Positions 1-64,000 of a DNA stretch of 64,000 nucleotides are shown here, in pieces. This stretch comes from Variovorax paradoxus (GTDB lineage: Bacteria > Pseudomonadota > Gammaproteobacteria > Burkholderiales > Burkholderiaceae_C): assembly GCF_022009635.1 (NCBI RefSeq), contig NZ_CP091716.1, forward strand, positions 1,317,001 through 1,381,000. Direction: 5' to 3'. The stretch's first letter is position 1. The number at the start of each line of letters is the position of its first letter. Below the pieces are notes generated by a model. The model had not been told where the DNA came from. It made no database searches and saw only the letters and a program-made list of their open reading frames with translations. The position numbers and the translations under genes were made by a program.

Positions 1-1065
1 TAGCAGGCCGCCGAGCAGGGCGCCCAGCAGGGCCGCCATGAAGGTGGTGGAAGAGGGGGCGGGCAGTTCGGCGCCGCCGGCCTTGGCTGCAGCATTGGCC
101 GCGTTGGCGGTCAGCGCGGCCTGCAGCGCCGACGACACCTCGGCTCGCTGCGCCACGGCGGCGGCGGGCCAGGCGCCCGTGACCGGCGATTCGGCGCGCC
201 ATGCGATCGGCTGGCCGGCCTGCCGGTCGGACGGGGCCAGCGCCACAACCAGCGGCATCACATTAGGGCTGGCGCTGCGCTGGTCGGCCAGCGGGATGGT
301 TGCGGTCCAGGTGCCGCCTTGCCAGGATTGGGTCCAGTCCTTGCCGGAGACGGCCGCGGTGCGGATCACCTCGGGGGTCTCGGGGAAGAATTCCAGCGTC
401 TTGCCCTGCGCGGCGGCGGGCAGGCCGTCCAGGCGCACTTTCAGGCTGTGGCCGTCGACCTGCACGGCGCCGGCTTGTGCCAGCGGCTGCGGCTGCCCGG
501 CCTGCGCGGTGTCGAACTCCGCCTTGTGCAGCGCCGTGGAGCCCTGCAGCGGCAGGGACAGCGAGAAAGAGCCTTCCTCGGGAATGCACTCCTTGCGGCA
601 GACCAGCCAGGAGGCCTTGAGCTGAATGTCCATGGCCGGCGTGCCGCCGCCCAGCGCCATCGGCGGCTTGTAGAGCGACGACACCTCCAGCGGCACCGGC
701 AGCAGCACGGTGTTTTCGTAGCCGTAGTTGGCGAGGCTGCCGACCGGGATCTTCTCCGGCACCGGCCATGCGATCTCGCCGGTCGACACGCCGGCCGGCA
801 GCGTCCACGTCATTTCGGTGGGCAGGCCCGAATCGCCGGCGTTCTTCCAGTAGGTGTGCCACTCGGGCTGGTGCGTGATCTGCAGGCCGACCCACACCGG
901 GCTGCCGGGCGCCACGCCGTCGGGCGCGTGGGCGATCAGTTCGGCCCGCACATGCGGGGTCGTCACCACGGCGCCGGGCTTGGAGGCCAGTTGCGCGGCA
1001 GCCGGCATGCTGGCTGCGGCGGCTGCTATCAGAAGCGTAGCGAAATGGATGCGCGAAAAAATCAT
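1..1065 (-). CDS. DsbD/ScsB-like protein-disulfide reductase, N-terminal part (runs off window)
   Basis: The first 355 codons of a membrane thiol-disulfide carrier of the DsbD/ScsB type are visible. Such proteins pass electrons from cytoplasmic thioredoxin to periplasmic proteins. Residues 1-25 form a signal peptide (MIFSRIHFATLLIAAAAA, likely cut after PAAAQ). A long periplasmic domain follows, with a Cys pair in WLVCRKECIPEEG (C156, C160). The last residues before the window edge (FMAALLGALLGGLL) begin the first membrane helix. The membrane core and thioredoxin domain lie outside the window, so DsbD proper and ScsB cannot be separated. The start is the ATG at 1063-1065, 43 bases after the end of the AlaX gene on the same strand. 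Confidence 0.85.
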   Translation of the reverse strand, partial: MIFSRIHFATLLIAAAAASMPAAAQLASKPGAVVTTPHVRAELIAHAPDGVAPGSPVWVGLQITHQPEWHTYWKNAGDSGLPTEMTWTLPAGVSTGEIAWPVPEKIPVGSLANYGYENTVLLPVPLEVSSLYKPPMALGGGTPAMDIQLKASWLVCRKECIPEEGSFSLSLPLQGSTALHKAEFDTAQAGQPQPLAQAGAVQVDGHSLKVRLDGLPAAAQGKTLEFFPETPEVIRTAAVSGKDWTQSWQGGTWTATIPLADQRSASPNVMPLVVALAPSDRQAGQPIAWRAESPVTGAWPAAAVAQRAEVSSALQAALTANAANAAAKAGGAELPAPSSTTFMAALLGALLGGLL

Positions 1066-1108
1066 GCCGTGGGTCGGAGCGTTCTGCGGGGGTGAAGTTC
1101 CGGGCGTT

Positions 1109-1882
1109 TCAGGCGGCCGATGCCGCCGAAGGAGCCCAGCCCAGCACCACCCGGCGGGTGTTGGCGCTCTTCTTCTCGATCTTGGTGACGATCACCGCGC
1201 CGATTTCGGCGGTGTTTGCAACATGCGTGCCGCCGCAGGGCTGGAAGTCGATCTGGGCGTCGCCCTCGCCGCTGCCGCCGATGCGGATGGTGCGCACCGT
1301 GCCCGTGCCGCGCGGCGGCTGCACGCTCATGCTCTTGACCAGCGCCGGGTTGGCGTCGAGCTCCTCGTCGGTGATCGCGCCCACGGTCAGCGGATGGGCC
1401 GCCTCGACCAGTCTTGCAAGGCCGGCCGTGAGCGTTTCCTTGTCGAGCGCGTCGGTCATGTGGAAGTCGATGCGCGCGTAGTCGGGCGTGATGGAACAGC
1501 CGTTCACCGGCACCGGCACCAAGTGGCACAACAGGTGGGAGGCGGTGTGGAAACGCATCAGCCGGTGGCGGCGTTCCCAGTCGAGGCGGGCGGTGACGGT
1601 GTCGCCGGCTTTCAGCGCGGCCAGCAGGTCGGCCTGCCCCTCGGCCGGCACGTGGACGAATTCGTTCGTCGGCTGGCCTTCTTCGTTCTTGGCCTTGCGG
1701 GTGTCGGCGATGGCCAGTTCGCGGCCGTCGGCCAGCGCCAGCACGCCGGTGTCGCCGGCCTGGCCGCCGCCCAGCGGATAGAACACCGTGCGGTCCAGCA
1801 CGATGCCGGTGTCGTCGATACGCAGGATGCGGGCTTCACAGGTGCGCAGGTAGGCGTCGGCGCGGAACAGGTCGTCGGTCAT
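1109..1882 (-). CDS. AlaX-type alanyl-tRNA editing protein
   Basis: A stand-alone editing domain of 258 residues related to alanyl-tRNA synthetase, expected to hydrolyse mischarged Ser- or Gly-tRNA(Ala) in the cytoplasm. The zinc site is visible as HTASH (H112, H116) and CGGTH (C216, H220), the order seen in the AlaX family. FYPLGGGQAGDTG near residue 35 is the conserved N-terminal beta-barrel motif. The frame opens further upstream, but the ATG at 1882 (MTDDLF) fits homologous proteins and leaves an intergenic gap. Before the IS insertion this gap was a short divergent promoter region shared with the sorbosone dehydrogenase gene. Confidence 0.9.
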   Translation of the reverse strand: MTDDLFRADAYLRTCEARILRIDDTGIVLDRTVFYPLGGGQAGDTGVLALADGRELAIADTRKAKNEEGQPTNEFVHVPAEGQADLLAALKAGDTVTARLDWERRHRLMRFHTASHLLCHLVPVPVNGCSITPDYARIDFHMTDALDKETLTAGLARLVEAAHPLTVGAITDEELDANPALVKSMSVQPPRGTGTVRTIRIGGSGEGDAQIDFQPCGGTHVANTAEIGAVIVTKIEKKSANTRRVVLGWAPSAASAA

Positions 1883-2013
1883 CCGGCGATGGTAGCGGCG
1901 ATGCGCCAATGAGGTGCGCCCACGCCATAAAGCGCCCACGACCGACAAAGGCCGCGCCGGCCACCGGGCGATGATGCGTCCGCCATGCGGCACCGGCCGC
2001 TCGAGGATCACGC

Positions 2014-2035
2014 ATGAAGAAGGCTCCGCAGCTAG
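2014..2035 (+). pseudogene. Severed 5' end of the sorbosone dehydrogenase-like gene
   Basis: ATGAAGAAGGCTCCGCAG followed by CTAG encodes M-K-K-A-P-Q-L plus one base. If the element at 2036-3582 and one CTAG copy are removed, this runs in frame into VPTRTALSAAAIVAVG and LFLAGC of the downstream gene and rebuilds a complete lipoprotein signal peptide (457-residue protein in total). I read it as the original translation start, now separated from its gene by 1.5 kb. Confidence 0.8.
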
Positions 2036-3582
2036 GAGCGTGCGCGGCAGAAGGCGTGACGAGTGCGCGAAGGCTTGATAGATTTGGCGCATGCCCGTGA
2101 GCTACCTGCCCTATGAACCGCAGCAGCAAAGACTGCTTCCCGACGCCCTTCAAGACTGGCTGCCCGAAGGGCATCTGGCGTACTTCATCAGCGACAGCGT
2201 CGACAGCCTGGATCTGAGCGCCTTCCACGCCCGGTATGCCAAGGGCGGGCCGCGCAACCAGCCGTTCCACCCGGCCATGATGGTCAAGGTGCTGATTTAC
2301 GGTTACGCCACCGGCACCTTCAGCTCGCGCAAGCTGGCGGCCAAGCTGCACGAGGACGTTGCCCTGCGGGTGCTGGCCGCGGAGAACTACCCGGCGCACC
2401 GCACGCTCTCGGACTTCCGGGCGCTGCACCTGCAGGAGCTGGCGGCGCTGTTCGTGCAGGTGGTGCGCCTGGCGCGTGAGTGCGGCCTGGTCAAGCTCGG
2501 CACGGTGGCGGTGGACGGCACCAAGCTCAAGGCGAATGCGAGCCGCCACAAGGCCATGAGCTATGACCGGATGGTCAAGGCCGAGGGCGAGCTCAAGGCG
2601 CAGATCGACGGCCTGCTCAACCGAGCGCGTGCCGCCGACGATCTGGAGAAGAACGAACCCGACCTGGACGTTCCCGGGGAGATCAAGCGCCGGGAGGACC
2701 GGCTCAAGGCGATCACTGAGGCCAAGCTGCGCCTGGAGCAGCGCCAGCGCGAGGCCGATGCGGCCCGCGGGCGCAGCGCCGACGACGAACGCAAACCCCG
2801 CGACAAGGACGGCAAGCCCAAGGGCGGGCGCTACAAGCGCGACTTCGGTGTTCCCAAGGACAGCGCCCAGGAGAGCTTCACCGACACGGACAGTCGGATC
2901 ATGAAGCGCTCGGGCGGGGGCTACGACTATGGCTACAACGCCCACACGGCGGTGGACGAGAGCGCGCAGCTCGTGGTGGCAGCGGAACTCAGCAACAACG
3001 CCGCCGACAGCGACCGCCTGCCGGTGCTGTTGGCCGCGGTGAAGGCCAACCTGGGCGAGGATGCCCGACAGGTGCTGGCGGATGCGGGCTTCCGCTCGGA
3101 GGCCGTGTTCGAGCAGCTCAAGGACAGCCCGAGCGAGCTGATCGTGGCGCTGGGCCGAGAGGGCAAGCAGGCGCTGGACATCGACGCCGAACAATACCCG
3201 CGCACCGCAGCGATGGATGCCAGGCTGAAGACGCCCCAAGGCCGAGCGGCCTACCGCAAGAGGAAGTGGATCGTGGAGGCGCCCAACGGGTGGATCAAGA
3301 GCGTGCTGGGCTTCAGGCAGTTCAGCCTGCGGGGATTGAAGAAGGTCCAGGCCGAGTTCAAGCTCGTGTGTCTGGCGCTGAACCTGCGGCGCATGAGCGC
3401 ATTGATGGCCAGATGAGGCCCGTGGCCGGGGGTGAATCCGCGCGCCGCTCGCCTGCGGCAGGCCGAGTAGGCGCCCTTGTGGTCGTTCGAGAACAGCCAA
3501 CGCGCCGCGCGAGTGCTTGCGAGGCGCGCACAACTCAACGTGGGGTCACAGCGGCGCAGAAAAACTTCTGCCGCGCGGACTC
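2036..3582 (+). mobile_element. IS1182-family insertion sequence with CTAG flanks
   Basis: A 1547-bp element carries one transposase gene. Its ends are imperfect inverted repeats: GAGCGTGCGCGGCAGAAG on the left and, read inward on the other strand, GAGTCCGCGCGGCAGAAG on the right. Both ends are flanked by the palindrome CTAG (2032-2035 and 3583-3586), which is either a 4-bp target duplication or a targeted palindrome. Removing the element and one CTAG restores an open reading frame in the neighbouring gene, which confirms the borders. Assignment to IS1182 rests on the transposase sequence type. Confidence 0.88.
2091..3416 (+). CDS. IS1182-family transposase (DDE)
   Basis: A 441-residue transposase typical of IS1182-type elements. 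It opens with the conserved YLPYEPQQQRLLPDALQDWL and GHLAYFISD region. The catalytic triad is probably D in VAVDGTKLKANAS, D in VLADAGFRSE and E in KRKWIVEAPNGWIK. A charged coiled-coil insertion lies around residues 165-260. The frame is intact from ATG 2091 to TGA, so the element may still be active. The long antisense frame across it is a GC-driven shadow. Confidence 0.92.
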   Translation: MPVSYLPYEPQQQRLLPDALQDWLPEGHLAYFISDSVDSLDLSAFHARYAKGGPRNQPFHPAMMVKVLIYGYATGTFSSRKLAAKLHEDVALRVLAAENYPAHRTLSDFRALHLQELAALFVQVVRLARECGLVKLGTVAVDGTKLKANASRHKAMSYDRMVKAEGELKAQIDGLLNRARAADDLEKNEPDLDVPGEIKRREDRLKAITEAKLRLEQRQREADAARGRSADDERKPRDKDGKPKGGRYKRDFGVPKDSAQESFTDTDSRIMKRSGGGYDYGYNAHTAVDESAQLVVAAELSNNAADSDRLPVLLAAVKANLGEDARQVLADAGFRSEAVFEQLKDSPSELIVALGREGKQALDIDAEQYPRTAAMDARLKTPQGRAAYRKRKWIVEAPNGWIKSVLGFRQFSLRGLKKVQAEFKLVCLALNLRRMSALMAR

Positions 3583-4938
3583 CTAGTCCCCACCCGCACC
3601 GCTCTATCCGCCGCGGCCATCGTGGCCGTCGGCGCCACGCTTTTCCTCGCCGGCTGCGGCGATTCGGCCAAGCTGGCACCGGAACTCACGGTCGGCCCCC
3701 GCCCGCAGCTGACCGAGCCCCACAAGACGCTGATTCCCACGGTGAACGTCGCTCCCGCCATCGGCTGGACCGACGCCGCCATGCCCATTCCGGCGGAGGG
3801 CCTGAAGGTCACGGCGCTGGCGCGCGGGCTCGACCATCCGCGCTGGGTCTACACCCTGCCCAACGGCGACATCCTGGTGGCCGAGAGCAACAAGCCGCCC
3901 AAGCCCGGCGGCGGCGCCAGCGACGGCGGCGACGGCCTGGTCGCGAAGATGCGCAACTGGGTCATGGGCAAGGTCATGGGCCGCGCCGGTGCGGGCGTGC
4001 CCAGCGCCAACCGCATCACCCTGCTGCGCGACGCCGATGGCGACGGCGTGGCCGAGGTGAAGCAGGTCTTCATGACCAACCTGATGTCGCCCTACGGCAT
4101 GGTGCTGGTCGGCAACGAACTCTTCATCGCCAACGCCGACGCGCTGGTGAAGGTGCCCTACACCGAAGGCCAGACCTCCATCAGCGCCAACCCCACGCTG
4201 GTGACGCCGCTGCCCGCGGGCATCAACCACCACTGGACCAAGAACGTCATTGCCAATGCCGACGGCAGCAAGCTCTACGTCACGGTCGGCTCCAACAGCA
4301 ACATCGGCGAGAACGGCCTCGAGGCCGAAGAGGGCCGCGCCGCTATCTGGGAGGTCGACACCAGGACAGGCGAGAAGCGCATGTTCGCCAGCGGCCTGCG
4401 CAACCCCAACGGCATGGGCTGGGACCCCGACACCCAGGTGCTGTGGACCGTGGTGAACGAGCGCGACGAGATCGGCAGCGACCTCGTGCCCGACTACCTC
4501 ACCTCTGTGAAGGACGGCGCCTTCTACGGCTGGCCCTGGAGCTACTACGGGGGCATCGTCGATGCGCGCGTCACGCCGCAGAACCCCGCCATGACGGCCA
4601 AGGCCATCGCGCCCGACTACGCACTGGGCGCGCACGTCGCGCCGCTGGGCATGACCTTCTCGCGCCCGGGCGGCATGCCGGAGCAGTTCGCCAGCGGCGT
4701 CTTCATCGGCGAGCACGGCTCGTGGAACCGCAAGCCCAAGTCGGGGTACAAGGTGGTGTTCGTGCCCTTCATCGGCGGCAAGCCGAGCGGCCCGCCGGTC
4801 GACGTGCTCACCGGTTTCCTCTCGGCCGACGAGAAGGCGCAGGGCCGCCCCGTGGGCGTGGCGCTGGACAAGGGCGGCGCGCTGATCGTGGCGGACGACG
4901 TGGGCAACGCCGTGTGGCGGGTGTCCAAGGCGAAGTAG
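3517..4938 (+). CDS. Sorbosone dehydrogenase-like (GSDH) lipoprotein, N-terminus interrupted by IS
   Basis: A soluble beta-propeller sugar dehydrogenase of the PQQ-dependent glucose/sorbosone family, normally anchored as a periplasmic lipoprotein. TLFLAGCGDS is the lipobox with lipidated Cys. LDHPRWVYTLPNGDILVAE, INHHWTKNV and GLRNPNGMGWDP are family motifs, and the His pair in INHHW is a candidate active-site position. The native start (2014) is cut off by the IS1182 element. The frame now opens at a TTG at 3517 inside the IS end and reads across the CTAG junction, adding IS-encoded residues RGAHNSTWGHSGAEKLL before the hydrophobic core. Whether this hybrid is made or exported is unknown; the gene may be non-functional. 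Confidence 0.75.
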   Translation: MRGAHNSTWGHSGAEKLLPRGLLVPTRTALSAAAIVAVGATLFLAGCGDSAKLAPELTVGPRPQLTEPHKTLIPTVNVAPAIGWTDAAMPIPAEGLKVTALARGLDHPRWVYTLPNGDILVAESNKPPKPGGGASDGGDGLVAKMRNWVMGKVMGRAGAGVPSANRITLLRDADGDGVAEVKQVFMTNLMSPYGMVLVGNELFIANADALVKVPYTEGQTSISANPTLVTPLPAGINHHWTKNVIANADGSKLYVTVGSNSNIGENGLEAEEGRAAIWEVDTRTGEKRMFASGLRNPNGMGWDPDTQVLWTVVNERDEIGSDLVPDYLTSVKDGAFYGWPWSYYGGIVDARVTPQNPAMTAKAIAPDYALGAHVAPLGMTFSRPGGMPEQFASGVFIGEHGSWNRKPKSGYKVVFVPFIGGKPSGPPVDVLTGFLSADEKAQGRPVGVALDKGGALIVADDVGNAVWRVSKAK

Positions 4939-4954
4939 CCGCCGCGCTTGCCGG

Positions 4955-5995
4955 CTACCGCGGGCGTGCCGACGACAGGCGCGGCACCAGTTGCGCCGCC
5001 GGCCCGTCGACCCGGCGCCTGCTCGTGTCCCCGCGCAGGTGGTCGAACAGCAACGCGATGGCTTGCTGCGCCACCTCGTCCAGATGCAGGTCCACGGCCG
5101 TGAGCGGCGGCACGCAGGTGCGGGCCCGCACGCCGTCGTAGCGCGTGGCGATCATCACGTCTTCGGGAATGCGCCGGCCCGATTCGAGGACTGCCGCCAC
5201 CGCGCCCGTGGCAAAGGCGTCCACCGGCACGCAGAAGGCATCGATGTCGGGGTGCTCGGCCAGCAGCGTGAGCGCGGCTTCGCGGCCGCCGCTCTCGCCC
5301 TTCACCTCGTCGACCAGCGACATCAGCGGCGCCTGCCCGTGCGCGGCGGCGAACGCCAGGTAGGCCGCCTGGCCTTCCACATAGGAGTTGCGCCGGGCCG
5401 AGCCGAGGATCATGGCGATCTTTCGCGCGCCCTGCGCCTGCAGGTGTTCGAGCAGCAGCCGCGTGGTGTGCCCCGAGTGAATGTCGACATACGGCGGCAG
5501 TGCCGGCGCGTCGGCGGCTTCTTCGGCCGGCTTGCCGATGGCCACCACCGGCAGGCCGCGCCGCAGCAGGTAGGCCATGTTCGGATCGCCGGCCGAGGGC
5601 TCGATGACGAGCGCGCCGTCCACGTCCAGCAGATCCATCGGCACCCGTCCGGTTTCCATGGGCGGCGCCAGCACCAGCGCCAGGCGGCGGTCGAGCGCCG
5701 CCGCGGCCGCCACCGCCGCCACCTCCATCAGAAAGCCGAGCCGCGACGGGCCGCCCGCCACCGCGAACGGCATCGACGACAGCAGCACGATCATGTGCGC
5801 CTCGCCGGTGCGCAGCCTCTGCGCATTGCGATTGGGCCGGTAGCCCAGCGTCAGCGCCGCCTTCTCGACGCGCGCGCGGGTTTCCGCATCGACCTGGCCC
5901 CGGGCGTTGAGCGCATGGGAGACAGTGGTCGGCGACACGCCCGCTTCCCGCGCCACGTCCTTGATGGTGACCCGCGGCGGTGGATTGGGGCTCAT
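4955..5995 (-). CDS. LacI-family transcriptional regulator
   Basis: A 346-residue repressor with an N-terminal LacI helix-turn-helix (VTIKDVAREAGVSPTTVSHA, about residues 9-28) and hinge YRPNRNAQRLR, followed by a periplasmic-binding-protein-like effector domain. It is divergent from the nucleobase permease gene. Two palindromes of LacI-operator type lie in the 148-bp gap, so it most likely represses the permease-deaminase operon and perhaps itself, released by a purine-like ligand (inferred from neighbours). I chose ATG 5995 (MSPNPPPRVTIKDVA); an in-frame start 39 bases upstream is possible but would lie near the first operator. Confidence 0.93.
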   Translation of the reverse strand: MSPNPPPRVTIKDVAREAGVSPTTVSHALNARGQVDAETRARVEKAALTLGYRPNRNAQRLRTGEAHMIVLLSSMPFAVAGGPSRLGFLMEVAAVAAAAALDRRLALVLAPPMETGRVPMDLLDVDGALVIEPSAGDPNMAYLLRRGLPVVAIGKPAEEAADAPALPPYVDIHSGHTTRLLLEHLQAQGARKIAMILGSARRNSYVEGQAAYLAFAAAHGQAPLMSLVDEVKGESGGREAALTLLAEHPDIDAFCVPVDAFATGAVAAVLESGRRIPEDVMIATRYDGVRARTCVPPLTAVDLHLDEVAQQAIALLFDHLRGDTSRRRVDGPAAQLVPRLSSARPR

Positions 5996-6029
5996 CCCGT
6001 TGACCTTTTCAAAATCCGGTGATTCAATT

Positions 6030-6045
6030 CCCAAATCGTTTTGGG
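6030..6045. promoter_or_regulatory. LacI-type operator O1 (imperfect)
   Basis: CCCAAATCGTTTTGGG is a 16-bp palindrome with one mismatch and a central CG, the layout expected for LacI/GalR repressors. It sits 34 bases upstream of the LacI gene start and shares its half-site with the perfect palindrome at 6097-6120. Confidence 0.7.
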
Positions 6046-6096
6046 GCTGGCTGTTCCGAAATGTACTTCACCCGCTTCGGCGGCTTTTTTTACCAG

Positions 6097-6120
6097 TGCG
6101 CCCAAATCGATTTGGGCGCA
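6097..6120. promoter_or_regulatory. LacI-type operator O2 (perfect palindrome)
   Basis: A perfect 24-bp palindrome with core CCCAAATCGATTTGGG ends 23 bases before the permease start codon. It shares its CCCAAATC half-site with O1, 67-75 bp away. The pair suggests one regulator binding both sites, by looping or cooperatively. Confidence 0.8.
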
Positions 6121-6143
6121 AGTCCGGTCAAAGGATTCGAATC

Positions 6144-7484
6144 ATGTCCCGTGCTTGCGACGCCCCCGCCGTCGACGCAGTACTGCCCGTTTCGCAACTG
6201 CTCCTGTTCGGCCTGCAGCATGTGCTGGTGATGGCGGCCGTGCCCATCACGTCTGTCTTCCTGGTGGCCAAGGCGCTGGGCCTGGAGCCCGCGCTCACGG
6301 TGAACCTGATCAGCGCCACCTTCCTGCTGTGCGGCGTGGGCACGCTGCTGCAGTCGTTCGGCCCGTGGAAGTTCGGCGCGCGCCTGCCCTTCGTGATGGT
6401 GCCGGGCGGCGCGCCGATCGTGATGTTCGTGACCATCGCCCAGCAGCGCGACCTGCAGACCGCCTCGGGCGCGGTGATCCTCACGGCGCTGTTCTACTTT
6501 CTGGTGCTGCCGGTGTTCGCGCGCTGCCTGCGCTACTTTCCGAAGATCGTCATCGGCACCTTGCTGCTGCTGGTGTCCATCAACCTCGTGAAGGTGTACG
6601 GCGGCATCATCGCGGGCAAAGCCGGCTCGCCCGCCTTTGCCGACCCGGTGAACATCGGCCTGGCGCTCGCGACCATCGGCTTCACCGTGCTGTTCGCGCG
6701 CTTGTTCAAGGGCACGCTCGGCCAGCTCTCGGTGCTGTTGGGGCTGCTGGCCGGCACGGTGCTGGCGGCCGTGTGCGGGCTGATGGACTTCAGCGCCGTG
6801 GCGGCCGGACCTTTCTGGAGCGCCCCCACGCTGCTGCCCTTCGGCATGCCGCGCTTCGACCTGGTGGCGGCCGTGCCGCTGCTGATCTTCAGCGTCATCT
6901 CGATGGTCGAGGCCACCGGGCAGACCGTGGCGGTGGCCGAAGTGGTGGGCCGCAAGATCGACGCGCGCGACGTGGTGCCGCGCACCATCCGCGGCGACGC
7001 GCTGGTGTCGCTGGCGGGCGGGCTGTTCGGCACCTCGATGATCGTCACCAGCGGCGAGAACATCGGCATCGTGCGCGCCACCAACGTGCGTTCGCGCTAC
7101 GTCACCGCGACGGCCGGTGTGATCCTGATCCTCATCGCGCTGTCGGCGCCGCTGGGCCGGCTGGCCAGCGCCATTCCTTCCGCCGTGGTCGGCGGCACCG
7201 CGATGGTTGTGTTCGCGATCATCGGCACCATGGGCATCGACATGCTGCGCAAGGTCGACCTGCACGAGCGCGGCAACATGTTCGTGCTGGCCGGCGCGCT
7301 GACCATGGGGCTGCTGCCCATCGTCGTGCCCGGCCTGTACAGCCGCTTCCCGGACACGCTGCAGCTCGTGCTGGGCAATGGCCTGGCCATGGGCTCGCTC
7401 ACCGCGGTGGTGCTCAACATGGTCTTCAACCGCCTGCCCGCCGAAGGCGCCGAGAACTCCGCGATCGCACCGGCGCCGCATTGA
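6144..7484 (+). CDS. NCS2-family nucleobase (xanthine/uracil-type) permease
   Basis: A 446-residue membrane protein of the nucleobase:cation symporter-2 family, probably importing a purine or uracil-like base with protons. The family layout of about 14 hydrophobic segments is visible. VSMVEATGQTVAVAEVVG corresponds to the conserved segment with the substrate-binding Glu, and GLFGTSMIVTSGENIGIVRAT is the NCS2 signature region. Start ATG 6144 follows the perfect operator palindrome. It is 52 bases upstream of a deaminase gene, and together they look like a transport-and-catabolism operon. The exact substrate cannot be read from sequence. Confidence 0.9.
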   Translation: MSRACDAPAVDAVLPVSQLLLFGLQHVLVMAAVPITSVFLVAKALGLEPALTVNLISATFLLCGVGTLLQSFGPWKFGARLPFVMVPGGAPIVMFVTIAQQRDLQTASGAVILTALFYFLVLPVFARCLRYFPKIVIGTLLLLVSINLVKVYGGIIAGKAGSPAFADPVNIGLALATIGFTVLFARLFKGTLGQLSVLLGLLAGTVLAAVCGLMDFSAVAAGPFWSAPTLLPFGMPRFDLVAAVPLLIFSVISMVEATGQTVAVAEVVGRKIDARDVVPRTIRGDALVSLAGGLFGTSMIVTSGENIGIVRATNVRSRYVTATAGVILILIALSAPLGRLASAIPSAVVGGTAMVVFAIIGTMGIDMLRKVDLHERGNMFVLAGALTMGLLPIVVPGLYSRFPDTLQLVLGNGLAMGSLTAVVLNMVFNRLPAEGAENSAIAPAPH

Positions 7485-7536
7485 CGCGCCGCTTCTTTCT
7501 TCTTTCTTTCCGTTCCCGCCTTTCTCTTTTTTGACC

Positions 7537-8964
7537 ATGTCTTCTGAACTCGATGCCGCGCTCTTCGCGGCCGACGAGCTGCTGCTCGTTCCCGACCACC
7601 TGATGCTGCGCGACGGCCCCGCGAGCGGCCACGCCGTGCTGATGGCGGGCGGCCGGTTCCGCGACGTCGGGGCCGCCGATGCGCTCATCGCCCGACACTC
7701 GCATCTCACGCCGCTGCATCTGCCCGGCAAGCTGCTGATGCCGGGAATGATCGACGCGCATCACCACCTCACGCAGTCCTTCGGCAAGTCGCTGGCCTAT
7801 GGCGAGCCTTCGGAGATCTTCCGGCGCGTGTGGGTGCCGCTCGAATCGAGCCTGGACGACGAGTTCGTCTACATGGCGTCCAAGCTCGCGGCGCTCGAGT
7901 CGCTGCGCGGCGGCTTCACCACCGTGTGCGACGCGGGCACGCGCGCGCCGGGCGACATCGGCGCCGTCGCGTCCGCCGTGCAGGAGGCCGGACTGCGCTG
8001 CGTGCTGGGCCTGATCTGCAACGACGGTGGCAACGACAGCACCGCCGCCGACCGGCAAGCCATCCAGTCGCACGCCGCACGCTTCCTGCGGCAGTGGTCG
8101 GACGCGGAGCTGGTGCATCCCTCGCTCGCCATCTCGGTGCCCGAGGCGGCCTCCGACGAAATGCTGGCCGCCGTGTCGGCCCTGTGCGCCGAGGCGCGCG
8201 CCATCTTCCAGACGCATGTCAACGAACACCTCGCATCGGTCGAGCGATCGGTGGTGCAGCGCGGCAAGCGGCCGCTCGAACTGCTGGCGCAACTGGGCGC
8301 GCTGGGCCCGCAAGTGCTCATCGCGCACGGCACGCTGGTCACGCCGTCCGAGCTCGTGCTGCTGCGCGACACCGACACCGCCGTGAGCTACAACCCTGTC
8401 GCCAGCCAGTGGAAGGGCAACGCCGTGGCACCCGCCAACCTGATGGCCGCGATGGGCATCCGCTTCGGCCTCGGCACCGATGCCACGCGCAGCGACGCCT
8501 TCCGCCTGATGGACGCTGCCGAAGCCGCGCAGAAGCTGGCCTTCGGCATGGCCATCGGCGACGCATCGAGCGGCGGCGGCTGGACCTGGTTCGACCACGC
8601 CACGCACGAAGGCGCGCGCGCCGTGGGCCTGGACCACCTGACCGGAGAGATTGCCGTGGGCAAGGCGGCCGACTTCCTCATCGTCGATGTCGACACGCCA
8701 GAGATGTGCACCTCCGTCGACCTCACATGGGACCTCGTGCGCCTGGGCAACCGCGACCAGATCACGGCCGTGTTCGTCGCCGGGCGCCTGCGCCTGTGGG
8801 AAGGCTGGCCGCCCGACTGGGACGCGCGGGCGCTGCAGCAGCGGCTCGCGCGCGTCGCCCATGCGGCGATGGACCGCGCGCCCATCGTGCGCCTGCACCC
8901 CACGGCGGCCGAACACCGCCGCCTGACCATGGCTCGCGCCGGCGGCACACGGAATCCGCAGTGA
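7537..8964 (+). CDS. Amidohydrolase of the TrzA/8-oxoguanine deaminase type
   Basis: A 475-residue metal-dependent deaminase/hydrolase. The metal ligands appear in order: MIDAHHH (HxH), HVNEH, IAHGTL and LGTDATRSD. This set fits the group with 8-oxoguanine, isoxanthopterin and hydroxyatrazine deaminases. The C-terminal GEIAVGKAADFLIVD segment is the usual amidohydrolase beta-sandwich return. Linked to an NCS2 permease and a LacI regulator, it most likely deaminates an imported purine-like base. The start is ATG 7537, after a pyrimidine-rich stretch without a strong ribosome binding site. The stop overlaps the start of the next gene (GTGA). Confidence 0.88.
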   Translation: MSSELDAALFAADELLLVPDHLMLRDGPASGHAVLMAGGRFRDVGAADALIARHSHLTPLHLPGKLLMPGMIDAHHHLTQSFGKSLAYGEPSEIFRRVWVPLESSLDDEFVYMASKLAALESLRGGFTTVCDAGTRAPGDIGAVASAVQEAGLRCVLGLICNDGGNDSTAADRQAIQSHAARFLRQWSDAELVHPSLAISVPEAASDEMLAAVSALCAEARAIFQTHVNEHLASVERSVVQRGKRPLELLAQLGALGPQVLIAHGTLVTPSELVLLRDTDTAVSYNPVASQWKGNAVAPANLMAAMGIRFGLGTDATRSDAFRLMDAAEAAQKLAFGMAIGDASSGGGWTWFDHATHEGARAVGLDHLTGEIAVGKAADFLIVDVDTPEMCTSVDLTWDLVRLGNRDQITAVFVAGRLRLWEGWPPDWDARALQQRLARVAHAAMDRAPIVRLHPTAAEHRRLTMARAGGTRNPQ

Positions 8965-9674
8965 GCGCGCAACACCTCTTCCTGGTTTCCATCGCCGTGC
9001 TCATTGCTGCCTTCGTGCAGGGCGCGACCGGTGTCGGCTTTGCGCTGATCGCCGCGCCGGTGATCGGCATCGTGCGCCCCGACCTGCTGCCCGTGTGCGT
9101 GCTGGTGCTGATGCTGCCGCTGAACTTCTATGTGATGTGGCGCGAGCGCGGCGCCATCGACCGTGTCGGCGCGAGCTGGATCACCGGCGGTCGCATGCTC
9201 GGCACCATCGGCGGCCTCTGGGTGCTGGCGGCGCTGAGCGCGAGCCACCTGTCGCTGTTCGTGGGCGTGTCGACCATCGCGGCGGCGCTGGTCACCTTGA
9301 TGATGCCGGCCTTCTCGCCGGGACGCAGCGCCTTCGTGGCGGCGGGGCTCGTCACCGGCGTCACCGAGACCGCGACCGGCATCGGCGGCCCGCCGCTGGC
9401 GCTGGTCTACCAGCACCAGCCGGCGCCCTCCATGCGTTCGACCATCGCGTTGTGCTTCCTGGTCGGTGAGCTTGTGTCGCTGGTCACGCTGATGGTGGCC
9501 GGGCGCATCGACGGCTCGCAACTTCAGGCGGCGGCCCAGTTGCTGCCCGCGCTGGTCGTGGGCGCGGTGCTCAGCCGCGTGGTGCATCGCCGCATCAACG
9601 GCCGCGTCCTGCGCGTCTTCGTGCAGGTCTTCGCGATCGTGTCGGGCGCGGCGCTGCTGCTGCATTCATTCTGA
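8961..9674 (+). CDS. TauE/SafE-family membrane transporter
   Basis: A 237-residue protein with about eight hydrophobic segments of the TauE/SafE (sulfite exporter-like) family. FVQGATGVGFALIAAPVIG at the N-terminus and ATGIGGPPLALVYQHQ in the middle are the two repeated family signatures. The GTG start at 8961 overlaps the deaminase stop by four bases, implying translational coupling. It is therefore probably the third member of the nucleobase operon, perhaps exporting an organic-acid or deamination product. That role is inferred; the family has many different substrates. Confidence 0.88.
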   Translation: MSAQHLFLVSIAVLIAAFVQGATGVGFALIAAPVIGIVRPDLLPVCVLVLMLPLNFYVMWRERGAIDRVGASWITGGRMLGTIGGLWVLAALSASHLSLFVGVSTIAAALVTLMMPAFSPGRSAFVAAGLVTGVTETATGIGGPPLALVYQHQPAPSMRSTIALCFLVGELVSLVTLMVAGRIDGSQLQAAAQLLPALVVGAVLSRVVHRRINGRVLRVFVQVFAIVSGAALLLHSF

Positions 9675-10244
9675 GGCGCCGCGCGAGGCCTGCCATGCCG
9701 CGCGGCCGATCCGGTAGAGCCGGTGACGCCGCAGGGCGTGGCCTTCGGGCACCAGCGGATGGTCGAACGCGCCGGCCACGTCTTCATGCATGCCGATGCG
9801 TTCCATCACCGCGCTCGAGCGGGTGTTGTTCCAGGTGGTGAACGCCACGATCTCGGCGAGCCCGAGCCGTTCGAAGCCGACCTGCAGCGCACCGCGCGCC
9901 GCCTCGCTCGCGAAGCCCTGGCCCCACCACTGGCGGCCGAAGCGCCAGCCGATCTCCACGCACGGCGAGAAAGGCAGGTCGACCGCCGGCGAGTTCAGCC
10001 CGGTGAAGCCCATGAACGCGCCCGACGCCTTGTGCTCCACGGCCCAGAAGCCCCAGCCGTTCTCGGCGAAGCGCGCCTCGATGCGCCGGACCAGCGCATC
10101 GCTGTCGGCGCGCGTGGGCAGCGGCAGCAGGAATTCCATCACCTGTGGGTCGCAAGCCAGTGCGAAGAACGGCTCGAGATCGCTCTCGCGCCATTGGCGC
10201 AGGCGCAGCCGGGGAGTGTCGGATTCGATGATGTCTGCAGTCAT
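9666..10244 (-). CDS. GNAT-family N-acetyltransferase (RimJ/RimL type)
   Basis: A 192-residue acetyltransferase. It has the RimJ/RimL order: TPRLRLRQWRESDLEPFF at the N-terminus, EIGWRFGRQWWGQGFASEAA containing the acetyl-CoA loop (QGFASEA), then VAFTTWNNTRSSAVMERIGM. The acceptor is unknown. Its 3' end overlaps the convergent TauE gene by nine bases. I chose ATG 10244 (MTADIIESDTPRL); an in-frame start 33 bases upstream would overlap the palindrome in front of the divergent MarR gene. Confidence 0.9.
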   Translation of the reverse strand: MTADIIESDTPRLRLRQWRESDLEPFFALACDPQVMEFLLPLPTRADSDALVRRIEARFAENGWGFWAVEHKASGAFMGFTGLNSPAVDLPFSPCVEIGWRFGRQWWGQGFASEAARGALQVGFERLGLAEIVAFTTWNNTRSSAVMERIGMHEDVAGAFDHPLVPEGHALRRHRLYRIGRAAWQASRGASE

Positions 10245-10266
10245 GCGGCCGATTGTGTCGCAAGGC

Positions 10267-10288
10267 ATATACATCACGTCGTGATATA
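10267..10288. promoter_or_regulatory. Candidate MarR operator
   Basis: The centre ATCACGTCGTGAT (10273-10285) is a perfect inverted repeat with 6-bp arms and a 1-bp centre, set in an AT-rich frame that extends the symmetry partly. It lies between the divergent GNAT and MarR starts, about 30 bases before the MarR ATG. MarR proteins commonly bind such sites in their own promoter; binding here is inferred. Confidence 0.6.
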
Positions 10289-10318
10289 TTTGCGGCCGTT
10301 CCCTTCTCTCCCGCTGCC

Positions 10319-10744
10319 ATGGCCACTTCCGCGCGCAAGCTCGCCAAGAAAGACTTCGAGGCGCTCTCCCAGTTCCGCTACCAGATGCGCCGCTTCGAGC
10401 GCTTTTCCGAGCGCGCCGCGCAGGCCGAGGGCCTGACGCCGCAGCAGTACCTGGTGCTGCTGCACATCAAGGGCGTGCCCGGCCGCGACTGGGCCTCGGT
10501 GGGCGAGATCGCCGAGCGCCTGCAGCTGCAGCCGCACGGCGCGGTCGCGCTCGTCACCCGCTGCGAGGCGCTCGAACTCGTGCAGCGCCGCCCCAGCGAA
10601 ACCGACCGCCGCCAGGTCGAGGTGCACCTGCTGGCCAAGGGCGAGAAGCTGCTGCTGCGGCTGGCCGAGCTGCACCGCGCGGAACTGCGCTCGCTCAAGG
10701 GCGTGTTCGACGTGCCGCAGATCGATCTTCCGGACACCGTGTGA
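10319..10744 (+). CDS. MarR-family transcriptional regulator
   Basis: A 141-residue winged-helix regulator. LTPQQYLVLLHIKGVPG is followed by the recognition region VGEIAERLQLQPHGAVALVT, and the wing ends in RRPSETDRRQVEVHLL with the conserved D-x-R pattern. Start ATG 10319 is preferred over an in-frame start at 10253, which would read through the operator-like palindrome. The stop overlaps the GTG start of the chloride channel gene, so the two are co-transcribed and the regulator probably controls that transporter. Confidence 0.9.
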   Translation: MATSARKLAKKDFEALSQFRYQMRRFERFSERAAQAEGLTPQQYLVLLHIKGVPGRDWASVGEIAERLQLQPHGAVALVTRCEALELVQRRPSETDRRQVEVHLLAKGEKLLLRLAELHRAELRSLKGVFDVPQIDLPDTV

Positions 10745-12519
10745 GCATCATGAGCACCAAGGCTTCTTCTTCCCATCCGCCGCGCGGCGACTTCGCGCTC
10801 AACACGCGGCTCATGCGCATCGCCGTCATGGCCGCCGTCATCGGCGCCATCAGCACCATGGCCGCGCGCGTGCTGCTCGACCTGATCCGCTTCTTCACCA
10901 ACCTGTTCTTCTTCCAGACCCTGTCGCTGGCCGACCGTTCGCCGGCCGCGAATACGCTGGGTGCCTGGGTCATCGCGGTGCCGGTGATCGGCGGGCTGAT
11001 CGTGGGGCTGGTCGCGCGCTACGGCTCCGACAAGATCCGCGGCCACGGCATTCCGGAGGCCATCGAGGCCATCCTGTTCGGCAAGAGCAGGATGTCGCCG
11101 AAGGTGGCGTTGCTCAAGCCGCTGTCGTCGGGCATCGTCATCGGCAGCGGCGGTCCGTTCGGCGCCGAGGGGCCGATCATCATGACCGGCGGCGCCATCG
11201 GCTCGCTGATCGCGCAGCACTTTCACCTCACCGCGGCCGAGCGCAAGGCGCTGCTGGTGGCGGGCGCCACGGCCGGCATGACGGCCGTGTTCGGAACGCC
11301 GGTGGCCGCGGTGCTGCTGGCCGTCGAGCTGCTGCTGTTCGAGCTGCGGCCGCGCAGCCTGCTGCCGGTGGCCGTGGCCTGCGCGGTCGCGGGCTTCACC
11401 CGTCCGCTGCTCATGGACGCGGGCCCGCTGTTCCCGCTGCAGACGGCCGTGCCCGGCCCGCTCGCCATGCTGTCGTGCGTGATCGCGGGCGTGCTGTGCG
11501 GCGCGCTGTCGGCGTCGCTTTCCATTTCGCTCTACAAGGTGGAAGACTGGTTCGGCAAGCTGCCGCTGCACTGGATGTGGTGGCCGGCCATCGGCGGACT
11601 CGCGGTAGGCATCGGCGGCTGGCTGCAGCCGCGTGCGCTGGGCGTGGGCTACGACGTGATCGGCGACCTGCTGCACAACCATCTCGCGCTCGGCGTGGTG
11701 CTGGCGCTGCTGGCGGTCAAGGCCGTCATCTGGGTCATCGCGCTGGGCTCGGGCACATCAGGCGGCGTGCTCGCGCCGCTGCTGATGATGGGCGCCGGCC
11801 TGGGCGTGGTGCTGTCGCACCTGCTGCCGGGCAACGACCCCATGCTGTGGCCGCTGGTCTGCATGGCGGCCACGCTGGGCGGCGTGATGCGCGCGCCGCT
11901 CACCGCCACCATCTTCGCCTTCGGGCTCACGCACGACAGCAATGCGCTGCTGCCGCTGCTCGCCACCTCGGCCGTGGCCTACGGCTTCACGGTGCTGACC
12001 ATGCGCCGCTCGATCCTCACCGAGAAGATCGCGCGCCGCGGCTATCACATCTACCGCGAGTACGGCATCGATCCGCTGGAGCGGCATTCGGTGGAAGAGG
12101 TGATGACGCGCGAGGTGCGCAGCATCGACGCCGCGCTGCCGGTGACGCGGGCGCTGGCCGACTACTTCGGCGAAGGCCAGGCGCACCGTGCGTTCCCGGT
12201 GCTGCGCAATGGCGCGGTGATCGGCGTGGCCGACCGCGCGATGCTGGCGGCTGTCGGCACGCGCGACCCCATCGCCACGGTGGGCGATGCCTGCGCCGAC
12301 GTGCCGCTGTACTTCGCGCTGCCGGGCGAGAACTGCCGCGCGGTCGCCACGCGGCTCGCGCGCCACCGGCTCGAGCGCATGCCGGTGGTGAAGGACGCGC
12401 AGTCGCTGGTGCTGGCCGGCATCGTGTCGCGCAGCGACCTCATCAAGCCCTCGCTCGCGCACTTCGACGAGGAAGAAAAGCGCGAGCGCATGCGCGGGCT
12501 GCCGTGGCAGTCGAGCTAG
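10741..12519 (+). CDS. ClC-family chloride channel/exchanger with CBS domains
   Basis: A 592-residue protein with a ClC membrane core (about residues 15-430) and two C-terminal CBS domains (about 455-585). Selectivity-filter segments are GHGIPEAIE, GPFGAEGPIIMTGG (with the gating Glu) and GTSGGVLAPLLMMG. The Glu in LLLFELRP matches the internal proton Glu of H+/Cl- antiporters, so exchange is more likely than simple channel activity. It starts at GTG 10741 overlapping the MarR stop, or at ATG 10750. The stop is one base from the convergent oxidoreductase gene. Confidence 0.9.
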   Translation: MSIMSTKASSSHPPRGDFALNTRLMRIAVMAAVIGAISTMAARVLLDLIRFFTNLFFFQTLSLADRSPAANTLGAWVIAVPVIGGLIVGLVARYGSDKIRGHGIPEAIEAILFGKSRMSPKVALLKPLSSGIVIGSGGPFGAEGPIIMTGGAIGSLIAQHFHLTAAERKALLVAGATAGMTAVFGTPVAAVLLAVELLLFELRPRSLLPVAVACAVAGFTRPLLMDAGPLFPLQTAVPGPLAMLSCVIAGVLCGALSASLSISLYKVEDWFGKLPLHWMWWPAIGGLAVGIGGWLQPRALGVGYDVIGDLLHNHLALGVVLALLAVKAVIWVIALGSGTSGGVLAPLLMMGAGLGVVLSHLLPGNDPMLWPLVCMAATLGGVMRAPLTATIFAFGLTHDSNALLPLLATSAVAYGFTVLTMRRSILTEKIARRGYHIYREYGIDPLERHSVEEVMTREVRSIDAALPVTRALADYFGEGQAHRAFPVLRNGAVIGVADRAMLAAVGTRDPIATVGDACADVPLYFALPGENCRAVATRLARHRLERMPVVKDAQSLVLAGIVSRSDLIKPSLAHFDEEEKRERMRGLPWQSS

Positions 12520-12520
12520 C

Positions 12521-13531
12521 CTAGAAGCCCGCCAGCACCACCTTGCCCTGCGCCTTGCCGCTCTCGATGAGCGCATGCGCCTTTTTCAGGTTCGCGGCGT
12601 TGATGGTGCCGAAGCTCGCGTTGGCCGTGGTGCGGATGCGGCCCGCATCGACCAGCGCCGCCACTTCTGCCAGCAGCGCGCCTTGCTCGGCGATGTCGGG
12701 CGTCTCGAAGCGCGAGCGCGTGAACATCATTTCCCAGTGCAGCGAGATGCACTTGGTCTTCAGCGGCATCGCGTCGAGCACCTTCATGTCGTCGATCACC
12801 GCGAGCTGGCCCTGGGGCTTGAGGCTTTCGATGATCTGCGCGTAGTGCTGCTCGGTCTGCGTGAGGCTGGCGACCATGTCGACTTCGCCGATGCCTGCGG
12901 CCTTGAGCTCGGCCGCGAGCGGCTTCGAATGATCGATGACGGTGTGCGCGCCGAGCGCCAGGCACCACTCGCGCGTTTCGGCGCGCGAGGCGGTGGCCAC
13001 CACGCGCAGCCTGGTGAGCTGGCGCGCGAGCTGGATCAGGATGGAGCCGACGCCGCCCGCGCCGCCGGTGATCAGCAGCGTCTGGCCTTCGCCGCCGTCC
13101 TTGGGCACGCGCAGGCGGTCGAACAGCAGCTCATAGGCGGTGATGGTGGTCAGCGGCAGCGCGGCGGCCTGGGCGTCGTCGAGGCTCTTGGGGGCGAGCG
13201 CGGCGATGCGCTCGTCCACTGCATGCAGCTCGGCGTTGGCGCCGGGGCGGATGATCGAACCCGCGTAGTACACGCGATCGCCGATCTTGAAGTTCCGCAC
13301 GCCGCTGCCGACGGCCTCGACCGTGCCCACGGCGTCCCAGCCCAGCACCTTGGCCTGGCCGGCTTCGGGCGCCGCGTTCTTGCGGACCTTGGTGTCCACC
13401 GGGTTGACCGACACCGCCTTCACGCGCACCAGCAGGTCGCGCGGGCCGGCCGCAGGCGCCGGCAGTTCGATGTCCTGCAGCGATTCGGGGTTGTCGATGG
13501 GAAGGGGCTGGTAGTAGCCGACGGCTTTCAT
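12521..13531 (-). CDS. Zinc-type alcohol dehydrogenase-like/quinone oxidoreductase
   Basis: A 336-residue MDR-superfamily enzyme. The GroES-like N-terminus carries VSVNPVDTKVR and WDAVGTVEAVGSGV, and the Rossmann NAD(P)H site is TGGAGGVGSILIQLARQ. Zinc-ligand cysteines are absent, as in quinone oxidoreductases of the ZADH family. It probably reduces a quinone or enone with NADPH. It is divergent from a LysR gene, with palindromes in the gap that suggest control by that regulator. Start ATG 13531 gives MKAVGYYQPLPIDNPESL, the usual opening of this group. Confidence 0.9.
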   Translation of the reverse strand: MKAVGYYQPLPIDNPESLQDIELPAPAAGPRDLLVRVKAVSVNPVDTKVRKNAAPEAGQAKVLGWDAVGTVEAVGSGVRNFKIGDRVYYAGSIIRPGANAELHAVDERIAALAPKSLDDAQAAALPLTTITAYELLFDRLRVPKDGGEGQTLLITGGAGGVGSILIQLARQLTRLRVVATASRAETREWCLALGAHTVIDHSKPLAAELKAAGIGEVDMVASLTQTEQHYAQIIESLKPQGQLAVIDDMKVLDAMPLKTKCISLHWEMMFTRSRFETPDIAEQGALLAEVAALVDAGRIRTTANASFGTINAANLKKAHALIESGKAQGKVVLAGF

Positions 13532-13542
13532 GGCGGGAGCCT

Positions 13543-13561
13543 TTCAGTAACGATGACTGAA
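13543..13561. promoter_or_regulatory. Candidate LysR-type binding palindrome 1
   Basis: TTCAGT-N7-ACTGAA is a perfect inverted repeat with 6-bp arms in the gap between the divergent oxidoreductase and LysR genes, 11 bases upstream of the oxidoreductase start. The layout resembles LysR T-N11-A boxes. Binding is inferred. Confidence 0.5.
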
Positions 13562-13610
13562 CTGTAGGATTGCAAGGCCTGTTTGATAAGACGGCATCGA
13601 ACAGCAACAC

Positions 13611-13629
13611 TTTCAAATGAAGATTGAAA
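13611..13629. promoter_or_regulatory. Candidate LysR-type binding palindrome 2 over the lysR start codon
   Basis: TTTCAA-N7-TTGAAA has the same 6-7-6 layout as the palindrome at 13543-13561 and covers the LysR start codon (13617-13619). Occupancy here could autoregulate. It may also be chance, because half of it is coding sequence. Confidence 0.35.
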
Positions 13630-14525
13630 ATATCTCCGACCTGCAGGTGCTGGTGCACACCGCGCGCGGCGGCACGCTCACAGCTGCGGCGCATGCGCTG
13701 GGCATCACGCCGGCGGCGGCCAGCGCCACGCTCAAGCGGCTGGAGGCCCAGCTCGGCGCCCGGCTGTTCGAGCGGTCGACCCGCGCGATGCGCCTGACGC
13801 CGCAGGGCCAGACGCTGCTCGACTACGCGGTGCGTGCCTTCGAGCTGCTGGACGAGGGCGAGTCGCTGGTCACCGCGGATCGCGGCGAGCTGGTGGGCAC
13901 GCTGCGGGTGGCTTCGCCGTCGGACCTCACGCGCAGCACGCTGCTGCCGTGGTTCGACGAATTCCTCGCGCTGCATCCCGGCGTGCAGCTGTCGCTGTCG
14001 GTGGGGGACCGGCCGCTGGACGTGATGCGGGACGAGGTCGACGTGGCGCTGCGCTATGGCGCGCTGGCCGACTCGCGGCTGGTGGCACGGGCCTTTGCGC
14101 TGACCAATCCGCTGTTGACCGCTTCGCCTGCTTATCTGCTGCGCCATCCTGCGCCGAAGGTGCCGCAGGATCTGGCGCATCACAACTGCCTGATCTTCAA
14201 CCGCTCGGGGCGACGGCATCGCGTCTGGCGCTTCGGCCAGAACGGGCAGTGGACGGAGGTGCGGGTGAATGGCAACCGCAGCGTGGACGATGCTTCGCTC
14301 GCGCGGGAATGGACCGTGGCGGGCCATGGGATTTCGCTGAAGTCCGCGCTGGATGTGCGGGAGGACATTCGCGAAGGGCGGCTCGTGCGGCTCTTGCCTG
14401 ATTGGGAGACCGAGCCCTATCCGTTGCATGCGCTGTTGCCCAGTGGGCGGTTCGTGCCGGCTCGGGTTCGGGCGTTTGTCGATTTTCTTGCCTTGAAGTT
14501 CGAGGCTTTGTTGGCTCTTGCCTGA
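13617..14525 (+). CDS. LysR-family transcriptional regulator
   Basis: A 302-residue regulator. The N-terminal helix-turn-helix is in TARGGTLTAAAHALGITPAA and SATLKRLEAQLGARLFERST, followed by an effector domain (about residues 90-290). It is divergent from the quinone-oxidoreductase gene and probably activates it. The start is ATG 13617 (MKIENISDLQVLVHTARGG). Downstream lies a GC-rich stem-loop that may end transcription. Confidence 0.92.
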   Translation: MKIENISDLQVLVHTARGGTLTAAAHALGITPAAASATLKRLEAQLGARLFERSTRAMRLTPQGQTLLDYAVRAFELLDEGESLVTADRGELVGTLRVASPSDLTRSTLLPWFDEFLALHPGVQLSLSVGDRPLDVMRDEVDVALRYGALADSRLVARAFALTNPLLTASPAYLLRHPAPKVPQDLAHHNCLIFNRSGRRHRVWRFGQNGQWTEVRVNGNRSVDDASLAREWTVAGHGISLKSALDVREDIREGRLVRLLPDWETEPYPLHALLPSGRFVPARVRAFVDFLALKFEALLALA

Positions 14526-14535
14526 GCTTTGCTTC

Positions 14536-14557
14536 CCGGGGCCGGGTCTCGCCCCGG
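14536..14557 (+). terminator. GC-rich stem-loop after LysR gene
   Basis: CCGGGGC (14536-14542) pairs with GCCCCGG (14551-14557) around an 8-base loop, followed by a T-rich stretch (ACTTTTCTTTG). It lies between the convergent LysR and SDR genes. It may act as a terminator, or be part of a dispersed repeat of the kind scattered in Comamonadaceae genomes (from memory, not checked). Confidence 0.45.
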
Positions 14558-14617
14558 CGGGCGACCTACTTTTCTTTGCTTCGCTCGGCCCTTTGTTTCG
14601 CGCCTCTTTCTTTTCTT

Positions 14618-15415
14618 TCAGATCATGGGGGTGACTGCGCCGTCCATCGCGACGATGGCGCCGGTCACGTAGCTTGCCTTCGGCGACGCGAGGAACACGA
14701 CGGTGTTGGCGATTTCCTCCGGCGTCGCGATTCGGCCCAGCGGCAGCCTGGCCTTGGCGCGTGCCAGCGCTTCGTCGGTGCCGATGCCCTGCACCTTCGC
14801 GTCGGCCTTCATGCCTTCCTGCAGCCGCTCGGTCAGCGTGAGGCCGGGGTTCACGGCGTTCACGCGCACGCCTTTGCCTGCATAGGCGGCGGCCATGCCG
14901 GCGCTCACCAGCATGAGTGCGGCATTGGCGGCGCCGCCGGCCATGTGCACGGGGTTGGCGACTTTGCCGCCCTGGCCGATGACGTTGACGATGGCGCCGC
15001 GCCCGCGCTGGCCCATGCGCTTGACGACGGGATGGATCATGTGGACGTAGGTGAAGTACTTGGCGTCCATCGCGTCGTGCCACGAGGCGGCGGTCAGGTC
15101 GTCGGGTGGGGTGCGGCGGGCGGCGCCGGCCGAGTTGACGAGCACGTCGACGGGGCCGAAGGCTTTCTCGGCGGCGTCGAGCGCGGCCTCGGCGCTGGCG
15201 GGGTCCTTGAGGTCGGCGGCGTGCAGCGACACGCGGCCTTCGGCCTGCGGGAATGCCTCGGCCAGCGTCTTCCGGCCCTGCTGCAGGTTCTGGAGGTCGC
15301 GCGAGACGAGGCTCACGCGCGCGCCTTCACGCAGGAAGCCCAGCGCGCAGGCCAGGCCGATGCCCTTGCTGCCGCCGGTGATGAGTACGTGCTGGTCCTG
15401 GAGCTGGAGATCCAT
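14618..15415 (-). CDS. Short-chain dehydrogenase/reductase-like protein, catalytic Tyr/Lys missing
   Basis: A 265-residue SDR with the nucleotide-binding motif TGGSKGIG near residue 14 and VLVNSAGAA in place of the NNAG motif. The C-terminus DGAVTPMI is normal for the family. Where the catalytic Y-x-x-x-K should stand, the sequence reads GQGGKVANPVHMAGGAANAA, so neither Tyr nor Lys is at the usual place. The protein may bind NAD(P) without standard oxidoreductase chemistry, or belong to a divergent SDR subgroup. I chose ATG 15415 (MDLQLQDQHVLITGG); the upstream extension is not family-like. Confidence 0.82.
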   Translation of the reverse strand: MDLQLQDQHVLITGGSKGIGLACALGFLREGARVSLVSRDLQNLQQGRKTLAEAFPQAEGRVSLHAADLKDPASAEAALDAAEKAFGPVDVLVNSAGAARRTPPDDLTAASWHDAMDAKYFTYVHMIHPVVKRMGQRGRGAIVNVIGQGGKVANPVHMAGGAANAALMLVSAGMAAAYAGKGVRVNAVNPGLTLTERLQEGMKADAKVQGIGTDEALARAKARLPLGRIATPEEIANTVVFLASPKASYVTGAIVAMDGAVTPMI

Positions 15416-15523
15416 GAAAGGGGTCCTTGGTGGATGAGGGGTGGCGGCGATTGAAGCACCGCCGCTAAACCCCTGCACCGACGCGGCCGTATGGCCGCCC
15501 GGCGCCCCCGTCATCGGCCTGCG

Positions 15524-16108
15524 TCAGCGCCGGGCCGCGGCGCGTTGCAGCGGCTCGGGCTCCAGCGCGCCCGGCGCGGTGTCGGTGGCGTCGCGCAGGT
15601 GGCCGTCATGGTCGTGGTGCACCAGCAGTTGCCGAGTGCGCTGCCAGGTCGACAGGCGCGCGGGCGGCACCTCGATGTACGAGGCCAGCGCGAACAGCGA
15701 CGACTGCTCCTGGTCGGGCGGCGCTTCGCGCTTTTGCTGATGGCGGCGCCACGGCGCCATCACCAGCATCGACACCAGGATCACGCCGATCACCAGCGCG
15801 TACAGGCCCAGCAGATGCAGCACCTCGGGCTGCGAGCGCGCGCCCAGCACGTAGGGCCAGGCGTACCAGATGGCGCAGAACCAGATGGCGATGGTCACGG
15901 CCGGGCGCAGCACGCGCAGCCACAGGTACATGGCCATCGTGCGCTGCGGCGAGCGGCCGTTGCCGAAGGCGCTCAGCGAGATGCGCGCGGCGTCGATGAT
16001 CGGCTCCTCCACCTCGGGCTGGCCCCAGGAGCGGCGTCGGCTCGGCGGCGGCGTGTCGTCGTGCATCTCGGGAAAGCGGCTGTGCGCCGTCGTCTTCTCA
16101 TGGGGCAT
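15524..16108 (-). CDS. pgaD: PgaD-like poly-GlcNAc biosynthesis protein
   Basis: A 194-residue protein with two hydrophobic segments (about residues 70-90 and 100-122), longer than E. coli PgaD (about 137 residues). PgaD assists the PgaC synthase in c-di-GMP-dependent polymer synthesis. The call rests on its place directly after pgaC (11-bp overlap), its two-helix layout and the short charged tails. On sequence alone the family is weakly conserved. The C-terminal tail (about residues 130-194) is an extension of unknown role. Confidence 0.85.
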   Translation of the reverse strand: MPHEKTTAHSRFPEMHDDTPPPSRRRSWGQPEVEEPIIDAARISLSAFGNGRSPQRTMAMYLWLRVLRPAVTIAIWFCAIWYAWPYVLGARSQPEVLHLLGLYALVIGVILVSMLVMAPWRRHQQKREAPPDQEQSSLFALASYIEVPPARLSTWQRTRQLLVHHDHDGHLRDATDTAPGALEPEPLQRAAARR

Positions 16109-17375
16109 CGGAAACTCCTCGGTCAGGGCTCGTCCACACCGCGCGCTTGCCGCGGCGGCGTATCAGGGCTTTGGGAAGGGCGATGACGGTGGTCGCCATC
16201 GTGATGGTCCAGAACGCGATCGGATACCAGATCGTTCCGGCGAAATAGCGCATCAGGTCGCGGTCGTAGCGGCGGTCGATCCACAGGCTCAGCAGCATCT
16301 GCAGGATGCAGGTCATGGCCAGCAGCGTGCCCTGCCAGTGCGGCAGCAGCGCGGAGTGCCAGGCCGACTCGATCGGCAAAAACGGCCGCACCAGGCTGAC
16401 GACCAGCACCGCCGCCATCGCATAGGCCCACACCACGCTGGTCATGTACTCGGCATACACCAGCCACATGCGCCAGTTGCGCAGCCGGAGGATGCGCGTG
16501 GTGTTGCGCAGCATGGTCTGGATGCCGCCGATGGCCCAGCGCTGGCGCTGCTTCCACAGACCGCGCAAGGTCTCGGGCATCAGGATCCAGCACAGCGCGC
16601 GCGGCTCGAAGCGCAGCTTCCAGCCGCCGAGCTGCAGCTTCCAGCTCATGTCGATGTCCTCGGTGAGCACGTCGGGGCTCCAGAAGCCCACGTCGATCAC
16701 CGCGCGGCGGCGGAACATCGCGATCACGCCCGACACGGTGAACAGCGTGCCCACCAGCTGCTGCGAGCGCTTGATGAGGCCGATGATCGAAGAGAACTCG
16801 CCCACCTGCATGCGCCCGAGCAGCGTGGTGCGGGTGCGGATGCGCGGGTTGCCCGTGACGGCGCCGATGCGCTCGGACGCCAGCATGGGCCGCAGCATCC
16901 AGGCGATGGCATCCTCGTCGACCAGCGCGTCGCCGTCGATGCCCAGGATGTACTCGCCGCGCGCGAGCTGGCAGGCGGTGTTGAGCCCGACGGCCTTGCC
17001 CTGGTTGCTGGCGTTGTGGATCACGCGCAGGCGGCCGTACTCCTTCGTCATGTCGTCGAGCAGCTCGCCGGTGCCGTCGGTGCTGCCGTCGTTCACGGCG
17101 ATCACTTCGTAGTTCGGGTAGCGCGAGCGCATGAGCTGCTCGATCACTTCGCGCAAGTGCGGCACCTCGTTGAAGCAGGGCACCACCACCGTCACCAAGG
17201 GGCGCGAGGGCAGCAGGTCGAGCGGATTGACGTCGACGTCGCGCTTGCGCTCGAACACCCACGCATGCGAGAGCCCGCCCGCCATCCACACATAGGCCAT
17301 GAAGAACGGGTAGTAGAAGACGAAGCCGAACAGCAGCGACGGCAGCGTCTGCGCAAGGAAATGGCTGGTGGTCAT
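16098..17375 (-). CDS. pgaC: Poly-beta-1,6-N-acetyl-D-glucosamine synthase
   Basis: A 425-residue processive family-2 glycosyltransferase of the inner membrane that polymerises UDP-GlcNAc. The cytoplasmic catalytic domain shows VVPCFNE, NDGSTDGT, GIDGDALVDED (DxD), LTEDIDMSW (catalytic Asp) and QRQRWAIGG (QxxRW-type motif). Hydrophobic helices precede and follow it. The ATG at 17375 lies within the end of pgaB (4-bp ATGA overlap) and the end overlaps pgaD, so the four pga genes are translationally coupled. Confidence 0.95.
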   Translation of the reverse strand: MTTSHFLAQTLPSLLFGFVFYYPFFMAYVWMAGGLSHAWVFERKRDVDVNPLDLLPSRPLVTVVVPCFNEVPHLREVIEQLMRSRYPNYEVIAVNDGSTDGTGELLDDMTKEYGRLRVIHNASNQGKAVGLNTACQLARGEYILGIDGDALVDEDAIAWMLRPMLASERIGAVTGNPRIRTRTTLLGRMQVGEFSSIIGLIKRSQQLVGTLFTVSGVIAMFRRRAVIDVGFWSPDVLTEDIDMSWKLQLGGWKLRFEPRALCWILMPETLRGLWKQRQRWAIGGIQTMLRNTTRILRLRNWRMWLVYAEYMTSVVWAYAMAAVLVVSLVRPFLPIESAWHSALLPHWQGTLLAMTCILQMLLSLWIDRRYDRDLMRYFAGTIWYPIAFWTITMATTVIALPKALIRRRGKRAVWTSPDRGVSDAP

Positions 17376-19441
17376 GGGGCCCGCTCTCCTTGCGGCGGCG
17401 TGGTCTCGGCCGCCGACGCGCCCAGGGCGCGCGGCAGCATCGTGCGCACCGAGATGGCGCGGCGCACCACGTCGAGCGAGGGCTGGTTGTTCAGGAAGTC
17501 GTCGGGGTAGTAGCCCAGGTGGCGCACGCCGGCGCGCTGCAGCAGCGTCCATTGGCGCGCCAGCTCCGCGTCGGCCACGGGCTTGCCGGTGCGCCAGTCG
17601 CGCGCCTGCAGTTCGAACACGGTGCCGTCGAGGCCGCGCGGCGTGTCGGCCGCGCGCCGCGCCAGGCGGCCGAGCCAGGCGTCGGCATCGGCTTCCTGTT
17701 CCATGCGCGGCATCGCCATCAGCGCGACGTAGTCGTAGGCGGCGAGCGAGGCTTCGTAGTTCTGCGCGAACCACTGCTCGGCCTGGGGCTCGAGCACCGG
17801 CCGCGCATAGAGGTTGCGCGCGGTTTCCAGCGCGGGGCGCCAGGCGCCCAGGCGCGCGGCCAGCTCATGCGTGAAGTCGATCAGGTAGCGCGTCTTTGCG
17901 GCGGTCCAGCGCGCCATCAGCGCCGGGTCGGCGCGGATCGCGGCCACATCGGGCGGCAGGCCCCACTTCGCATAGGTGGCGAGCGCGGAGGGGCTGGCGT
18001 CTTCGTCGTCCGAGAGCGTCGCGTCGTCGTGGAACAGCACGCCCTCGAAGAAGGTGTAGCGGCCCAGGTCTTCGTAGATGTCGCCGACCAGCGTGCGCAC
18101 CGCGGGGTCGAAGGGCGTGAGGCGGTGGTAGCGGTCGGCCGGCATCTTGCCGCCCTGCGCCATCACCGTGTGCGTGGCCAGCGGGTTCGACGCCGGCAGC
18201 CGGAACGCGGTGACCGGCATCCATGCGTACACCTTCACGCCGGTGCGGGTGCGCAGCTGCCAGGCGGCGCGGCCGAACAGGTCGGCGCGCATCGGCAGGT
18301 GGCGGTTGGGGAAGTACAGCGCGTTGGCCACGCCGTCGCCGTCGGGGTCGGCGTAGGCCTGCAGGAACACCGAGCGCGGGCGCACGGCGGCCACCCGGTC
18401 GATCAGCGCCGACAGGTTGCGCTCCTGCTGGGCCGGGTCGGGGTCGTACACGTAGTCGAGGTCGACGTGCATCACGCGGTTCACCTGCCGCACTTCGCCA
18501 CCCACCGGGTTGCGCAGCAGCTGCGCGTATTCGGGCGCTTTGTTGTCGTAGGCGGCCAGCGCGCGGCGGATGCGGGTGAGCGGCACGTCGGGGCTGTTGG
18601 CGCCGTCGTCGAGCGTGAATGTGATGGGCATGCCGGCGCGCGCCGAGGCTTCCAGCGCGGCCGTGTTGTAGGCGCCGTAGGGCCACACGGTGGCGCGCAC
18701 CCTGGCGCCGGTGCGCGCCTCGATGATCTCGCGGCTGCGGCGCAGGTCGGCCTCGACGCGGCGCACGTAGGCGTCGTCGTCTTCGTAGCGGCCGGTCTTG
18801 GGGTCGTAGCGGTGCGTGGCCGCGGCCGGCAGCATGTTGCCCTGCGGATTGGCGAGGATGCCGGTGTGCATCGCGTCGGTGTGGCTCGCGAATTCGGCCA
18901 GGCCGGAGCGAGCCATCTCGGCGACCTCGGGCCACAGCAGGAAGTTCTCGCGCGGCGCGGGCTTGTCGCCCCAGTGCACCAGCTGGCCTTCGGGCACGTC
19001 GAGCCAGCTCGTCACCAGCGCGAACAGCGCGGGGTAGTTGTAGCGCTTGAGCAGCGGAAACACCTTGGTGTAGGCGCTGCGGTAGCCGTCGTCGAAGGTC
19101 AGCAGCACGGGCCGTGCGGGCAGCGGCTTGCCGCCGGCGCGCGCGTCGACGATCTGCTGCAGGCTCACCGGGTGGTAGCCGCTGAACTGCAGCCAGGCGA
19201 ACACCTCGGCCAGGGTGCTGTCGTCGATGGCCGTTTCGTCCGGCGACTGCTCGAAGCTGGCGCGCACGCCGGTGCGCACGTCGTGGAAGGAGAGCACGCG
19301 AAAGCTCAGCCCGTCGTCGGGGTCCGCGGGCGGCAGCGGCTGCGCGAAGGCGGGCAGCGCCAGTGCCGATGCCGCGGCGAGCACCAGCCACAGCATGGCC
19401 GCGCGCAGGAAGGTCATGGGGTTGTCGTCGGTCGTTCGCAT
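17372..19441 (-). CDS. pgaB: Poly-beta-1,6-N-acetyl-D-glucosamine N-deacetylase
   Basis: A 689-residue periplasmic two-domain enzyme. An N-terminal NodB-type deacetylase carries the metal motif TFDDGY at 115-120 and SFHDV near 51, and a C-terminal glycoside hydrolase-like domain (about 340-670) binds or cleaves PNAG. It prepares the polymer for export through PgaA. A signal peptide ends near ALPAFAQ. Unlike E. coli PgaB there is no lipobox Cys, so this version appears soluble or is anchored by partners. The ATG at 19441 overlaps the pgaA stop by one base; M9 at 19417 is an alternative start. Confidence 0.93.
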   Translation of the reverse strand: MRTTDDNPMTFLRAAMLWLVLAAASALALPAFAQPLPPADPDDGLSFRVLSFHDVRTGVRASFEQSPDETAIDDSTLAEVFAWLQFSGYHPVSLQQIVDARAGGKPLPARPVLLTFDDGYRSAYTKVFPLLKRYNYPALFALVTSWLDVPEGQLVHWGDKPAPRENFLLWPEVAEMARSGLAEFASHTDAMHTGILANPQGNMLPAAATHRYDPKTGRYEDDDAYVRRVEADLRRSREIIEARTGARVRATVWPYGAYNTAALEASARAGMPITFTLDDGANSPDVPLTRIRRALAAYDNKAPEYAQLLRNPVGGEVRQVNRVMHVDLDYVYDPDPAQQERNLSALIDRVAAVRPRSVFLQAYADPDGDGVANALYFPNRHLPMRADLFGRAAWQLRTRTGVKVYAWMPVTAFRLPASNPLATHTVMAQGGKMPADRYHRLTPFDPAVRTLVGDIYEDLGRYTFFEGVLFHDDATLSDDEDASPSALATYAKWGLPPDVAAIRADPALMARWTAAKTRYLIDFTHELAARLGAWRPALETARNLYARPVLEPQAEQWFAQNYEASLAAYDYVALMAMPRMEQEADADAWLGRLARRAADTPRGLDGTVFELQARDWRTGKPVADAELARQWTLLQRAGVRHLGYYPDDFLNNQPSLDVVRRAISVRTMLPRALGASAAETTPPQGERAP

Positions 19442-22071
19442 CACTGCAGGGGCATCGAGAGGTTCAGGAAGACGCCGCGCTGTCGCTCGCGCACGCCGTC
19501 GTAGGGATGGCTGGAAATGCTCAGGCCGTAGCGCAGCGTGAACCTGGGGCCGAGGTCCCAGCGGTGCTCGTAGCGCAGGCTCCACAGCGGGCCGCTGCCG
19601 AAGCCGGCCTGGCGGTAGTTGCCGCCCGTGAGCTCCACGGCCTGGAAGAACTGGCGGTCGTCGCGCTTCCAGTTGAGCCACTGCGCGCGCACCGCGAGTT
19701 GCGCGGTGCTGTCGCTCGACGGGTTGAAGTAGGGCGTGTCGATGTCGCGGCCGCGGCTAGTGCCGGCGCCCAGGCGCGTTTCGAGCTGGAAGCGCGGCGT
19801 GCTCACCCAGCGTTCGCGCCAGCCGAGCTCCAGGCCGTTGTGCAGGTTGCCGTCGCTGAAGTCCAGGCGCTGCCATTGCAGGTCGAAGCGGCGCGACTCG
19901 TTCACCACGTAGCCCACGCTCGCGCCGGTCTCGTGCGCGCCGATGCCGGCGACGCGGGCTTTCCACGGCAGCTCCTTGCTGTCGCCGTCGTAGGTGGCCG
20001 AAAAGCGCCAGGCATCGCCCGCGCGGTAGTCCACGCGGCCCGCCACGCTGTTGCGGTAGGGACCGCTGTTCGCATGCTGCAGCACGCCTTCGGCCATCCA
20101 GCGGCCCTGCTGCCAGCTCAGGCCCAGGCCGCCGCGCGCCCAGTTGGCGTTGCCGATGTCGGTGGTGCCGCGGCCCAGCGTCTGGTCGTAGAACACGCGC
20201 CATTGGTCGTCGATGAGGCCGGAGCTGAGCCGGCTGTCGATGCGCCATTCGCGGTTGGCGATGGCCGCGCCGCCCGACGAGGCCTCTGCGTCGACGTCGA
20301 GCCGCGGCCCGGTGGCGGCGCGGCGCTTGCGCTCCACGTCGCGCACCTCGGCGGCCTCGGGCACGTCGGCCGCGAGCGACTCGGCGCGTTCGCGGGCCTG
20401 GCGGAACTCGCCGGCGTCGAGCAGTGCTTCGACATGGCCGGCGCGCGCGCTGATGTCGTAGGGCTGGTCGGCCGCCTGCGCCTCGAAGCGCGCGACGGCA
20501 GCCTCGGGATGCTCGCGCAGCCGCTCGGTCTGGCCCGCGCCATAGGCATAGCCGGCATTCAGCGGCGCATTGCCGGTCAGCGTCGAGAAGCTCTGCTGCG
20601 CGAGCGTCGCGCGGTCGGTGTAGAGCTGCAGCAGGCCGCGCATGCCGCTCACGTCGGTGTACTGGCCGTTGGGCCGGCCGGCTTCGGGCGTGAGGCGCAT
20701 CAGCGCGGGCGTTGCTTCTTCGAGCCGCTTCAGCAGGGCCTCGGCGTCCTCGAAGCGGCCGGTGTCCAGGTAGGCGTAGACCAGGCCGAAGTAGATGTCG
20801 TCGGGCATCGGCAGGTCGGCGCCGCCCTTGGCCACGGCCGCTTCGTACAGCGGCACGGCGTCGATCGAGCGGCGCTCCTGCGCGAAGGCGCGGGCCGCGG
20901 CGCCGAGGCCCCAGAAGGGCAGGTCGACACCGGCCGCGCGCAGCGATTCGTAGAGCGCGATGGCGTCGGCGGGGCGGCCGCGCTCCACCAGCGCGAGCAG
21001 GCGGTCGGACAGCAGCCGCACGCGCAACTGGCGCCATGCGTCGGCGTCCTCAGGCGTGGCTTGGGCGGCCGATGCGTCGAGCCGGGCGAGTGCGGCTTCC
21101 TGGTCGGACAACACGCGGTCGAGTGCCGTCACGCGCGCCGCGCCCAGGCGCTGATCGCGTTCCTGGATGGCCCAGTGCAGCCGCTGTGCCAGCGCCTGCT
21201 GTTGCAGCGTGGACAAGGCCAGCGGCGAAAAGCTGCCGGGGTGGGCGCGCTCCGCGGTTTCGGCGTCGTCGAAGGCGGTCGACGCGGCGCCGCTGTCCGC
21301 GAGCAGGAAGTCGGTTTCGCGGCGCAGGTCGCGGCGGTCGGGCCGCAGCGCGCCGGCCTCGGTGTAGGCGGCGAGCGCCTGCAGCGGCTGCTTCTCGGCG
21401 CGAGCCACGGCGCCGCGCAGTTCGAGCAAGGCGACGCGGTCTTCGACCTGCCGGGTCGGTTGCCGAGCGAGCGTGTCGTAGACGGCTTTTGCGCCGGCGA
21501 TGTCGCCGCTGTCGAGCCGCCAGAAGGCTTCGTGGATGCGCGGTTCGCGCGCGTCCGGCTGCCGGGCGCGCCAGAGGGCGATGACTTCGCCCTGCAGCGC
21601 CAGGTCGTGCGTGCGGCGCGCGGCCAGCGCGAGAGGGCCCAGGGCGTAGTCGTTCAGCGCGGCGAGCGGAACCTGGCGGGCGATCGCGACGGCTTCGGCG
21701 AACTGGCTGTCGGCTGCTGCGATAGCAACGGCATCGGACACCACGCGCCGTCGTTCGGCGTCGCCGAGCGGCGCGGCGAGCCAGCCCTTCAACTGCTGCA
21801 ATGCCTGCGCGGCACCGATGCGGTTCGCCCGACGCGCGACGATCAATGCGTCGTGCTGCTGCGCGTCATAGGCTGCCGATGGGTTCGACGCGGGTTCGAC
21901 GGCCGCGACGGGTGGATTCGCGAAGGCCGCGGATGAAGCACCCAGGGCCAGCGCGCAAACGATCGGTGGAAAACCTCGTGATGCATGTTCGAGGTGACGA
22001 GACAAGGCGCAGGCCAGCGCCGACGGACGCCCACCCAAGACCGTGCCTCCAGTTTTTTTCTGGATGAACAC
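19441..22071 (-). CDS. pgaA: Poly-beta-1,6-N-acetyl-D-glucosamine export porin
   Basis: An 876-residue outer-membrane export protein. After a signal peptide ending near ALGASSAAFAN there is a long alpha-helical TPR-type periplasmic region (about residues 70-590). A C-terminal beta-barrel of alternating hydrophobic strands follows, ending in GVFLNLSMPLQ. E. coli PgaA is 807 residues with the same layout. The GTG start at 22071 is preceded by AAAGGGAGCAGA, a good ribosome binding site. It is the first gene of pgaABCD, with a strong hairpin in its leader. Confidence 0.92.
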   Translation of the reverse strand: MFIQKKTGGTVLGGRPSALACALSRHLEHASRGFPPIVCALALGASSAAFANPPVAAVEPASNPSAAYDAQQHDALIVARRANRIGAAQALQQLKGWLAAPLGDAERRRVVSDAVAIAAADSQFAEAVAIARQVPLAALNDYALGPLALAARRTHDLALQGEVIALWRARQPDAREPRIHEAFWRLDSGDIAGAKAVYDTLARQPTRQVEDRVALLELRGAVARAEKQPLQALAAYTEAGALRPDRRDLRRETDFLLADSGAASTAFDDAETAERAHPGSFSPLALSTLQQQALAQRLHWAIQERDQRLGAARVTALDRVLSDQEAALARLDASAAQATPEDADAWRQLRVRLLSDRLLALVERGRPADAIALYESLRAAGVDLPFWGLGAAARAFAQERRSIDAVPLYEAAVAKGGADLPMPDDIYFGLVYAYLDTGRFEDAEALLKRLEEATPALMRLTPEAGRPNGQYTDVSGMRGLLQLYTDRATLAQQSFSTLTGNAPLNAGYAYGAGQTERLREHPEAAVARFEAQAADQPYDISARAGHVEALLDAGEFRQARERAESLAADVPEAAEVRDVERKRRAATGPRLDVDAEASSGGAAIANREWRIDSRLSSGLIDDQWRVFYDQTLGRGTTDIGNANWARGGLGLSWQQGRWMAEGVLQHANSGPYRNSVAGRVDYRAGDAWRFSATYDGDSKELPWKARVAGIGAHETGASVGYVVNESRRFDLQWQRLDFSDGNLHNGLELGWRERWVSTPRFQLETRLGAGTSRGRDIDTPYFNPSSDSTAQLAVRAQWLNWKRDDRQFFQAVELTGGNYRQAGFGSGPLWSLRYEHRWDLGPRFTLRYGLSISSHPYDGVRERQRGVFLNLSMPLQ

Positions 22072-22092
22072 TCTGCTCCCTTTGATAGCGCC

Positions 22093-22120
22093 TTTTGCGC
22101 GGCCTGAGGCCGCTGCAAAA
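22093..22120 (-). promoter_or_regulatory. Hairpin in the pgaA leader
   Basis: TTTTGC-GCGGCC and GGCCGC-T-GCAAAA pair almost perfectly (one bulge, TGA loop) about 21 bases upstream of the pgaA GTG start. The stem could end or attenuate transcription, or shape access to the ribosome binding site. GGA motifs at the start region (AAAGGGAG, CTGGAGGC) would suit CsrA/RsmA-type control as in E. coli pgaA; this is inference. Confidence 0.5.
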
Positions 22121-22331
22121 GCCGAACTTCCGGCCCTGACAGCGTCGGGACTGGAAGCTCTATAGAAAATTGAATCTGCAAACGACTCTAGATAGAAGTG
22201 TTAACAAAAGCAAACTTAAGTGCCAAGAAATGGTTATAAATGTGATTAGATTGGCGTTTTCAGCGCTGGATTCGACAAGTTTTGTCAGACAACGACCCTT
22301 CGGAACAGCGCGCCGCCCGGCCTAAGATCGC
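22121..22331. other. AT-rich divergent promoter region between pgaA and the creatininase-like gene
   Basis: The stretch about 22160-22260 is much richer in A and T than its surroundings and contains no coding signature. It must hold promoters for pgaA (leftward) and the creatininase-like gene (rightward). I could not assign -35/-10 boxes with confidence. Confidence 0.5.
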
Positions 22332-22334
22332 GTG

Positions 22335-23165
22335 ATGAATGCACCCACGGCCCCCTCGTTGCCCCGCCATTGGTCCCAGCTCACGACGCGCGATTTCGCG
22401 GCGCTGGATGCGGCTTCCACCGTCGCCGTGTTGCCGCTGGGCGCGACCGAGCAGCACGGGCCGCACCTGCCGCTGGGCGTGGACACGGTGCTGGCCGACG
22501 GCATCGTTGCCGCGTCGCTGCCGCTGCTGCCGGCCGAACTGCCGGTACTGTTTTTGCCCACGCAGCAGATCGGCCTGAGCCCGGAGCACGCGCGCTTCGC
22601 GGGCACGCTCACGCTGTCGGCGGAAACATTGATCCGCGTGTGGAACGAGATCGGCGCGGGCGTGGCGCGCGCAGGCGTGAAGAAGCTCGTGCTGTTCAAT
22701 GCGCACGGCGGCCATGTGGGCGCGATGGACATCGTGGCGCGCGAGCTGCGCGCGGCGCACGGGCTCATCGTCTACAGCGTGAGCTGGTTCAACCTGCCGC
22801 TGGGCGAGGCGGGCGAGCGCTTCAGCGCGCACGAGCACCGCTTCGGCGTGCACGCGGGCGAGATCGAGACATCGATGATGCTGGCGCTGACGCCCCAGCT
22901 CGTGCGCATGGGTGAGGCGCGCGACTTCAGGTCGACGTCGCAGCAGCGTTCAGCCGACTACGCGCTGCTCGGCAACGGCAAGAGCGCCAAGCTCGGCTGG
23001 GCGATGGAGGACTACAACGCGCACGGCGCCGCCGGCAATGCCGCGGCGGCCACGGCCGAGAGTGGCCAGGCGGTCATCGATGCGGCTGCGCGGCAACTGG
23101 CGCTGCTGCTGGCCGAGGTGTCGCGGCTGCCGCTGAGCACGGCCAACACGGGGCCGCTGCCGTAG
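22335..23165 (+). CDS. Creatininase-family protein
   Basis: A 276-residue metal-dependent amidohydrolase of the creatininase family. The metal and catalytic region is seen as LPLGATEQHGPHLPLGVDT near residue 38, NAHGGHVGAMD and HAGEIETSMML, the three family motifs. Homologues act on creatinine, formamides or peptide-like cofactors. With no linked pathway gene the substrate is open. The start is ATG 22335; a GTG three bases upstream is possible. Its stop is 13 bases from the convergent dehydratase gene. Confidence 0.9.
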   Translation: MNAPTAPSLPRHWSQLTTRDFAALDAASTVAVLPLGATEQHGPHLPLGVDTVLADGIVAASLPLLPAELPVLFLPTQQIGLSPEHARFAGTLTLSAETLIRVWNEIGAGVARAGVKKLVLFNAHGGHVGAMDIVARELRAAHGLIVYSVSWFNLPLGEAGERFSAHEHRFGVHAGEIETSMMLALTPQLVRMGEARDFRSTSQQRSADYALLGNGKSAKLGWAMEDYNAHGAAGNAAAATAESGQAVIDAAARQLALLLAEVSRLPLSTANTGPLP

Positions 23166-23178
23166 CTGGCCCCGCGGC

Positions 23179-24150
23179 TCAGGAGGCGGCGCGCGCCAGC
23201 ACCCCGGCGAACATGTCGGAGTCGACATTGCCGCCGCTCACGCTGATGCCGACCGTCTTGCCGCGCCAGCGTTCCTGCTGCTGGAGCGCGGCTGCCAATG
23301 CGGCTGCACCGGCGCCTTCGGCGACGTTGTGCGTGTCGCTGAAAAGAATGCGCATGGCCTCGGCGATCTCGTCGTCGCTCACGCCGATCACGTCGTCGGC
23401 CTCGCGCAGGATCACTTCCACCGACTCGGGCACCGGCGTGCGGCAGGCCATGCCGTCGGCCAGCCGCGTGGTCACCGGCGACTCGACCGGCTTGCCCGCG
23501 CGGAAGGAGTCGCGGTAGGCCGTGGCGTGCGCGGACACGACGCCGATGAGCTTGGTCTTCGCGCCGCAATGCGCGCGTGCCGCTGCCGCGGCGGCAAAGC
23601 CGGAACCCAGCCCGATGGGCACGAACAGCACGTCAGGCGGCGCCGATGCCAGCGCGTCGAAGAATTCCACGTAGGCCGTCGACACGCCGCGCACCAGCTC
23701 GCGGTGGAACGAAGGCACGCGGTGCAGCGCGTCGCGCTCGGCCAGCATCGCCGCGTGTTCGGCGGCAGCCTGGAAATCGTCGCCGTGCTCCACCAGCGTG
23801 ACGCCGAGCGCGCGCATCGCCGCGTTCTTCTCGAGCGAATTGCCGTGCGGCACCACGATGGTCGCGGCCAGGCCGTGCCGCCGCGCTGCGAAGCCGACCG
23901 ACTGGCCGTGGTTGCCGCGCGTGGCGCTGATGGCATGCCGCACCCCGGGCTGCTCGCGCGCCAGCGTTTCGAAGTAGGTCAGGCCGCCGCGGATCTTGAA
24001 GGCGCCGGCCGGCGTGTGGTTCTCGTGCTTGGCCCACACGGTGGCGCCCAGGCGCTGCGCGAGCAGCGGCCATGCGTATTGCGGCGTGGGCGGCATGGCC
24101 GAGCGCACGGTGCGCTGCGCGGCTTCGATCTCTTCACGGGTGAATCTCAT
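23179..24150 (-). CDS. Threonine dehydratase-like PLP enzyme
   Basis: A 323-residue fold-type II PLP enzyme of the threonine/serine dehydratase-racemase group. The PLP Lys lies in PAGAFKIRGG (about residue 52), the phosphate-binding loop is IGLGSGFAA, and the substrate Ser/Asn loop is SATRGNHGQS. It lacks the C-terminal ACT-like regulatory domain of biosynthetic IlvA, so a catabolic dehydratase or hydroxy-amino-acid ammonia-lyase is more likely. It is the last gene of the ten-gene minus-strand cluster and follows LysE by 21 bases. Confidence 0.88.
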   Translation of the reverse strand: MRFTREEIEAAQRTVRSAMPPTPQYAWPLLAQRLGATVWAKHENHTPAGAFKIRGGLTYFETLAREQPGVRHAISATRGNHGQSVGFAARRHGLAATIVVPHGNSLEKNAAMRALGVTLVEHGDDFQAAAEHAAMLAERDALHRVPSFHRELVRGVSTAYVEFFDALASAPPDVLFVPIGLGSGFAAAAAARAHCGAKTKLIGVVSAHATAYRDSFRAGKPVESPVTTRLADGMACRTPVPESVEVILREADDVIGVSDDEIAEAMRILFSDTHNVAEGAGAAALAAALQQQERWRGKTVGISVSGGNVDSDMFAGVLARAAS

Positions 24151-24171
24151 CGGCGGTCCTTGCTTGATTGC

Positions 24172-24804
24172 TTACTTGCGTTCGGTCAGCGCCACGCGCA
24201 CCGCCAGCGCGGCCAGCACGCTGCCCATCACGTAGCGCTGCGCGCGCAGCCAGCCCGCGCTTTGCGACAGCACGGCCGTGATGCTGGCGGCGCCGACGAT
24301 CATCACCGTGTTGACCGCCGCGCTGGTGGCGATCTGCGCGGCGCCCAGCTGCATGCTTTGCAGCAGCACCGAGCCGCGCTCGGGGTGGATGAACTGCGGA
24401 AAGAACGAGAGGTAGAACATCGCCACCTTCGGGTTCAGCAGGTTCGTGAGGAAGCCCATGCGGAACAGCTTGGCGGGCGGATCGGCCGGCAGCGCGCGCG
24501 CCTCGAAGGGCGCGGTGCCGCCGGGCTTGACGGCCTGCCAGGCGAGCCACAGCAGATACGCGGCGCCGGCGATGCGGATGGCGTCGAAAGCGATCGGCAC
24601 GGCCAGCAGCAGCGCCGTGAGGCCGAGCGCCGCGGCGAACAGATGCACCAGGAAGGCCATCAGCACGCCGCCCAGCGAGACCAGTCCGGCGCGGCGGCCC
24701 TGGATCAGCGTGCGCGAGACGCAATAGATCATGTTCGGCCCCGGCGTGAGCGCCAGCAGCAGCGAGGCAAGGGCGAACCAGGCGATTTCGGCGAGGGTCA
24801 GCAT
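24172..24804 (-). CDS. LysE-family amino acid exporter 1
   Basis: A 210-residue inner-membrane exporter of the LysE/RhtB family. The signature LTPGPNMIYCVSRTLIQGRR is at residues 19-38 and LTNLLNPKVAMFYLSFFPQF near 120, with about six hydrophobic helices. It probably exports an amino acid or derivative made or tolerated through the surrounding operon. It is one of three LysE paralogues in 7 kb. The ATG at 24804 lies five bases from the end of the VOC gene. Confidence 0.92.
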   Translation of the reverse strand: MLTLAEIAWFALASLLLALTPGPNMIYCVSRTLIQGRRAGLVSLGGVLMAFLVHLFAAALGLTALLLAVPIAFDAIRIAGAAYLLWLAWQAVKPGGTAPFEARALPADPPAKLFRMGFLTNLLNPKVAMFYLSFFPQFIHPERGSVLLQSMQLGAAQIATSAAVNTVMIVGAASITAVLSQSAGWLRAQRYVMGSVLAALAVRVALTERK

Positions 24805-24809
24805 GGCGG

Positions 24810-25502
24810 TCAGAGTCCTTTGGATTCGAGCGTGACGGGGCCGCGCGGCGTGTCGAGCTGCGCGACGAGGTTGGGCGGCCCGGCATCCACGTGCATGTCC
24901 TGCATGCCGATGGCCGACAGGGCCGCGGCAAGGGCGGGCGCGCGTGGGTGCGCGGCGCGCAAGCTGCGCAGTGCAAGGCCGGATTCGGGCATGGCGTCGG
25001 TCGGATGCACCGGCCCCCACTGGATCAGCGTGGGCAGCGCGCCGTAGAACAGCCGCTGGCCGTCGTCGCGCACGGTGATCTGCCACTCGAGCCGGCCGGC
25101 CGGCGTGTCGCGCGAGGCTTCGAGCAGCTGGCCGCGATCGATATGCGCATGCTCTTCGTGCGACAGGGCGTGGATGGCCGCATGTGCGTCGGGCACTCGG
25201 GCGACGAAATGAATCAGCCGCGGCCCCTGCCGCGCGAGGCCGGCCTGCAGCTCGGCGTCGTCCAGGTCGAACCAGCGTCGCGTGCCGGGCCGCGAGGGCT
25301 GTTTGCCAGGCTCGATCGCGATGATCTCCAGGTAGGCGGCCGGGAAGGCGTCGCTCGCGATCTTCAGCAGCCGGTTGTGCGTGCCCATCAGCGGATGGGT
25401 GCCGCCGGGCCCCGGCACCACGCCGAGCGTGCTTTCGCACCACGCCGCGCCCTCGTCGAGCGAGGCGGCGGCGATCACGAGATGGTCGAGCCGGGCTTGC
25501 AT
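24810..25502 (-). CDS. VOC-superfamily (glyoxalase-like) protein
   Basis: A 230-residue protein of the vicinal oxygen chelate fold, Glyoxalase_3-like type. MQARLDHLVIAAASLDEGAA opens the first module, with the metal His in LDHLVI. PRLIHFVARVPD near residue 95 and the later LEIIAIEP Glu are candidate partners. The enzymatic role is unknown. It is packed between LysE 1 and PhzF 1 with gaps of 5 and 15 bases, so it is part of the same operon. Confidence 0.85.
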   Translation of the reverse strand: MQARLDHLVIAAASLDEGAAWCESTLGVVPGPGGTHPLMGTHNRLLKIASDAFPAAYLEIIAIEPGKQPSRPGTRRWFDLDDAELQAGLARQGPRLIHFVARVPDAHAAIHALSHEEHAHIDRGQLLEASRDTPAGRLEWQITVRDDGQRLFYGALPTLIQWGPVHPTDAMPESGLALRSLRAAHPRAPALAAALSAIGMQDMHVDAGPPNLVAQLDTPRGPVTLESKGL

Positions 25503-25517
25503 CGCGGGTGCGCCGGC

Positions 25518-26450
25518 TTACAGCGTGACCTGGCCGTCGATGCAGGTCACGGCGTCGCCGCCGACCCAGATCCGGCCTTCGGCGTCGCGCTCGATGTACA
25601 CGCGCCCGGCGCGGCCCAGGCACTGGCCTTGCGCCGCAAGGTAGCGCTCGGGCATGTGGCCGTCGGCGATCAGCCACTCGGCCAGGCTCGCGTTGAGGCT
25701 GCCGGTGACCGGGTCTTCCTGCACGCCGATGGGCTCGGCGAAGGCGCGCACCTCGAGGTCGATCTTGGCGCCGTCGTTGTACTCGGCGGCCGGGCGGTTG
25801 CCGAAGGCGCGGGCCTCGCGGTTCGAGCGGCCGATCAGCGGCGAGACGTCGACCGCCGCGGGAACGCCCGCCACGCCGGCCTTCACGCCCAGTTCCTTGA
25901 GCGCGCGGTGGTCGGGCGTGAGCGCCAGCACGGCATCGGCGTCATTGACCAGCAGGCCGAACCAGACGGGGCCGTTGTCGAGCACCTGCGCCGCGATGAT
26001 CTGCTGCGCCTTCAGGCCCAGCGCGCCGGCCACCTTGGCCAGCAGCGCGGGGCTGGGCGCGCTGCGCTTGAGCGGCGGCGCGGCAAAGGCCAGCCGCTCG
26101 CCCTCGCGGCGCAGCGGCACCAGGCCCGCGCCGCATTGCTGCACCACCATGCCGGGCGCCTTGGGCTTGCCGCCGGCCTGCAGCCAGGCATGGCAGCTGC
26201 CGATGGTCGGATGGCCGGCAAAGGGCAGCTCGCCGCCGGGCGTGAAGATGCGCACGCGGTAGTCGGCCGTCGGCTCGGTGGGCGGCAGCAGGAAGGTGGT
26301 TTCGGACAGGTTGGTCCACTGCGCGAAGCGCTGCATCGTGGCGTCGTCGAGTCCGTTGCCGTCGATCACCACCGCGAGCGGGTTGCCGCGGTAGGCGGTG
26401 GCCGTGAAGACGTCGACTTGCTTGAAGGGGCGGGATTTCATCAGGTTCAT
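25518..26450 (-). CDS. PhzF-family isomerase-like protein 1
   Basis: A 310-residue member of the PhzF/diaminopimelate epimerase-fold family. FKQVDVFTATAYRGNPLAVV opens it, with the catalytic Glu in TNLSETTFLL (about residue 50), GELPFAGHPTIGSCHAW and EDPVTGSLNASLAEW. Family members isomerise small amino-acid-like or aromatic substrates. The ATG at 26450 overlaps the GST stop by four bases (ATGA); MKSRPFKQ at 26441 is an alternative. A second, diverged PhzF lies upstream in the same operon. Confidence 0.9.
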   Translation of the reverse strand: MNLMKSRPFKQVDVFTATAYRGNPLAVVIDGNGLDDATMQRFAQWTNLSETTFLLPPTEPTADYRVRIFTPGGELPFAGHPTIGSCHAWLQAGGKPKAPGMVVQQCGAGLVPLRREGERLAFAAPPLKRSAPSPALLAKVAGALGLKAQQIIAAQVLDNGPVWFGLLVNDADAVLALTPDHRALKELGVKAGVAGVPAAVDVSPLIGRSNREARAFGNRPAAEYNDGAKIDLEVRAFAEPIGVQEDPVTGSLNASLAEWLIADGHMPERYLAAQGQCLGRAGRVYIERDAEGRIWVGGDAVTCIDGQVTL

Positions 26451-27088
26451 TCGAGGGTGAGATCGAGCACGCCGCGCGTGCCCGGGCGGGAGAGCAATTC
26501 CGAATACCAGCGTTCCAGGTTCGGCCAGTTCGGGCGGCGGTACTCGGCCCCCGGAAGACCGAACCAGCGGTGCGCTTCGCAGCCGACGGGAATGTCGGCC
26601 ATCGTGAAGCTGTCGCCGCCGATGTAGGCGCGCCTGGCCAGATGCGCGTCGAGCATCGCGAACAGCGCCTCGCTTTCGCGCACCGATGCCTCGATGAGCG
26701 CCGGCTGGCGTTCCGAGGGCGGCGTGCGTACCCACTGGATGAAGGCGTCTCGGGTCGCGCGGTTCAGCGTGGTCTGCTGCCAGTCCATCCAGCGTTCGGC
26801 GTCGAAGCGCGCTGGCAGTTCGCTCGGGTAGAACTTGCCGTGCGAATGCCTGGCGCAGAGGTAGCGCACGATCACGTTCGACTCCCACAGCGTCACGCGC
26901 TCGGCGCCTTCGCCGTCGTCGATGGCGGGCACCATGGCGTTCGGGTTGAGCGCCAGGTACTCGGGCGTCTGCACCACGCCGAACTTGCCGCCGGCCTCGG
27001 TGCGCTGGAAGTCGAGCCCGAGTTCCTGCGCGCACCACACCACCTTGCGGACATTGATCGAACTGATGCGGCCCCAGATGTTGAGCAT
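26447..27088 (-). CDS. Glutathione S-transferase family protein
   Basis: A 213-residue protein with a thioredoxin-fold N-terminus (MLNIWGRISSINVRKVVWCA, ending in a VPAIDDGEG binding loop) and an all-helical C-terminal domain. The Ser in ISSINVRKV is the likely glutathione-activating residue. The conserved FTMADIPVG motif is present near residue 165. It sits between the two PhzF genes and overlaps the first by four bases. The conjugated substrate is unknown. Confidence 0.9.
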   Translation of the reverse strand: MLNIWGRISSINVRKVVWCAQELGLDFQRTEAGGKFGVVQTPEYLALNPNAMVPAIDDGEGAERVTLWESNVIVRYLCARHSHGKFYPSELPARFDAERWMDWQQTTLNRATRDAFIQWVRTPPSERQPALIEASVRESEALFAMLDAHLARRAYIGGDSFTMADIPVGCEAHRWFGLPGAEYRRPNWPNLERWYSELLSRPGTRGVLDLTLE

Positions 27089-27138
27089 GGTCGGGTTTTC
27101 TTTCTTCTCTTGAAGGTTCGGTTGATCGATTGAAGGCT

Positions 27139-27975
27139 TCAGGCCTGCATGAGGCGCGCGGTGCCCGACACGCGGATCGAGCTGCCCGGCGCGGGCGGAA
27201 TCGCGGCCCGCAGGCGCGACAGCATGCCCATGTCCTCGCCCTGCACCACGTCGATGGCGCCGCCGTGCGGCCAGGCGATGTCGCGCAGGTAGCCGGCCAG
27301 CGCGGCCGTGGCGGCGCCGGTGGCGGGGTCTTCGTAGACGCCGCCGGAAGCAAAGGGGTTGCGCGTGTGCAGCAACCGGGGAGTTTCGGCGAAGACCAGC
27401 ACGATGGTCGTGAGGCCGGCACCGGCCATCAGCGCGCGGCCGGCCTCCAGCTCGTAGTGCATGGCCGACAGCGCGGCGCGGCTCTTCAGCGCCAGCACCA
27501 GGTGGTCGGCGCCCGCATGGGCGATGGCCGGCGGGATGCGCGCATCGAGGTCTTGCGCCGTGTAGCCGAAGAGCGCCAACGCCTCGGACAGCAGCGCCTG
27601 CGATGCGGGCGCGCTGCGCGTGGGCGGAGACTGCAGCGCGGCGGAAAACAGGGCGCCGTCGCGCCGGCCTTCCACGGTGATCCGCGCCTGGTTGAGGGTG
27701 AGCGGGAACACGCCGTCGCCTTGCTGCATCGCCAGTGCGGCGCCCAGCGCGATGGTCGCGTGGCCGCAGAACGGCACTTCGGACTGCGGCGCGAAATAGC
27801 GCACGCGCCAGCTGCCGTCGTCGGCACGGGCGGCGAACGCGGTTTCGGAGAAACCGACTTCCGCGGCGGTGGCCTGCATCCGGTCCGCGGCGGGCAGCGT
27901 GTCCGCGATGACGACGCCGGCGGGGTTGCCGCCGGTCTCTCCATCCGAGAAGGCCGCGATCTTCAGAACGTTCAT
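27139..27975 (-). CDS. PhzF-family isomerase-like protein 2
   Basis: A 278-residue PhzF-family protein. FSDGETGGNPAGVV opens it, EVGFSETAFA holds the catalytic Glu, and SEVPFCGHATIALGAALA and EDPATGAATAALAGYL are family motifs. It is shorter than PhzF 1 and only distantly similar, so the two are not a recent duplication. It lies 10 bases after LysE 2 and 50 bases before the GST gene. Confidence 0.9.
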   Translation of the reverse strand: MNVLKIAAFSDGETGGNPAGVVIADTLPAADRMQATAAEVGFSETAFAARADDGSWRVRYFAPQSEVPFCGHATIALGAALAMQQGDGVFPLTLNQARITVEGRRDGALFSAALQSPPTRSAPASQALLSEALALFGYTAQDLDARIPPAIAHAGADHLVLALKSRAALSAMHYELEAGRALMAGAGLTTIVLVFAETPRLLHTRNPFASGGVYEDPATGAATAALAGYLRDIAWPHGGAIDVVQGEDMGMLSRLRAAIPPAPGSSIRVSGTARLMQA

Positions 27976-27985
27976 GGGCGCCTTT

Positions 27986-28624
27986 TCAGCGAGGGGAAGG
28001 ACGATCGAGGAAGAGCAGGCGCACGGCCAGCCCCAGCATCACTGCGGCCAGCAGGCCGCTCTGGAAACGCGCCGCGCCGGGCCGGTTGTGCAGCCAGCGC
28101 CCGACCTGCCCGCTGCATGCGCCCAGCAGGGTGTTGAAGGCCAGCGCGGCCATCGACAGCACCACGCCCAGTTGCACCAGCTGCAGCGGCACGCTGCCGC
28201 GCGCGGGGTCGACGAACTGCGGCAGGAACACCATGAAGAACAGCAGCGCCTTCGGATTCACCAGGTTGTTCAGCAGCGCCATGCGCACGATGCGGCCGAA
28301 GCCTGCCGGCTGCGCCTTCGCGCCGATGCGAAGGCCGCCGCCGTCACGCAGGGCCTGCATCGCCAGCCACGCCAGGTACAGCGCGCCGGCATAGCGCAGC
28401 AAGTCGAACGAAGGCGGCCATGCAGCAACCAGCGCGGTGACGCCGGTGGCCGCGAACAGCGTGTGGACCAGGTCCGCCGCCGAGATGCCGAGCGCCGCCG
28501 CGAACCCACCGCGCGGTCCGTGCGCCACGCCGTGCGACAGCACGAACGCCATGTTCGGGCCCGGCGACAGGAACAGCGCCAGCACCGCCAGCAGGAACAG
28601 CGAGAGGGTCGCGAGGCCGATCAT
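27986..28624 (-). CDS. LysE-family amino acid exporter 2
   Basis: A 212-residue LysE/RhtB-type exporter. LFLSPGPNMAFVLSHGVAHG is at about residues 17-36 and LNNLVNPKALLFFMVFLPQF near 115. Six hydrophobic helices are visible. It is a paralogue of the exporters at 24172 and 30895, and is packed 34 bases after the aminotransferase gene and 10 bases before PhzF 2. Confidence 0.92.
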   Translation of the reverse strand: MIGLATLSLFLLAVLALFLSPGPNMAFVLSHGVAHGPRGGFAAALGISAADLVHTLFAATGVTALVAAWPPSFDLLRYAGALYLAWLAMQALRDGGGLRIGAKAQPAGFGRIVRMALLNNLVNPKALLFFMVFLPQFVDPARGSVPLQLVQLGVVLSMAALAFNTLLGACSGQVGRWLHNRPGAARFQSGLLAAVMLGLAVRLLFLDRPSPR

Positions 28625-28658
28625 GGGCGCATCCTGTGCTGGCGGGCTGCCTCGGGCC

Positions 28659-29861
28659 TCAGATCTGCGCGGCGGCCAGCTTCGTGTCGCCGAGCAGCGC
28701 CAGCTCTTCGCGCAGCGTCTGGGCCAGCGCGGCGATGGCGGTGTCGATCTCTTCCACGCTGGCGGTCACGAACGACAGCCGCAGCGTGCGCGGATCGCCC
28801 TGGCCCGCGTAGAACGGCGCGCCGGGCACGAAGGCCACGTTGCGCTCCACGGCCTTGGGCAGCAGCGTGACGGTGTCGACGCCCTCGGGCAGGCGCGCCC
28901 ACAGGAACATGCCGCCCTTGGGCGCATTGAACTTCACGTCCAGGCCCGCCATCTCGCGCTTGAGCGCGGCGATCATCGCGTCGCGCTGGCGCTTGTACAG
29001 CGCGCGGATGGTGGGCACGTGGCGGTCGAGGAACTTGTCCTTCATCACGGCCGAGACCATGCGCTGCGTGAAGATCGGCGTGTGCAGGTCGACGGCCTGC
29101 TTGGCCTGCAGCAGTTTCGGGTAGATCGACTTGGGCGCCACCAGGAAGCCCAGGCGCAGGCCGGGCGCCAGCACCTTCGAGAACGAGCCCAGGTAGATCA
29201 CGCCCTCGGGGTTGCGCGCGGCTAGCGGCAGCGGCGGGGCTTCGTCGAACCAGAGTTCGCCGTAGGGGTTGTCCTCGACGATCGGCAGGTTGGCGGCAGC
29301 GGCGGCGGCCGACACGGCGGCGCGGCGCTCCTCGGTCATGGTGCGGCCCGTGGGGTTCTGGAAGTTGGGCAGCAGGTAGACGAAGCGCGCGTCCTTGGCC
29401 TTGGCCACGAGGTCGTCGACGACCACGCCTTCGTCGTCGCTCGCCACGCCCACGGGGTTCGGCTCCATCGGGCCGAAGGCCTGCAGCGCGCCGAGGTAGG
29501 TGGGCGTTTCGACCAGCACCTTGCTGCCCGGATCGATCAGCACCTTGGCCACAAGGTCGAGGCCCTGCTGCGAGCCGGTGGTGATGAGCACCTGCGAGGC
29601 GTCGACGTCCCACGGCAGCATGTCGGCCACGGCCTGGCGCAGCGGCGCGTAGCCTTCGCTGGCGGCGTACTGCAGCGCGGCCTGGCCGTCGTTGTGCAGT
29701 ACTTCGGCGCAGGCGTCGGCGAACGCCTGGATCGGGAAGGTCTTGGGCGAGGGCAGGCCGCCGGCCAGGCTGATGATGCCGGGGCGTTCGGTGACCTTCA
29801 GGATTTCACGCAGCACCGAGGGGTTCATCTTTGCGGCGCGTGCGGCGAGTTTCCAGTTCAT
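28659..29861 (-). CDS. PLP-dependent aminotransferase (LysN/2-aminoadipate type)
   Basis: A 400-residue fold-type I aminotransferase. PGIISLAGGLPSPKTFP near residue 27 is typical of the LysN/MocR-like branch. YLLPNFQNPTGRTM holds the cofactor Asn, VEDNPYGELWF the PLP Asp/Tyr pair, and GSFSKVLAPGLRLGF the PLP Lys. There is no HTH domain, so it is an enzyme rather than a regulator. Its likely job is transamination of the amino acid handled by the surrounding exporters. It lies 53 bases after EamA. Confidence 0.92.
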   Translation of the reverse strand: MNWKLAARAAKMNPSVLREILKVTERPGIISLAGGLPSPKTFPIQAFADACAEVLHNDGQAALQYAASEGYAPLRQAVADMLPWDVDASQVLITTGSQQGLDLVAKVLIDPGSKVLVETPTYLGALQAFGPMEPNPVGVASDDEGVVVDDLVAKAKDARFVYLLPNFQNPTGRTMTEERRAAVSAAAAAANLPIVEDNPYGELWFDEAPPLPLAARNPEGVIYLGSFSKVLAPGLRLGFLVAPKSIYPKLLQAKQAVDLHTPIFTQRMVSAVMKDKFLDRHVPTIRALYKRQRDAMIAALKREMAGLDVKFNAPKGGMFLWARLPEGVDTVTLLPKAVERNVAFVPGAPFYAGQGDPRTLRLSFVTASVEEIDTAIAALAQTLREELALLGDTKLAAAQI

Positions 29862-29914
29862 GGCTTTCTTCTTTCAGGCGGTGAGGTGAGATTCGAATGA
29901 GACGGTAAGGCGGA

Positions 29915-30898
29915 TCAGCGTCCGCGCGGGCCGGCCTTGCCGGCGGCTGCAGCCGCCATTTTCGGCGCTGCGGCCTTTGTTGGGGGCGCGGGGCTTGCCG
30001 GCTGGGACAGCCGCTTGCCGACGACCACGGTGGCCACCACCGCGATCGCGAAGCCCAGCGTCACCACGTCCAGCGGTTCGCCCAGCAGCGGGATCGACGC
30101 GAGGATCGACAGGAATGGTTGCAGCAGTTGCGTCTGGCTCACACGCAGCGCGCCGCCCAGCGCCAGGCCGCGATACCAGGCGAAGAAACCGATCCACATC
30201 GAGAACATTCCGACATAGACGAAGCCGAGCCAGGCCGAAGTGGCGACGGGCTGCCGAGGCCACAGCGCCAGCGTAGCCGGCAGCGTGACGGGCAGCGCCA
30301 TCACGCAGACCCAGCAGATCACGCGTTCGGCGCCCAGCGACGGCGTGACCTGCGCGCCGTAGATGTAGCCGAACGATGCCGCGATGACCGCGCCGACCAG
30401 CAGCAGGTCGGCCCATTCGAAGCCGAAGCCGTGCCCCGTCTGGCTCGCGCGCAGCACCGAGAAAGCGACCACCAGCAGGCTGCCCGCGACCGCGCAGAGC
30501 CAGAAGCCCAGCCGCGCGCGCTGGTGCAGCACCCAGGCCGCGACGGCGGCCGTGACCAGCGGCAGCAGCGCCGTCACCACCGCCGCATGGCTGGCCGTGA
30601 CCACGCGCAGCGCGTAGGCCAGCAGCAGCGGAAAGCCGATCGCGTTGCCCAGCACCGCCACGCCCAGCGGCTTCCACTGGTGCGCGGCCGGTCGCGGCGA
30701 GCGCGTGACCAGCAGGAAGATGGCCGACAGCACGCCGGCCAGCGCCGCGCGCCCGAGGGTGACGAACCACGGCGACAGCTGCGGCGACTCCTGCGAGCCG
30801 ATGGCAAGGCGCGTCATCGGCAGCGTGATGGCGAACATGGCCACGCCGACGACGCCCAGCCACATGCCCAGCGTTTCGTCCTTGATGCCCGGCTTCAT
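29915..30898 (-). CDS. EamA/DMT-family transporter
   Basis: A 327-residue membrane protein with about ten hydrophobic segments and the duplicated EamA domain (residues about 12-145 and 165-295), as in metabolite exporters such as RhaT/YdcZ-type DMT proteins. LLEPLDVVTLGFAIAVVATV-like end segments and the internal repeat are visible. An unusual Ala/Lys-rich tail (about 300-327) follows. The ATG at 30898 overlaps the LysE 3 stop by four bases, so the two exporters are co-translated. Confidence 0.9.
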   Translation of the reverse strand: MKPGIKDETLGMWLGVVGVAMFAITLPMTRLAIGSQESPQLSPWFVTLGRAALAGVLSAIFLLVTRSPRPAAHQWKPLGVAVLGNAIGFPLLLAYALRVVTASHAAVVTALLPLVTAAVAAWVLHQRARLGFWLCAVAGSLLVVAFSVLRASQTGHGFGFEWADLLLVGAVIAASFGYIYGAQVTPSLGAERVICWVCVMALPVTLPATLALWPRQPVATSAWLGFVYVGMFSMWIGFFAWYRGLALGGALRVSQTQLLQPFLSILASIPLLGEPLDVVTLGFAIAVVATVVVGKRLSQPASPAPPTKAAAPKMAAAAAGKAGPRGR

Positions 30899-31494
30899 AC
30901 GCTCACCATCCACCACGCGGTGAGCACGAGCACCAGGCCCATCGCGCGGTTGAACCACAGCAGCCGCGCGCCCTTGGACAACCAGTCGCGCAGCAGGGCG
31001 CCGACCAGCGCATAGGCGAAGTTGCTGGCGAAGGCGAAGACCAGCATCACCGGCGCCACGATGGCGAAGCGGCCCAGCGCGTCGGGCTGCCCGGCGATCC
31101 AGCCGGCCACCAGCGTGAGCGCCAGCAGCCAGGCCTTGATGTTGACGAACTGCAGCATCACGCCCTGGCCGAAGCCGACCGAGAGGCTGGCGCTGTCGGC
31201 CTTGCCGAGCGTGGCGCTGCCGCTGAGCTTGTATGCCAGCCACAGCAGGTAGCCGATGCCCAAGGCCTTGATGGCCACCCGCAGCGGCGGCACCGCCACC
31301 ACCAGCGCGCCGATGCCGGCGGCGCACAGCACCAGCAGCAAGGTCCAGCCGACCGGCACCGCGACCACGAAGCGCATCGCGCGCGGCAGGCCGCCGTTGG
31401 CCGCCAGGGCGGTCGAGAGCGTGGTGTTGGGCCCGGGCGAAAAACTCATCGCCGTGGCCAGCACCAGCAGCGCGGTGAATTCTTGCCAGTTCAT
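30895..31494 (-). CDS. LysE-family amino acid exporter 3
   Basis: A 199-residue LysE/RhtB-type exporter with SFSPGPNTTLSTALAANGG near residue 17 and LQFVNIKAWLLALTLVAGW near 115. It is the first gene of the ten-gene minus-strand cluster, divergent from a MocR regulator. I chose ATG 31494 (MNWQEFTALLVLATAM); the frame opens 54 bases earlier, but that extension would cover the operator-like repeats. Confidence 0.9.
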   Translation of the reverse strand: MNWQEFTALLVLATAMSFSPGPNTTLSTALAANGGLPRAMRFVVAVPVGWTLLLVLCAAGIGALVVAVPPLRVAIKALGIGYLLWLAYKLSGSATLGKADSASLSVGFGQGVMLQFVNIKAWLLALTLVAGWIAGQPDALGRFAIVAPVMLVFAFASNFAYALVGALLRDWLSKGARLLWFNRAMGLVLVLTAWWMVSV

Positions 31495-31513
31495 GACACA
31501 CACTCTAAACTTG

Positions 31514-31569
31514 TGACCATTACAGTTCCAGTACAGATGATCGAACAAACACCGAAACTGTATTGGTCA
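31514..31569. promoter_or_regulatory. Candidate MocR operator: direct plus inverted repeats
   Basis: TGACCATTACAGTT (31514-31527) is repeated inverted as AACTGTATTGGTCA (31556-31569), 13 of 14 bases matching, with centres 42 bp (four helical turns) apart. A third partial copy, CCAGTACAG (31528-31536), is a direct repeat of CCATTACAG 11 bp away. MocR/PdxR-type regulators often bind two direct repeats plus a distant inverted one in the divergent promoter. Binding is inferred. Confidence 0.75.
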
Positions 31570-31616
31570 TTCCTTCGGCACAGAGCCCACAAGGCTCTTC
31601 AGGGATACGGGAACGC

Positions 31617-33062
31617 ATGCTGACAAGAACCTCCACGCAGTCGCTCACGGGACAGCTGGCCGACCGGCTGGCCGAACGCATCCGAACCCGGCTCTTGCCG
31701 CCCGGTGCGCGGCTGCCCTCGGTGCGCGAATGCGCGCGGCAGCAGGGGGTGAGCCCGTACACGGTCGTCGCCGCCTACGACCAGTTGCTGGCGCAGGGGC
31801 TGGTCGAGGCCCGCCGGCAGCGCGGTTTCTACGTGCGCGACGCCGCGCCGGTACAGGACGGCCGCCCGGCCAACGGCGCGGACGCCGCCGGCGTGATCGG
31901 CATGCCCGCCGCCATTGCCGTGCAGATGATGGCCTCGCGCGTGCCCGCCGATGCCAGTTCGCTGATCCGCAGCATGTTCCACCGCCCGAGCGACAAGCCG
32001 CAGCCGGGCATGGGCGTTTTCCCGCCCGACTGGATGTCTTCGACCTTCATGCCCACGGCCGTGCGGCGCATGACCAATACAGCCGCGCTGCAGGAGCTGT
32101 CGCTCCAGTACGGCGAGCCGGCCGGCGACATGAGCCTGCGGCGCAGCCTGTCGCAGAAGCTGGTGGGCATCAACGTGCCGGCTTCGCCCGACCAGATCGT
32201 GACCACCATCGGCGCCACGCACGCGCTGGACATCGTGAGCCGCACGCTGCTGCGCGCGGGCGACCCGGTGATGGTCGAGGAGCCCGGATGGGCGCTCGAA
32301 TTCGCGCGGCTCGAGGCGCTGGGCATGCGCATCCTGCCGGTGCCGCGCCGCGCCGACGGGCCCGACCTGGAAGTGATGGCGCAGTACTGCAAGCTGCACA
32401 GCCCCAAGCTGTTCGTGAGCGTGAGCGTGCTGCACAACCCCACCGGCTACAGCCTCACGCCGGGCAGCGCGCACCGCGTGCTCAAGCTGGCGAACGAATA
32501 CGACTTCCACATCGTCGAGGACGACACCTACAGCCACCTCGCGCCCGAACACGCCACCCGTCTCAGCGCGCTCGACGGGCTGCAGCGCACCATCTACGTG
32601 AGCGGCTTCGCCAAGATCCTGGCGCCCAACTGGCGCATCGGCTTCTTCGCCGCGCCGCCCGCGCTGAAAGAGCGGCTGCTGGAGACCAAGCTGCTGGCCA
32701 CGCTGACCTCGCCCACGCTGTTCGAGCGGGCGCTGTCGTGGTGCATCGACCAGGGGCAGCTTCGCCGGCATTCGGAGCGGGTGCGCATCCGCCTGGACGG
32801 CGCGCGGGGCCGGGCGGTGAAGCTGGCGATGTCGCACGGCTGCACCTTCGCGTCGGAGCCGGCGGGGCTGTTCGGCTGGGTCGACACGGGCGTGGACACC
32901 GACGCGCTCACGCAGCGCATGCTCGACCAGGGCTACCTGCTGGCGCCGGGCTCGCTCTTTCATGCGCGCCGCCCGCCGAGCACCATGATGCGCATCAACT
33001 TCGCGACCTCGCAGGATGCGACGTTCTGGAAGGTTTTCAGCAAGGTCCGCGACGAACTCTGA
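31617..33062 (+). CDS. MocR-type regulator (GntR HTH fused to aminotransferase)
   Basis: A 481-residue fusion. A GntR winged helix is at residues about 10-75 (LPPGARLPSVRECARQQGVS) and a fold-type I aminotransferase domain at about 110-480. The latter has the cofactor Asn in VLHNPTGYSL, VEDDTYSHL, and the PLP Lys in SGFAKILAPNWRIGFF. Such proteins sense an amino acid or PLP and activate a divergent gene. Here the divergent neighbours are the exporter/catabolism operon. I chose ATG 31617, preceded by GGGATACGGGA; the frame also opens at 31563 inside the repeat region. Confidence 0.92.
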   Translation: MLTRTSTQSLTGQLADRLAERIRTRLLPPGARLPSVRECARQQGVSPYTVVAAYDQLLAQGLVEARRQRGFYVRDAAPVQDGRPANGADAAGVIGMPAAIAVQMMASRVPADASSLIRSMFHRPSDKPQPGMGVFPPDWMSSTFMPTAVRRMTNTAALQELSLQYGEPAGDMSLRRSLSQKLVGINVPASPDQIVTTIGATHALDIVSRTLLRAGDPVMVEEPGWALEFARLEALGMRILPVPRRADGPDLEVMAQYCKLHSPKLFVSVSVLHNPTGYSLTPGSAHRVLKLANEYDFHIVEDDTYSHLAPEHATRLSALDGLQRTIYVSGFAKILAPNWRIGFFAAPPALKERLLETKLLATLTSPTLFERALSWCIDQGQLRRHSERVRIRLDGARGRAVKLAMSHGCTFASEPAGLFGWVDTGVDTDALTQRMLDQGYLLAPGSLFHARRPPSTMMRINFATSQDATFWKVFSKVRDEL

Positions 33063-33153
33063 CGGCAGGTAAATCCGCGCGCCGGCCGGGCCGGACGGCA
33101 AGGGCTTGGAGTAAGCTGGGAACACAAGAAAACCCTCCCAGGAGACCCTCCGC

Positions 33154-33906
33154 ATGAGCAACGCCAGCAAGCCCTTCGACTTCAGCCAGTTCGTCCCCGG
33201 ATTCGACTTCCTGAAGAACCTCGCCGGCGGTTCGGGCGCTGGCGCCGTGCCCGGCATTCCGAGCCTCGCGAGCTGGGTCGCGCCCACGCTGAGCGTGGAA
33301 GAGGTCGACAAGCGCATCCAGGAGCTCAAGACGGTCCAGTACTGGCTCGAGCAGAACGGCCACGCGCTCAAGGCCACCATCCAGGCGCTCGAAGTGCAGA
33401 AGATGACGCTGTCGACGCTGCGCGGCATGAACGTTCGCATGGAAGACATCGCGAGCGCGTTCACCAAGCAGGCTGCGGCCATGGCCCCGGCGCCCGTGGC
33501 GGCAGCGCCCGCCGCCGCGCCCGAGCCGGAACCCGAAGAGGTCGAGGAAGAAGACGAGCTTCCCGAGGAAGAGGCAACCCCGGCGCCGAAGAAATCGCGC
33601 GCGCGGCCGGCCGCCGCCAAGTCGAAGGCCGCCGACGGCGCCGGCGTGGTCGACCCCATGCAGTGGTGGGGCTCGCTCACCGAGCAGTTCCAGCAGATCG
33701 CCAGCTCGGCGCTGCAGGACGCCGCGCAACTGAAAGTGCCGGCCATGGCCCAGCCGCTGGCCGACGCGGTCGGCAAGGCGATGGGCGGCAAGCCGGCGGC
33801 AACGGCGGCCCGCAAGCCTGTCGCCGCGGCAAAGAAAGCGGCGGCTCCGGCCGCCAGGAAGAAGACGTCGACCGCCGCGCGCAAGCGAACCTCCAGCCGG
33901 CGCTGA
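33154..33906 (+). CDS. phaM: PhaM-like polyhydroxyalkanoate granule protein
   Basis: A 250-residue protein. The N-terminal PhaM module (FDFSQFVPGFDFLKNLAGG, then APTLSVEEVDKRIQELKTVQ and LEQNGHALKATIQALEVQK, residues about 8-100) matches the Ralstonia PHB-granule protein that activates PhaC and links granules to the nucleoid. An acidic stretch (about 125-145) precedes an Ala/Lys/Arg-rich tail (about 205-250) of histone-H1 type, suited to DNA binding. AGGAG lies about ten bases before ATG 33154. It is not next to phaC, which is usual for this family. Confidence 0.85.
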   Translation: MSNASKPFDFSQFVPGFDFLKNLAGGSGAGAVPGIPSLASWVAPTLSVEEVDKRIQELKTVQYWLEQNGHALKATIQALEVQKMTLSTLRGMNVRMEDIASAFTKQAAAMAPAPVAAAPAAAPEPEPEEVEEEDELPEEEATPAPKKSRARPAAAKSKAADGAGVVDPMQWWGSLTEQFQQIASSALQDAAQLKVPAMAQPLADAVGKAMGGKPAATAARKPVAAAKKAAAPAARKKTSTAARKRTSSRR

Positions 33907-33951
33907 CGTCATACCCATATATTTTTGGAAAAGAACGGGTTGGCACGCATC

Positions 33952-35232
33952 ATGAAACTGTTTCCTTCCGGCCATGCCACCCATCCGCAATGGCGCATGG
34001 CGGCCGGCCTCGTGCTGGCCCAATTGCGCGCACAGATGGCATTGCCCGACTACGCGTCGTCGCCGACGCTCGGGCTGCTCTACATCACCGACCACTACGC
34101 CGCCGAGGCGCAGGACATCCTCGATCACCTGAGCGCCGAGTTGCCCGAGGTCACCGACTGGTCGGGCACCGTCGGCGTCGGCGTGGCGGCCAACAACGCC
34201 GAGTACTTCGACGAGCCCGGCATGACGCTGATGCTCTGCGCGCTGCCCAGCGACCAGTACCGTGTGTTTTCGGGCGTGGCGCCGCTGGGCAACTCCGAAA
34301 TGAGCGGCTTCGAGGCCCATACCGCGCTGGTGCACGCCGACCCGGCCACGCCTGACCTGACCGAGCTGATCGCCGAGATGGCGGGCCGCACCGACACCGG
34401 CTACCTGTTCGGCGGACTCTCGTCGGGCCGGGGTGGCGCGCTGCAATTCGCGATCGGCGGCAACGGCAACATTCGCGGCCACGGGGCGGCGGGCGGGGTG
34501 TTTTCAGGCGGCCTGTCGGGCGTGGTGTTCGGCGACGGCGTGCGGCTGGTGTCGCGCGTCACGCAGGGCTGCCAGCCGCTGCGCTCGGGCGCGGTGCGTG
34601 AACGCGAGATCACCGAGGCCGAAGGCAACCTGCTGCTCAAGCTCGACGGCGAGCCCGCGCTCGACGTGCTGCTGGCCGACCTGCAGGTGTCGCTGGAGCG
34701 GCCGCAAGAGGCCATCGACGCCGTGCGCAACACGCTGGTCGGGCTGGCCGATGCGGGCAGCGACGGCATCCGCCGTACCGGCGACCTGGGCGCCGACGTG
34801 CTGGTGCGCCACATCATCGGGCTCGACCCGACGCGGCGCGGCATCGCCATTGCCGACACGGCCGAAGCCGGCATGCGGCTGACCTTCTGCCGCCGCAACG
34901 CGCAGGCCGCGCGGGCCGACCTGATGCGCATCTGCGCCGAAATCCGCGAAGAGCTGGAGCCCGAGGAGCAGACGCTGGCCACCGCGCGCGCCGTGGCGGC
35001 GGGCGAGGCCGAGGCGGCGCCGCATCCGGCGCGGCGCATTGCGGGGGCGGTGTACGTGAGCTGCTCCGGACGCGGAGGGCCTCATTTCGGCGCGCCGGGC
35101 GCGGAACTGCAGATCGTGCGGCACGCGCTGGGCGACGTGCCGCTGGTCGGATTTTTTGCCGCAGGGGAGATCGCGCGGCACCACCTATATGGCTATACGG
35201 GGGTGCTGACGGTGTTCACTGCCGACGACTGA
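33952..35232 (+). CDS. FIST N- and C-domain sensory protein
   Basis: A 426-residue protein of the FIST family, in which FIST_N (about residues 40-230) and FIST_C (about 240-400) are predicted small-ligand sensors, perhaps for amino acids. YLFGGLSSGRGG and GVFSGGLSGVVFGDGVRLVS are FIST_N-like, and VGFFAAGEIA with LYGYTGVLTVF closes the FIST_C domain. No output domain is fused, so it must act with a partner. I chose ATG 33952 (MKLFPSGHATHPQW); the frame opens at 33925 with a TTG. It is convergent with dadA (18-base gap). Confidence 0.88.
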   Translation: MKLFPSGHATHPQWRMAAGLVLAQLRAQMALPDYASSPTLGLLYITDHYAAEAQDILDHLSAELPEVTDWSGTVGVGVAANNAEYFDEPGMTLMLCALPSDQYRVFSGVAPLGNSEMSGFEAHTALVHADPATPDLTELIAEMAGRTDTGYLFGGLSSGRGGALQFAIGGNGNIRGHGAAGGVFSGGLSGVVFGDGVRLVSRVTQGCQPLRSGAVREREITEAEGNLLLKLDGEPALDVLLADLQVSLERPQEAIDAVRNTLVGLADAGSDGIRRTGDLGADVLVRHIIGLDPTRRGIAIADTAEAGMRLTFCRRNAQAARADLMRICAEIREELEPEEQTLATARAVAAGEAEAAPHPARRIAGAVYVSCSGRGGPHFGAPGAELQIVRHALGDVPLVGFFAAGEIARHHLYGYTGVLTVFTADD

Positions 35233-35250
35233 ACGCGGCCCGGCCGCCGA

Positions 35251-36552
35251 TCAGGCCGGCTGCAGCACGCGCGGCTGCGGCGCCGGCATTCCCGTGAACG
35301 CGAAATCCACCTCCGGCGCCAGCCCGCTCACGATGCGCGCGATCGACTTGCCCGAGCCGCAGGCGTGCGTCCAGCCGAGCGTGCCGTGGCCGGTGTTCAG
35401 GAACAGGTTCGCGAGCTTCGTCTTGCCGATCAGCGGCACGTTGCTTGGGGTGGCGGGGCGCAGGCCGGTCCAGAACTGGGCCCGCGTAGTGTCGCCGGCG
35501 CCGGGGAACAGCTCTTCGACACGGCGCACGATGGCTTCGCAGCGCACGCGGTTCAGGTCGCGGTCGTAGCCGTTGAGCTCGGCGGTGCCCGCGATGCGCA
35601 GGCGGTCACCCGACTCCGAGGTGTAGCGCGAGAACACCAGTTTGAATTCGTCGTCGGTCAGCGAGACCTGATGCGCCTTGGAGGCGTCCTTGACGGGCAG
35701 CGTGACCGAGTAGCCCTTGGCCGGGTAGATCGGCAGGCGGATGCCCAGCGGCGCCGCCAGCAGCGGGCTCAGCGAGCCCATCGCCATCACGAAGGCATCG
35801 CCGCGGATGCGCTGGAAGCGGCCTTCGGCGTCGGTGACTTCGACGTGGTCGATGCCGCCGCCGGCCTCGCGCAGGGCGGTGACGGTGTGGCTCATTAGGA
35901 ATTTCACGCCGGCTTCAGCCGCGAGGCGCGACAGCTCGCGCGCGAAGCGGTTGGCGTCGCCGGACTCGTCCTCGGCTGTGTAGGTCGCGCCCGCCAGCTT
36001 GGGGCGGATGTGGGCGAGGGCGGGTTCGATCTTCACAGCCTCGTCGGCCGAGATCACTTGGCGCTCGCAGCCGAGGGCGCGCATCTGCTCGGCGGGCGCG
36101 AGGGCGCCGTCGAACTCCTTCTGCGTCGTGTAGAAGTGGAGGATGCCCTGGGTGCGCTGGTCGTAGTCCAGACTGGTGTCGCGGCGCAATTGCTGCAACA
36201 TCTCGCGGCTATATGTGCCAAGACGCACGATCTGCTCGATGTTGTGGCGTGTGCGCGCCGGCGTGCATTCGCGCAGGAACTGCAGGCCCCAGAGCCACTG
36301 GCGCATGTCGGCGCGGATGCGGAACAGCAGCGGAGCGTCTTCCTTGCCAAGCCACTGAAGCACCTTGAGTGGCGCGCTGGGGTTGGCCCAGGGTTCGGCA
36401 TGGCTGACGGAAATTTGCCCGCCGTTGGCGAAGCTGGTTTCGGCGGCCGGCGTGGCCTGCCGGTCGATCACGGTCACTTCGTGGCCGAGTTGCTGGAGGT
36501 AGTAAGCCGAGGTCACGCCGAGCAGGCCGGCGCCAAGAACGATCACGCGCAT
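35251..36552 (-). CDS. dadA: D-amino acid dehydrogenase (DadA-like)
   Basis: A 433-residue FAD-dependent oxidoreductase that oxidises D-amino acids (and possibly glycine) to keto acids and passes electrons to the respiratory chain. The FAD Rossmann motif is VLGAGLLGVTSAYYLQQLG at residues 5-23. TSFANGGQISVSHAEPWANP is a DadA hallmark, and GLRPATPSNVPLIGKTKLAN and LNTGHGTLGWTHACGSG are the C-terminal flavin motifs. A tandem glycine riboswitch precedes it on the same strand, which points to glycine as a regulator and perhaps a substrate. Confidence 0.92.
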   Translation of the reverse strand: MRVIVLGAGLLGVTSAYYLQQLGHEVTVIDRQATPAAETSFANGGQISVSHAEPWANPSAPLKVLQWLGKEDAPLLFRIRADMRQWLWGLQFLRECTPARTRHNIEQIVRLGTYSREMLQQLRRDTSLDYDQRTQGILHFYTTQKEFDGALAPAEQMRALGCERQVISADEAVKIEPALAHIRPKLAGATYTAEDESGDANRFARELSRLAAEAGVKFLMSHTVTALREAGGGIDHVEVTDAEGRFQRIRGDAFVMAMGSLSPLLAAPLGIRLPIYPAKGYSVTLPVKDASKAHQVSLTDDEFKLVFSRYTSESGDRLRIAGTAELNGYDRDLNRVRCEAIVRRVEELFPGAGDTTRAQFWTGLRPATPSNVPLIGKTKLANLFLNTGHGTLGWTHACGSGKSIARIVSGLAPEVDFAFTGMPAPQPRVLQPA

Positions 36553-36619
36553 TTCAAGTACCTTTGAGGTGCTGCGCTTGAATGGCGGGCGTGGATGTGT
36601 ACTATTGAATTAATAGCAA

Positions 36620-36647
36620 GCAACCGGACGACCGCTGTCCAAGTTGC
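36620..36647 (-). other. Hairpin between glycine aptamer and dadA
   Basis: GCAAC-C-GGAC pairs with GTCC-AA-GTTGC around GACCGCT (plus-strand reading) just downstream of the second aptamer. It is the best candidate for the riboswitch expression platform. No T run follows it on the minus strand, so it may act on translation or be part of an alternative fold rather than a plain terminator. Confidence 0.4.
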
Positions 36648-36649
36648 CG

Positions 36650-36875
36650 CTCCCCCTGTCCTCGGTACCTGAGAGATTCATCCGTTGCGCCATTGCAACG
36701 AATTTGCTCCTTCGGTGCGCCACATGACGTGGCGGCTCTCCAGACGGCGTTTCAGTTGATGCAGTACTGACCCCTTGCCGAAATTCCAAGATTTCGTCGG
36801 GCCGACCTGAGCGTTTATGGGAGTTTGCGCCTTCGGTAGGGCCACCGGGGTGGCTCGCTCTCCTGCAGTTGAGGA
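36650..36875 (-). promoter_or_regulatory. Tandem glycine riboswitch upstream of dadA
   Basis: Reading the minus strand, aptamer 1 (about 36868-36803) shows GCAGGAGAGCG, CTACCGAAGGCGCAA and AACGCTCAGG. Aptamer 2 (about 36748-36655) shows CTGGAGAGCC, GCACCGAAGGAGCAA, ATCTCTCAGGTACCGAGGAC. These are the hallmark elements of the two-aptamer glycine riboswitch: two GGAGAG openings, two CACCGAAGG.GCAA junctions and two CUCAGG closings. It lies about 100 bases upstream of dadA in the same orientation and is expected to switch that gene on or off with glycine. Confidence 0.93.
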
Positions 36876-36945
36876 ATTGTAGGCGGGGCCTGTGCGGGCG
36901 CCAAGCCTTTCACAACCGCGTCATCAAGCCACGCTGAGTGACGCG

Positions 36946-36973
36946 TCTTGAAACACATCGCCGATGGGATAAT
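36946..36973 (+). promoter_or_regulatory. Candidate sigma-70 promoter for rfbBDAC
   Basis: TCTTGA (36946-36951) and GATAAT (36968-36973) are separated by 16 bases, the only good promoter-like pair in the gap between the riboswitch start and rfbB (37029). Transcription would start near 36980. Not tested against background. Confidence 0.4.
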
Positions 36974-37028
36974 GCCCGGAAGACTGTCATAAGGCGGTCA
37001 ATAGACAAGTCTTTTCGCGGGAGACCCC

Positions 37029-38099
37029 ATGATTCTGGTAACCGGCGGCGCCGGTTTTATTGGCGCCAATTTTGTACTCGACTGGATCGTTCGGAACGAC
37101 GAGCCGGTCGTCAATCTCGACAAGCTCACCTATGCCGGCAACCTGGAGACCCTTGCGTCCCTGAAGGGCAATCCGAAGCATATCTTCGTGCAAGGCGATA
37201 TAGGTGACAGCGCACTGATCGACCGCCTGCTGGCCGAACACAAGCCGCGTGCGGTGGTGAACTTTGCAGCGGAGTCGCACGTCGACCGCTCGATTCATGG
37301 CCCTGAAGATTTCGTGCAGACCAACGTGCTCGGCACCTTTCGCCTGCTCGAATCGGTGCGGGGCTTCTGGAGCGCGCTGCCGGCCGACCAGAAAGCCGCC
37401 TTCCGTTTCCTGCACGTGTCGACAGACGAGGTCTACGGCTCGCTGTCAAAGACCGACCCGGCCTTCACCGAGGAAAACAAGTACGAGCCAAACAGCCCGT
37501 ACTCGGCCAGCAAGGCTGCCAGCGATCATCTGGTGCGCGCTTGGCATCACACCTACGGCCTGCCGGTGCTGACGACCAATTGCTCGAACAACTACGGTCC
37601 GTTCCATTTTCCCGAGAAGCTGATCCCCCTGATGATCGTCAACGCGCTGGCCGGCAAGAGCCTGCCCGTATATGGCGACGGTATGCAGGTGCGTGACTGG
37701 CTTTATGTGAAGGACCACTGCAGCGCCATTCGCCGCGTGCTTGAGGCCGGCCGCTTGGGCGAGACCTACAACGTGGGCGGCTGGAACGAGAAGCCGAACA
37801 TCGAGATCGTGAACACGGTTTGCGCGCTGCTGGACGAGTTGCGTCCCCGCGCCGACGGCAAGCCATACAAGGAGCAGATCACCTACGTCACCGACCGCCC
37901 GGGCCATGATCGCCGCTACGCGATCGACGCGCGCAAGCTGGAGCGGGAGCTGCGCTGGAAGCCGGCCGAGACTTTTGACACCGGCATCCGCAAGACCGTG
38001 GAGTGGTATTTGGCGAACGGCGACTGGGTGAGCAACGTGCAAAGCGGCGCGTATCGCGAGTGGGTGGAGAAGCAGTACGACGCGAAGGCTTCCGCATGA
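37029..38099 (+). CDS. rfbB: dTDP-glucose 4,6-dehydratase
   Basis: A 356-residue SDR-type enzyme converting dTDP-glucose to dTDP-4-keto-6-deoxyglucose. [17 protein letters not shown] is the NAD site at residues 4-20. [10 protein letters not shown] holds the catalytic Thr-Asp-Glu, [15 protein letters not shown] the Tyr-Lys pair, and [12 protein letters not shown] is the family signature. Length fits RfbB/RmlB. It is the first gene of rfbBDAC, and its product also feeds the amino-sugar branch (42247 onward). The stop overlaps the rfbD start by four bases. Confidence 0.97.
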
Positions 38100-38986
38100 A
38101 GTTGCTGTTGCTTGGCAAAGACGGGCAGGTTGGTTGGGAACTGCAGCGCAGCTTGGCTTCGCTGGGTGAGCTGATCGCGCTCGGCTCTGCCAGCACCGAC
38201 TTTCATGCCGATTTCAGCAGCCCTGAGCAGTTGGCGGACACCGTAATGAAAGTGCGGCCTGACGTCATCGTCAATGCCGCGGCTCACACTGCTGTCGACA
38301 AGGCCGAAAGCGAGCCTGACTTCGCTCGAAAGCTCAATGCCACGGCGCCCGGTGTGCTTGCGGATGCCGCGCAGCGCGTAGGTGCGCTGATCGTGCACTA
38401 CTCCACCGACTATGTGTTCGATGGAAGCGGGAGCGCTCCCTGGAAGGAGTCCGATGCCACCGGCCCCCTTAGCGCCTACGGCCGTACCAAGCTCGAAGGC
38501 GAGCAACTGGTAGCCGGCAACTGCGCCAGGCACCTTATTTTTCGAACGAGCTGGGTGTATGCGGCGCGGGGCGGAAATTTCGCAAAGACCATGCTGCGGC
38601 TTGCCAAAGAGCGTGACCGACTCACCGTAATCAACGACCAGTTTGGTGCGCCGACGGGGGCCGAATTGCTTGCCGATATCACGGCGCATGCCATTCGGGC
38701 TACTTTGAAGGATGTCGCGAAGACCGGCATTTACCACGCGGTGGCGAGTGGGGAGACCTCTTGGCACGGCTATGCACGCTTCGTTCTTGAGCAGGCCCGG
38801 CAGGCCGGCGTAGAGCTCAAGGCGCCGCCGGAAGCCGTGGAGGCTGTTCCGACCAGCGCATTTCCAACACCTGCGACGCGGCCGCACAACTCGCGTCTCG
38901 ACACCACGAAGCTGCAAGCCACTTTCGATCTGACCATGCCTCCTTGGCAAAACGGTGTGGCACGCATGCTGCGCGAAACGCTCTGA
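38096..38986 (+). CDS. rfbD: dTDP-4-dehydrorhamnose reductase
   Basis: A 296-residue NADPH-dependent reductase making dTDP-L-rhamnose from the 4-keto intermediate. [20 protein letters not shown] is the nucleotide site, [13 protein letters not shown] the family motif, [10 protein letters not shown] and [12 protein letters not shown] the catalytic region. The ATG at 38096 overlaps the rfbB stop. rfbA follows after 20 bases. Confidence 0.96.
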
Positions 38987-39006
38987 CTCACTCGCAAAGA
39001 ACAAAT

Positions 39007-39894
39007 ATGACGCAACGCAAAGGCATCATCCTCGCAGGCGGCTCGGGCACCCGGCTGCATCCCGCGACGCTCGCCATGAGCAAGCAACTGCTCCCGGTGT
39101 ACGACAAGCCGATGATCTACTACCCGCTGAGCACGTTGATGCTCGGCGGCATGCGCGACATCCTGATCATCAGCACGCCACAGGACACCCCCCGCTTTCA
39201 GCAACTGCTGGGCGACGGTAGCCAGTGGGGCATCAATCTCCAGTACGCCGTTCAGCCGAGCCCCGACGGTCTGGCGCAGGCTTTCATCATCGGTGACAAG
39301 TTCGTCGGCAATGCCCCCAGCGCCCTCGTGCTTGGCGACAACATTTTCTATGGGCACGACTTCGCACAATTGCTCGGCGATGCCGACGAGCAGAAGGCCG
39401 GGGCAACCGTGTTTGCTTATCACGTCCATGACCCGGAGCGCTATGGCGTGGTGGCTTTCGATGCGCAGGGCAAGGCCAGCAGCATCGAGGAAAAACCGTT
39501 GAAGCCCAAAAGCAACTACGCCGTGACGGGGCTTTATTTCTACGACAACCAGGTCATCGATATTGCGAAAGCGGTGAAGCCGAGCGCCCGTGGTGAACTC
39601 GAAATTACCGCAGTCAATCAAGCCTACCTCGATCTTGGTCAATTGAATGTCCAGATCATGCAGCGCGGCTACGCCTGGCTAGACACCGGCACGCACGAGA
39701 GCTTGCTCGAGGCGGGGCAGTTCATTGCAACGCTGGAGCATCGGCAGGGGCTCAAGATCGCCTGTCCGGAAGAAATTGCGTGGCGCCACGGCTTCATCGA
39801 TAGCGAGCAGCTTGCCAGGCTTGCCGCACCGCTTCAGAAAAACGGCTACGGCAAATACCTCAACCACCTGCTGGCCGAGGGAGTGCGTTCATGA
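39007..39894 (+). CDS. rfbA: Glucose-1-phosphate thymidylyltransferase
   Basis: A 295-residue nucleotidyltransferase that makes dTDP-glucose from Glc-1-P and d[23 protein letters not shown] is the nucleotide loop at residues 6-25. [17 protein letters not shown] and [11 protein letters not shown] are RfbA/RmlA signatures. Length matches the family. The last bases overlap rfbC (ATGA). Confidence 0.97.
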
Positions 39895-40439
39895 AGGTCA
39901 CGCGGACGGCCATTGCAGATGTGCTGCTGATCGAGCCCACTGTTTTTGGCGATGCCCGGGGTTTTTTCTTCGAAAGCTTCAACCAGAAGGCGTTCGATGA
40001 GGCGGTCGGCGCGCATGTCGAGTTTGTCCAGGACAATCATTCGCGCTCGACCAAAGGGGTGTTGCGCGGGTTGCACTATCAGCTGCAGCAGCCGCAAGGC
40101 AAGCTTGTGCGCGTGGTGCGCGGTGCGGTTTTCGATGTTGCCGTGGACATCCGCAAGTCATCGCCCACCTTCGGCCAATGGGTCGGAAGTGAACTGTCCG
40201 AAGAGAACCACACGCAATTGTGGGTTCCTCCGGGGCTGGCCCACGGATTCCTGGTGCTCAGCGACTCCGCCGACTTTCTCTACAAGACGACGGACTACTA
40301 TGCGCCGAAGCATGAACGGTGCATTGCATGGAACGACGAGACGTTGTCGATTGCCTGGCCGGATATCGGTGTGGCACCCAAGCTGTCAGCAAAGGATGCT
40401 GCGGCACCGACCTTTGCCTTGGCCGAGCTGGGCGAATAG
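39891..40439 (+). CDS. rfbC: dTDP-4-dehydrorhamnose 3,5-epimerase
   Basis: A 182-residue cupin-fold epimerase of the rhamnose pathway. [20 protein letters not shown] contains the catalytic His, and [20 protein letters not shown] and [18 protein letters not shown] complete the active site. The ATG at 39891 overlaps rfbA by four bases. About 158 non-coding bases follow before the next gene, so rfbBDAC is a compact unit. Confidence 0.97.
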
Positions 40440-40597
40440 GTCGCCATCCGACAACGGTCCGAATTCCTGATGCTTGAGCGGGCATCAGTGCTTGCCCACT
40501 TTTGAGAATCTTCAAGAAATGACGAAACGCCTTGACTCTGCTGCACCCATCGGGCGCAAGTGCCTCTGCGGTTCGCTGTTTCTCAGGAGTCTCACCA

Positions 40598-42247
40598 GTG
40601 TCTGAAGGCGGCGAGGTCGTGAGTAGTTTGCCAATCAAGGAGAAGGCCAGGCGCCTCTACAGGGCTGCCAAGGGAGCATTCCGCAAGCGAGTGCCAAGAA
40701 AGGTGCCCTCCCTCGCGCTGCTTTTTGACGCGGGCTGGTATGCAAAGGGGCTTGGGAAAAAGGCAGTTCTCGAGAACCCGCTCGACCATTATCTGAAGGT
40801 CGGGTTCATGACAGGGGATCCCAACCCCATGTTCGATACGGCGTGGTACGTGGCGCGGCACCCTGAGTTGCGTTCAGGCCGGAAAAATCCGTTCGTTCAT
40901 TATTTCGAAATAGGTGAGCGTGCCGGTGATCCGCCGAGCCCTCGATTCGATCCAAAGTGGTATTTGGAGAAATATCCGGATGTTGCCGCGACGAGGGCGA
41001 GCCCTCTGGCGCATTTCTTGAGATTTGGTGCTGCCGAAGGGCGGCTTCCCAAGCGGCCCGCGCACTTTGATTCTTGGGCGGCACTCTCTGGTTATTTGGC
41101 CGAATTGCCGCCAACGTTGGCGGCCGTGCCTTGCTCGATCGAGCTACCCGTGCGTGCCATGGGTTCCTTGGAAACCCTGCAGGAAGGTGGCAATGCCCGA
41201 GATATTTTCCGGGTGGCCGGTGGATTCTGCGAAGGGTTGAATGGTGCGCCGGATTACCCGCCGAGTGCATATGTTGCGCGGATAGAAAAATCGATGCTGC
41301 TTGCCGGCACACGCTACCTTGTTGCTCCTTCCGGATTTTTGCTGCATGACGAAAATGCGCATTTCCTTGCGCAGCCGGATGTCGCCGTCAAATACAAAAA
41401 GGCAACGCGCTCTGCAACTTCTGGCCAACTGAACTTGGAAGCAATGCTGCGCCAGGGCGCATGGGTCGAGTCCGGCTTGAATGTCATGCATGAGTATGAA
41501 AATAATTATTTTCATTTCATTGCAGAAACATTGCCACGGATGATTCTGGCGGAAGAAGCCGGAGTTCCGCCTACAGTGCCATTTCTCGTGACGGGCGACC
41601 TTCATCCCAATATCGAAAAGCTTTTCGACATTTCCAATACTGCGCGCAGACCCGTCATCGCCTTGGAGAAGGGGACACTGTATCGAGTGGAGGAGATGTA
41701 CTATCCCTCCGATCTCACATCGGTCATTGATGCATACGAGGGTGGCCGCGCAGCTCGGCAAACCGGTCTTGATGTAGGTCGTATTCGCATGGCCATTGAT
41801 CGTTGCAAACAGCGCTTCCCGGTTGGCGCAATCGCTGGGAAGCGAAGGATTTTTGCCAGTCGCAACGGAAGTTACCGAAATTTATTGAATCAAAAGCAGA
41901 TTGAAAATCGCCTGCTGAAAATTGGTTTTGAAATCGTATGCGCCGATGAGTTGGATCTCGAGGAGCAAATTCGAATATTTCAGGATGCCGAGATGGTAGT
42001 GGGCTCGACGGGAGCGCAGATGAGCAATATGGTTTGGTGTCGACCGGGCACTCGCGTGCTTGTGCTGGCATCCGACCACCCAAGTCACCAACTCTACTTC
42101 TGGGAGCTTCTGGGGCGGGTGTCCGGTGCGGCGGTGACGATTTTGCAAGGGCCACGTGCAAACGCGCGAGACGATATTTACAGCTTACACGATGATTATT
42201 ATGTCGACGAAGGTGCCGTGGTCGCGGCAATCTCGCGCATAAAATAA
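40598..42247 (+). CDS. GT61-family glycosyltransferase with N-terminal WY repeats
   Basis: A 549-residue protein. Residues about 43-151 hold three tandem copies of a 35-40-residue motif: FDAGWYAKG, FDTAWYVARHPEL and FDPKWYLEKYPDVA, each followed by NP-x-x-HYF/HF and a G-x-x-x-G turn. The C-terminal half (about 250-549) is a GT61 (DUF563) domain, with MHEYENNYFHFIAETLPR, ASRNGSYRNLLNQ and VVGSTGAQMSNMVWCRPGTR. The usual His of the GxHGA motif is Thr here. I chose GTG 40598 because AGGAG sits 8 bases upstream; the frame also opens at TTG 40532. Confidence 0.82.
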   Translation: MSEGGEVVSSLPIKEKARRLYRAAKGAFRKRVPRKVPSLALLFDAGWYAKGLGKKAVLENPLDHYLKVGFMTGDPNPMFDTAWYVARHPELRSGRKNPFVHYFEIGERAGDPPSPRFDPKWYLEKYPDVAATRASPLAHFLRFGAAEGRLPKRPAHFDSWAALSGYLAELPPTLAAVPCSIELPVRAMGSLETLQEGGNARDIFRVAGGFCEGLNGAPDYPPSAYVARIEKSMLLAGTRYLVAPSGFLLHDENAHFLAQPDVAVKYKKATRSATSGQLNLEAMLRQGAWVESGLNVMHEYENNYFHFIAETLPRMILAEEAGVPPTVPFLVTGDLHPNIEKLFDISNTARRPVIALEKGTLYRVEEMYYPSDLTSVIDAYEGGRAARQTGLDVGRIRMAIDRCKQRFPVGAIAGKRRIFASRNGSYRNLLNQKQIENRLLKIGFEIVCADELDLEEQIRIFQDAEMVVGSTGAQMSNMVWCRPGTRVLVLASDHPSHQLYFWELLGRVSGAAVTILQGPRANARDDIYSLHDDYYVDEGAVVAAISRIK

Positions 42248-42702
42248 TGAGCAAGGGAACGACGATGAAAGAGACTAGAAAATTCGGGACATCCCTGTCT
42301 GATGCGGTTGAATTGATCGACTTGGAGCGCTTGAGCGATCCAAGAGGAAATTTGACCTTCATCGAGGGCGGTCGGCACATTCCCTTTGATGTCCAGCGTG
42401 TGTACTATTTGTACGATGTTCCGGCGGGGGAAGCCCGCGGAGGGCATGCACATCACAATCTCCAGCAATTGATCATTGCAGTAGCCGGCAGTTTTGATGT
42501 CATTCTGGACAATGGCTTCGAGAGAAAAACCGTGACCTGCAATCGTCCCTTCCAGGGGATTTTAATGAAATCCCTGGTTTGGCGAGAATTGAATAATTTT
42601 TCTTCGGGTGCTGTCTGCCTGGTGCTGGCATCCATGAAATACGAAGAGTCCGATTACATCCGAAATTACGAAGATTTCATTTCTGTTGCGCGAAAAGGAT
42701 AA
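42247..42702 (+). CDS. dTDP-4-keto-6-deoxyglucose 3,4-ketoisomerase (FdtA/QdtA-like)
   Basis: A 151-residue cupin of the FdtA/WxcM-C family. It moves the keto group of dTDP-4-keto-6-deoxyglucose from C4 to C3. [38 protein letters not shown] (the His pair at the active site) and [20 protein letters not shown] are the family segments. FdtA and QdtA differ in C4 stereochemistry, which cannot be told by eye. It overlaps the GT61 stop by one base and precedes the aminotransferase, making an Fdt/Qdt AB pair. Confidence 0.9.
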
Positions 42703-42706
42703 TCCC

Positions 42707-43807
42707 ATGATTCCGTTTTTTGATATTCACGCCGGCCACGCCGAAATGGCCGATGACTTCACGCAGGCCTTTTCGAAGGTCATGAAGAGCGGCCATGTGA
42801 TCATGGGTGGTGAACTCGTTGCCTTCGAAAATGAATTCGCTGCCTATTGCGGCGCGAAGCACTGCATTGGCGTGGGCAACGGTCTCGACGCGCTCGCGCT
42901 GACGTTGCGCGCGCGCGGCATCAAGGCCGGAGACGAGGTGCTTGTGCCCTCGCAGACCTTCATTGCAACCTGGCTGGGTGTCTCGATGGTTGGGGCAACG
43001 CCCGTTCCGGTCGAGATCGATCCGGCAACGTACCTTCTCGATCCCGCGCGCATCAAGGAGAAGTTGACCAGCCGTACCAAGGCGATCATTCCAGTGCACC
43101 TGTACGGGCTGCCCGCAGCGATGGACGCGATCAACGAGATCGCCCGCCCGCTCGGCATCTTCGTGTTCGAGGATGCGGCGCAAGCCCACGGTGCCACGCA
43201 CAACGGCAAGCGGACTGGCGTCCTTGGCGATGCAGCCGCCTTCAGCTTTTACCCGACCAAAAATCTGGGTGCCATGGGCGACGCCGGTGCCGTGGTCACC
43301 AACGACGATGCGCTTGCTGGCGAACTGCGCATGTTGCGAAACTATGGCTCCAGCCAGAAGTATGTGCATGAAGTTGCCGGTGTGAATTCCCGGCTCGACG
43401 AATTGCAGGCTGCGCTCTTGCGCACGAAGCTTGGCCGGCTCGATGCCTGGAACGAGCAGCGCCGTGCGCTGGCGGCGCGCTATTCCGAGGGACTGCGCGG
43501 AGTGGGCGACATTCGCATTCCGCATGTGCCTAGCGACAGCACGCACGTCTATCACCTCTACGTGATCAGCACCGGCCGCCGTGCGGAACTGTCGGCGCAC
43601 CTGACGGCGCAAGGCATCCAGACATTGGTCCACTATCCCATTCCGCCGCACGTGCAAGGGGCCTATGCCGAGCTCGGCTTGCCCGCGGACAGCCTTCCCC
43701 TGGCAACCGCGGCAGCCAACGAAACCTTGTCTCTGCCGATCTGGCCGCAAATGCAGCCTGAGCAGGTTGACGCGGTGGTGGCTCAGATCCGCAAGTTCTT
43801 TGCATAG
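42707..43807 (+). CDS. Sugar 3-aminotransferase (FdtB/QdtB-like, DegT family)
   Basis: A 366-residue PLP-dependent DegT/DnrJ/EryC1/StrS aminotransferase. [16 protein letters not shown] and [20 protein letters not shown] (PLP Lys) are clear. [20 protein letters not shown] and [20 protein letters not shown] match transaminases acting on 3-keto-6-deoxyhexoses. It would aminate the FdtA/QdtA product to dTDP-3-amino-3,6-dideoxyhexose. It starts at ATG 42707, four bases after the isomerase stop. The N-acetyltransferase of this pathway is far away at 57891. Confidence 0.9.
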
Positions 43808-43821
43808 GTCAAGCAACGTCA

Positions 43822-44766
43822 ATGCCCTTGCCGCTGGTCAGTGTCGTCATCCCCATCTTCAACCAAGCCAAGTTTGTTGTTGAGACAGTGGGCAGCGCCG
43901 TTCGGCAGACCTATCGGAACCTGCAGGTCATCGTCGTGGACGATGGGTCTACCGACAACGGGCCGGAGCTGCTCGAGGCTGAGTTCGGCGAGCAGATCGT
44001 TCTGCTGAGACAGAAGAATGCGGGGCCTTCGGCCGCGATCAACACTGGTCTGGCCGCGGCTACCGGCTCGTTCATCGCGCTGCTGGGGGGGGATGATCTT
44101 TGCGTTGAGGACCGGATTGACGTGCAATTGGAAATCATGCGGACGACGCCGCATGACATTGTCTTTTCCAAGCCTTTCCTGATCGACGAAGGCGGGAAAC
44201 CAATGGACGATGCGAGTTTTCCGGTGTTCTTCAACAGTTCGCCAATCCCGTCGATGTTGCGGGCGTTGGTTCTGCAAGGCAATTTTCTGTGCGCACCTAC
44301 GGCGTTCATGCGCCGAGAAGCCGTGCAGAGCTTGGGGGTCTTCCGGCCCGGGCTGGTGCAACTGCAGGACTACGACTACTGGTTGAGAGCCGCGGCAGCG
44401 GGTATGAGCCTTGCCGAATTGGGTCCTCGCGTGGTCCGTTACCGTCGCCACTCTGGCAACCTGTCCTTGCAGGGGGGGAGCGTGGCTTCGGCCGCGGAGA
44501 CGGTTCCGGTCATTAAGACCGTGCTCGAAACTGGTATGCCGGAAGAGCTTCGACGCGCCTTTCCCTATTTCTTTGAGCCCGTGGCAGACAGTTCAGTGCC
44601 ACTGACCTCGTTCGACAAGGCCAGTCTGCTGTTGTCGCACCCCCGGGACGAACTGCGCATGGCGGGCCTCGAGTACGCCATTGCGCTGGCAGAGGATCCG
44701 TCGTTCATCGCAAAGGCAAGTCGACTGGGCCTGAATCTCAACCGATTAGCTCAGAAATCTTTGTGA
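43822..44766 (+). CDS. Family-2 glycosyltransferase
   Basis: A 314-residue GT2 enzyme with an N-terminal GT-A domain: VSVVIPIFNQAKFVVETVGS at residues 5-24, VVDDGSTDNGPELLEAEF, and DDLCVEDRID in place of the DxD region. YDYWLRAAAAGMSLAELGP is the usual acceptor-side motif of O-antigen transferases. No membrane segment is visible, so it works at the inner face of the cytoplasmic membrane. Donor and acceptor are unknown. Confidence 0.9.
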   Translation: MPLPLVSVVIPIFNQAKFVVETVGSAVRQTYRNLQVIVVDDGSTDNGPELLEAEFGEQIVLLRQKNAGPSAAINTGLAAATGSFIALLGGDDLCVEDRIDVQLEIMRTTPHDIVFSKPFLIDEGGKPMDDASFPVFFNSSPIPSMLRALVLQGNFLCAPTAFMRREAVQSLGVFRPGLVQLQDYDYWLRAAAAGMSLAELGPRVVRYRRHSGNLSLQGGSVASAAETVPVIKTVLETGMPEELRRAFPYFFEPVADSSVPLTSFDKASLLLSHPRDELRMAGLEYAIALAEDPSFIAKASRLGLNLNRLAQKSL

Positions 44767-45012
44767 CAATCGTAAAATTTGCCCGATTCTCGTGAATGCG
44801 GATGCACTCTGCGAGAGCATGAATCCGTCTGATTGAAAGCTCCACGGCGTGCGTTCCCGGTGCTCAAGAGGAGCCATCGGTTCAGCGGGGAAATCCTGCT
44901 TCATTTGCAGAAATCAAATCTCTGCAGACCTTGAGTCGCTTTTCTGCATTCGCGCAGCGCCAGTATCGACGCCGCACCGGACCTCTCCCAACTCAGGAAT
45001 AAATCCTTTCCG
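44767..45012 (+). other. 246-bp non-coding gap inside the polysaccharide locus
   Basis: This stretch separates the GT2 gene from the second GT61 gene. No ORF, clear hairpin or promoter pair stands out. It probably contains a promoter or a 5' leader for the operon starting at 45013, since the preceding genes are much more tightly packed. Confidence 0.4.
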
Positions 45013-46785
45013 ATGCTGTCCAGAATAATTCAAACCGTTGCGCGCAAGCTTAGAGGTGCAGAGGCTGTGCCTGGAAGAGCCGTTGCAGAGCCGGCTCCGA
45101 TTGCGCCGGCCAACGAGGCGGTGGCTGTATCGCCCCCGATCGACATCTATGCCGAGCATGCCAAGTGGATGGCGCTTGCAGGCCAGCGTGATTTCGACGG
45201 TGCCATCGAGCTTTGCCTTTCGACCATCAAGGCTCCGGATACAAGCTTCGTGGCATCGCTGTTTCTGGGCTACGCTTATTTCCAGAGCGGAAGGCCCTCT
45301 GAAGCGCAACGGCATCTCATTCCGGCTGTGGCCTTGAATGCAGGTGACTTCTACGCAAATCTGCTGCTCGCGCACGTCGAGAAGGCCTTGGGTGCGCCTC
45401 GAGAGGCCCTCGCCAGGTACATGACCTGCTGCACCCTGGATGCGGCATCGGTCGTCGAACCCTTCGAGGCGGCCATGGATATTGCGCTGCCGATGCGTGA
45501 GGCGGAGGAGGGGGAGGCGCTCTCGACGCTTTTCGACAAGCTCCATGCCGCGGACAAGCTCCCGGATCCGTTGGTGTTGAAGTTCCTGTTCTTCTGGCGG
45601 CGAGATGCCGACCTCGTCGGCTTGCTGGTCCGGGCTGAAGAGGCGGGGAAGCCGAAAGCATCGTTCCGTCACGTCCGTACCGTGCAGGACTGGGCGTTGG
45701 CACATGGCGAGAACTATGTGAGCCTGGGCGAGCCGGTTTCTATTCGGCTGGTTACGCCAACGGAGACGTACCGCGACGCTCCCAAGGAGAAGCATGTGCT
45801 GGGCAGCGCTCCATACATTGCCGAAGTGCGTAATGCAAGCATCGTGGGTAACTCGAGCCTCATCTACGCCGGGGATGCGGACGTGTTGTCGGACGTGTTG
45901 GCGCATCCGCTTTACGGTGAACAAGTCAGTCTCGCCTACGACAAGACCGTGATTGCGCAACGGTCCGATGCCCTGTTGCTCGCGCAGCAGGGTGCCAGTG
46001 AAAGACTTGACGAAGGAATCATGCTCTCGGGACTTGCGAGCAATGCCTATGGCCACTGGTTTGCCGAATTTCTTCCGAAGCTGCGCTACTTTGAAAGAAA
46101 CCCGCGGTTCGAACAGTTGCCGATCATTGTCGACGCAGGCATGCCGCAATCGCATTTCGACTTTCTGGCGGCACTTGTTGGAAACCCGTTGCATCGAATC
46201 GAAAGTGGCCAAGTGCTGGAAGTGGGGTGCCTCCATGTTGCGCCGACCACCACATTCTTTCCCGTGGAATTGTTCAGGGATCATGGTGTTCCGCCCGAAC
46301 ATCAGGCCTCGTGGAGCGCCGAGTCCATGCAATACATCAAGGACAGGATCGCCAAAGGTCGGAAGCTTCCTGGCCAGCGCTCGCGCCGCTTGTTTCTTTC
46401 GCGAAAAAACAGCAGCTGGCGGCTGCTGCGCAACGAGAGCGAACTCATCGAAGACCTGCAGTCGATGGGGTTCGAGACGGTCTTCATGGAAGAACTCGAC
46501 TTCGAGCATCAAGTGCGGACCTTCGGCGAAGCGGAATTCGTCGTGGCGCCGAACGGTTCCGCGCTGAACAGCCTCATCTTCGCTGCGCCAGAGGTCAAGG
46601 CCTTGATCCTGGGGCAGCAGAACAGCTTCAATTGGGGCGGCTGGCTGGGGCCGATGCTCGATCTCGGGTTCAATCCCGAATTCCTTGAAGGCGAGGCTGT
46701 GGAGAGCACGGACTTCAAGCATTCCGACTACGTTGTTTCCGTCGCAAAAGTGCACGCTAAAGTGCACGAGATGCTGCATTCTTGA
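45013..46785 (+). CDS. GT61-family glycosyltransferase with TPR-like N-terminus
   Basis: A 590-residue protein. Residues about 50-160 form helical TPR-like repeats (AKWMALAGQRDFDGAIELCL, LFLGYAYFQSGRPSEAQRHL). The C-terminal half (about 290-590) is a GT61/DUF563 domain: GLASNAYGHWFAEFLPKLRY, LFLSRKNSSWRLLRNESELI and FVVAPNGSALNSLIFAAPE. As in the other two GT61 proteins here, the usual His of the G-x-H-G motif is absent (Asn). Donor and linkage are unknown. Confidence 0.82.
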   Translation: MLSRIIQTVARKLRGAEAVPGRAVAEPAPIAPANEAVAVSPPIDIYAEHAKWMALAGQRDFDGAIELCLSTIKAPDTSFVASLFLGYAYFQSGRPSEAQRHLIPAVALNAGDFYANLLLAHVEKALGAPREALARYMTCCTLDAASVVEPFEAAMDIALPMREAEEGEALSTLFDKLHAADKLPDPLVLKFLFFWRRDADLVGLLVRAEEAGKPKASFRHVRTVQDWALAHGENYVSLGEPVSIRLVTPTETYRDAPKEKHVLGSAPYIAEVRNASIVGNSSLIYAGDADVLSDVLAHPLYGEQVSLAYDKTVIAQRSDALLLAQQGASERLDEGIMLSGLASNAYGHWFAEFLPKLRYFERNPRFEQLPIIVDAGMPQSHFDFLAALVGNPLHRIESGQVLEVGCLHVAPTTTFFPVELFRDHGVPPEHQASWSAESMQYIKDRIAKGRKLPGQRSRRLFLSRKNSSWRLLRNESELIEDLQSMGFETVFMEELDFEHQVRTFGEAEFVVAPNGSALNSLIFAAPEVKALILGQQNSFNWGGWLGPMLDLGFNPEFLEGEAVESTDFKHSDYVVSVAKVHAKVHEMLHS

Positions 46786-46807
46786 CGCTCAGAAATCAAA
46801 AGACCCC

Positions 46808-47914
46808 ATGAACAAGCCTCTCTACGTCACTCAGCCGTATCTGCCGCCGCTGGACGAATTCCTGCCTTACCTGCAGCAGATCTGGGACAACAAGATTCTG
46901 ACGAATGGCGGTCCGTTTCATCAGGAACTGGAAAAGGCGCTTTGCGAGTACCTGGGTGTCGAACACATAGCGCTCTTCACCAACGGCACCATCGCATTGG
47001 TCACGGCGCTTCAGTCGCTGCGGATCACTGGCGAGGTGATCACCACGCCGTACTCGTTCGTTGCCACATCGCACTCTCTTCTTTGGAACGGCATCAAGCC
47101 CGTCTTTGCCGACGTTGACCCGCATACGCTGAATCTGGACCCTAAGCGGATCGAAGCGCTCATTACCCCGCAGACGACGGCGATCATGCCGGTTCATTGC
47201 TACGGGCATCCCTGCGACACCCGTGCGATCCAGGCGATTGCGGACAACTACAACCTGCGCGTGATCTACGACGCGGCGCATGCATTCGGCGTGCAAGACG
47301 AGAGCGGCAGCATTCTCAATCACGGAGACATGTCGGTATTGAGCTTTCACGCCACGAAGGTCTTCAATACGTTCGAGGGCGGTGCAATCATCTGCAAGGA
47401 CGCGACCACCAAGACCCGCATCGATCAACTGAAGAATTTCGGTCACGTCGGAGAGGTGACGGTCGTTGCGCCGGGCATCAATGGGAAGATGAGCGAGTTC
47501 AATGCGGCGCTCGGACTGCTGCAGCTGAAGCACTTGCACAAGGCGCTGGACCTGAGGCGCGCCATTGACGCCGCGTATCGACGATTGCTGGAAGATGTGC
47601 CGGGCATCGTGTGCCTGGCGGACGCGGGTGAGACTGTGGCCAACTACGCCTATTTCCCGATTCTCGTGGGACCGGAGTTCCGCCTTTCTCGCGACGGGCT
47701 CTACGAGCATCTCAAGGCGAACGGCATCCATCCTCGCCGGTATTTCTACCCGCTCATTTCCGAGTTCCCGATGTACAGGGGGCTGCCGACGGCAAGCCGC
47801 GATCACCTGCCGAACGCCAGCCGCGCAGCGGAGCGCATTCTTTGCCTGCCGATCTATCCGGACCTCGAGATGTCGCAGGTCGAGCGAATCGTCAGTCTGA
47901 TCGCGGCGGCATGA
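46808..47914 (+). CDS. DegT/DnrJ/EryC1/StrS sugar aminotransferase 2
   Basis: A 368-residue PLP enzyme. ILTNGGPFHQELEKALCEYL, VITTPYSFVATSHSLLWNG, VIYDAAHAFGVQDESGSIL and LSFHATKVFNTFEGGAI (PLP Lys) are plain. Its motifs fit transaminases of 4-keto-6-deoxyhexoses (VioA/RfbE-like) better than the FdtB type. It therefore may make a 4-amino sugar from the shared RfbB product. The next genes include WbqC and a GNAT that could acylate the amine. The specificity is inferred. Confidence 0.88.
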   Translation: MNKPLYVTQPYLPPLDEFLPYLQQIWDNKILTNGGPFHQELEKALCEYLGVEHIALFTNGTIALVTALQSLRITGEVITTPYSFVATSHSLLWNGIKPVFADVDPHTLNLDPKRIEALITPQTTAIMPVHCYGHPCDTRAIQAIADNYNLRVIYDAAHAFGVQDESGSILNHGDMSVLSFHATKVFNTFEGGAIICKDATTKTRIDQLKNFGHVGEVTVVAPGINGKMSEFNAALGLLQLKHLHKALDLRRAIDAAYRRLLEDVPGIVCLADAGETVANYAYFPILVGPEFRLSRDGLYEHLKANGIHPRRYFYPLISEFPMYRGLPTASRDHLPNASRAAERILCLPIYPDLEMSQVERIVSLIAAA

Positions 47915-47942
47915 GCACGGTGTTGAACTGGATGGAGCGACG

Positions 47943-48641
47943 ATGAAAGTCGGGATCATGCAGCCCTACTTTCTGCCGTACATCGGGTACTTCCAGCTGA
48001 TCGCTGCGGTGGACCTCTTCGTGGTTTACGACAACATCAAGTACACGAAGAAGGGCTGGATCAACCGCAACCGGCTGCTGCAGAACGGCACGGACGCGGT
48101 GTTTTCGCTGCCACTGAAAAAAGATTCCGATGCGCTGGACGTCCGGGAGCGCGAGTTGGCCGCAGATTTCAACAGGCAGAAGCTGCTGAACCAGTTCATT
48201 GGCTCTTATCGCGCAGCGCCGTATTTCGAGCAGGGCATTGAACTGGCCCGCGATCTGGTGATGAGCGAGGAGACGAACCTGTTTCGTTATCTCCATGCGT
48301 CGATAGTGGCAACCTGCAAATACCTCGGTATTGAAACGCGCATCGAAATCTCGTCGCGAGTACCCGCCGACCACGAACTGAAGGGCGAAGATCGCGTGCT
48401 GTCGATCTGCGCAGCCTGCAACGCCGATACCTACATCAACACCATCGGCGGCCTCGAGCTCTATTCGCGCGAGCGCTTCGCGAGCCAAAACATTGTGTTG
48501 CAGTTCATTCGCTCGAAGCCGTTCGAATACAGGCAGTTCGGCGCGCCATTCGTGCCTTGGTTGTCGATGATCGACGTCATCATGTTCAACCCCGTCGACG
48601 AGATCAAGGACTCGTTGCTAACCAAATTCGAATTGATTTGA
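47943..48641 (+). CDS. WbqC-family protein
   Basis: A 232-residue member of the WbqC-like family, recognised by MKVGIMQPYFLPYIGYFQLI, VYDNIKYTKKGWINRNRLLQ and INTIGGLELYSRERFASQNI. The biochemical role of the family is not settled. Members recur beside DegT aminotransferases in O-antigen loci, where an acyl- or aminoacyl-transfer to the sugar amine has been suspected. It is separated from the aminotransferase by 28 bases and ends two bases before the first beta-propeller gene. Confidence 0.88.
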   Translation: MKVGIMQPYFLPYIGYFQLIAAVDLFVVYDNIKYTKKGWINRNRLLQNGTDAVFSLPLKKDSDALDVRERELAADFNRQKLLNQFIGSYRAAPYFEQGIELARDLVMSEETNLFRYLHASIVATCKYLGIETRIEISSRVPADHELKGEDRVLSICAACNADTYINTIGGLELYSRERFASQNIVLQFIRSKPFEYRQFGAPFVPWLSMIDVIMFNPVDEIKDSLLTKFELI

Positions 48642-48643
48642 AG

Positions 48644-49606
48644 ATGTTCACTTGGAAAAAATGGGGCAAGATTTTCAGCCCGGGCGAACAGCATGGTCGT
48701 GAATGGATGAATGAATTCGCGCAGGCACCCGCGACGCTTTTGTTCGATGATTTCGTGCGGGTGTACTTCTCGTGCCGTCCGAAGGCGGACGCAAAGGGGC
48801 AATACGTCAGCTACTCGGCGTTTCTCGATCTGGATCGCCGCGATCTGCGAAAGGTCGTGAATATCAGCCAGAACCCGATCCTCCCGCTGGGCCCATTGGG
48901 TGCGTTCGACGAGTTCGGTATCTATCCCGTGTCGGTCGCAAGGGATGGAGATGAGGTTCGTGCCTATTACGCAGGATGGACGCGCTGCGAGTCGGTGCCT
49001 TTCAACGTGGCCATCGGTTGCGCCGTCAGCCGCGACAACGGCGAAACATTCACCAAATTGGGCGCGGGACCCGTGATCGGCTACTCGCCCAACGAGCCTT
49101 TCGTGATGAGCGGGCCCAAGATCCGGCGCTTCAACGGCAAGTGGTACCTCTGGTACATCGCCGGACGCAAGTGGAAGATGGTCGATGGCCGGGCCGAGCC
49201 CGTCTACAAGATCCGCATGGCCACCTCGGACGACGGGACGACGTGGCGAAAGGAAGACCGCGACCTGATCGAAAGCCGCATCGAGGAGGATGAGGCACAG
49301 GCCAGTCCCGACGTGTTTCATGCCAACGGGAAGTACCACATGTTCTTCTGCTACCGCTATAGCGCGGGCTATCGCGGAAAGACCTTCGGCTATCGGATCG
49401 GCTACGCCTACAGCGAAGACCTGCTTCACTGGGTGCGCGACGACAGCAAAGCGGGAATCGATGTCTCGGACACAGGCTGGGATTCCGAGATGGTGAGCTA
49501 TCCGCATGTCTTCGAGGTCGACGGGAACACCTACATGGCTTACCTGGGCAATGGTGTGGGGCGTGAGGGTTTCGGTCTGGCCCTGCTGGACGGAAGGCTG
49601 GAGTAA
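48644..49606 (+). CDS. Five-bladed beta-propeller (GH43/GH130-like) protein 1
   Basis: A 320-residue protein of the glycosidase-like propeller type. It shows repeated D-x-W and Y-x-W-Y blade motifs: LLFDDFVRVYFSCRP, GWTRCESVPFNVAIGCAVS, WYLWYIAGRKWK and YHMFFCYRYS. There is no signal peptide, so it is cytoplasmic, unlike ordinary secreted glycosidases. It is homologous along its whole length to the next gene. Similar domains occur in polysaccharide loci as transferases, phosphorylases or carbohydrate-binding proteins. Function unknown. Confidence 0.75.
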   Translation: MFTWKKWGKIFSPGEQHGREWMNEFAQAPATLLFDDFVRVYFSCRPKADAKGQYVSYSAFLDLDRRDLRKVVNISQNPILPLGPLGAFDEFGIYPVSVARDGDEVRAYYAGWTRCESVPFNVAIGCAVSRDNGETFTKLGAGPVIGYSPNEPFVMSGPKIRRFNGKWYLWYIAGRKWKMVDGRAEPVYKIRMATSDDGTTWRKEDRDLIESRIEEDEAQASPDVFHANGKYHMFFCYRYSAGYRGKTFGYRIGYAYSEDLLHWVRDDSKAGIDVSDTGWDSEMVSYPHVFEVDGNTYMAYLGNGVGREGFGLALLDGRLE

Positions 49607-49609
49607 GAC

Positions 49610-50572
49610 ATGGCGAAGCAATGGAAAAGACTTGGAAAGATCTTCGACCCGACGGCGCATGCGCTTCCCAACGGCTGTGTGCAGTTCGCCCAATCGCCGC
49701 AGACGCTGGTCTTCGATGACTTCGTGCGCATCTATTTCTCTACGCGTGCCGTCGATCCCAAGAACGGCAAGTTCCTGAGCCATGTGGCTTTCGTCGACAT
49801 GGCTGCCGACCTGCGCACGGTCATTCGCGTCTCCGAGAAGCCGGTGATTCCGCTCGGCGAACTCGGCTGCTTCGATGAGCACGGCATATTTCCGATCAAC
49901 ATCGTGCGCGACGGTGGCGATATCTTCGCCTTCACTTGCGGTTGGAACCGCCGGGTGTCGGTCTCGGTCGACACGGCCGTCGGATTGGCGCAAAGCAGCG
50001 ACAACGGTCTGACTTTCTCCAAGCTTGGCCACGGACCGGTCATGGGCGCGTCTTTGCACGAGCCGTGCCTGGTGGGCGATGCGTTCGTCCTGCCGATCGA
50101 TGGTGTGTTTCACATGTGGTACATCTTCGGTACCGGCTGGAAGCAGTATCAGGACGGCGCGGCCCCTGACCGCACCTACAAGATCGGCCACGCCACATCG
50201 ACGGACCGCGTCAACTGGACGAAGGAAGAGGCGAATCAGATCATTTCGGATCGCCTGGGCGTTGACGAGAGCCAGGCGTTGCCGACAGTGGTCAAGGTAG
50301 GCAGCCGGTTCCACATGTTCTTCTGCTACCGCCAGTCTTTCGATTTTCGCCAGACCAAGGGGCGGGGCTATGCAATCGGCCACGCCTATTCGGACGATCT
50401 TCAGAGTTGGGTCCGGAATGACGATGAGCCTGGCCTCGAGGTACCGGAAGGCGAATGGGATTCCGACATGCAGTGTTATCCGCACGCCTTCACGTTCCGG
50501 GACAAGACCTACCTTCTTTACAATGGCAACGAGTTCGGGCGCTACGGCTTCGGGCTCGCAGTGCTCGAATGA
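49610..50572 (+). CDS. Five-bladed beta-propeller (GH43/GH130-like) protein 2, tandem paralogue
   Basis: A 320-residue paralogue of the preceding gene, exactly equal in length. Shared blocks include LVFDDFVRIYFSTRA, CFDEHGIFPINIV, FHMWYIFGTGWK, RFHMFFCYRQS and YAIGHAYSDDLQSWVRNDD. It has no signal peptide. Acidic residues in CVDSSDNG-like, VDESQALPTV and EWDSDMQCYPHA are candidate active-site positions, matched by VDESQ/EEDEAQ and WDSEM in the first copy. It is three bases after copy 1 and overlaps the GNAT start (ATGA). The diverged sequences suggest two different but related substrates. Confidence 0.75.
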   Translation: MAKQWKRLGKIFDPTAHALPNGCVQFAQSPQTLVFDDFVRIYFSTRAVDPKNGKFLSHVAFVDMAADLRTVIRVSEKPVIPLGELGCFDEHGIFPINIVRDGGDIFAFTCGWNRRVSVSVDTAVGLAQSSDNGLTFSKLGHGPVMGASLHEPCLVGDAFVLPIDGVFHMWYIFGTGWKQYQDGAAPDRTYKIGHATSTDRVNWTKEEANQIISDRLGVDESQALPTVVKVGSRFHMFFCYRQSFDFRQTKGRGYAIGHAYSDDLQSWVRNDDEPGLEVPEGEWDSDMQCYPHAFTFRDKTYLLYNGNEFGRYGFGLAVLE

Positions 50573-51039
50573 CATCGGGGCAATTCGAACTCTCGGTCAA
50601 TCGTGCCTCGGCTGCCGAAATCGTCCGGCATCTGCTGGAGTGCAGCGACAGTTTCAAGCCGCCCCTGGCTGCCCGCGTCGACATCGAGGCGTACAGCGCC
50701 AAGATTGCCGAAAACGCGGTTCGTTTCGAGGCCTGGGGCCTCGATGGCCGTCTCGTCGGGCTTGTCGCCGTGTACGAAAATGCGGGGCCGGACCTGTTTG
50801 TGACCAATGTCAGCGTAGCACCGGTATGCCGTGGCGCGGGTTTGGCACAGCGATTGTTTCAGCTTTGTTTTGCCCGTTTGGACGCACGGGGGCTCAAGCG
50901 CTTCAGGCTCGAAGTCAACGGTAATAGCGAGGCGGCTGTCCGCCTGTACGCCAGGATGGGCTTCGAGTCCGAATCCCGGACAGGCGACCTGATACACATG
51001 CAACGACCCGCGGTGAGCGGAGGAACAGATGAACACTGA
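50569..51039 (+). CDS. GNAT-family N-acetyltransferase
   Basis: A 156-residue acetyltransferase. VTNVSVAPVCRGAGLAQRLF is the acetyl-CoA motif (R/Q-x-x-G-x-A pattern at about residues 91-108), followed by FRLEVNGNSEAAVRLYARMG. Its place beside a sugar aminotransferase and WbqC suggests it acylates an amino sugar, but ribosomal or other targets remain possible. The ATG at 50569 overlaps the propeller 2 stop, and the 3' end overlaps the methyltransferase start by eleven bases. Confidence 0.88.
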   Translation: MTSGQFELSVNRASAAEIVRHLLECSDSFKPPLAARVDIEAYSAKIAENAVRFEAWGLDGRLVGLVAVYENAGPDLFVTNVSVAPVCRGAGLAQRLFQLCFARLDARGLKRFRLEVNGNSEAAVRLYARMGFESESRTGDLIHMQRPAVSGGTDEH

Positions 51040-51781
51040 ACGCAACTACGACGCAGAAATCGCTGATACGGCGGACCATCAATACGCCTATGGCTTCGAC
51101 TTCGACGTGATGCATCCCTACATGCTGCGGTCCTTCGAGCCGTTCATGAACCGGGCGGGCAGCGTGCTGGAACTGGGAAGTTTCAAGGGCGATTTCACGC
51201 GGCGGCTGACGAGCTACTTCGACGACATCACCTGCGTGGAAGCGTCGGATGTCGCCCTGACGGAAGCGAAGCGCAAGCTGGGCGACAAGATCGAGTTCAT
51301 CCATTCGCGCTTCGAAACGGCCAAGCTGCCGCGTCGGTACAACAACATCGTGCTGACCCATGTGCTGGAGCATCTCGACGACCCCGTCGGCCTGCTCAAG
51401 CGCATCAACGATGAATGGCTGGCGGATGGCGGACGCTTCTTCCTGGTCTGTCCGAATGCCAACGCGCCTTCGCGGCAGATCGCCGTGAAGATGGGACTCA
51501 TCACGCACAACGCGGCGGTCACGCCGGCGGAAGATCAGCACGGCCACCGCTGCACCTATTCGCTCGATACGCTGGAGCGTGACGCCGTGGCCGCCGGCCT
51601 GCGCGTCGTTCATCGCAGCGGCATCTTCTTCAAGGCGCTCGCGAACTTCCAGTGGGACCGCCTGCTGGCGACCGACATCATCTCGAAGGAGTACCTCGAG
51701 GGCTGCTATCAACTCGGGCAGGTCTATCCCGATCTTTGCTCCAGCATCTTCCTGATGTGCGAACGGGGACCGAGCAAATGA
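51029..51781 (+). CDS. Class I SAM-dependent methyltransferase
   Basis: A 250-residue methyltransferase. The SAM motif is VLELGSFKGDFTRRL at about residues 47-61, motif II is in CVEASDVALTEAKRKLGD, and NIVLTHVLEHLDDPVGLLKR is the conserved post-II segment. It may methylate a sugar or a chain end, since O-antigen chains are often capped by methylation. It is tightly packed: it overlaps the GNAT gene before it and the split GtrB-like gene after it (ATGA). Confidence 0.9.
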   Translation: MNTERNYDAEIADTADHQYAYGFDFDVMHPYMLRSFEPFMNRAGSVLELGSFKGDFTRRLTSYFDDITCVEASDVALTEAKRKLGDKIEFIHSRFETAKLPRRYNNIVLTHVLEHLDDPVGLLKRINDEWLADGGRFFLVCPNANAPSRQIAVKMGLITHNAAVTPAEDQHGHRCTYSLDTLERDAVAAGLRVVHRSGIFFKALANFQWDRLLATDIISKEYLEGCYQLGQVYPDLCSSIFLMCERGPSK

Positions 51782-52458
51782 AGGTTTCGTTCGTCGTCGC
51801 CGTCTATCAGAACGAAGGCGCGATCTCCAAGACCTACGAGAAGATCAAGGGCGTGTTCGCTGATCAGTTGGCGGCGCATGCCTACGAGGTCATCTTCGTG
51901 GACGACGGCTCGACCGATGGGTCTCTCGCGGAGATACGTCAGCTTTGCGCGGCTGATCCGAACGTGAAGGGACTGACCTTCACGCGCAACTTCGGACAGA
52001 TGGCCGCCATGCTGGCTGGCTTCAAGGAGGCCTCGGGCGACGCTGTCATCAACATCTCGGCCGATCTTCAGGACCCCGTGACGCTGATCCCCCAGATGGT
52101 CGATCAGTGGCTGGCCGGCTCGGAAATCGTCATTTGCCACCGCATCGAGCGTGAAGACAGCTGGCTCGCCAAAACCTATTCCCGCATGGCCTATGGAATG
52201 CTCCGCATGGCCATTCCGCAGATGCCTGCCGGCGGCTTCGATTTTGTGCTGATGGATCGACGGGTGATGGACGAATTCAACGCCATTGACGTGCGGCACC
52301 GATTCTTCCAGGGCGACCTGCTGTGGACAGGGTACCGAACGAGCTTCATTCCTTATGAGCGGCAGAAGCGAACCATCGGGAAGTCGCAGTACAACTTTGC
52401 CAAGAAGCTCAAGAATTTTCTGGATGCGATGCTCGATGCATCGTATTTGCCGATTTGA
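51778..52458 (+). pseudogene. GtrB-like polyprenyl-phosphate glycosyltransferase, 5' part (split by IS3 element)
   Basis: The first 226 residues of a GT2 enzyme that would load a sugar on bactoprenol phosphate. VSFVVAVYQNEGAISKTYEK, VIFVDDGSTDGSLAEIRQL and NISADLQDPVTLIPQMV (metal-binding DLQDP) are typical of the GtrB/ArnC/dolichol-P-mannose synthase type. The element at 52456 cuts it after DASYLPI, and the IS end itself (TGA of TGACCTG) supplies the stop. The missing C-terminal membrane helices lie at 53719-53958. Confidence 0.9.
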
Positions 52459-52510
52459 CCTGCCCCCTTCCGCCGTGCCATTCATAACGAGGAAGTCCGG
52501 GGTTTCAAGA

Positions 52511-53347
52511 TTAATTGATCTCGATGGTGGTTGAGCTGGTTCGAGCAGCATCGCCAGCGCGCTGGCGATGCTGCTCGGCGAACTTTGCCGGTGGCATTCG
52601 CCCACAGCTGCTGTGCGGTCTGACCTCGTTGTAGTCTTGGCGCCAGGCGGTGATGGCCGACCTGGCCTGCATCAGCGTCTCGAACCACTGCTCGTTGAGG
52701 CACTCGTCCCTGAACTTTCCATTGAAGCTCTCGATGTAGCCGTTCTGCATGGGTCGCCCAGGCTCGATCAGGATGTGGCGGATGCCGTGGGTCTGCGCCC
52801 AACCCATGAACGCCCTGCTGGTGAACTCCGGGCCGTTGTCCGTGCGCACGGCCAGCGGGTAGCCCCTGAAGACCGCCGCCTGGTCCAGCAGCCGCGTCAC
52901 GTACTGCCCCGAGATGCCCCAGTCCACCGAGATGCTCACGCACTCGTGGCTGAAGTCGTCGGCCACCGTCAGGCACTTGATGCGCCGCCCGGTGCTCAGG
53001 CTGTCGCTGACGAAGTCCATGCTCCAGACCTCATTGACCGTCCTGGCCAGCTGCAGCGGCACGCGCTCGCTGACGGGCCGCTTGGCCTTCCTGCGCTTGC
53101 GCACGGCCAGGTTGGCCGCGCTGTAGAGCCGGTAGACCTTCTTGTGGTTCACCCCGGGGAAGTGCGGGCGCAGCATGTCGTGGATGCGCCGATAGCCAAA
53201 GCGCCGGCGCACGTGCGCGATCTCCACGATCTTGCTGCTGAGCTCCTGGGTCATGGCATCGATCTCGGGTGGGTTGCGCCAGCTGTCGCGTGAGAGCCCC
53301 ACAAGCCTGCATGCCCGCCGCTCGCTCAGACCGCATTGCTCGATCAT
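52511..53347 (-). CDS. IS3-family transposase OrfB (DDE integrase)
   Basis: A 278-residue catalytic half of an IS407-type transposase. The triad is D in EVWSMDFVSDSL, D in AVRTDNGPEFTS and E in NGYIESFNGKFRDE. LSERRACRLVGLSR near the start is the usual OrfB opening. The frame is -1 to orfA and opens before the ATG at 53347 (GKALAPQAKRAAIATMIEQ), so the working enzyme is expected to be an OrfAB fusion made by frameshifting. Intact. Confidence 0.93.
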   Translation of the reverse strand: MIEQCGLSERRACRLVGLSRDSWRNPPEIDAMTQELSSKIVEIAHVRRRFGYRRIHDMLRPHFPGVNHKKVYRLYSAANLAVRKRRKAKRPVSERVPLQLARTVNEVWSMDFVSDSLSTGRRIKCLTVADDFSHECVSISVDWGISGQYVTRLLDQAAVFRGYPLAVRTDNGPEFTSRAFMGWAQTHGIRHILIEPGRPMQNGYIESFNGKFRDECLNEQWFETLMQARSAITAWRQDYNEVRPHSSCGRMPPAKFAEQHRQRAGDAARTSSTTIEIN

Positions 53348-53379
53348 GGTGGCGATGGCGGCACGCTTGGCCTGTGGGG

Positions 53380-53655
53380 CTAACGCTTTACCCCGAAGGC
53401 GGTGTTCAGCGCGTGGATGTCCAGGTGGGCTTCGGCCAACAGCTTCTTGAGCTTGTTGTTCTCCGCCTCCAGCTCACGCAGGCGCCTCGCATCGGGCACC
53501 TCCATGCCACCGTACTTGGCACGCCACTTGTAGAAGGTGGCGTCGCTGAAGCCGCCCTTGCGGCACAGCTCCTTGATGGGCAAGCCGGCCTCGGCCTGCT
53601 TGATGAAACCGATGATCTGCTCCTCGGTATATCTGCTCTTTCTCATGTCCGTCAT
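53380..53655 (-). CDS. IS3-family transposase OrfA (DNA-binding)
   Basis: A 91-residue OrfA. SRYTEEQIIGFIKQAEAG and IKELCRKGGFSDATFYKWRA make up the helix-turn-helix, and a leucine zipper follows (RLRELEAENNKLKKLLAEAH). It binds the terminal repeats and is fused to OrfB by a -1 shift near its end. Intact. Confidence 0.93.
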   Translation of the reverse strand: MTDMRKSRYTEEQIIGFIKQAEAGLPIKELCRKGGFSDATFYKWRAKYGGMEVPDARRLRELEAENNKLKKLLAEAHLDIHALNTAFGVKR

Positions 53656-53718
53656 TCTCCAAGTTGACGGACTTCACTGCCATTACGCTGGTACGGCTGG
53701 AAGGGGGCAGGTCAGATT

Positions 53719-53958
53719 CGCTTCATTTCGCTCGTCGGTCTCGTGACATCCGCACTCGGCGTGTTGTACAGCCTCAGCATCGTATTTGCATGGATGCGGG
53801 GCGACACGCCTTTCAATGGCTGGGCACCCATCATGATTGCCATCCTGCTGGTGGGCGGGTTGATCATGGTGATGCTTGGGGTGGTGGGCGAGTATGTCTG
53901 GCGCATCAACGAGGAAGTGCGCAAGCGGCCAAACTACGTGATCAGGGACAGGCTTTGA
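53719..53958 (+). pseudogene. GtrB-like glycosyltransferase, 3' part
   Basis: The severed C-terminus of the gene at 51778: RFISLVGLVTSALGVLYSLS begins two membrane helices, and the end GEYVWRINEEVRKRPNYVIR is the classic GtrB tail. Joined to 52455 in frame, the intact protein would have 305 residues. An internal ATG at 53863 or GTG at 53743 could only give a membrane fragment without catalytic domain. Confidence 0.88.
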
Positions 53959-53971
53959 GCCCGGCCTTGCG

Positions 53972-54382
53972 GTGAGCCTTCCGGCCCTCACGAAGCAGTT
54001 TTCGAAGTTCACCGTCATCGGGGCGCTGAACTTTGTTTTCACGCTTGTTCTCTTTTACCTGGCCGTCGTCGTACTGCAGGTCAACCATCTGATTGCGTTG
54101 GTCATCGTCGCGCTTGTCGGGATGTGCCTTACATACACCCTCAATTATTTCTGGGTGTTCAAGCCAAGCGAACGAATCACGTTCGGTGCGCGTTTCGCGA
54201 AGTACATTGCCGCGGGGCTCGTCTCCGTGGGTTTGAATGTCGTGCTTCTGCATCTGCTGACTTCAAAAACCCGTATTCCGCCTTTCTACGGTCAGATGCT
54301 GTTGATTCCGGTGATCGTGGTTTTCAATTTTCTGTCGGCGAAGCTGTGGTCGTTGCGGACTGAACGAGAGGCGGGCCGGTGA
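53972..54382 (+). CDS. GtrA-family membrane protein
   Basis: A 136-residue protein with four membrane helices of the GtrA family, thought to flip bactoprenol-linked sugars. FSKFTVIGALNFVFTLVLFY, TYTLNYFWVFKPSERITF and RFAKYIAAGLVSVGLNVVLL are family segments. It starts at GTG 53972, 13 bases after the GtrB-like gene, and overlaps the next gene by four bases (GTGA). With its GtrB partner split, it may have no substrate. Confidence 0.88.
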   Translation: MSLPALTKQFSKFTVIGALNFVFTLVLFYLAVVVLQVNHLIALVIVALVGMCLTYTLNYFWVFKPSERITFGARFAKYIAAGLVSVGLNVVLLHLLTSKTRIPPFYGQMLLIPVIVVFNFLSAKLWSLRTEREAGR

Positions 54383-56094
54383 GCCGCGACGCAGTGCGCG
54401 AGCCGACGCTGCGTGCAGTGGCCCTGACGGATCGCGGTGTCGCCGTGTTAGCGTTGTTAGCGCTGGCTGCGGTGCTGGCTTACTGCGGATGGGCGCTAGA
54501 TCGAGGCTTCGAGATTACCGACGAGGCCTACTATTTGCTGCTGGCCATGCATCCCGATGCAACGCAGCTCTACATCAGTGCGCAGCAATGGGCTACGAGC
54601 CTGCTCTGGGACATCACAGGTAGCCTGACGACTTTCAGGGCTTCAGGGTTCGTGGTGCTGGTCGGGAGTTCGGTCGTGCTGGGGCTGGGGATTCTTCGGG
54701 TGGCTGCTGATCGCGGCTCGTGGCCCCAACGCCTGTCGGTCTTGAGCGTTTCCATCATTTGTGGCTTGCTGTACGCGATCACCATCAATGTCTCGCCCAG
54801 CTACAACCTGTTGGCATCTGCAGGCGCGTACGCGGCCTTTGGATGGATGCTGCTTGCATGCGGGCAGCCGTCAGGCGCATTGCGCTTCGCGTCGTTGATC
54901 GCCGCGGGAGCGGCTGTCGGTGTGGAGTTCGTATGCAAGCCGTCCGCGGGTGTGGCCACCTGGCTGCTCGTTGCCATCTGCGCTCTGGTGCTCGATGGCA
55001 CTGCGCGCCCGCGCTGGTCGGCGGTGATCTTCCTTGGGGCAGGGGCTGTGGCTTGCGTGGCTGCTCTACTCCTGCTTCAGACGACCCCGGGCGCCGCGCT
55101 GGGGGCTTTCATGGGAGGAATGGATTTGTTTCGCATGGTCCAGGGCGAATCGATCCTGACACGTCTCTGGCGTTACGCCGTCGAGTTTTCCATCCACACT
55201 GCCACGGCGCTGAAGGTTCACGCATTCCTCATCGCGGCGGTGATCCTCCACGCCTTCTGGCGTCGTTGGGCGTCATTGGTTCTGGTTATTGCCGCGCTCG
55301 GACACGTGATTGTCAGCGCGGACTATTTCGCCTATGGCGCTGACCAATACATCAAGTACATGCAGCATGCCCTGATTCTGCTTGCGCTGTTGGTGCTGAG
55401 CGGCTGGGCATTGTTTTCAACGCGCGAGCGTTGGCTGGCGGCGGGCCTTGTTCTCCTGCCGTACAGCGTTGCGATGGGCACGGGCAATGCGCTCTTCAGT
55501 CAGGTCATCGTTTCGCTGGCTCCTTGGGGCGGTCTTGCTGCGCTGGCTGGCTATGCCAGGAAAAATACCTTCCAGGGAGGAGCCGTCTCTCGTGCCGTTC
55601 TTGCGGGTTTTGTGCTCATGACGAGCGTGCAGATCCTGGTTTACCAGTCGAAGCTGCCCTACAACATGAGTTCGAGCATGCGAGAGCAGGATTTGCCGGT
55701 TTCCGTCGGCGCACTGGGGCTTGTTCGCGTCGACGCGCCGACGAGGCAATTCGTCCAAGAGATGGACGCTGCCGTGGCAAGCTGCGGCATCACCCCTGAA
55801 ACCCCGTTCCTGGGGCTCTACAACATCCCTGGTGCGGCATTGGCATTGAACGCTGTGCCGGTCATCACTCCCTGGCTCAACAATGTTGCGCAAGCGGAAG
55901 CGGTGCTGGCGCGTGCACCCTCTGTCGTCAGCGAGGCGGCTATCGCGGTCAAGATGAACGCAGACGGAAGCTTGCCCGCGTTCCCCTCGCAAATGACCGA
56001 CTTCCCATCTGCTTTCCGCTATTGCGGTGAAGCGACTTATCCGTATGGCGAACAGCGGATCCGCATCTGGAAAGGGCGGATTCCGGCTTCTTGA
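54379..56094 (+). CDS. GtrC-like membrane glycosyltransferase (GT-C type), unclassified
   Basis: A 571-residue protein with about ten to twelve hydrophobic segments, then a soluble C-terminal part (about 445-571). FEITDEAYYLLLAMHPDA near residue 50 is the D-E motif in the first periplasmic loop typical of GT-C enzymes such as ArnT or GtrC. There is no close family I can name. Its place after GtrB and GtrA makes it the likely specific transferase that moves the lipid-linked sugar onto the polysaccharide in the periplasm. GTG start at 54379. Confidence 0.72.
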   Translation: MSRDAVREPTLRAVALTDRGVAVLALLALAAVLAYCGWALDRGFEITDEAYYLLLAMHPDATQLYISAQQWATSLLWDITGSLTTFRASGFVVLVGSSVVLGLGILRVAADRGSWPQRLSVLSVSIICGLLYAITINVSPSYNLLASAGAYAAFGWMLLACGQPSGALRFASLIAAGAAVGVEFVCKPSAGVATWLLVAICALVLDGTARPRWSAVIFLGAGAVACVAALLLLQTTPGAALGAFMGGMDLFRMVQGESILTRLWRYAVEFSIHTATALKVHAFLIAAVILHAFWRRWASLVLVIAALGHVIVSADYFAYGADQYIKYMQHALILLALLVLSGWALFSTRERWLAAGLVLLPYSVAMGTGNALFSQVIVSLAPWGGLAALAGYARKNTFQGGAVSRAVLAGFVLMTSVQILVYQSKLPYNMSSSMREQDLPVSVGALGLVRVDAPTRQFVQEMDAAVASCGITPETPFLGLYNIPGAALALNAVPVITPWLNNVAQAEAVLARAPSVVSEAAIAVKMNADGSLPAFPSQMTDFPSAFRYCGEATYPYGEQRIRIWKGRIPAS

Positions 56095-56125
56095 GTCAAT
56101 GGGGGAGGGTCATCACCGCATGACC

Positions 56126-57817
56126 TCAGTTCGCCCGGGGTTCGATGTCTGCCAAGGCAATGGCGAGCTTTGTCGCATCGATAGCGTAGCTGTCGAGAAA
56201 CAGGCTGGGATCGGACACCGTATGTTCATCGCCCGGGTTGAATAGCGGATGTTCGCCTGTCAGGATCCGGTACTCGCAACCGGCAAACAGCGCCATGTTG
56301 GACTGTGAGCAAAAGAGTTGCGTATAGGGTGAAGACAGCGCCAGCACCTGCGTTCCGGGGCGACAGAAAATCAGGTTGGTGAATGCCGCTCCCATGGCCC
56401 CGACGATCGCGGATGCCTCGGAGAACAGGCGCACTTGCTGTTCGAACGACAGCAGTCCCGTGTCGATGATCTCGTAGCCGAACGAGGCCAATACCTCCTC
56501 CAGCTCAATGGTATTTGTAATGTTCCTTCCGCTTCTGCGTGCCAGAAAGATTTTCCGATGGCCTTTCTGTGCAGGGTCGATTTCAAATTTCCTGAAGACT
56601 GTGGCCTGCATGTGAGCCAGCGTACGAAAGCAAATGGCGGAGCATTTCCACATGGGTTCTCGCAAGTTGTCGGCGAGATTGGTGCATGTCGACGGTATAT
56701 GGAGTTTCTTGACCTTCAGTAGCGTCGAGTTGTCCATGCGATATATGGGCCAGTCCGGAAGCATGGTCCGCAGTGAGTCGAACTCCTGAGGAAACATGCC
56801 GTCGTCGACGATCAGCGGAATTTTCCGAAGCGCCTCTTTTTTTTCCAGGATGTAGCATCTTCCCAGATATTCGACCAGCCAGTGGTAATAATTCGGACTG
56901 CAACGACCACTCAAGAGAATTGCAGACGGAAGGGAGACTTCCTTTTTATAGCGAAACCACAGGAGGATTTCGCTCTTTTGATTGAGGGAAACGATGTACT
57001 GCCAGATGCCTGCAACAAAGCCTCGATGCGGATTGGCTGCCGGTTCGTAGATAACCAGCCGATTGCTCGCCAATACTTGAAATCCGCCGACTACGGTCGC
57101 GTTGTCGATGGTGGCAATCCATTTCTGGGGTACGTCGACGGTCCTGAGAGGGCGCTCCTGTGCCGATCCGATGACTTCCGGCTCATGAAATGCCATTGGA
57201 AAGGACGCCTCTATTTCTTCGAGCGACTGACCGATTTTGTGCAGCTCGGAGAAATCGATGGTCGAGAATTTTCTCAGAAGAATATTCTCCCCTGAGTCTC
57301 GGGCGTTGAGTTGCCTGGAAATTGCCTTTGCCTTAATTTTTGCCACGCGTCCCTGTCGGGCTGCCTCAAAAATCATGTATTTGTAGTTTTCGAGCGCCGA
57401 CTCTTCAATAGATTTTCCCCCGGTCCGAAGTTTGATTTCCAGTTTGAGAAAAAACAAAAGGTCATCGATGCTCGCGGCCAATTGGTTGAGATTTCTCTTT
57501 TCCCTCCGACCCTTCAGTGCGTAGTGCTCTGCCGCGGACAATCTCTCACTTTTAACGTCTTGATATGAACTAAGATAAAAGTTCTCATCCAAAAAGAGCC
57601 TGATCAGCCATCTGGTGGTGGTATTCCAGCGCCAGATTGAGAATTTTTCGAATGTGAGGTTTGGATGCCTTCCTTCGACTATTCCATATCTGAAATAATG
57701 ATAATTGCAATCGAGTCCCGACGTCGCGACATCGCGGTATTTTTGTTTATAATATTTATCATCCACGACGCCGGTCAAAGAGAGGGCGCGCAGTATCAGA
57801 GTGCGAATTTTCTTCAT
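56126..57817 (-). CDS. GT61-family glycosyltransferase with N-terminal YxxYxDV repeats (reverse orientation)
   Basis: A 563-residue protein on the opposite strand to its neighbours. Two N-terminal copies of the YPDV-type motif (YYKQKYRDVATSGLDCNYHY then FYLSSYQDVKSERLSAAEHY) resemble the three at the start of the GT61 at 40598. The GT61 domain shows CSPNYYHWLVEYLGRCYILE, IFLARRSGRNITNTIELEEV and AIVGAMGAAFTNLIFCRPGT; the canonical His of G-x-H-G-A is Met. Codon use is less GC-rich than in neighbours, suggesting separate acquisition. Confidence 0.82.
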   Translation of the reverse strand: MKKIRTLILRALSLTGVVDDKYYKQKYRDVATSGLDCNYHYFRYGIVEGRHPNLTFEKFSIWRWNTTTRWLIRLFLDENFYLSSYQDVKSERLSAAEHYALKGRREKRNLNQLAASIDDLLFFLKLEIKLRTGGKSIEESALENYKYMIFEAARQGRVAKIKAKAISRQLNARDSGENILLRKFSTIDFSELHKIGQSLEEIEASFPMAFHEPEVIGSAQERPLRTVDVPQKWIATIDNATVVGGFQVLASNRLVIYEPAANPHRGFVAGIWQYIVSLNQKSEILLWFRYKKEVSLPSAILLSGRCSPNYYHWLVEYLGRCYILEKKEALRKIPLIVDDGMFPQEFDSLRTMLPDWPIYRMDNSTLLKVKKLHIPSTCTNLADNLREPMWKCSAICFRTLAHMQATVFRKFEIDPAQKGHRKIFLARRSGRNITNTIELEEVLASFGYEIIDTGLLSFEQQVRLFSEASAIVGAMGAAFTNLIFCRPGTQVLALSSPYTQLFCSQSNMALFAGCEYRILTGEHPLFNPGDEHTVSDPSLFLDSYAIDATKLAIALADIEPRAN

Positions 57818-57890
57818 GGCATGGCTCTGTGTGTTGCAGTCTGATTCGAATGATTTGGTTTCCGCGACGAAATAACGAGATTTTTACAAA

Positions 57891-58376
57891 ATGACTTTAA
57901 ATAATACGGCTTTCGTTCACCCTCTGGCTGATGTTCAGGCTACGGATATCGGTCCGGAAACCAAGATATGGCAATTCAATGTGGTGCTCGCTGGTGCGCG
58001 CATTGGAGGAAATTGCAATATATCCGCGCATTGTTTCATAGAGAGTGATGTGGTCGTTGGGAATAATGTGACCCTGAAGTCAGGGGTTTATTTGTGGGAC
58101 GGAATTACCCTCGAGGACAATGTTTTTGTGGGACCTGGTGTCAGGTTCACCAACGACATGTATCCGAGGTCAAAGGTTTATCCGGCTGCCTTCCTGCGCA
58201 CTACCGTTTGTCAAGGTGCATCGATCGGTGCAGGGGCTGTTTTGACACCCGGCCTGACCATTGGGCGAGGTGCCATGATAGCCGCAGGCGCCGTCGTCAC
58301 CCGCGATGTAGAGCCGTTCTCGCTGGTGGTCGGGTCGCCTGCGCGCCACGTGAAGTTCTTGAACCCTGAAAATTGA
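57891..58376 (+). CDS. Sugar N-acetyltransferase of the FdtC/QdtC type (left-handed beta-helix)
   Basis: A 161-residue hexapeptide-repeat acetyltransferase. TKIWQFNVVLAGARIGGNCN, SGVYLWDGITLEDNVFVGPG, FTNDMYPRSK (active-site region) and GASIGAGAVLTPGLTIGRGA are the stacked repeats of enzymes acetylating dTDP-3-amino-3,6-dideoxyhexoses. It would complete the FdtA-FdtB steps at 42247-43807, about 14 kb away. It is divergent from the reverse-strand GT61 gene (73-bp gap). Less GC-rich than the rfb genes. Confidence 0.88.
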   Translation: MTLNNTAFVHPLADVQATDIGPETKIWQFNVVLAGARIGGNCNISAHCFIESDVVVGNNVTLKSGVYLWDGITLEDNVFVGPGVRFTNDMYPRSKVYPAAFLRTTVCQGASIGAGAVLTPGLTIGRGAMIAAGAVVTRDVEPFSLVVGSPARHVKFLNPEN

Positions 58377-58460
58377 TGTTGTAGCCGAGTGTCCGTGGCA
58401 GAGCAAGGCACGCGTCTTGCGAATCGCTTTGCAGCAGGAAATCATTGAATTTAAGAGAAG

Positions 58461-58500
58461 ATCGGAAGCAATTCCTGGATTGGTTGATGGCGCTTCCGAT
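58461..58500. repeat. Inverted repeat (9-bp arms) in the gap before rfbF
   Basis: ATCGGAAGC (58461-58469) pairs perfectly with GCTTCCGAT (58492-58500) around a 22-base loop. It sits in the 245-bp gap between the acetyltransferase and rfbF genes. It has no T run; it may be a regulatory hairpin, a binding site or chance. Confidence 0.4.
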
Positions 58501-58621
58501 GAGGGAGTCGATTTTGGTCATTTCAAATAAACAGTCTCGACCGTTTTATGCGGCGTGATTTCGAGCAGCGAAGGTCGATTGATCACGGTGCGATTGAAGT
58601 TTAAATGCGCAAGGAGGGCGA

Positions 58622-59395
58622 ATGAAAGCGGTTATTCTGGCAGGAGGCTTGGGAACGAGAATTTCCGAGGAGACCGGTGTGAAGCCGAAGCCAATGATCG
58701 AGGTCGGCGGAAAACCGATTCTTTGGCATATCATGAAAATCTATGCAGCCCACGGTGTGAATGATTTCGTGATTTGCTGTGGATACAAGGGTTATGTAAT
58801 AAAAGAGTATTTTGCTAATTACTTCCTCCATATGTCCGATGTCACTTTCGACATGCTTGGGAATTCGATGGAAGTTCATCAGCGAAATGCGGAACCTTGG
58901 CGGGTAACGCTCATTGATACAGGCGAGAACACCATGACCGGGGGGCGCCTCAAGCGTGTCGCGCCGTATGTGCAGGATGAGGAGCACTTCTGCTTCACCT
59001 ACGGCGACGGTGTGGCAGACGTCGACATCACCGCACTCATCGCGTTCCACAAGGCCCAGAAAGTCGCTGCCACGCTTACCGCTGCGCTGCCGCCAGGCCG
59101 GTTCGGCGCGCTTGATTTCGATGGACACAAAGTCCGCAGCTTCAAGGAGAAGCCCAAGGGCGATGGCGCCATGATCAACGGCGGATTTTTTGTCCTTTCT
59201 CCCGCCGTGCTTGACTACATCAAGGACGACACCACCGTATGGGAGCACGAACCTCTCGAGCGACTGGCGGCTCAGGGGCAGCTCGCAGCCTTCAAGCATG
59301 GCGGCTTCTGGCAGCCTATGGACACCTTGCGCGACAAGACGCATCTCGAGGAGCTTTGGGCGGGAGGCAAGGCACCATGGAAAGTCTGGAAATGA
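58622..59395 (+). CDS. rfbF: Glucose-1-phosphate cytidylyltransferase
   Basis: A 257-residue nucleotidyltransferase making CDP-glucose. [20 protein letters not shown] is the CTP loop and [38 protein letters not shown] and [20 protein letters not shown] are RfbF hallmarks. The length fits the family exactly. AAGGAGGG lies just upstream of ATG 58622. It is the first step of the CDP-3,6-dideoxyhexose branch. Confidence 0.97.
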
Positions 59396-60474
59396 CCGTG
59401 TCTTTTTGGCACGGCAAGCGGGTGTTTCTAACGGGGCACACCGGCTTCAAAGGTGGCTGGCTTGCGCTTTGGCTTGAAAAGCTCGGTGCGGTTGTCACCG
59501 GCTATGCGTTGGACCCGTCCACGCACCCCAGCCTGCATGCGTTGGCATCCGGCCGTTCGACCTCCAACTCCGTGATTGCCGATATTCGTGACCTTCCCCG
59601 GCTGCGGTCTGCCCTGAAGGAGTGCCGCCCGGATGTCGTTTTTCATCTGGCGGCCCAACCCCTTGTGCGGCACTCCTATGCGGACCCGGTGGAAACCTAT
59701 TCCACCAACGTGATGGGCACCGTCAATCTGCTGGAGGCCACACGTGCCTGCGACAGTGTCAGGGCGGTCGTGGTCGTGACCAGTGACAAGTGCTACGAGA
59801 ACCGCGAGTGGCCATGGGGCTACCGCGAGAACGAGCCGATGGGTGGATATGACCCCTACAGCAACAGCAAAGGGTGTGCCGAGCTCGTGGTGGCATCCTA
59901 TCGCTCTTCCTTTTTCAACGAGGCGCACCACAGCGACCACGGTGTCGCTCTGGCAACTGCCCGAGCGGGTAACGTGATTGGCGGCGGCGACTGGTCTGCC
60001 GACCGATTGGTGCCGGATTTGTTGCGGGCTTTTGGCGAGGGACGCACGGCGGACATTCGGAACCCTCATGCGGTACGTCCATGGCAGCATGTACTGGAAC
60101 CGTTGCATGGCTACATGATGTTGGCGGAGCGCTTGTTCACGGAGGGGCCTTCATGGGCGCAGCCTTGGAACTTTGGCCCAGCCGATACCGACGCGCGTCC
60201 CGTGTCCTGGATCGCCGACCAGTTGGTCGCGCTTTGGGGCGGCGGTGCGCATTGGCACACTGACGCCCAAGCTGGGCAGCCGCACGAGGCGAGTTGGCTC
60301 AAGCTCGATTGCTCCAAGGCACGTCAGACCTTGGGCTGGCTCCCTCGCTGGAACCTTCGCCAGAGTCTCGGCGAGATCGTCGACTGGCAGCGCGGTTGGC
60401 TCGACGGTCGTGACATGACCGAACTCACACTCGCACAAATCGAAAAATACGAAAGCACCCCGATCGATGACTGA
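59377..60474 (+). CDS. rfbG: CDP-glucose 4,6-dehydratase
   Basis: A 365-residue SDR-type dehydratase making CDP-4-keto-6-deoxyglucose. [20 protein letters not shown] is the NAD site with the RfbG-specific HTGFKG motif, [17 protein letters not shown] holds the catalytic Ser/Thr-Asp-Lys, and [15 protein letters not shown] the Tyr-Lys pair. GGGAGG sits about nine bases before ATG 59377; homologues usually start at the second ATG (59392, [11 protein letters not shown]), which overlaps the rfbF stop as ATGA. Either is possible. Confidence 0.95.
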
Positions 60475-61798
60475 AATCTCTTTCCAAAAAAATGAACTGC
60501 GCAAGAAGATCCTTGCGCTGGTGGCCGAATACGGCGAATTGGCCAGTGCTCCCGCTTCCTTTGTTCCGGGCGAGACCCTGATTCCGCCGTCGGGCAAGGT
60601 CGTCGGTACACCGGAAATGCAGTTGATGGTCGATGCCTCGCTCGACGCATGGCTGACGACCGGGCGTTTCAACACGCTGTTCGAAAGTCGGTTGGCCGCC
60701 TATCTGGGCGTCAAGCACCTTATGACCGTGAACTCCGGATCGTCGGCAAATCTGGTGGCGTTCTCCGCGCTGACTTCCCCCAAGCTGGGCGACCGGGCGA
60801 TCCGGCCCGGCGATGAAGTGATCGGCGTGGCGGCGGGATTCCCCACCACAGTGAATCCGATCCTGCAGTGCGGCGCCGTGCCGGTGTTCGTGGATGTGCA
60901 TATTCCCACCTACAACATCGATGCGGATCAATTGGAGGCGGCGATCGGTCCGCGGACCAAGGCGATCATGCTCGCGCATACCCTGGGCAATCCGTACAAC
61001 CTGAAAGTCGTCAAGGCCGCCTGCGAAAAGCATGGGCTCTGGCTGGTGGAAGACTGCTGCGATGCACTCGGTGCCCGTTACGAAGGGCAGATGGTCGGTA
61101 CCTTCGGCGACATCGGGACATTGAGCTTCTACCCCGCCCATCACATCACCATGGGCGAAGGCGGCGCGGTGTTCACCAATAACGATGAGCTGCGGCTGAT
61201 TGCCGAATCCATCCGGGACTGGGGCCGCGATTGCTATTGCCCGCCTGGCAAAGACAACACCTGCGGCAAACGTTTTTGCTGGAAGCTCGGCGATCTGCCC
61301 GAAGGCTACGACCACAAGTACACGTACTCCCATCTGGGCTACAACCTCAAGATCACCGATATGCAGGCGGCATGCGCGCTGGCGCAACTCGACCGGCTCG
61401 ATGGTTTCGTGGCGGCGCGCAAAAAGAATTTTGCTTACCTCAAGGACCGTCTGAGCAGCTGTGAAGAGTTCCTGGAATTGCCCGAGCCCACGCCCGGCTC
61501 CGAGCCGTCATGGTTCGGTTTCCCGATCACGCTGCGTGAAGCTGCCAACACCCGGCGCGTCGATCTGCTGACCTATCTCGACCAGCAGAAAGTCGGTACG
61601 CGGCTCTTGTTTGCAGGCAACCTGCTGCGTCAGCCTTACATGATCGGCCGCAACTACAGGGTGGTCGGCGAACTGAAGAACACGGATCGGATCATGAACG
61701 ATACGTTCTGGATCGGCGTTTACCCCGGCCTGACCGAGGCCATGCTCGACCATTCCGTCGCCAGCATCGAGACCTATCTCGGCTTGCGTTTTGACTGA
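60467..61798 (+). CDS. rfbH: CDP-4-keto-6-deoxyglucose-3-dehydrase (E1)
   Basis: A 443-residue PMP-dependent [2Fe-2S] enzyme that removes O3 from CDP-4-keto-6-deoxyglucose with a reductase partner. [20 protein letters not shown] shows His in place of the PLP-binding Lys, diagnostic of this dehydrase. The cluster motif C-X57-C-X1-C-X7-C is intact, counted from the second Cys of VEDCCDA through [12 protein letters not shown]. It starts at ATG 60467 inside the rfbG end. The E3 reductase partner (RfbI/AscD-like) is not seen in the window. Confidence 0.96.
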
Positions 61799-62834
61799 CC
61801 TGGTCCGCCCTGTTCCGGTTGCGGAACTCGATGAAGTCTTGCAGCTGACCGCGCCACAGGTGTGGGCGGGGCTTCGCAATCAATCGGTGTTCCTGACCGG
61901 TGGCACCGGCTTCGTCGGGAAATGGCTGCTCGAATGCCTGCTGCATGCCGAGCATGTGCTGAAGCTGGGGCTGACACTGACCGTGCTGACCCGCGACCCC
62001 GACCGTTTCACCCAGGGCAGCCCGCGCCTGGCAAAGGCCGCGGCCGTGGAATTGCTGAAGGGTGACATTGCCGACTTCGCGCTTCCTCGCCGGCCGTTCT
62101 CCTCTGTCATTCATGCGGCGCTTCCTGTCGCGCCTTCGCAATCGACCGCTGGAGATCTCGAGAAACTGGCTGTAGCAGGGGCGCGCCGGGCCTGCGCGCT
62201 TGCCGCCGCGAGCGGGGCGCACAGGTTCTTGCACATCAGTTCGGGCGCGGTGTACGGCAGCACCACAGGAGCCCAGGCATTCGGCGAAGACCAACCGTGG
62301 AGCGAAGCGGACGACACCAACGCGTACACCCGCGCCAAGCGGGGGGCTGAAAGCGTTGTCTCCGAAGTGTGGCCCTTTGACGTCGTCATCGCGCGCTGCT
62401 TCGCTTTTCTCGGCCCCTATCTGCAGGGAACGAGCGGTGCCGCTCTAGCTCAGTTCGTGGAACAGGCCGTGCATGGCAAAGGCATCGTCGTGCAGGGAAC
62501 GGGTGAGGCCGTCCGTTCCTACCAATACGCGAGCGACATGGCCCGCTGGCTCCTGAGCTGCCTGGTTCTGGGCGCATCGGGACGCGCTTACAACGTGGGT
62601 GGCGATGCTGCAGTGACAATCGCACAGCTGGCCGATGAGGTGACGCGTGTCGCCGGCACGGGCATCCCCGTGCATGTCGCCGGGCAGCCGGCGCGGGGAC
62701 TTGCGGGGCCGCGCTACGTGCCTTCGCTACGGCGCGCCACGGAAGAGCTCGGCCTTGTCAATGCAGTCGGTCTTGAAGAGGGCATCCGCAGAACGCTGTC
62801 GTGGCACGCACCGCTTGAGTCCGCTCTCGATTGA
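61791..62834 (+). CDS. NAD-dependent epimerase/dehydratase-like reductase (CDP-sugar branch)
   Basis: A 347-residue extended [23 protein letters not shown] is the nucleotide site, [11 protein letters not shown] the catalytic Ser region, and [17 protein letters not shown] the Tyr-x-x-x-Lys. Its position straight after rfbH suggests it reduces or epimerises the C4 keto group of the CDP-3,6-dideoxy sugar, like CDP-abequose/paratose synthases (RfbJ/RfbS), or a branched product of it. It starts with TTG 61791 overlapping the rfbH stop by eight bases. Confidence 0.85.
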
Positions 62835-62859
62835 TGCCATTCATCTTTCTTCTTTCAGC

Positions 62860-63672
62860 ATGAAATCTCAATTCGATCCTTCCTCCCTGCGCAAGACGGT
62901 GGTCGAGATGGCCTATGCAGGCAACGCCGTTCACCTGGGGTGTGCCTTCTCGATCATCGAGTTGCTCTCGTGCCTGTACGGGCGCCACATGCGCTACGAC
63001 AAGCTCGTCCCCACCGATCCCATGCGTGACTACCTCGTTCTGAGCAAGGGGCATGGCGTGATGGCGCAATACGCATGCCTGTACGAACTCGGGTGGCTCG
63101 ACCGCTCGGACATCGACAACTACTTCCATGACGGTTCCCGGCTCAAAGGACTGTCGGATGCGCATTTGCCTGGCTGCGAGGTCACGTCTGGTACCTTGGG
63201 CCATGGGCTCTCGGTTGGCGTAGGCTTGGCGTTGGCCGCTTCGCGCCGCAAGACGGGGCAAAAATGCTATGCCGTGATCGGTGACGGCGAAATCAACGAG
63301 GGGCCGATCTGGGAAGCGATGCTGTTCGCTGCGCACGCGAAGCTCGACAACCTCATGATCATCGTGGACGCAAACGGTTTTCAGGCCATGGGTACCACCG
63401 ACGAGGTCATGCAGCTGGGGAATCTCAACGCCAAGTTCTCGGCCTTCGGTTTCGACGTGCTCGCGGTCGATGGCCATGACATGAGCGCGATCTCTTCGGC
63501 CATCGACGAATTGGAGGCTGGCCGAAATGGTCGGCCCAAGGCACTGGTCGCAAAGACGATCAAGGGCAAGGGGGTGTCCTACATGGAGAATGTCAACGCT
63601 TGGCACTATTCGCGCATGAACGCCGATCTTTACGCGCAGGCGTTGCGGGAACTCGACGGAGCCGTGGCATGA
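62860..63672 (+). CDS. Transketolase-like N-terminal (TPP-binding) subunit
   Basis: A 270-residue split-transketolase alpha subunit. SKGHGVMAQYACLYELGWLD, LSDAHLPGCEVTSGTLGHGL and VIGDGEINEGPIWEAMLFAA (the GDG...N thiamine-diphosphate motif) are clear. It forms a pair with the next gene, overlapping by four bases. Housekeeping transketolase is a single chain, so this pair, directly after rfbFGH and an epimerase, is probably dedicated to sugar modification, for example two-carbon ketol transfer. The role is inferred. Confidence 0.88.
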   Translation: MKSQFDPSSLRKTVVEMAYAGNAVHLGCAFSIIELLSCLYGRHMRYDKLVPTDPMRDYLVLSKGHGVMAQYACLYELGWLDRSDIDNYFHDGSRLKGLSDAHLPGCEVTSGTLGHGLSVGVGLALAASRRKTGQKCYAVIGDGEINEGPIWEAMLFAAHAKLDNLMIIVDANGFQAMGTTDEVMQLGNLNAKFSAFGFDVLAVDGHDMSAISSAIDELEAGRNGRPKALVAKTIKGKGVSYMENVNAWHYSRMNADLYAQALRELDGAVA

Positions 63673-64000
63673 GAGCGGCGTTTTCCGCCGCCCTTGTCGA
63701 GGCCGCGACCCGTGACGAGCGTGTGGTGCTCCTGACGGGAGATCACGGTTACGCACTGTTCGACGAATTCCGCAAGCGCTGCCCCGGGCAATACATCAAT
63801 GCGGGGATTGCCGAGCAGAACATGGTCGGCGTGGCCGCAGGGCTGGCGAAGGCCGGCTTCAGGCCTATCGTCTACGGGCTGAGCGCGTTTGTTCCTGTGC
63901 GGGTGGTCGAGCAGATCAAGATCGATGTCTGCTACGAGAAGCTGCCCGTCATCTTCACCGGCGATGGCGCCGGACTCGTCTACAGCACGCTGGGCACGAG
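63669..64000 (+). CDS. Transketolase-like C-terminal subunit (runs off window)
   Basis: The first about 110 residues of the pyrimidine-binding subunit that partners the preceding gene. AAFSAALVEAATRDERVVLL opens it, and NAGIAEQNMVGVAAGLAKAG contains the catalytic Glu that activates thiamine diphosphate. The ATG at 63669 overlaps the alpha-subunit stop (ATGA). The frame is open to the window edge. Confidence 0.88.
   Translation, partial: MRAAFSAALVEAATRDERVVLLTGDHGYALFDEFRKRCPGQYINAGIAEQNMVGVAAGLAKAGFRPIVYGLSAFVPVRVVEQIKIDVCYEKLPVIFTGDGAGLVYSTLGT

Follow-up and report, generated by a model that had tools for sequence, protein, structure and literature searches.

Known branching enzymes and split transketolases

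In the yersiniose pathway, YerE places an acetyl branch on the sugar at its C4 ketone. The genes involved (ddhA-D, yerE, yerF) provide an RfbFGH-type start, a C4-branching ThDP enzyme and then a reductase, and a similar arrangement occurs in the window, by which we mean the whole 64,000-nucleotide stretch of Variovorax paradoxus DNA that was analysed. Here a split transketolase pair occupies the same slot in an RfbFGH cassette, together with an SDR, and SDR families are shared in the loci compared. The branching enzymes themselves differ, since YerE belongs to the AHAS superfamily whereas the ThDP enzyme of the window is a split transketolase.

The Carboxydothermus enzyme ChTK-F (6YAK/6YAJ) likewise consists of two chains of the same fold family, but according to the excerpted text of PMC7661550 its position 100 is still His and hydroxypyruvate serves as donor, whereas the clade of the window pair has Leu, Leu and Gly at the positions of His100, Asp469 and His461. 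The split transketolases put forward for miharamycin and amipurimycin biosynthesis, compared by description from excerpts of PMC12247030, are also supposed to have a sugar ketone as acceptor. However, they belong to secondary-metabolite clusters and would transfer a hydroxyacetyl unit, whereas the window pair lies among surface-polysaccharide CDP-sugar genes. The same excerpts tell of 13 Streptomycete split transketolase sequences reported by Krug et al. 2024. DXS is a pyruvate-using member of the transketolase family, but it is a single chain and has Phe and Asp at two key columns where the pair has Leu and Leu. AviB1/AviB2 is a two-chain enzyme proposed to add an acetyl branch at C4 from pyruvate (PMC4753412, in excerpt). 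In contrast to the window pair it is grouped with the alpha-keto acid dehydrogenases (PMC12247030, in excerpt; set apart by description), whereas TKalpha, the ThDP-binding half of the pair, fits Transketolase_N better than E1_dh (123.4 vs 42.4 bits).

In the excerpted parts of the 2025 review PMC12247030, no transketolase is described as shown to accept a ketone. Our literature search found no transketolase tied to CDP-glucose-derived branched sugars or to dideoxy O-antigen clusters; such loci may be present in the lists of Krug et al. 2024. Combining transketolase, rfbH and O-antigen gave Salmonella work only, joining YerE with transketolase gave only PMC12247030, and in the literature searched no wild-type transketolase was reported to join pyruvate to a nucleotide-sugar ketone.

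The gene cassette and its products

The cassette consists of the following genes.

58622-59395, plus strand: rfbF, glucose-1-phosphate cytidylyltransferase (TIGR02623, 475.6 bits vs a cut-off of 300.25)
59392-60474, plus strand: rfbG, CDP-glucose 4,6-dehydratase (TIGR02622, 510.1 bits vs a cut-off of 278.45)
60467-61798, plus strand: rfbH, 3-dehydrase leading to a 3,6-dideoxy-4-keto sugar (NF011936, 748.3 bits vs a cut-off of 423)
61791-62834, plus strand: SDR of family c2, TTG start, proposed reducer of the acetyl branch (Epimerase PF01370, 102.2 bits)
62860-63672, plus strand: TKalpha, 270 aa, ThDP-binding half of the split transketolase (PF00456, 123.4 bits; 6YAK, 1.4e-53)
63669-64586, plus strand: TKbeta, 305 aa, pyrimidine-binding and C-terminal half (PF02779, 102.4 bits; PF02780, 56.5 bits; 6YAJ, 4e-45); the window covers 63669-64000, and the 586 bp beyond it were taken from L007

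The overlaps along rfbF-rfbG-rfbH-SDR are 4, 8 and 8 bp, and TKalpha and TKbeta overlap by 4 bp. ORF coordinates and profile matches bear out the order rfbF-rfbG-rfbH-SDR-TKalpha-TKbeta with overlapping ends that was given in the initial annotation, except that the genes number six instead of five and that the gap between SDR and TKalpha measures 25 bp instead of 26. The identities assigned to RfbF, RfbG and RfbH also hold, as TIGR02623, TIGR02622 and NF011936 are all above cut-off, and with these three NCBIfam equivalogs the cassette contains the CDP-glucose 4,6-dehydratase route with an RfbH-type 3-dehydrase. The SDR (61791-62834) reached no NCBIfam equivalog cut-off.

Pfam domains above cut-off divide the transketolase over the two chains, with Transketolase_N in TKalpha and Transket_pyr plus Transketolase_C in TKbeta, and the top-scoring solved sequences were the Carboxydothermus split transketolase chains 6YAK and 6YAJ, respectively. 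For TKbeta the dxs model scored 153.6 bits and the best transketolase model 144.7 bits, both under cut-off. The domain set of an AHAS-type single chain (TPP_enzyme_N, M, C) was not found in the pair: TKalpha gave a weak TPP_enzyme_C match of 22.3 bits and TKbeta none. The residues for ThDP are kept, including the GDG motif with Asn, the catalytic Glu411 and the equivalents of His26, His66, His261 and His473, of which we take His26 and His261 to be catalytic-site residues of transketolase.

Residues of the donor and acceptor sites

Residues were mapped by sequence alignment in E. coli transketolase numbering. The position of His100 is occupied by Leu98 of TKalpha, and the positions of Asp469 and His461 by Leu108 and Gly100 of TKbeta. 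These replacements extend to the whole clade (Leu, Leu and Gly, each in 37/37 members, counted without L043 and L166; L043, with broken genes, was omitted from the tree), whereas His is found at the His100 position in 24/24 canonical split transketolases. The genome also encodes a separate full-length tkt, with His and Asp at the His100 and Asp469 columns. Its own DXS has Phe and Asp at these columns, a pattern absent from the pair with its Leu and Leu; DXS uses pyruvate yet keeps Asp at the Asp469 column. Asp469 presumably contacts an acceptor hydroxyl, and His461, Arg358 and Arg520 we take to form the phosphate site. Since the equivalents of Arg358 and Arg520 are retained, a phosphate-bearing substrate can still be envisaged.

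The effect of similar changes is known from engineering. According to excerpts of the respective papers, H100L plus D469T switches E. coli transketolase to pyruvate use (PMC10787763), and H100L in GsTK brings pyruvate activity to a third of the DXPS level (PMC7661550). These donor-switch precedents are engineered enzymes with aldehyde acceptors. Because Leu stands throughout the clade both at Asp469 and at His100, where ketol donors and pyruvate are told apart, an acetyl unit from pyruvate is a more likely donor group for the pair than a ketol. The Leu state has a single origin on the tree, and its link to RfbFGH therefore counts as one event that was kept, not as many.

Association with RfbFGH and proposed replacement of YerE

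The association of the pair with RfbFGH was followed in a TKalpha-anchored sample consisting of the window locus and the best 80 of at least 544 relatives (at least 595 stretches matched). Within this sample, RfbF, G or H lies at most 10 kb from the pair in 28/36 clade loci, and RfbH in 26/36, as compared to 2 of the 45 other split transketolases near RfbF, G or H (10 kb); the association in the clade spans at least four phyla. Wherever a clade locus holds RfbH, it is on the same strand as the pair (29/29). Ten clade loci are without RfbH; seven of their genomes carry an above-cut-off RfbH elsewhere, against a base rate in the order of 50/399 genomes, and 3/36 clade genomes have no above-cut-off RfbH. 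Seven of these ten loci have less than 5 kb upstream of the pair, while L024, L029 and L035 have at least 9 kb. The comparison of gene order in other genomes suggested by the initial annotation thus showed that the link recurs, which exceeds chance; mere adjacency by chance was rejected on this ground. Outside the clade, a few split transketolases (L044, L147, L156) are also linked to RfbFGH and keep His100, which would fit ketol transfer.

An RfbH-anchored sample comprised 52 RfbH places in the order of the window (L106, L133 and L154 being short contigs). The pair was present in 4, a YerE-like enzyme in 19 and both in none, a zero overlap that is weak alone because only 6/52 loci carry any split transketolase. 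None of the 39 clade loci has a YerE-like ORF. A YerE-like gene nearby, which would have spoken against branching by the transketolase, was likewise absent from window and cassette, and this candidate was rejected: the AHAS-like genes of the genome lie away from the window and have at most 33% identity over long stretches, with one short piece of 41%. Downstream of RfbH, the 19 YerE-like ORFs are found at distances of 0 to 6.7 kb. Twelve share 60% identity or more with one of three references (themselves among those 12), and the other 7, at 34-40% identity, could be other AHAS-type enzymes.

Reductases provide a further connection. Counted at a threshold of at least 130 bits and at least 230 residues, family c2 or c8 occurs in 28/39 clade loci and 13/19 YerE-like loci, but in 2/27 RfbH loci with neither enzyme. 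Family c2, to which the SDR of the window belongs, also adjoins YerE-like enzymes, and the tree of the c8 reductases does not require repeated exchange.

Proposed pathway and alternatives

The two-subunit transketolase tied to RfbFGH is best explained as the C4-branching step on a CDP-4-keto-3,6-dideoxy sugar, since the pair is dedicated, an SDR is present and no YerE-like gene is nearby. The six genes would then form one cassette for a 4-C-branched CDP-sugar. To judge from family identity, RfbF, RfbG and RfbH would produce CDP-4-keto-3,6-dideoxyglucose; RfbH requires a reductase partner of the RfbI/DdhD type. Residues and context suggest that TKalpha/TKbeta, with a donor site stripped of ketol-favouring residues, would decarboxylate pyruvate by means of ThDP and attach the resulting acetyl unit to the ketone at C4, so that a tertiary alcohol is formed. 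As the shared reductase families suggest, the SDR may subsequently reduce the ketone of the acetyl group, leaving a hydroxyethyl branch as in a yersiniose-like sugar, and the pair would take the pathway slot of YerE without being homologous to it. We assign a probability of roughly 0.58 to this reading as a whole, which is based on sequence comparison. The initial annotation had proposed that a dedicated transketolase could add a ketol unit to C4; the branching is upheld by the RfbFGH link, the SDR and the lack of a YerE-like gene, but the ketol unit is disfavoured by Leu at His100 and Asp469. With pyruvate as the more likely donor, the product would thus be yersiniose-like and not a new sugar.

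A reading in which C4 receives a hydroxyacetyl unit donated by hydroxypyruvate or a ketose phosphate, and the SDR then yields a dihydroxyethyl branch, agrees with the transketolase fold and catalytic residues, and hydroxyacetyl transfer to keto sugars has been proposed, without in vitro test, for the miharamycin and amipurimycin enzymes (PMC12247030, in excerpt). The clade-wide loss of His100 and Asp469 to Leu and the reductase families held in common with YerE-like loci nevertheless make it unlikely. Loss of His100 would open the site to non-hydroxylated donors generally, and a YerE-like slot could also accommodate a longer or other 2-keto acid, such as 2-oxobutyrate, so that the branch would not be acetyl. 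The YerE family member ErwE favours longer hydroxylated keto acids (PMC12247030, in excerpt), and a NeuB-like gene adjoins some YerE-like loci, but no NeuB-like gene or other gene for making a keto acid is conspicuous next to the window pair or common to the clade clusters among the neighbours named, and we regard this variant as quite improbable. Little probability also attaches to a role on ordinary pentose-phosphate substrates or in making a precursor, with the CDP-sugar left untouched: the main ThDP residues are canonical, but the separate tkt with His and Asp at both positions, the conserved RfbFGH link and the loss of the His461 and Asp469 equivalents argue against it.

Significance

More broadly, the clade may represent a native transketolase-fold family that joins pyruvate to a nucleotide-sugar ketone through a natural His100/Asp469-type change akin to that made by engineers, while the His100-keeping pairs of other lineages may perform ketol transfer, giving two branch chemistries on one CDP-sugar; judged from the sequences, we would put even odds on this broader picture. 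Such enzymes would be a natural source of catalysts that turn pyruvate and ketones into chiral tertiary alcohols, a reaction with no tested transketolase named in the excerpts of PMC12247030. For the bacteria themselves, acetyl transfer by the pair would mean a second, unrelated enzymatic route to C-branched sugars of surface polysaccharides in at least four phyla, and it predicts that yersiniose-like sugars may occur in organisms without yerE in the cassette, for example in some Burkholderiales and in Microcystis.

Cassette and surroundings

The cassette at the end of the window (G000:C1:1317001-1381000, within a genome of 7.95 Mb) comprises six genes on one strand in the order rfbF, rfbG, rfbH, reductase (SDR), TKalpha and TKbeta, which confirms the gene order of the initial annotation. 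The first four genes overlap by 4, 8 and 8 bp, and after a gap of 25 bp the two chains of a split transketolase follow with an overlap of 4 bp. TKbeta is truncated at the window end, and its remainder is present in L007, the window's own locus. All six genes are clearly assigned by family models, with the SDR below every equivalog cut-off; it carries, as read in the sequence, TGxxGxxG and YxxxK, the motifs of an active extended SDR. TKalpha is closest to a sequence of Variovorax sp. E3 (96% identity, among the best 80 of at least 595 profile matches), and the organism is accordingly described as Variovorax-like.

Features of the cassette and its surroundings
58622-59395, plus strand, rfbF
59392-60474, plus strand, rfbG
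60467-61798, plus strand, rfbH
61791-62834, plus strand, SDR
62860-63672, plus strand, TKalpha
63669-64586, plus strand, TKbeta
L007:6588-7897, just beyond the window end, immediately after TKbeta: GtrA-like membrane protein, then GT2 glycosyltransferase
52453-52471 and 53699-53717, terminal inverted repeats of an IS3-like element
52511-53347, minus strand, transposase ORF of this element (IS3 label from the appearance of the ORF)
53972, GtrA-like gene after an interrupted GT2 gene

The GT2 gene after TKbeta is kept beside the transketolase pair in loci L009-L015, at 72-97% identity, and ABC-transporter genes lie downstream on the opposite strand. The GtrA-GT2 pair may transfer the branched sugar to a lipid carrier and across the membrane. 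Elsewhere in the window (51724-53975), a GtrB-like GT2 gene is interrupted by the IS3-like element and resumes beyond it with its membrane part.

Linkage of the transketolase pair to RfbFGH

Eighteen aligned TKalpha sequences served as the query for a scan of genome contigs, which gave at least 595 matching stretches; the best 80 were kept, and their ORFs and those of the window locus were matched against the proteins of the window, RfbH being called at 45% identity or more. Within this set, the position of His100 (E. coli transketolase numbering) is Leu in 36 of the 81 loci and another residue in 45. The link with RfbFGH recurs elsewhere: RfbF, RfbG or RfbH lies within 10 kb in 28/36 Leu-type loci (RfbH itself in 26/36), as against two of the 45 others (L044 and L052), again among the best 80 of at least 595 matches plus the window. 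For seven of the ten Leu-type loci without a local RfbH, one above the curated cut-off is found elsewhere in the genome; for comparison, across the order to which the window belongs, 50 of 399 genomes have such an RfbH. The remaining three have weaker matches only, that of L043 being broken. RfbH and the pair share a strand in all 29 clade loci with RfbH, three of which were picked via RfbH.

The record titles of the clade cover Burkholderiales, Sphingorhabdus, a Rhodobacterales strain, Microcystis, Pseudanabaena, Cyanobium, planctomycetes, bdellovibrios and others. These taxa intermingle in the tree of pairs: Cyanobium, to take one case, groups with two Burkholderiales and Sphingorhabdus (SH-aLRT 100). 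Such mixing suggests that the cassette has been transferred. In L043, a Caballeronia symbiont bin, the transketolase genes are in pieces and rfbH is broken, and the cassette seems to be decaying.

Active-site residues

Residues were mapped by a MAFFT alignment of all pairs, a phmmer alignment to both ChTK-F chains, and a separate alignment that included the Tkt and DXS of this genome. TKalpha retains the positions of His26, His66 and His261 and the GDG motif with its Asn; TKbeta retains those of Glu411, His473, Arg358 and Arg520, and the loop bearing Ser385 reads GDHGYAL. The clade members examined carry Leu at His100, Leu at Asp469 and Gly at His461 (37/37 each). Of 24 canonical sequences from 23 loci, picked for Asp at 469, all 24 have His at position 100, 23 retain Asp469 and just 13 have His at position 461, so that the last position is variable even among canonical split transketolases. 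A quick tree of 86 pairs, built with the two trait columns masked, separates the 38 Leu pairs from all others by a single branch with SH-aLRT 100. In the separate alignment the genome's own Tkt has His and Asp at the two columns and its DXS Phe and Asp; the Asp of DXS, where the clade has Leu, counts against a simple likeness to DXS.

The split transketolases next to RfbFGH in L044, L147 and L156 come from other lineages; they retain His100, with Asp469 replaced by Gln, Leu or Ala, and ketol-type branching is possible for these. A separate group of split transketolases (L058, L060, L061, L072, L074, L088 and a second pair in L166) has Leu at Asp469 with His100 kept, and clusters with L052 at SH-aLRT 100.

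The slot of YerE and the shared reductases

The 50 of 399 genomes carry RfbH above the cut-off at 52 places; 51 contexts were fetched, the window's own L007 was added, and the downstream genes were clustered. Of these 52 loci, four hold a clade pair (L007, L148, L151, L166), two another split transketolase with His100 retained (L147, L156), and 19 a ThDP enzyme of the AHAS superfamily, to which YerE belongs, on the same strand as RfbH and 0 to 6.7 kb beyond it. Compared with three references, 12 of these 19 YerE-like ORFs are at least 60% identical to one, and seven reach only 34-40%. The L119 reference hits 8RPH (8.3e-136; 'Thiamine pyrophosphate-binding protein') and 5AHK (3.9e-79; 'acetolactate synthase II, large subunit'). 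We take these for the structures of JanthE and of Pseudomonas YerE mentioned in a review. A split transketolase and a YerE-like enzyme occur together in none of the 52 loci, which is weak evidence alone since only six have any split transketolase. A YerE-like gene nearby had been named at the outset as speaking against a branching transketolase; none was found in the 39 clade loci, many of which end at contig edges.

Within the RfbH loci, a NeuB-like synthase lies between or near RfbH and the YerE-like enzyme in L153, L159 and L162 (in L162 with 141 bits to TIGR03569, under the cut-off), and also near in L144 and L164; it may provide a long 2-keto acid as donor where branches are long. Another type of RfbFGH locus (L125, L131, L134, L135, L143, L167, L168 and others) combines a different SDR with an epimerase of RmlC type (in L131, 164.3 bits to TIGR01221), as we would expect of an ascarylose-type route.

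Two SDR families, c2 and c8, adjoin both the pair and YerE-like enzymes, and one or the other is present in 28/39 clade loci, 13/19 YerE-like loci and 2/27 RfbH loci that lack both enzymes. The SDR of the window belongs to c2, whose 30 members comprise 18 beside the pair, eight beside YerE-like enzymes, two beside other split transketolases (L147, L156) and two in RfbFGH loci that have no ThDP enzyme (L126, L130). In its tree the pair/YerE label requires six changes, starred branches force at least three when the pair label is set against all other rows, and shuffling shows no excess clustering of the YerE label (294/500 shuffles as low). YerE-type L119 groups with two pair-type Microcystis loci (support 96/95), and L140 (YerE) and L026 (pair) group with L147 and L156 at 100/100. 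Family c8 has 15 members, ten beside the pair and five beside YerE-like enzymes, with between-type identity up to 60% (L166 vs L137); its poorly resolved tree requires two label changes, with clustered labels (3/500 and 5/500 shuffles as low), and is compatible with a single origin of each type. The use of one reductase family in both cassette types suggests that the two share a type of intermediate, namely a 4-C-acyl CDP-sugar.

Proposed pathway

Asp469 of transketolase contacts the acceptor hydroxyl. The RfbFGH product has no free hydroxyl adjoining its C4 ketone, as C3 is deoxy and C5 bears the ring oxygen, which fits the loss of this residue. Concerning the donor, pyruvate differs from hydroxypyruvate solely in lacking the C3 hydroxyl and is not used by wild-type E. 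coli transketolase, and introduction of H100L and D469T into a stabilised variant allowed its use as donor with propanal as acceptor, according to PMC10787763. The clade thus has the exact engineered change at His100 and one of similar kind at Asp469. In PMC7661550, DXPS has Phe in place of His100, H100L in GsTK increased pyruvate activity to one third of the DXPS level, and ChTK-F retains His100.

Yersiniose A is described from Yersinia pseudotuberculosis, Y. frederiksenii, Burkholderia brasiliensis, Budvicia aquatica and Pseudomonas mandelii (PMC4753412), and its genes are ddhA-ddhD, yerE and yerF (PMC4509608). PMC12247030 attributes branched sugars of lipopolysaccharide to YerE-like enzymes, with alpha-keto acid dehydrogenase-type enzymes also described, and presents transketolases for sugar branching as proposals only (miharamycin, amipurimycin, 13 split sequences), all from Streptomycetes and none tested in vitro. 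Literature text searches for a transketolase in clusters of this kind led to this review and to papers on Salmonella; subscription journals are thinly covered there, and any claim of novelty therefore extends only to the literature searched.

The initial interpretation, ketol transfer to C4 of the CDP-4-keto-3,6-dideoxy sugar followed by reduction, is partly supported: the proposals of a transketolase as branching enzyme and of the SDR as reductase stand, and the two-carbon ketol unit is probably wrong in view of Leu at His100 and Asp469. The best reading is that the split-transketolase pair replaces YerE: TKalpha/TKbeta would join the acetyl unit of pyruvate to C4 of CDP-4-keto-3,6-dideoxyglucose, and the SDR would then carry out the reduction.
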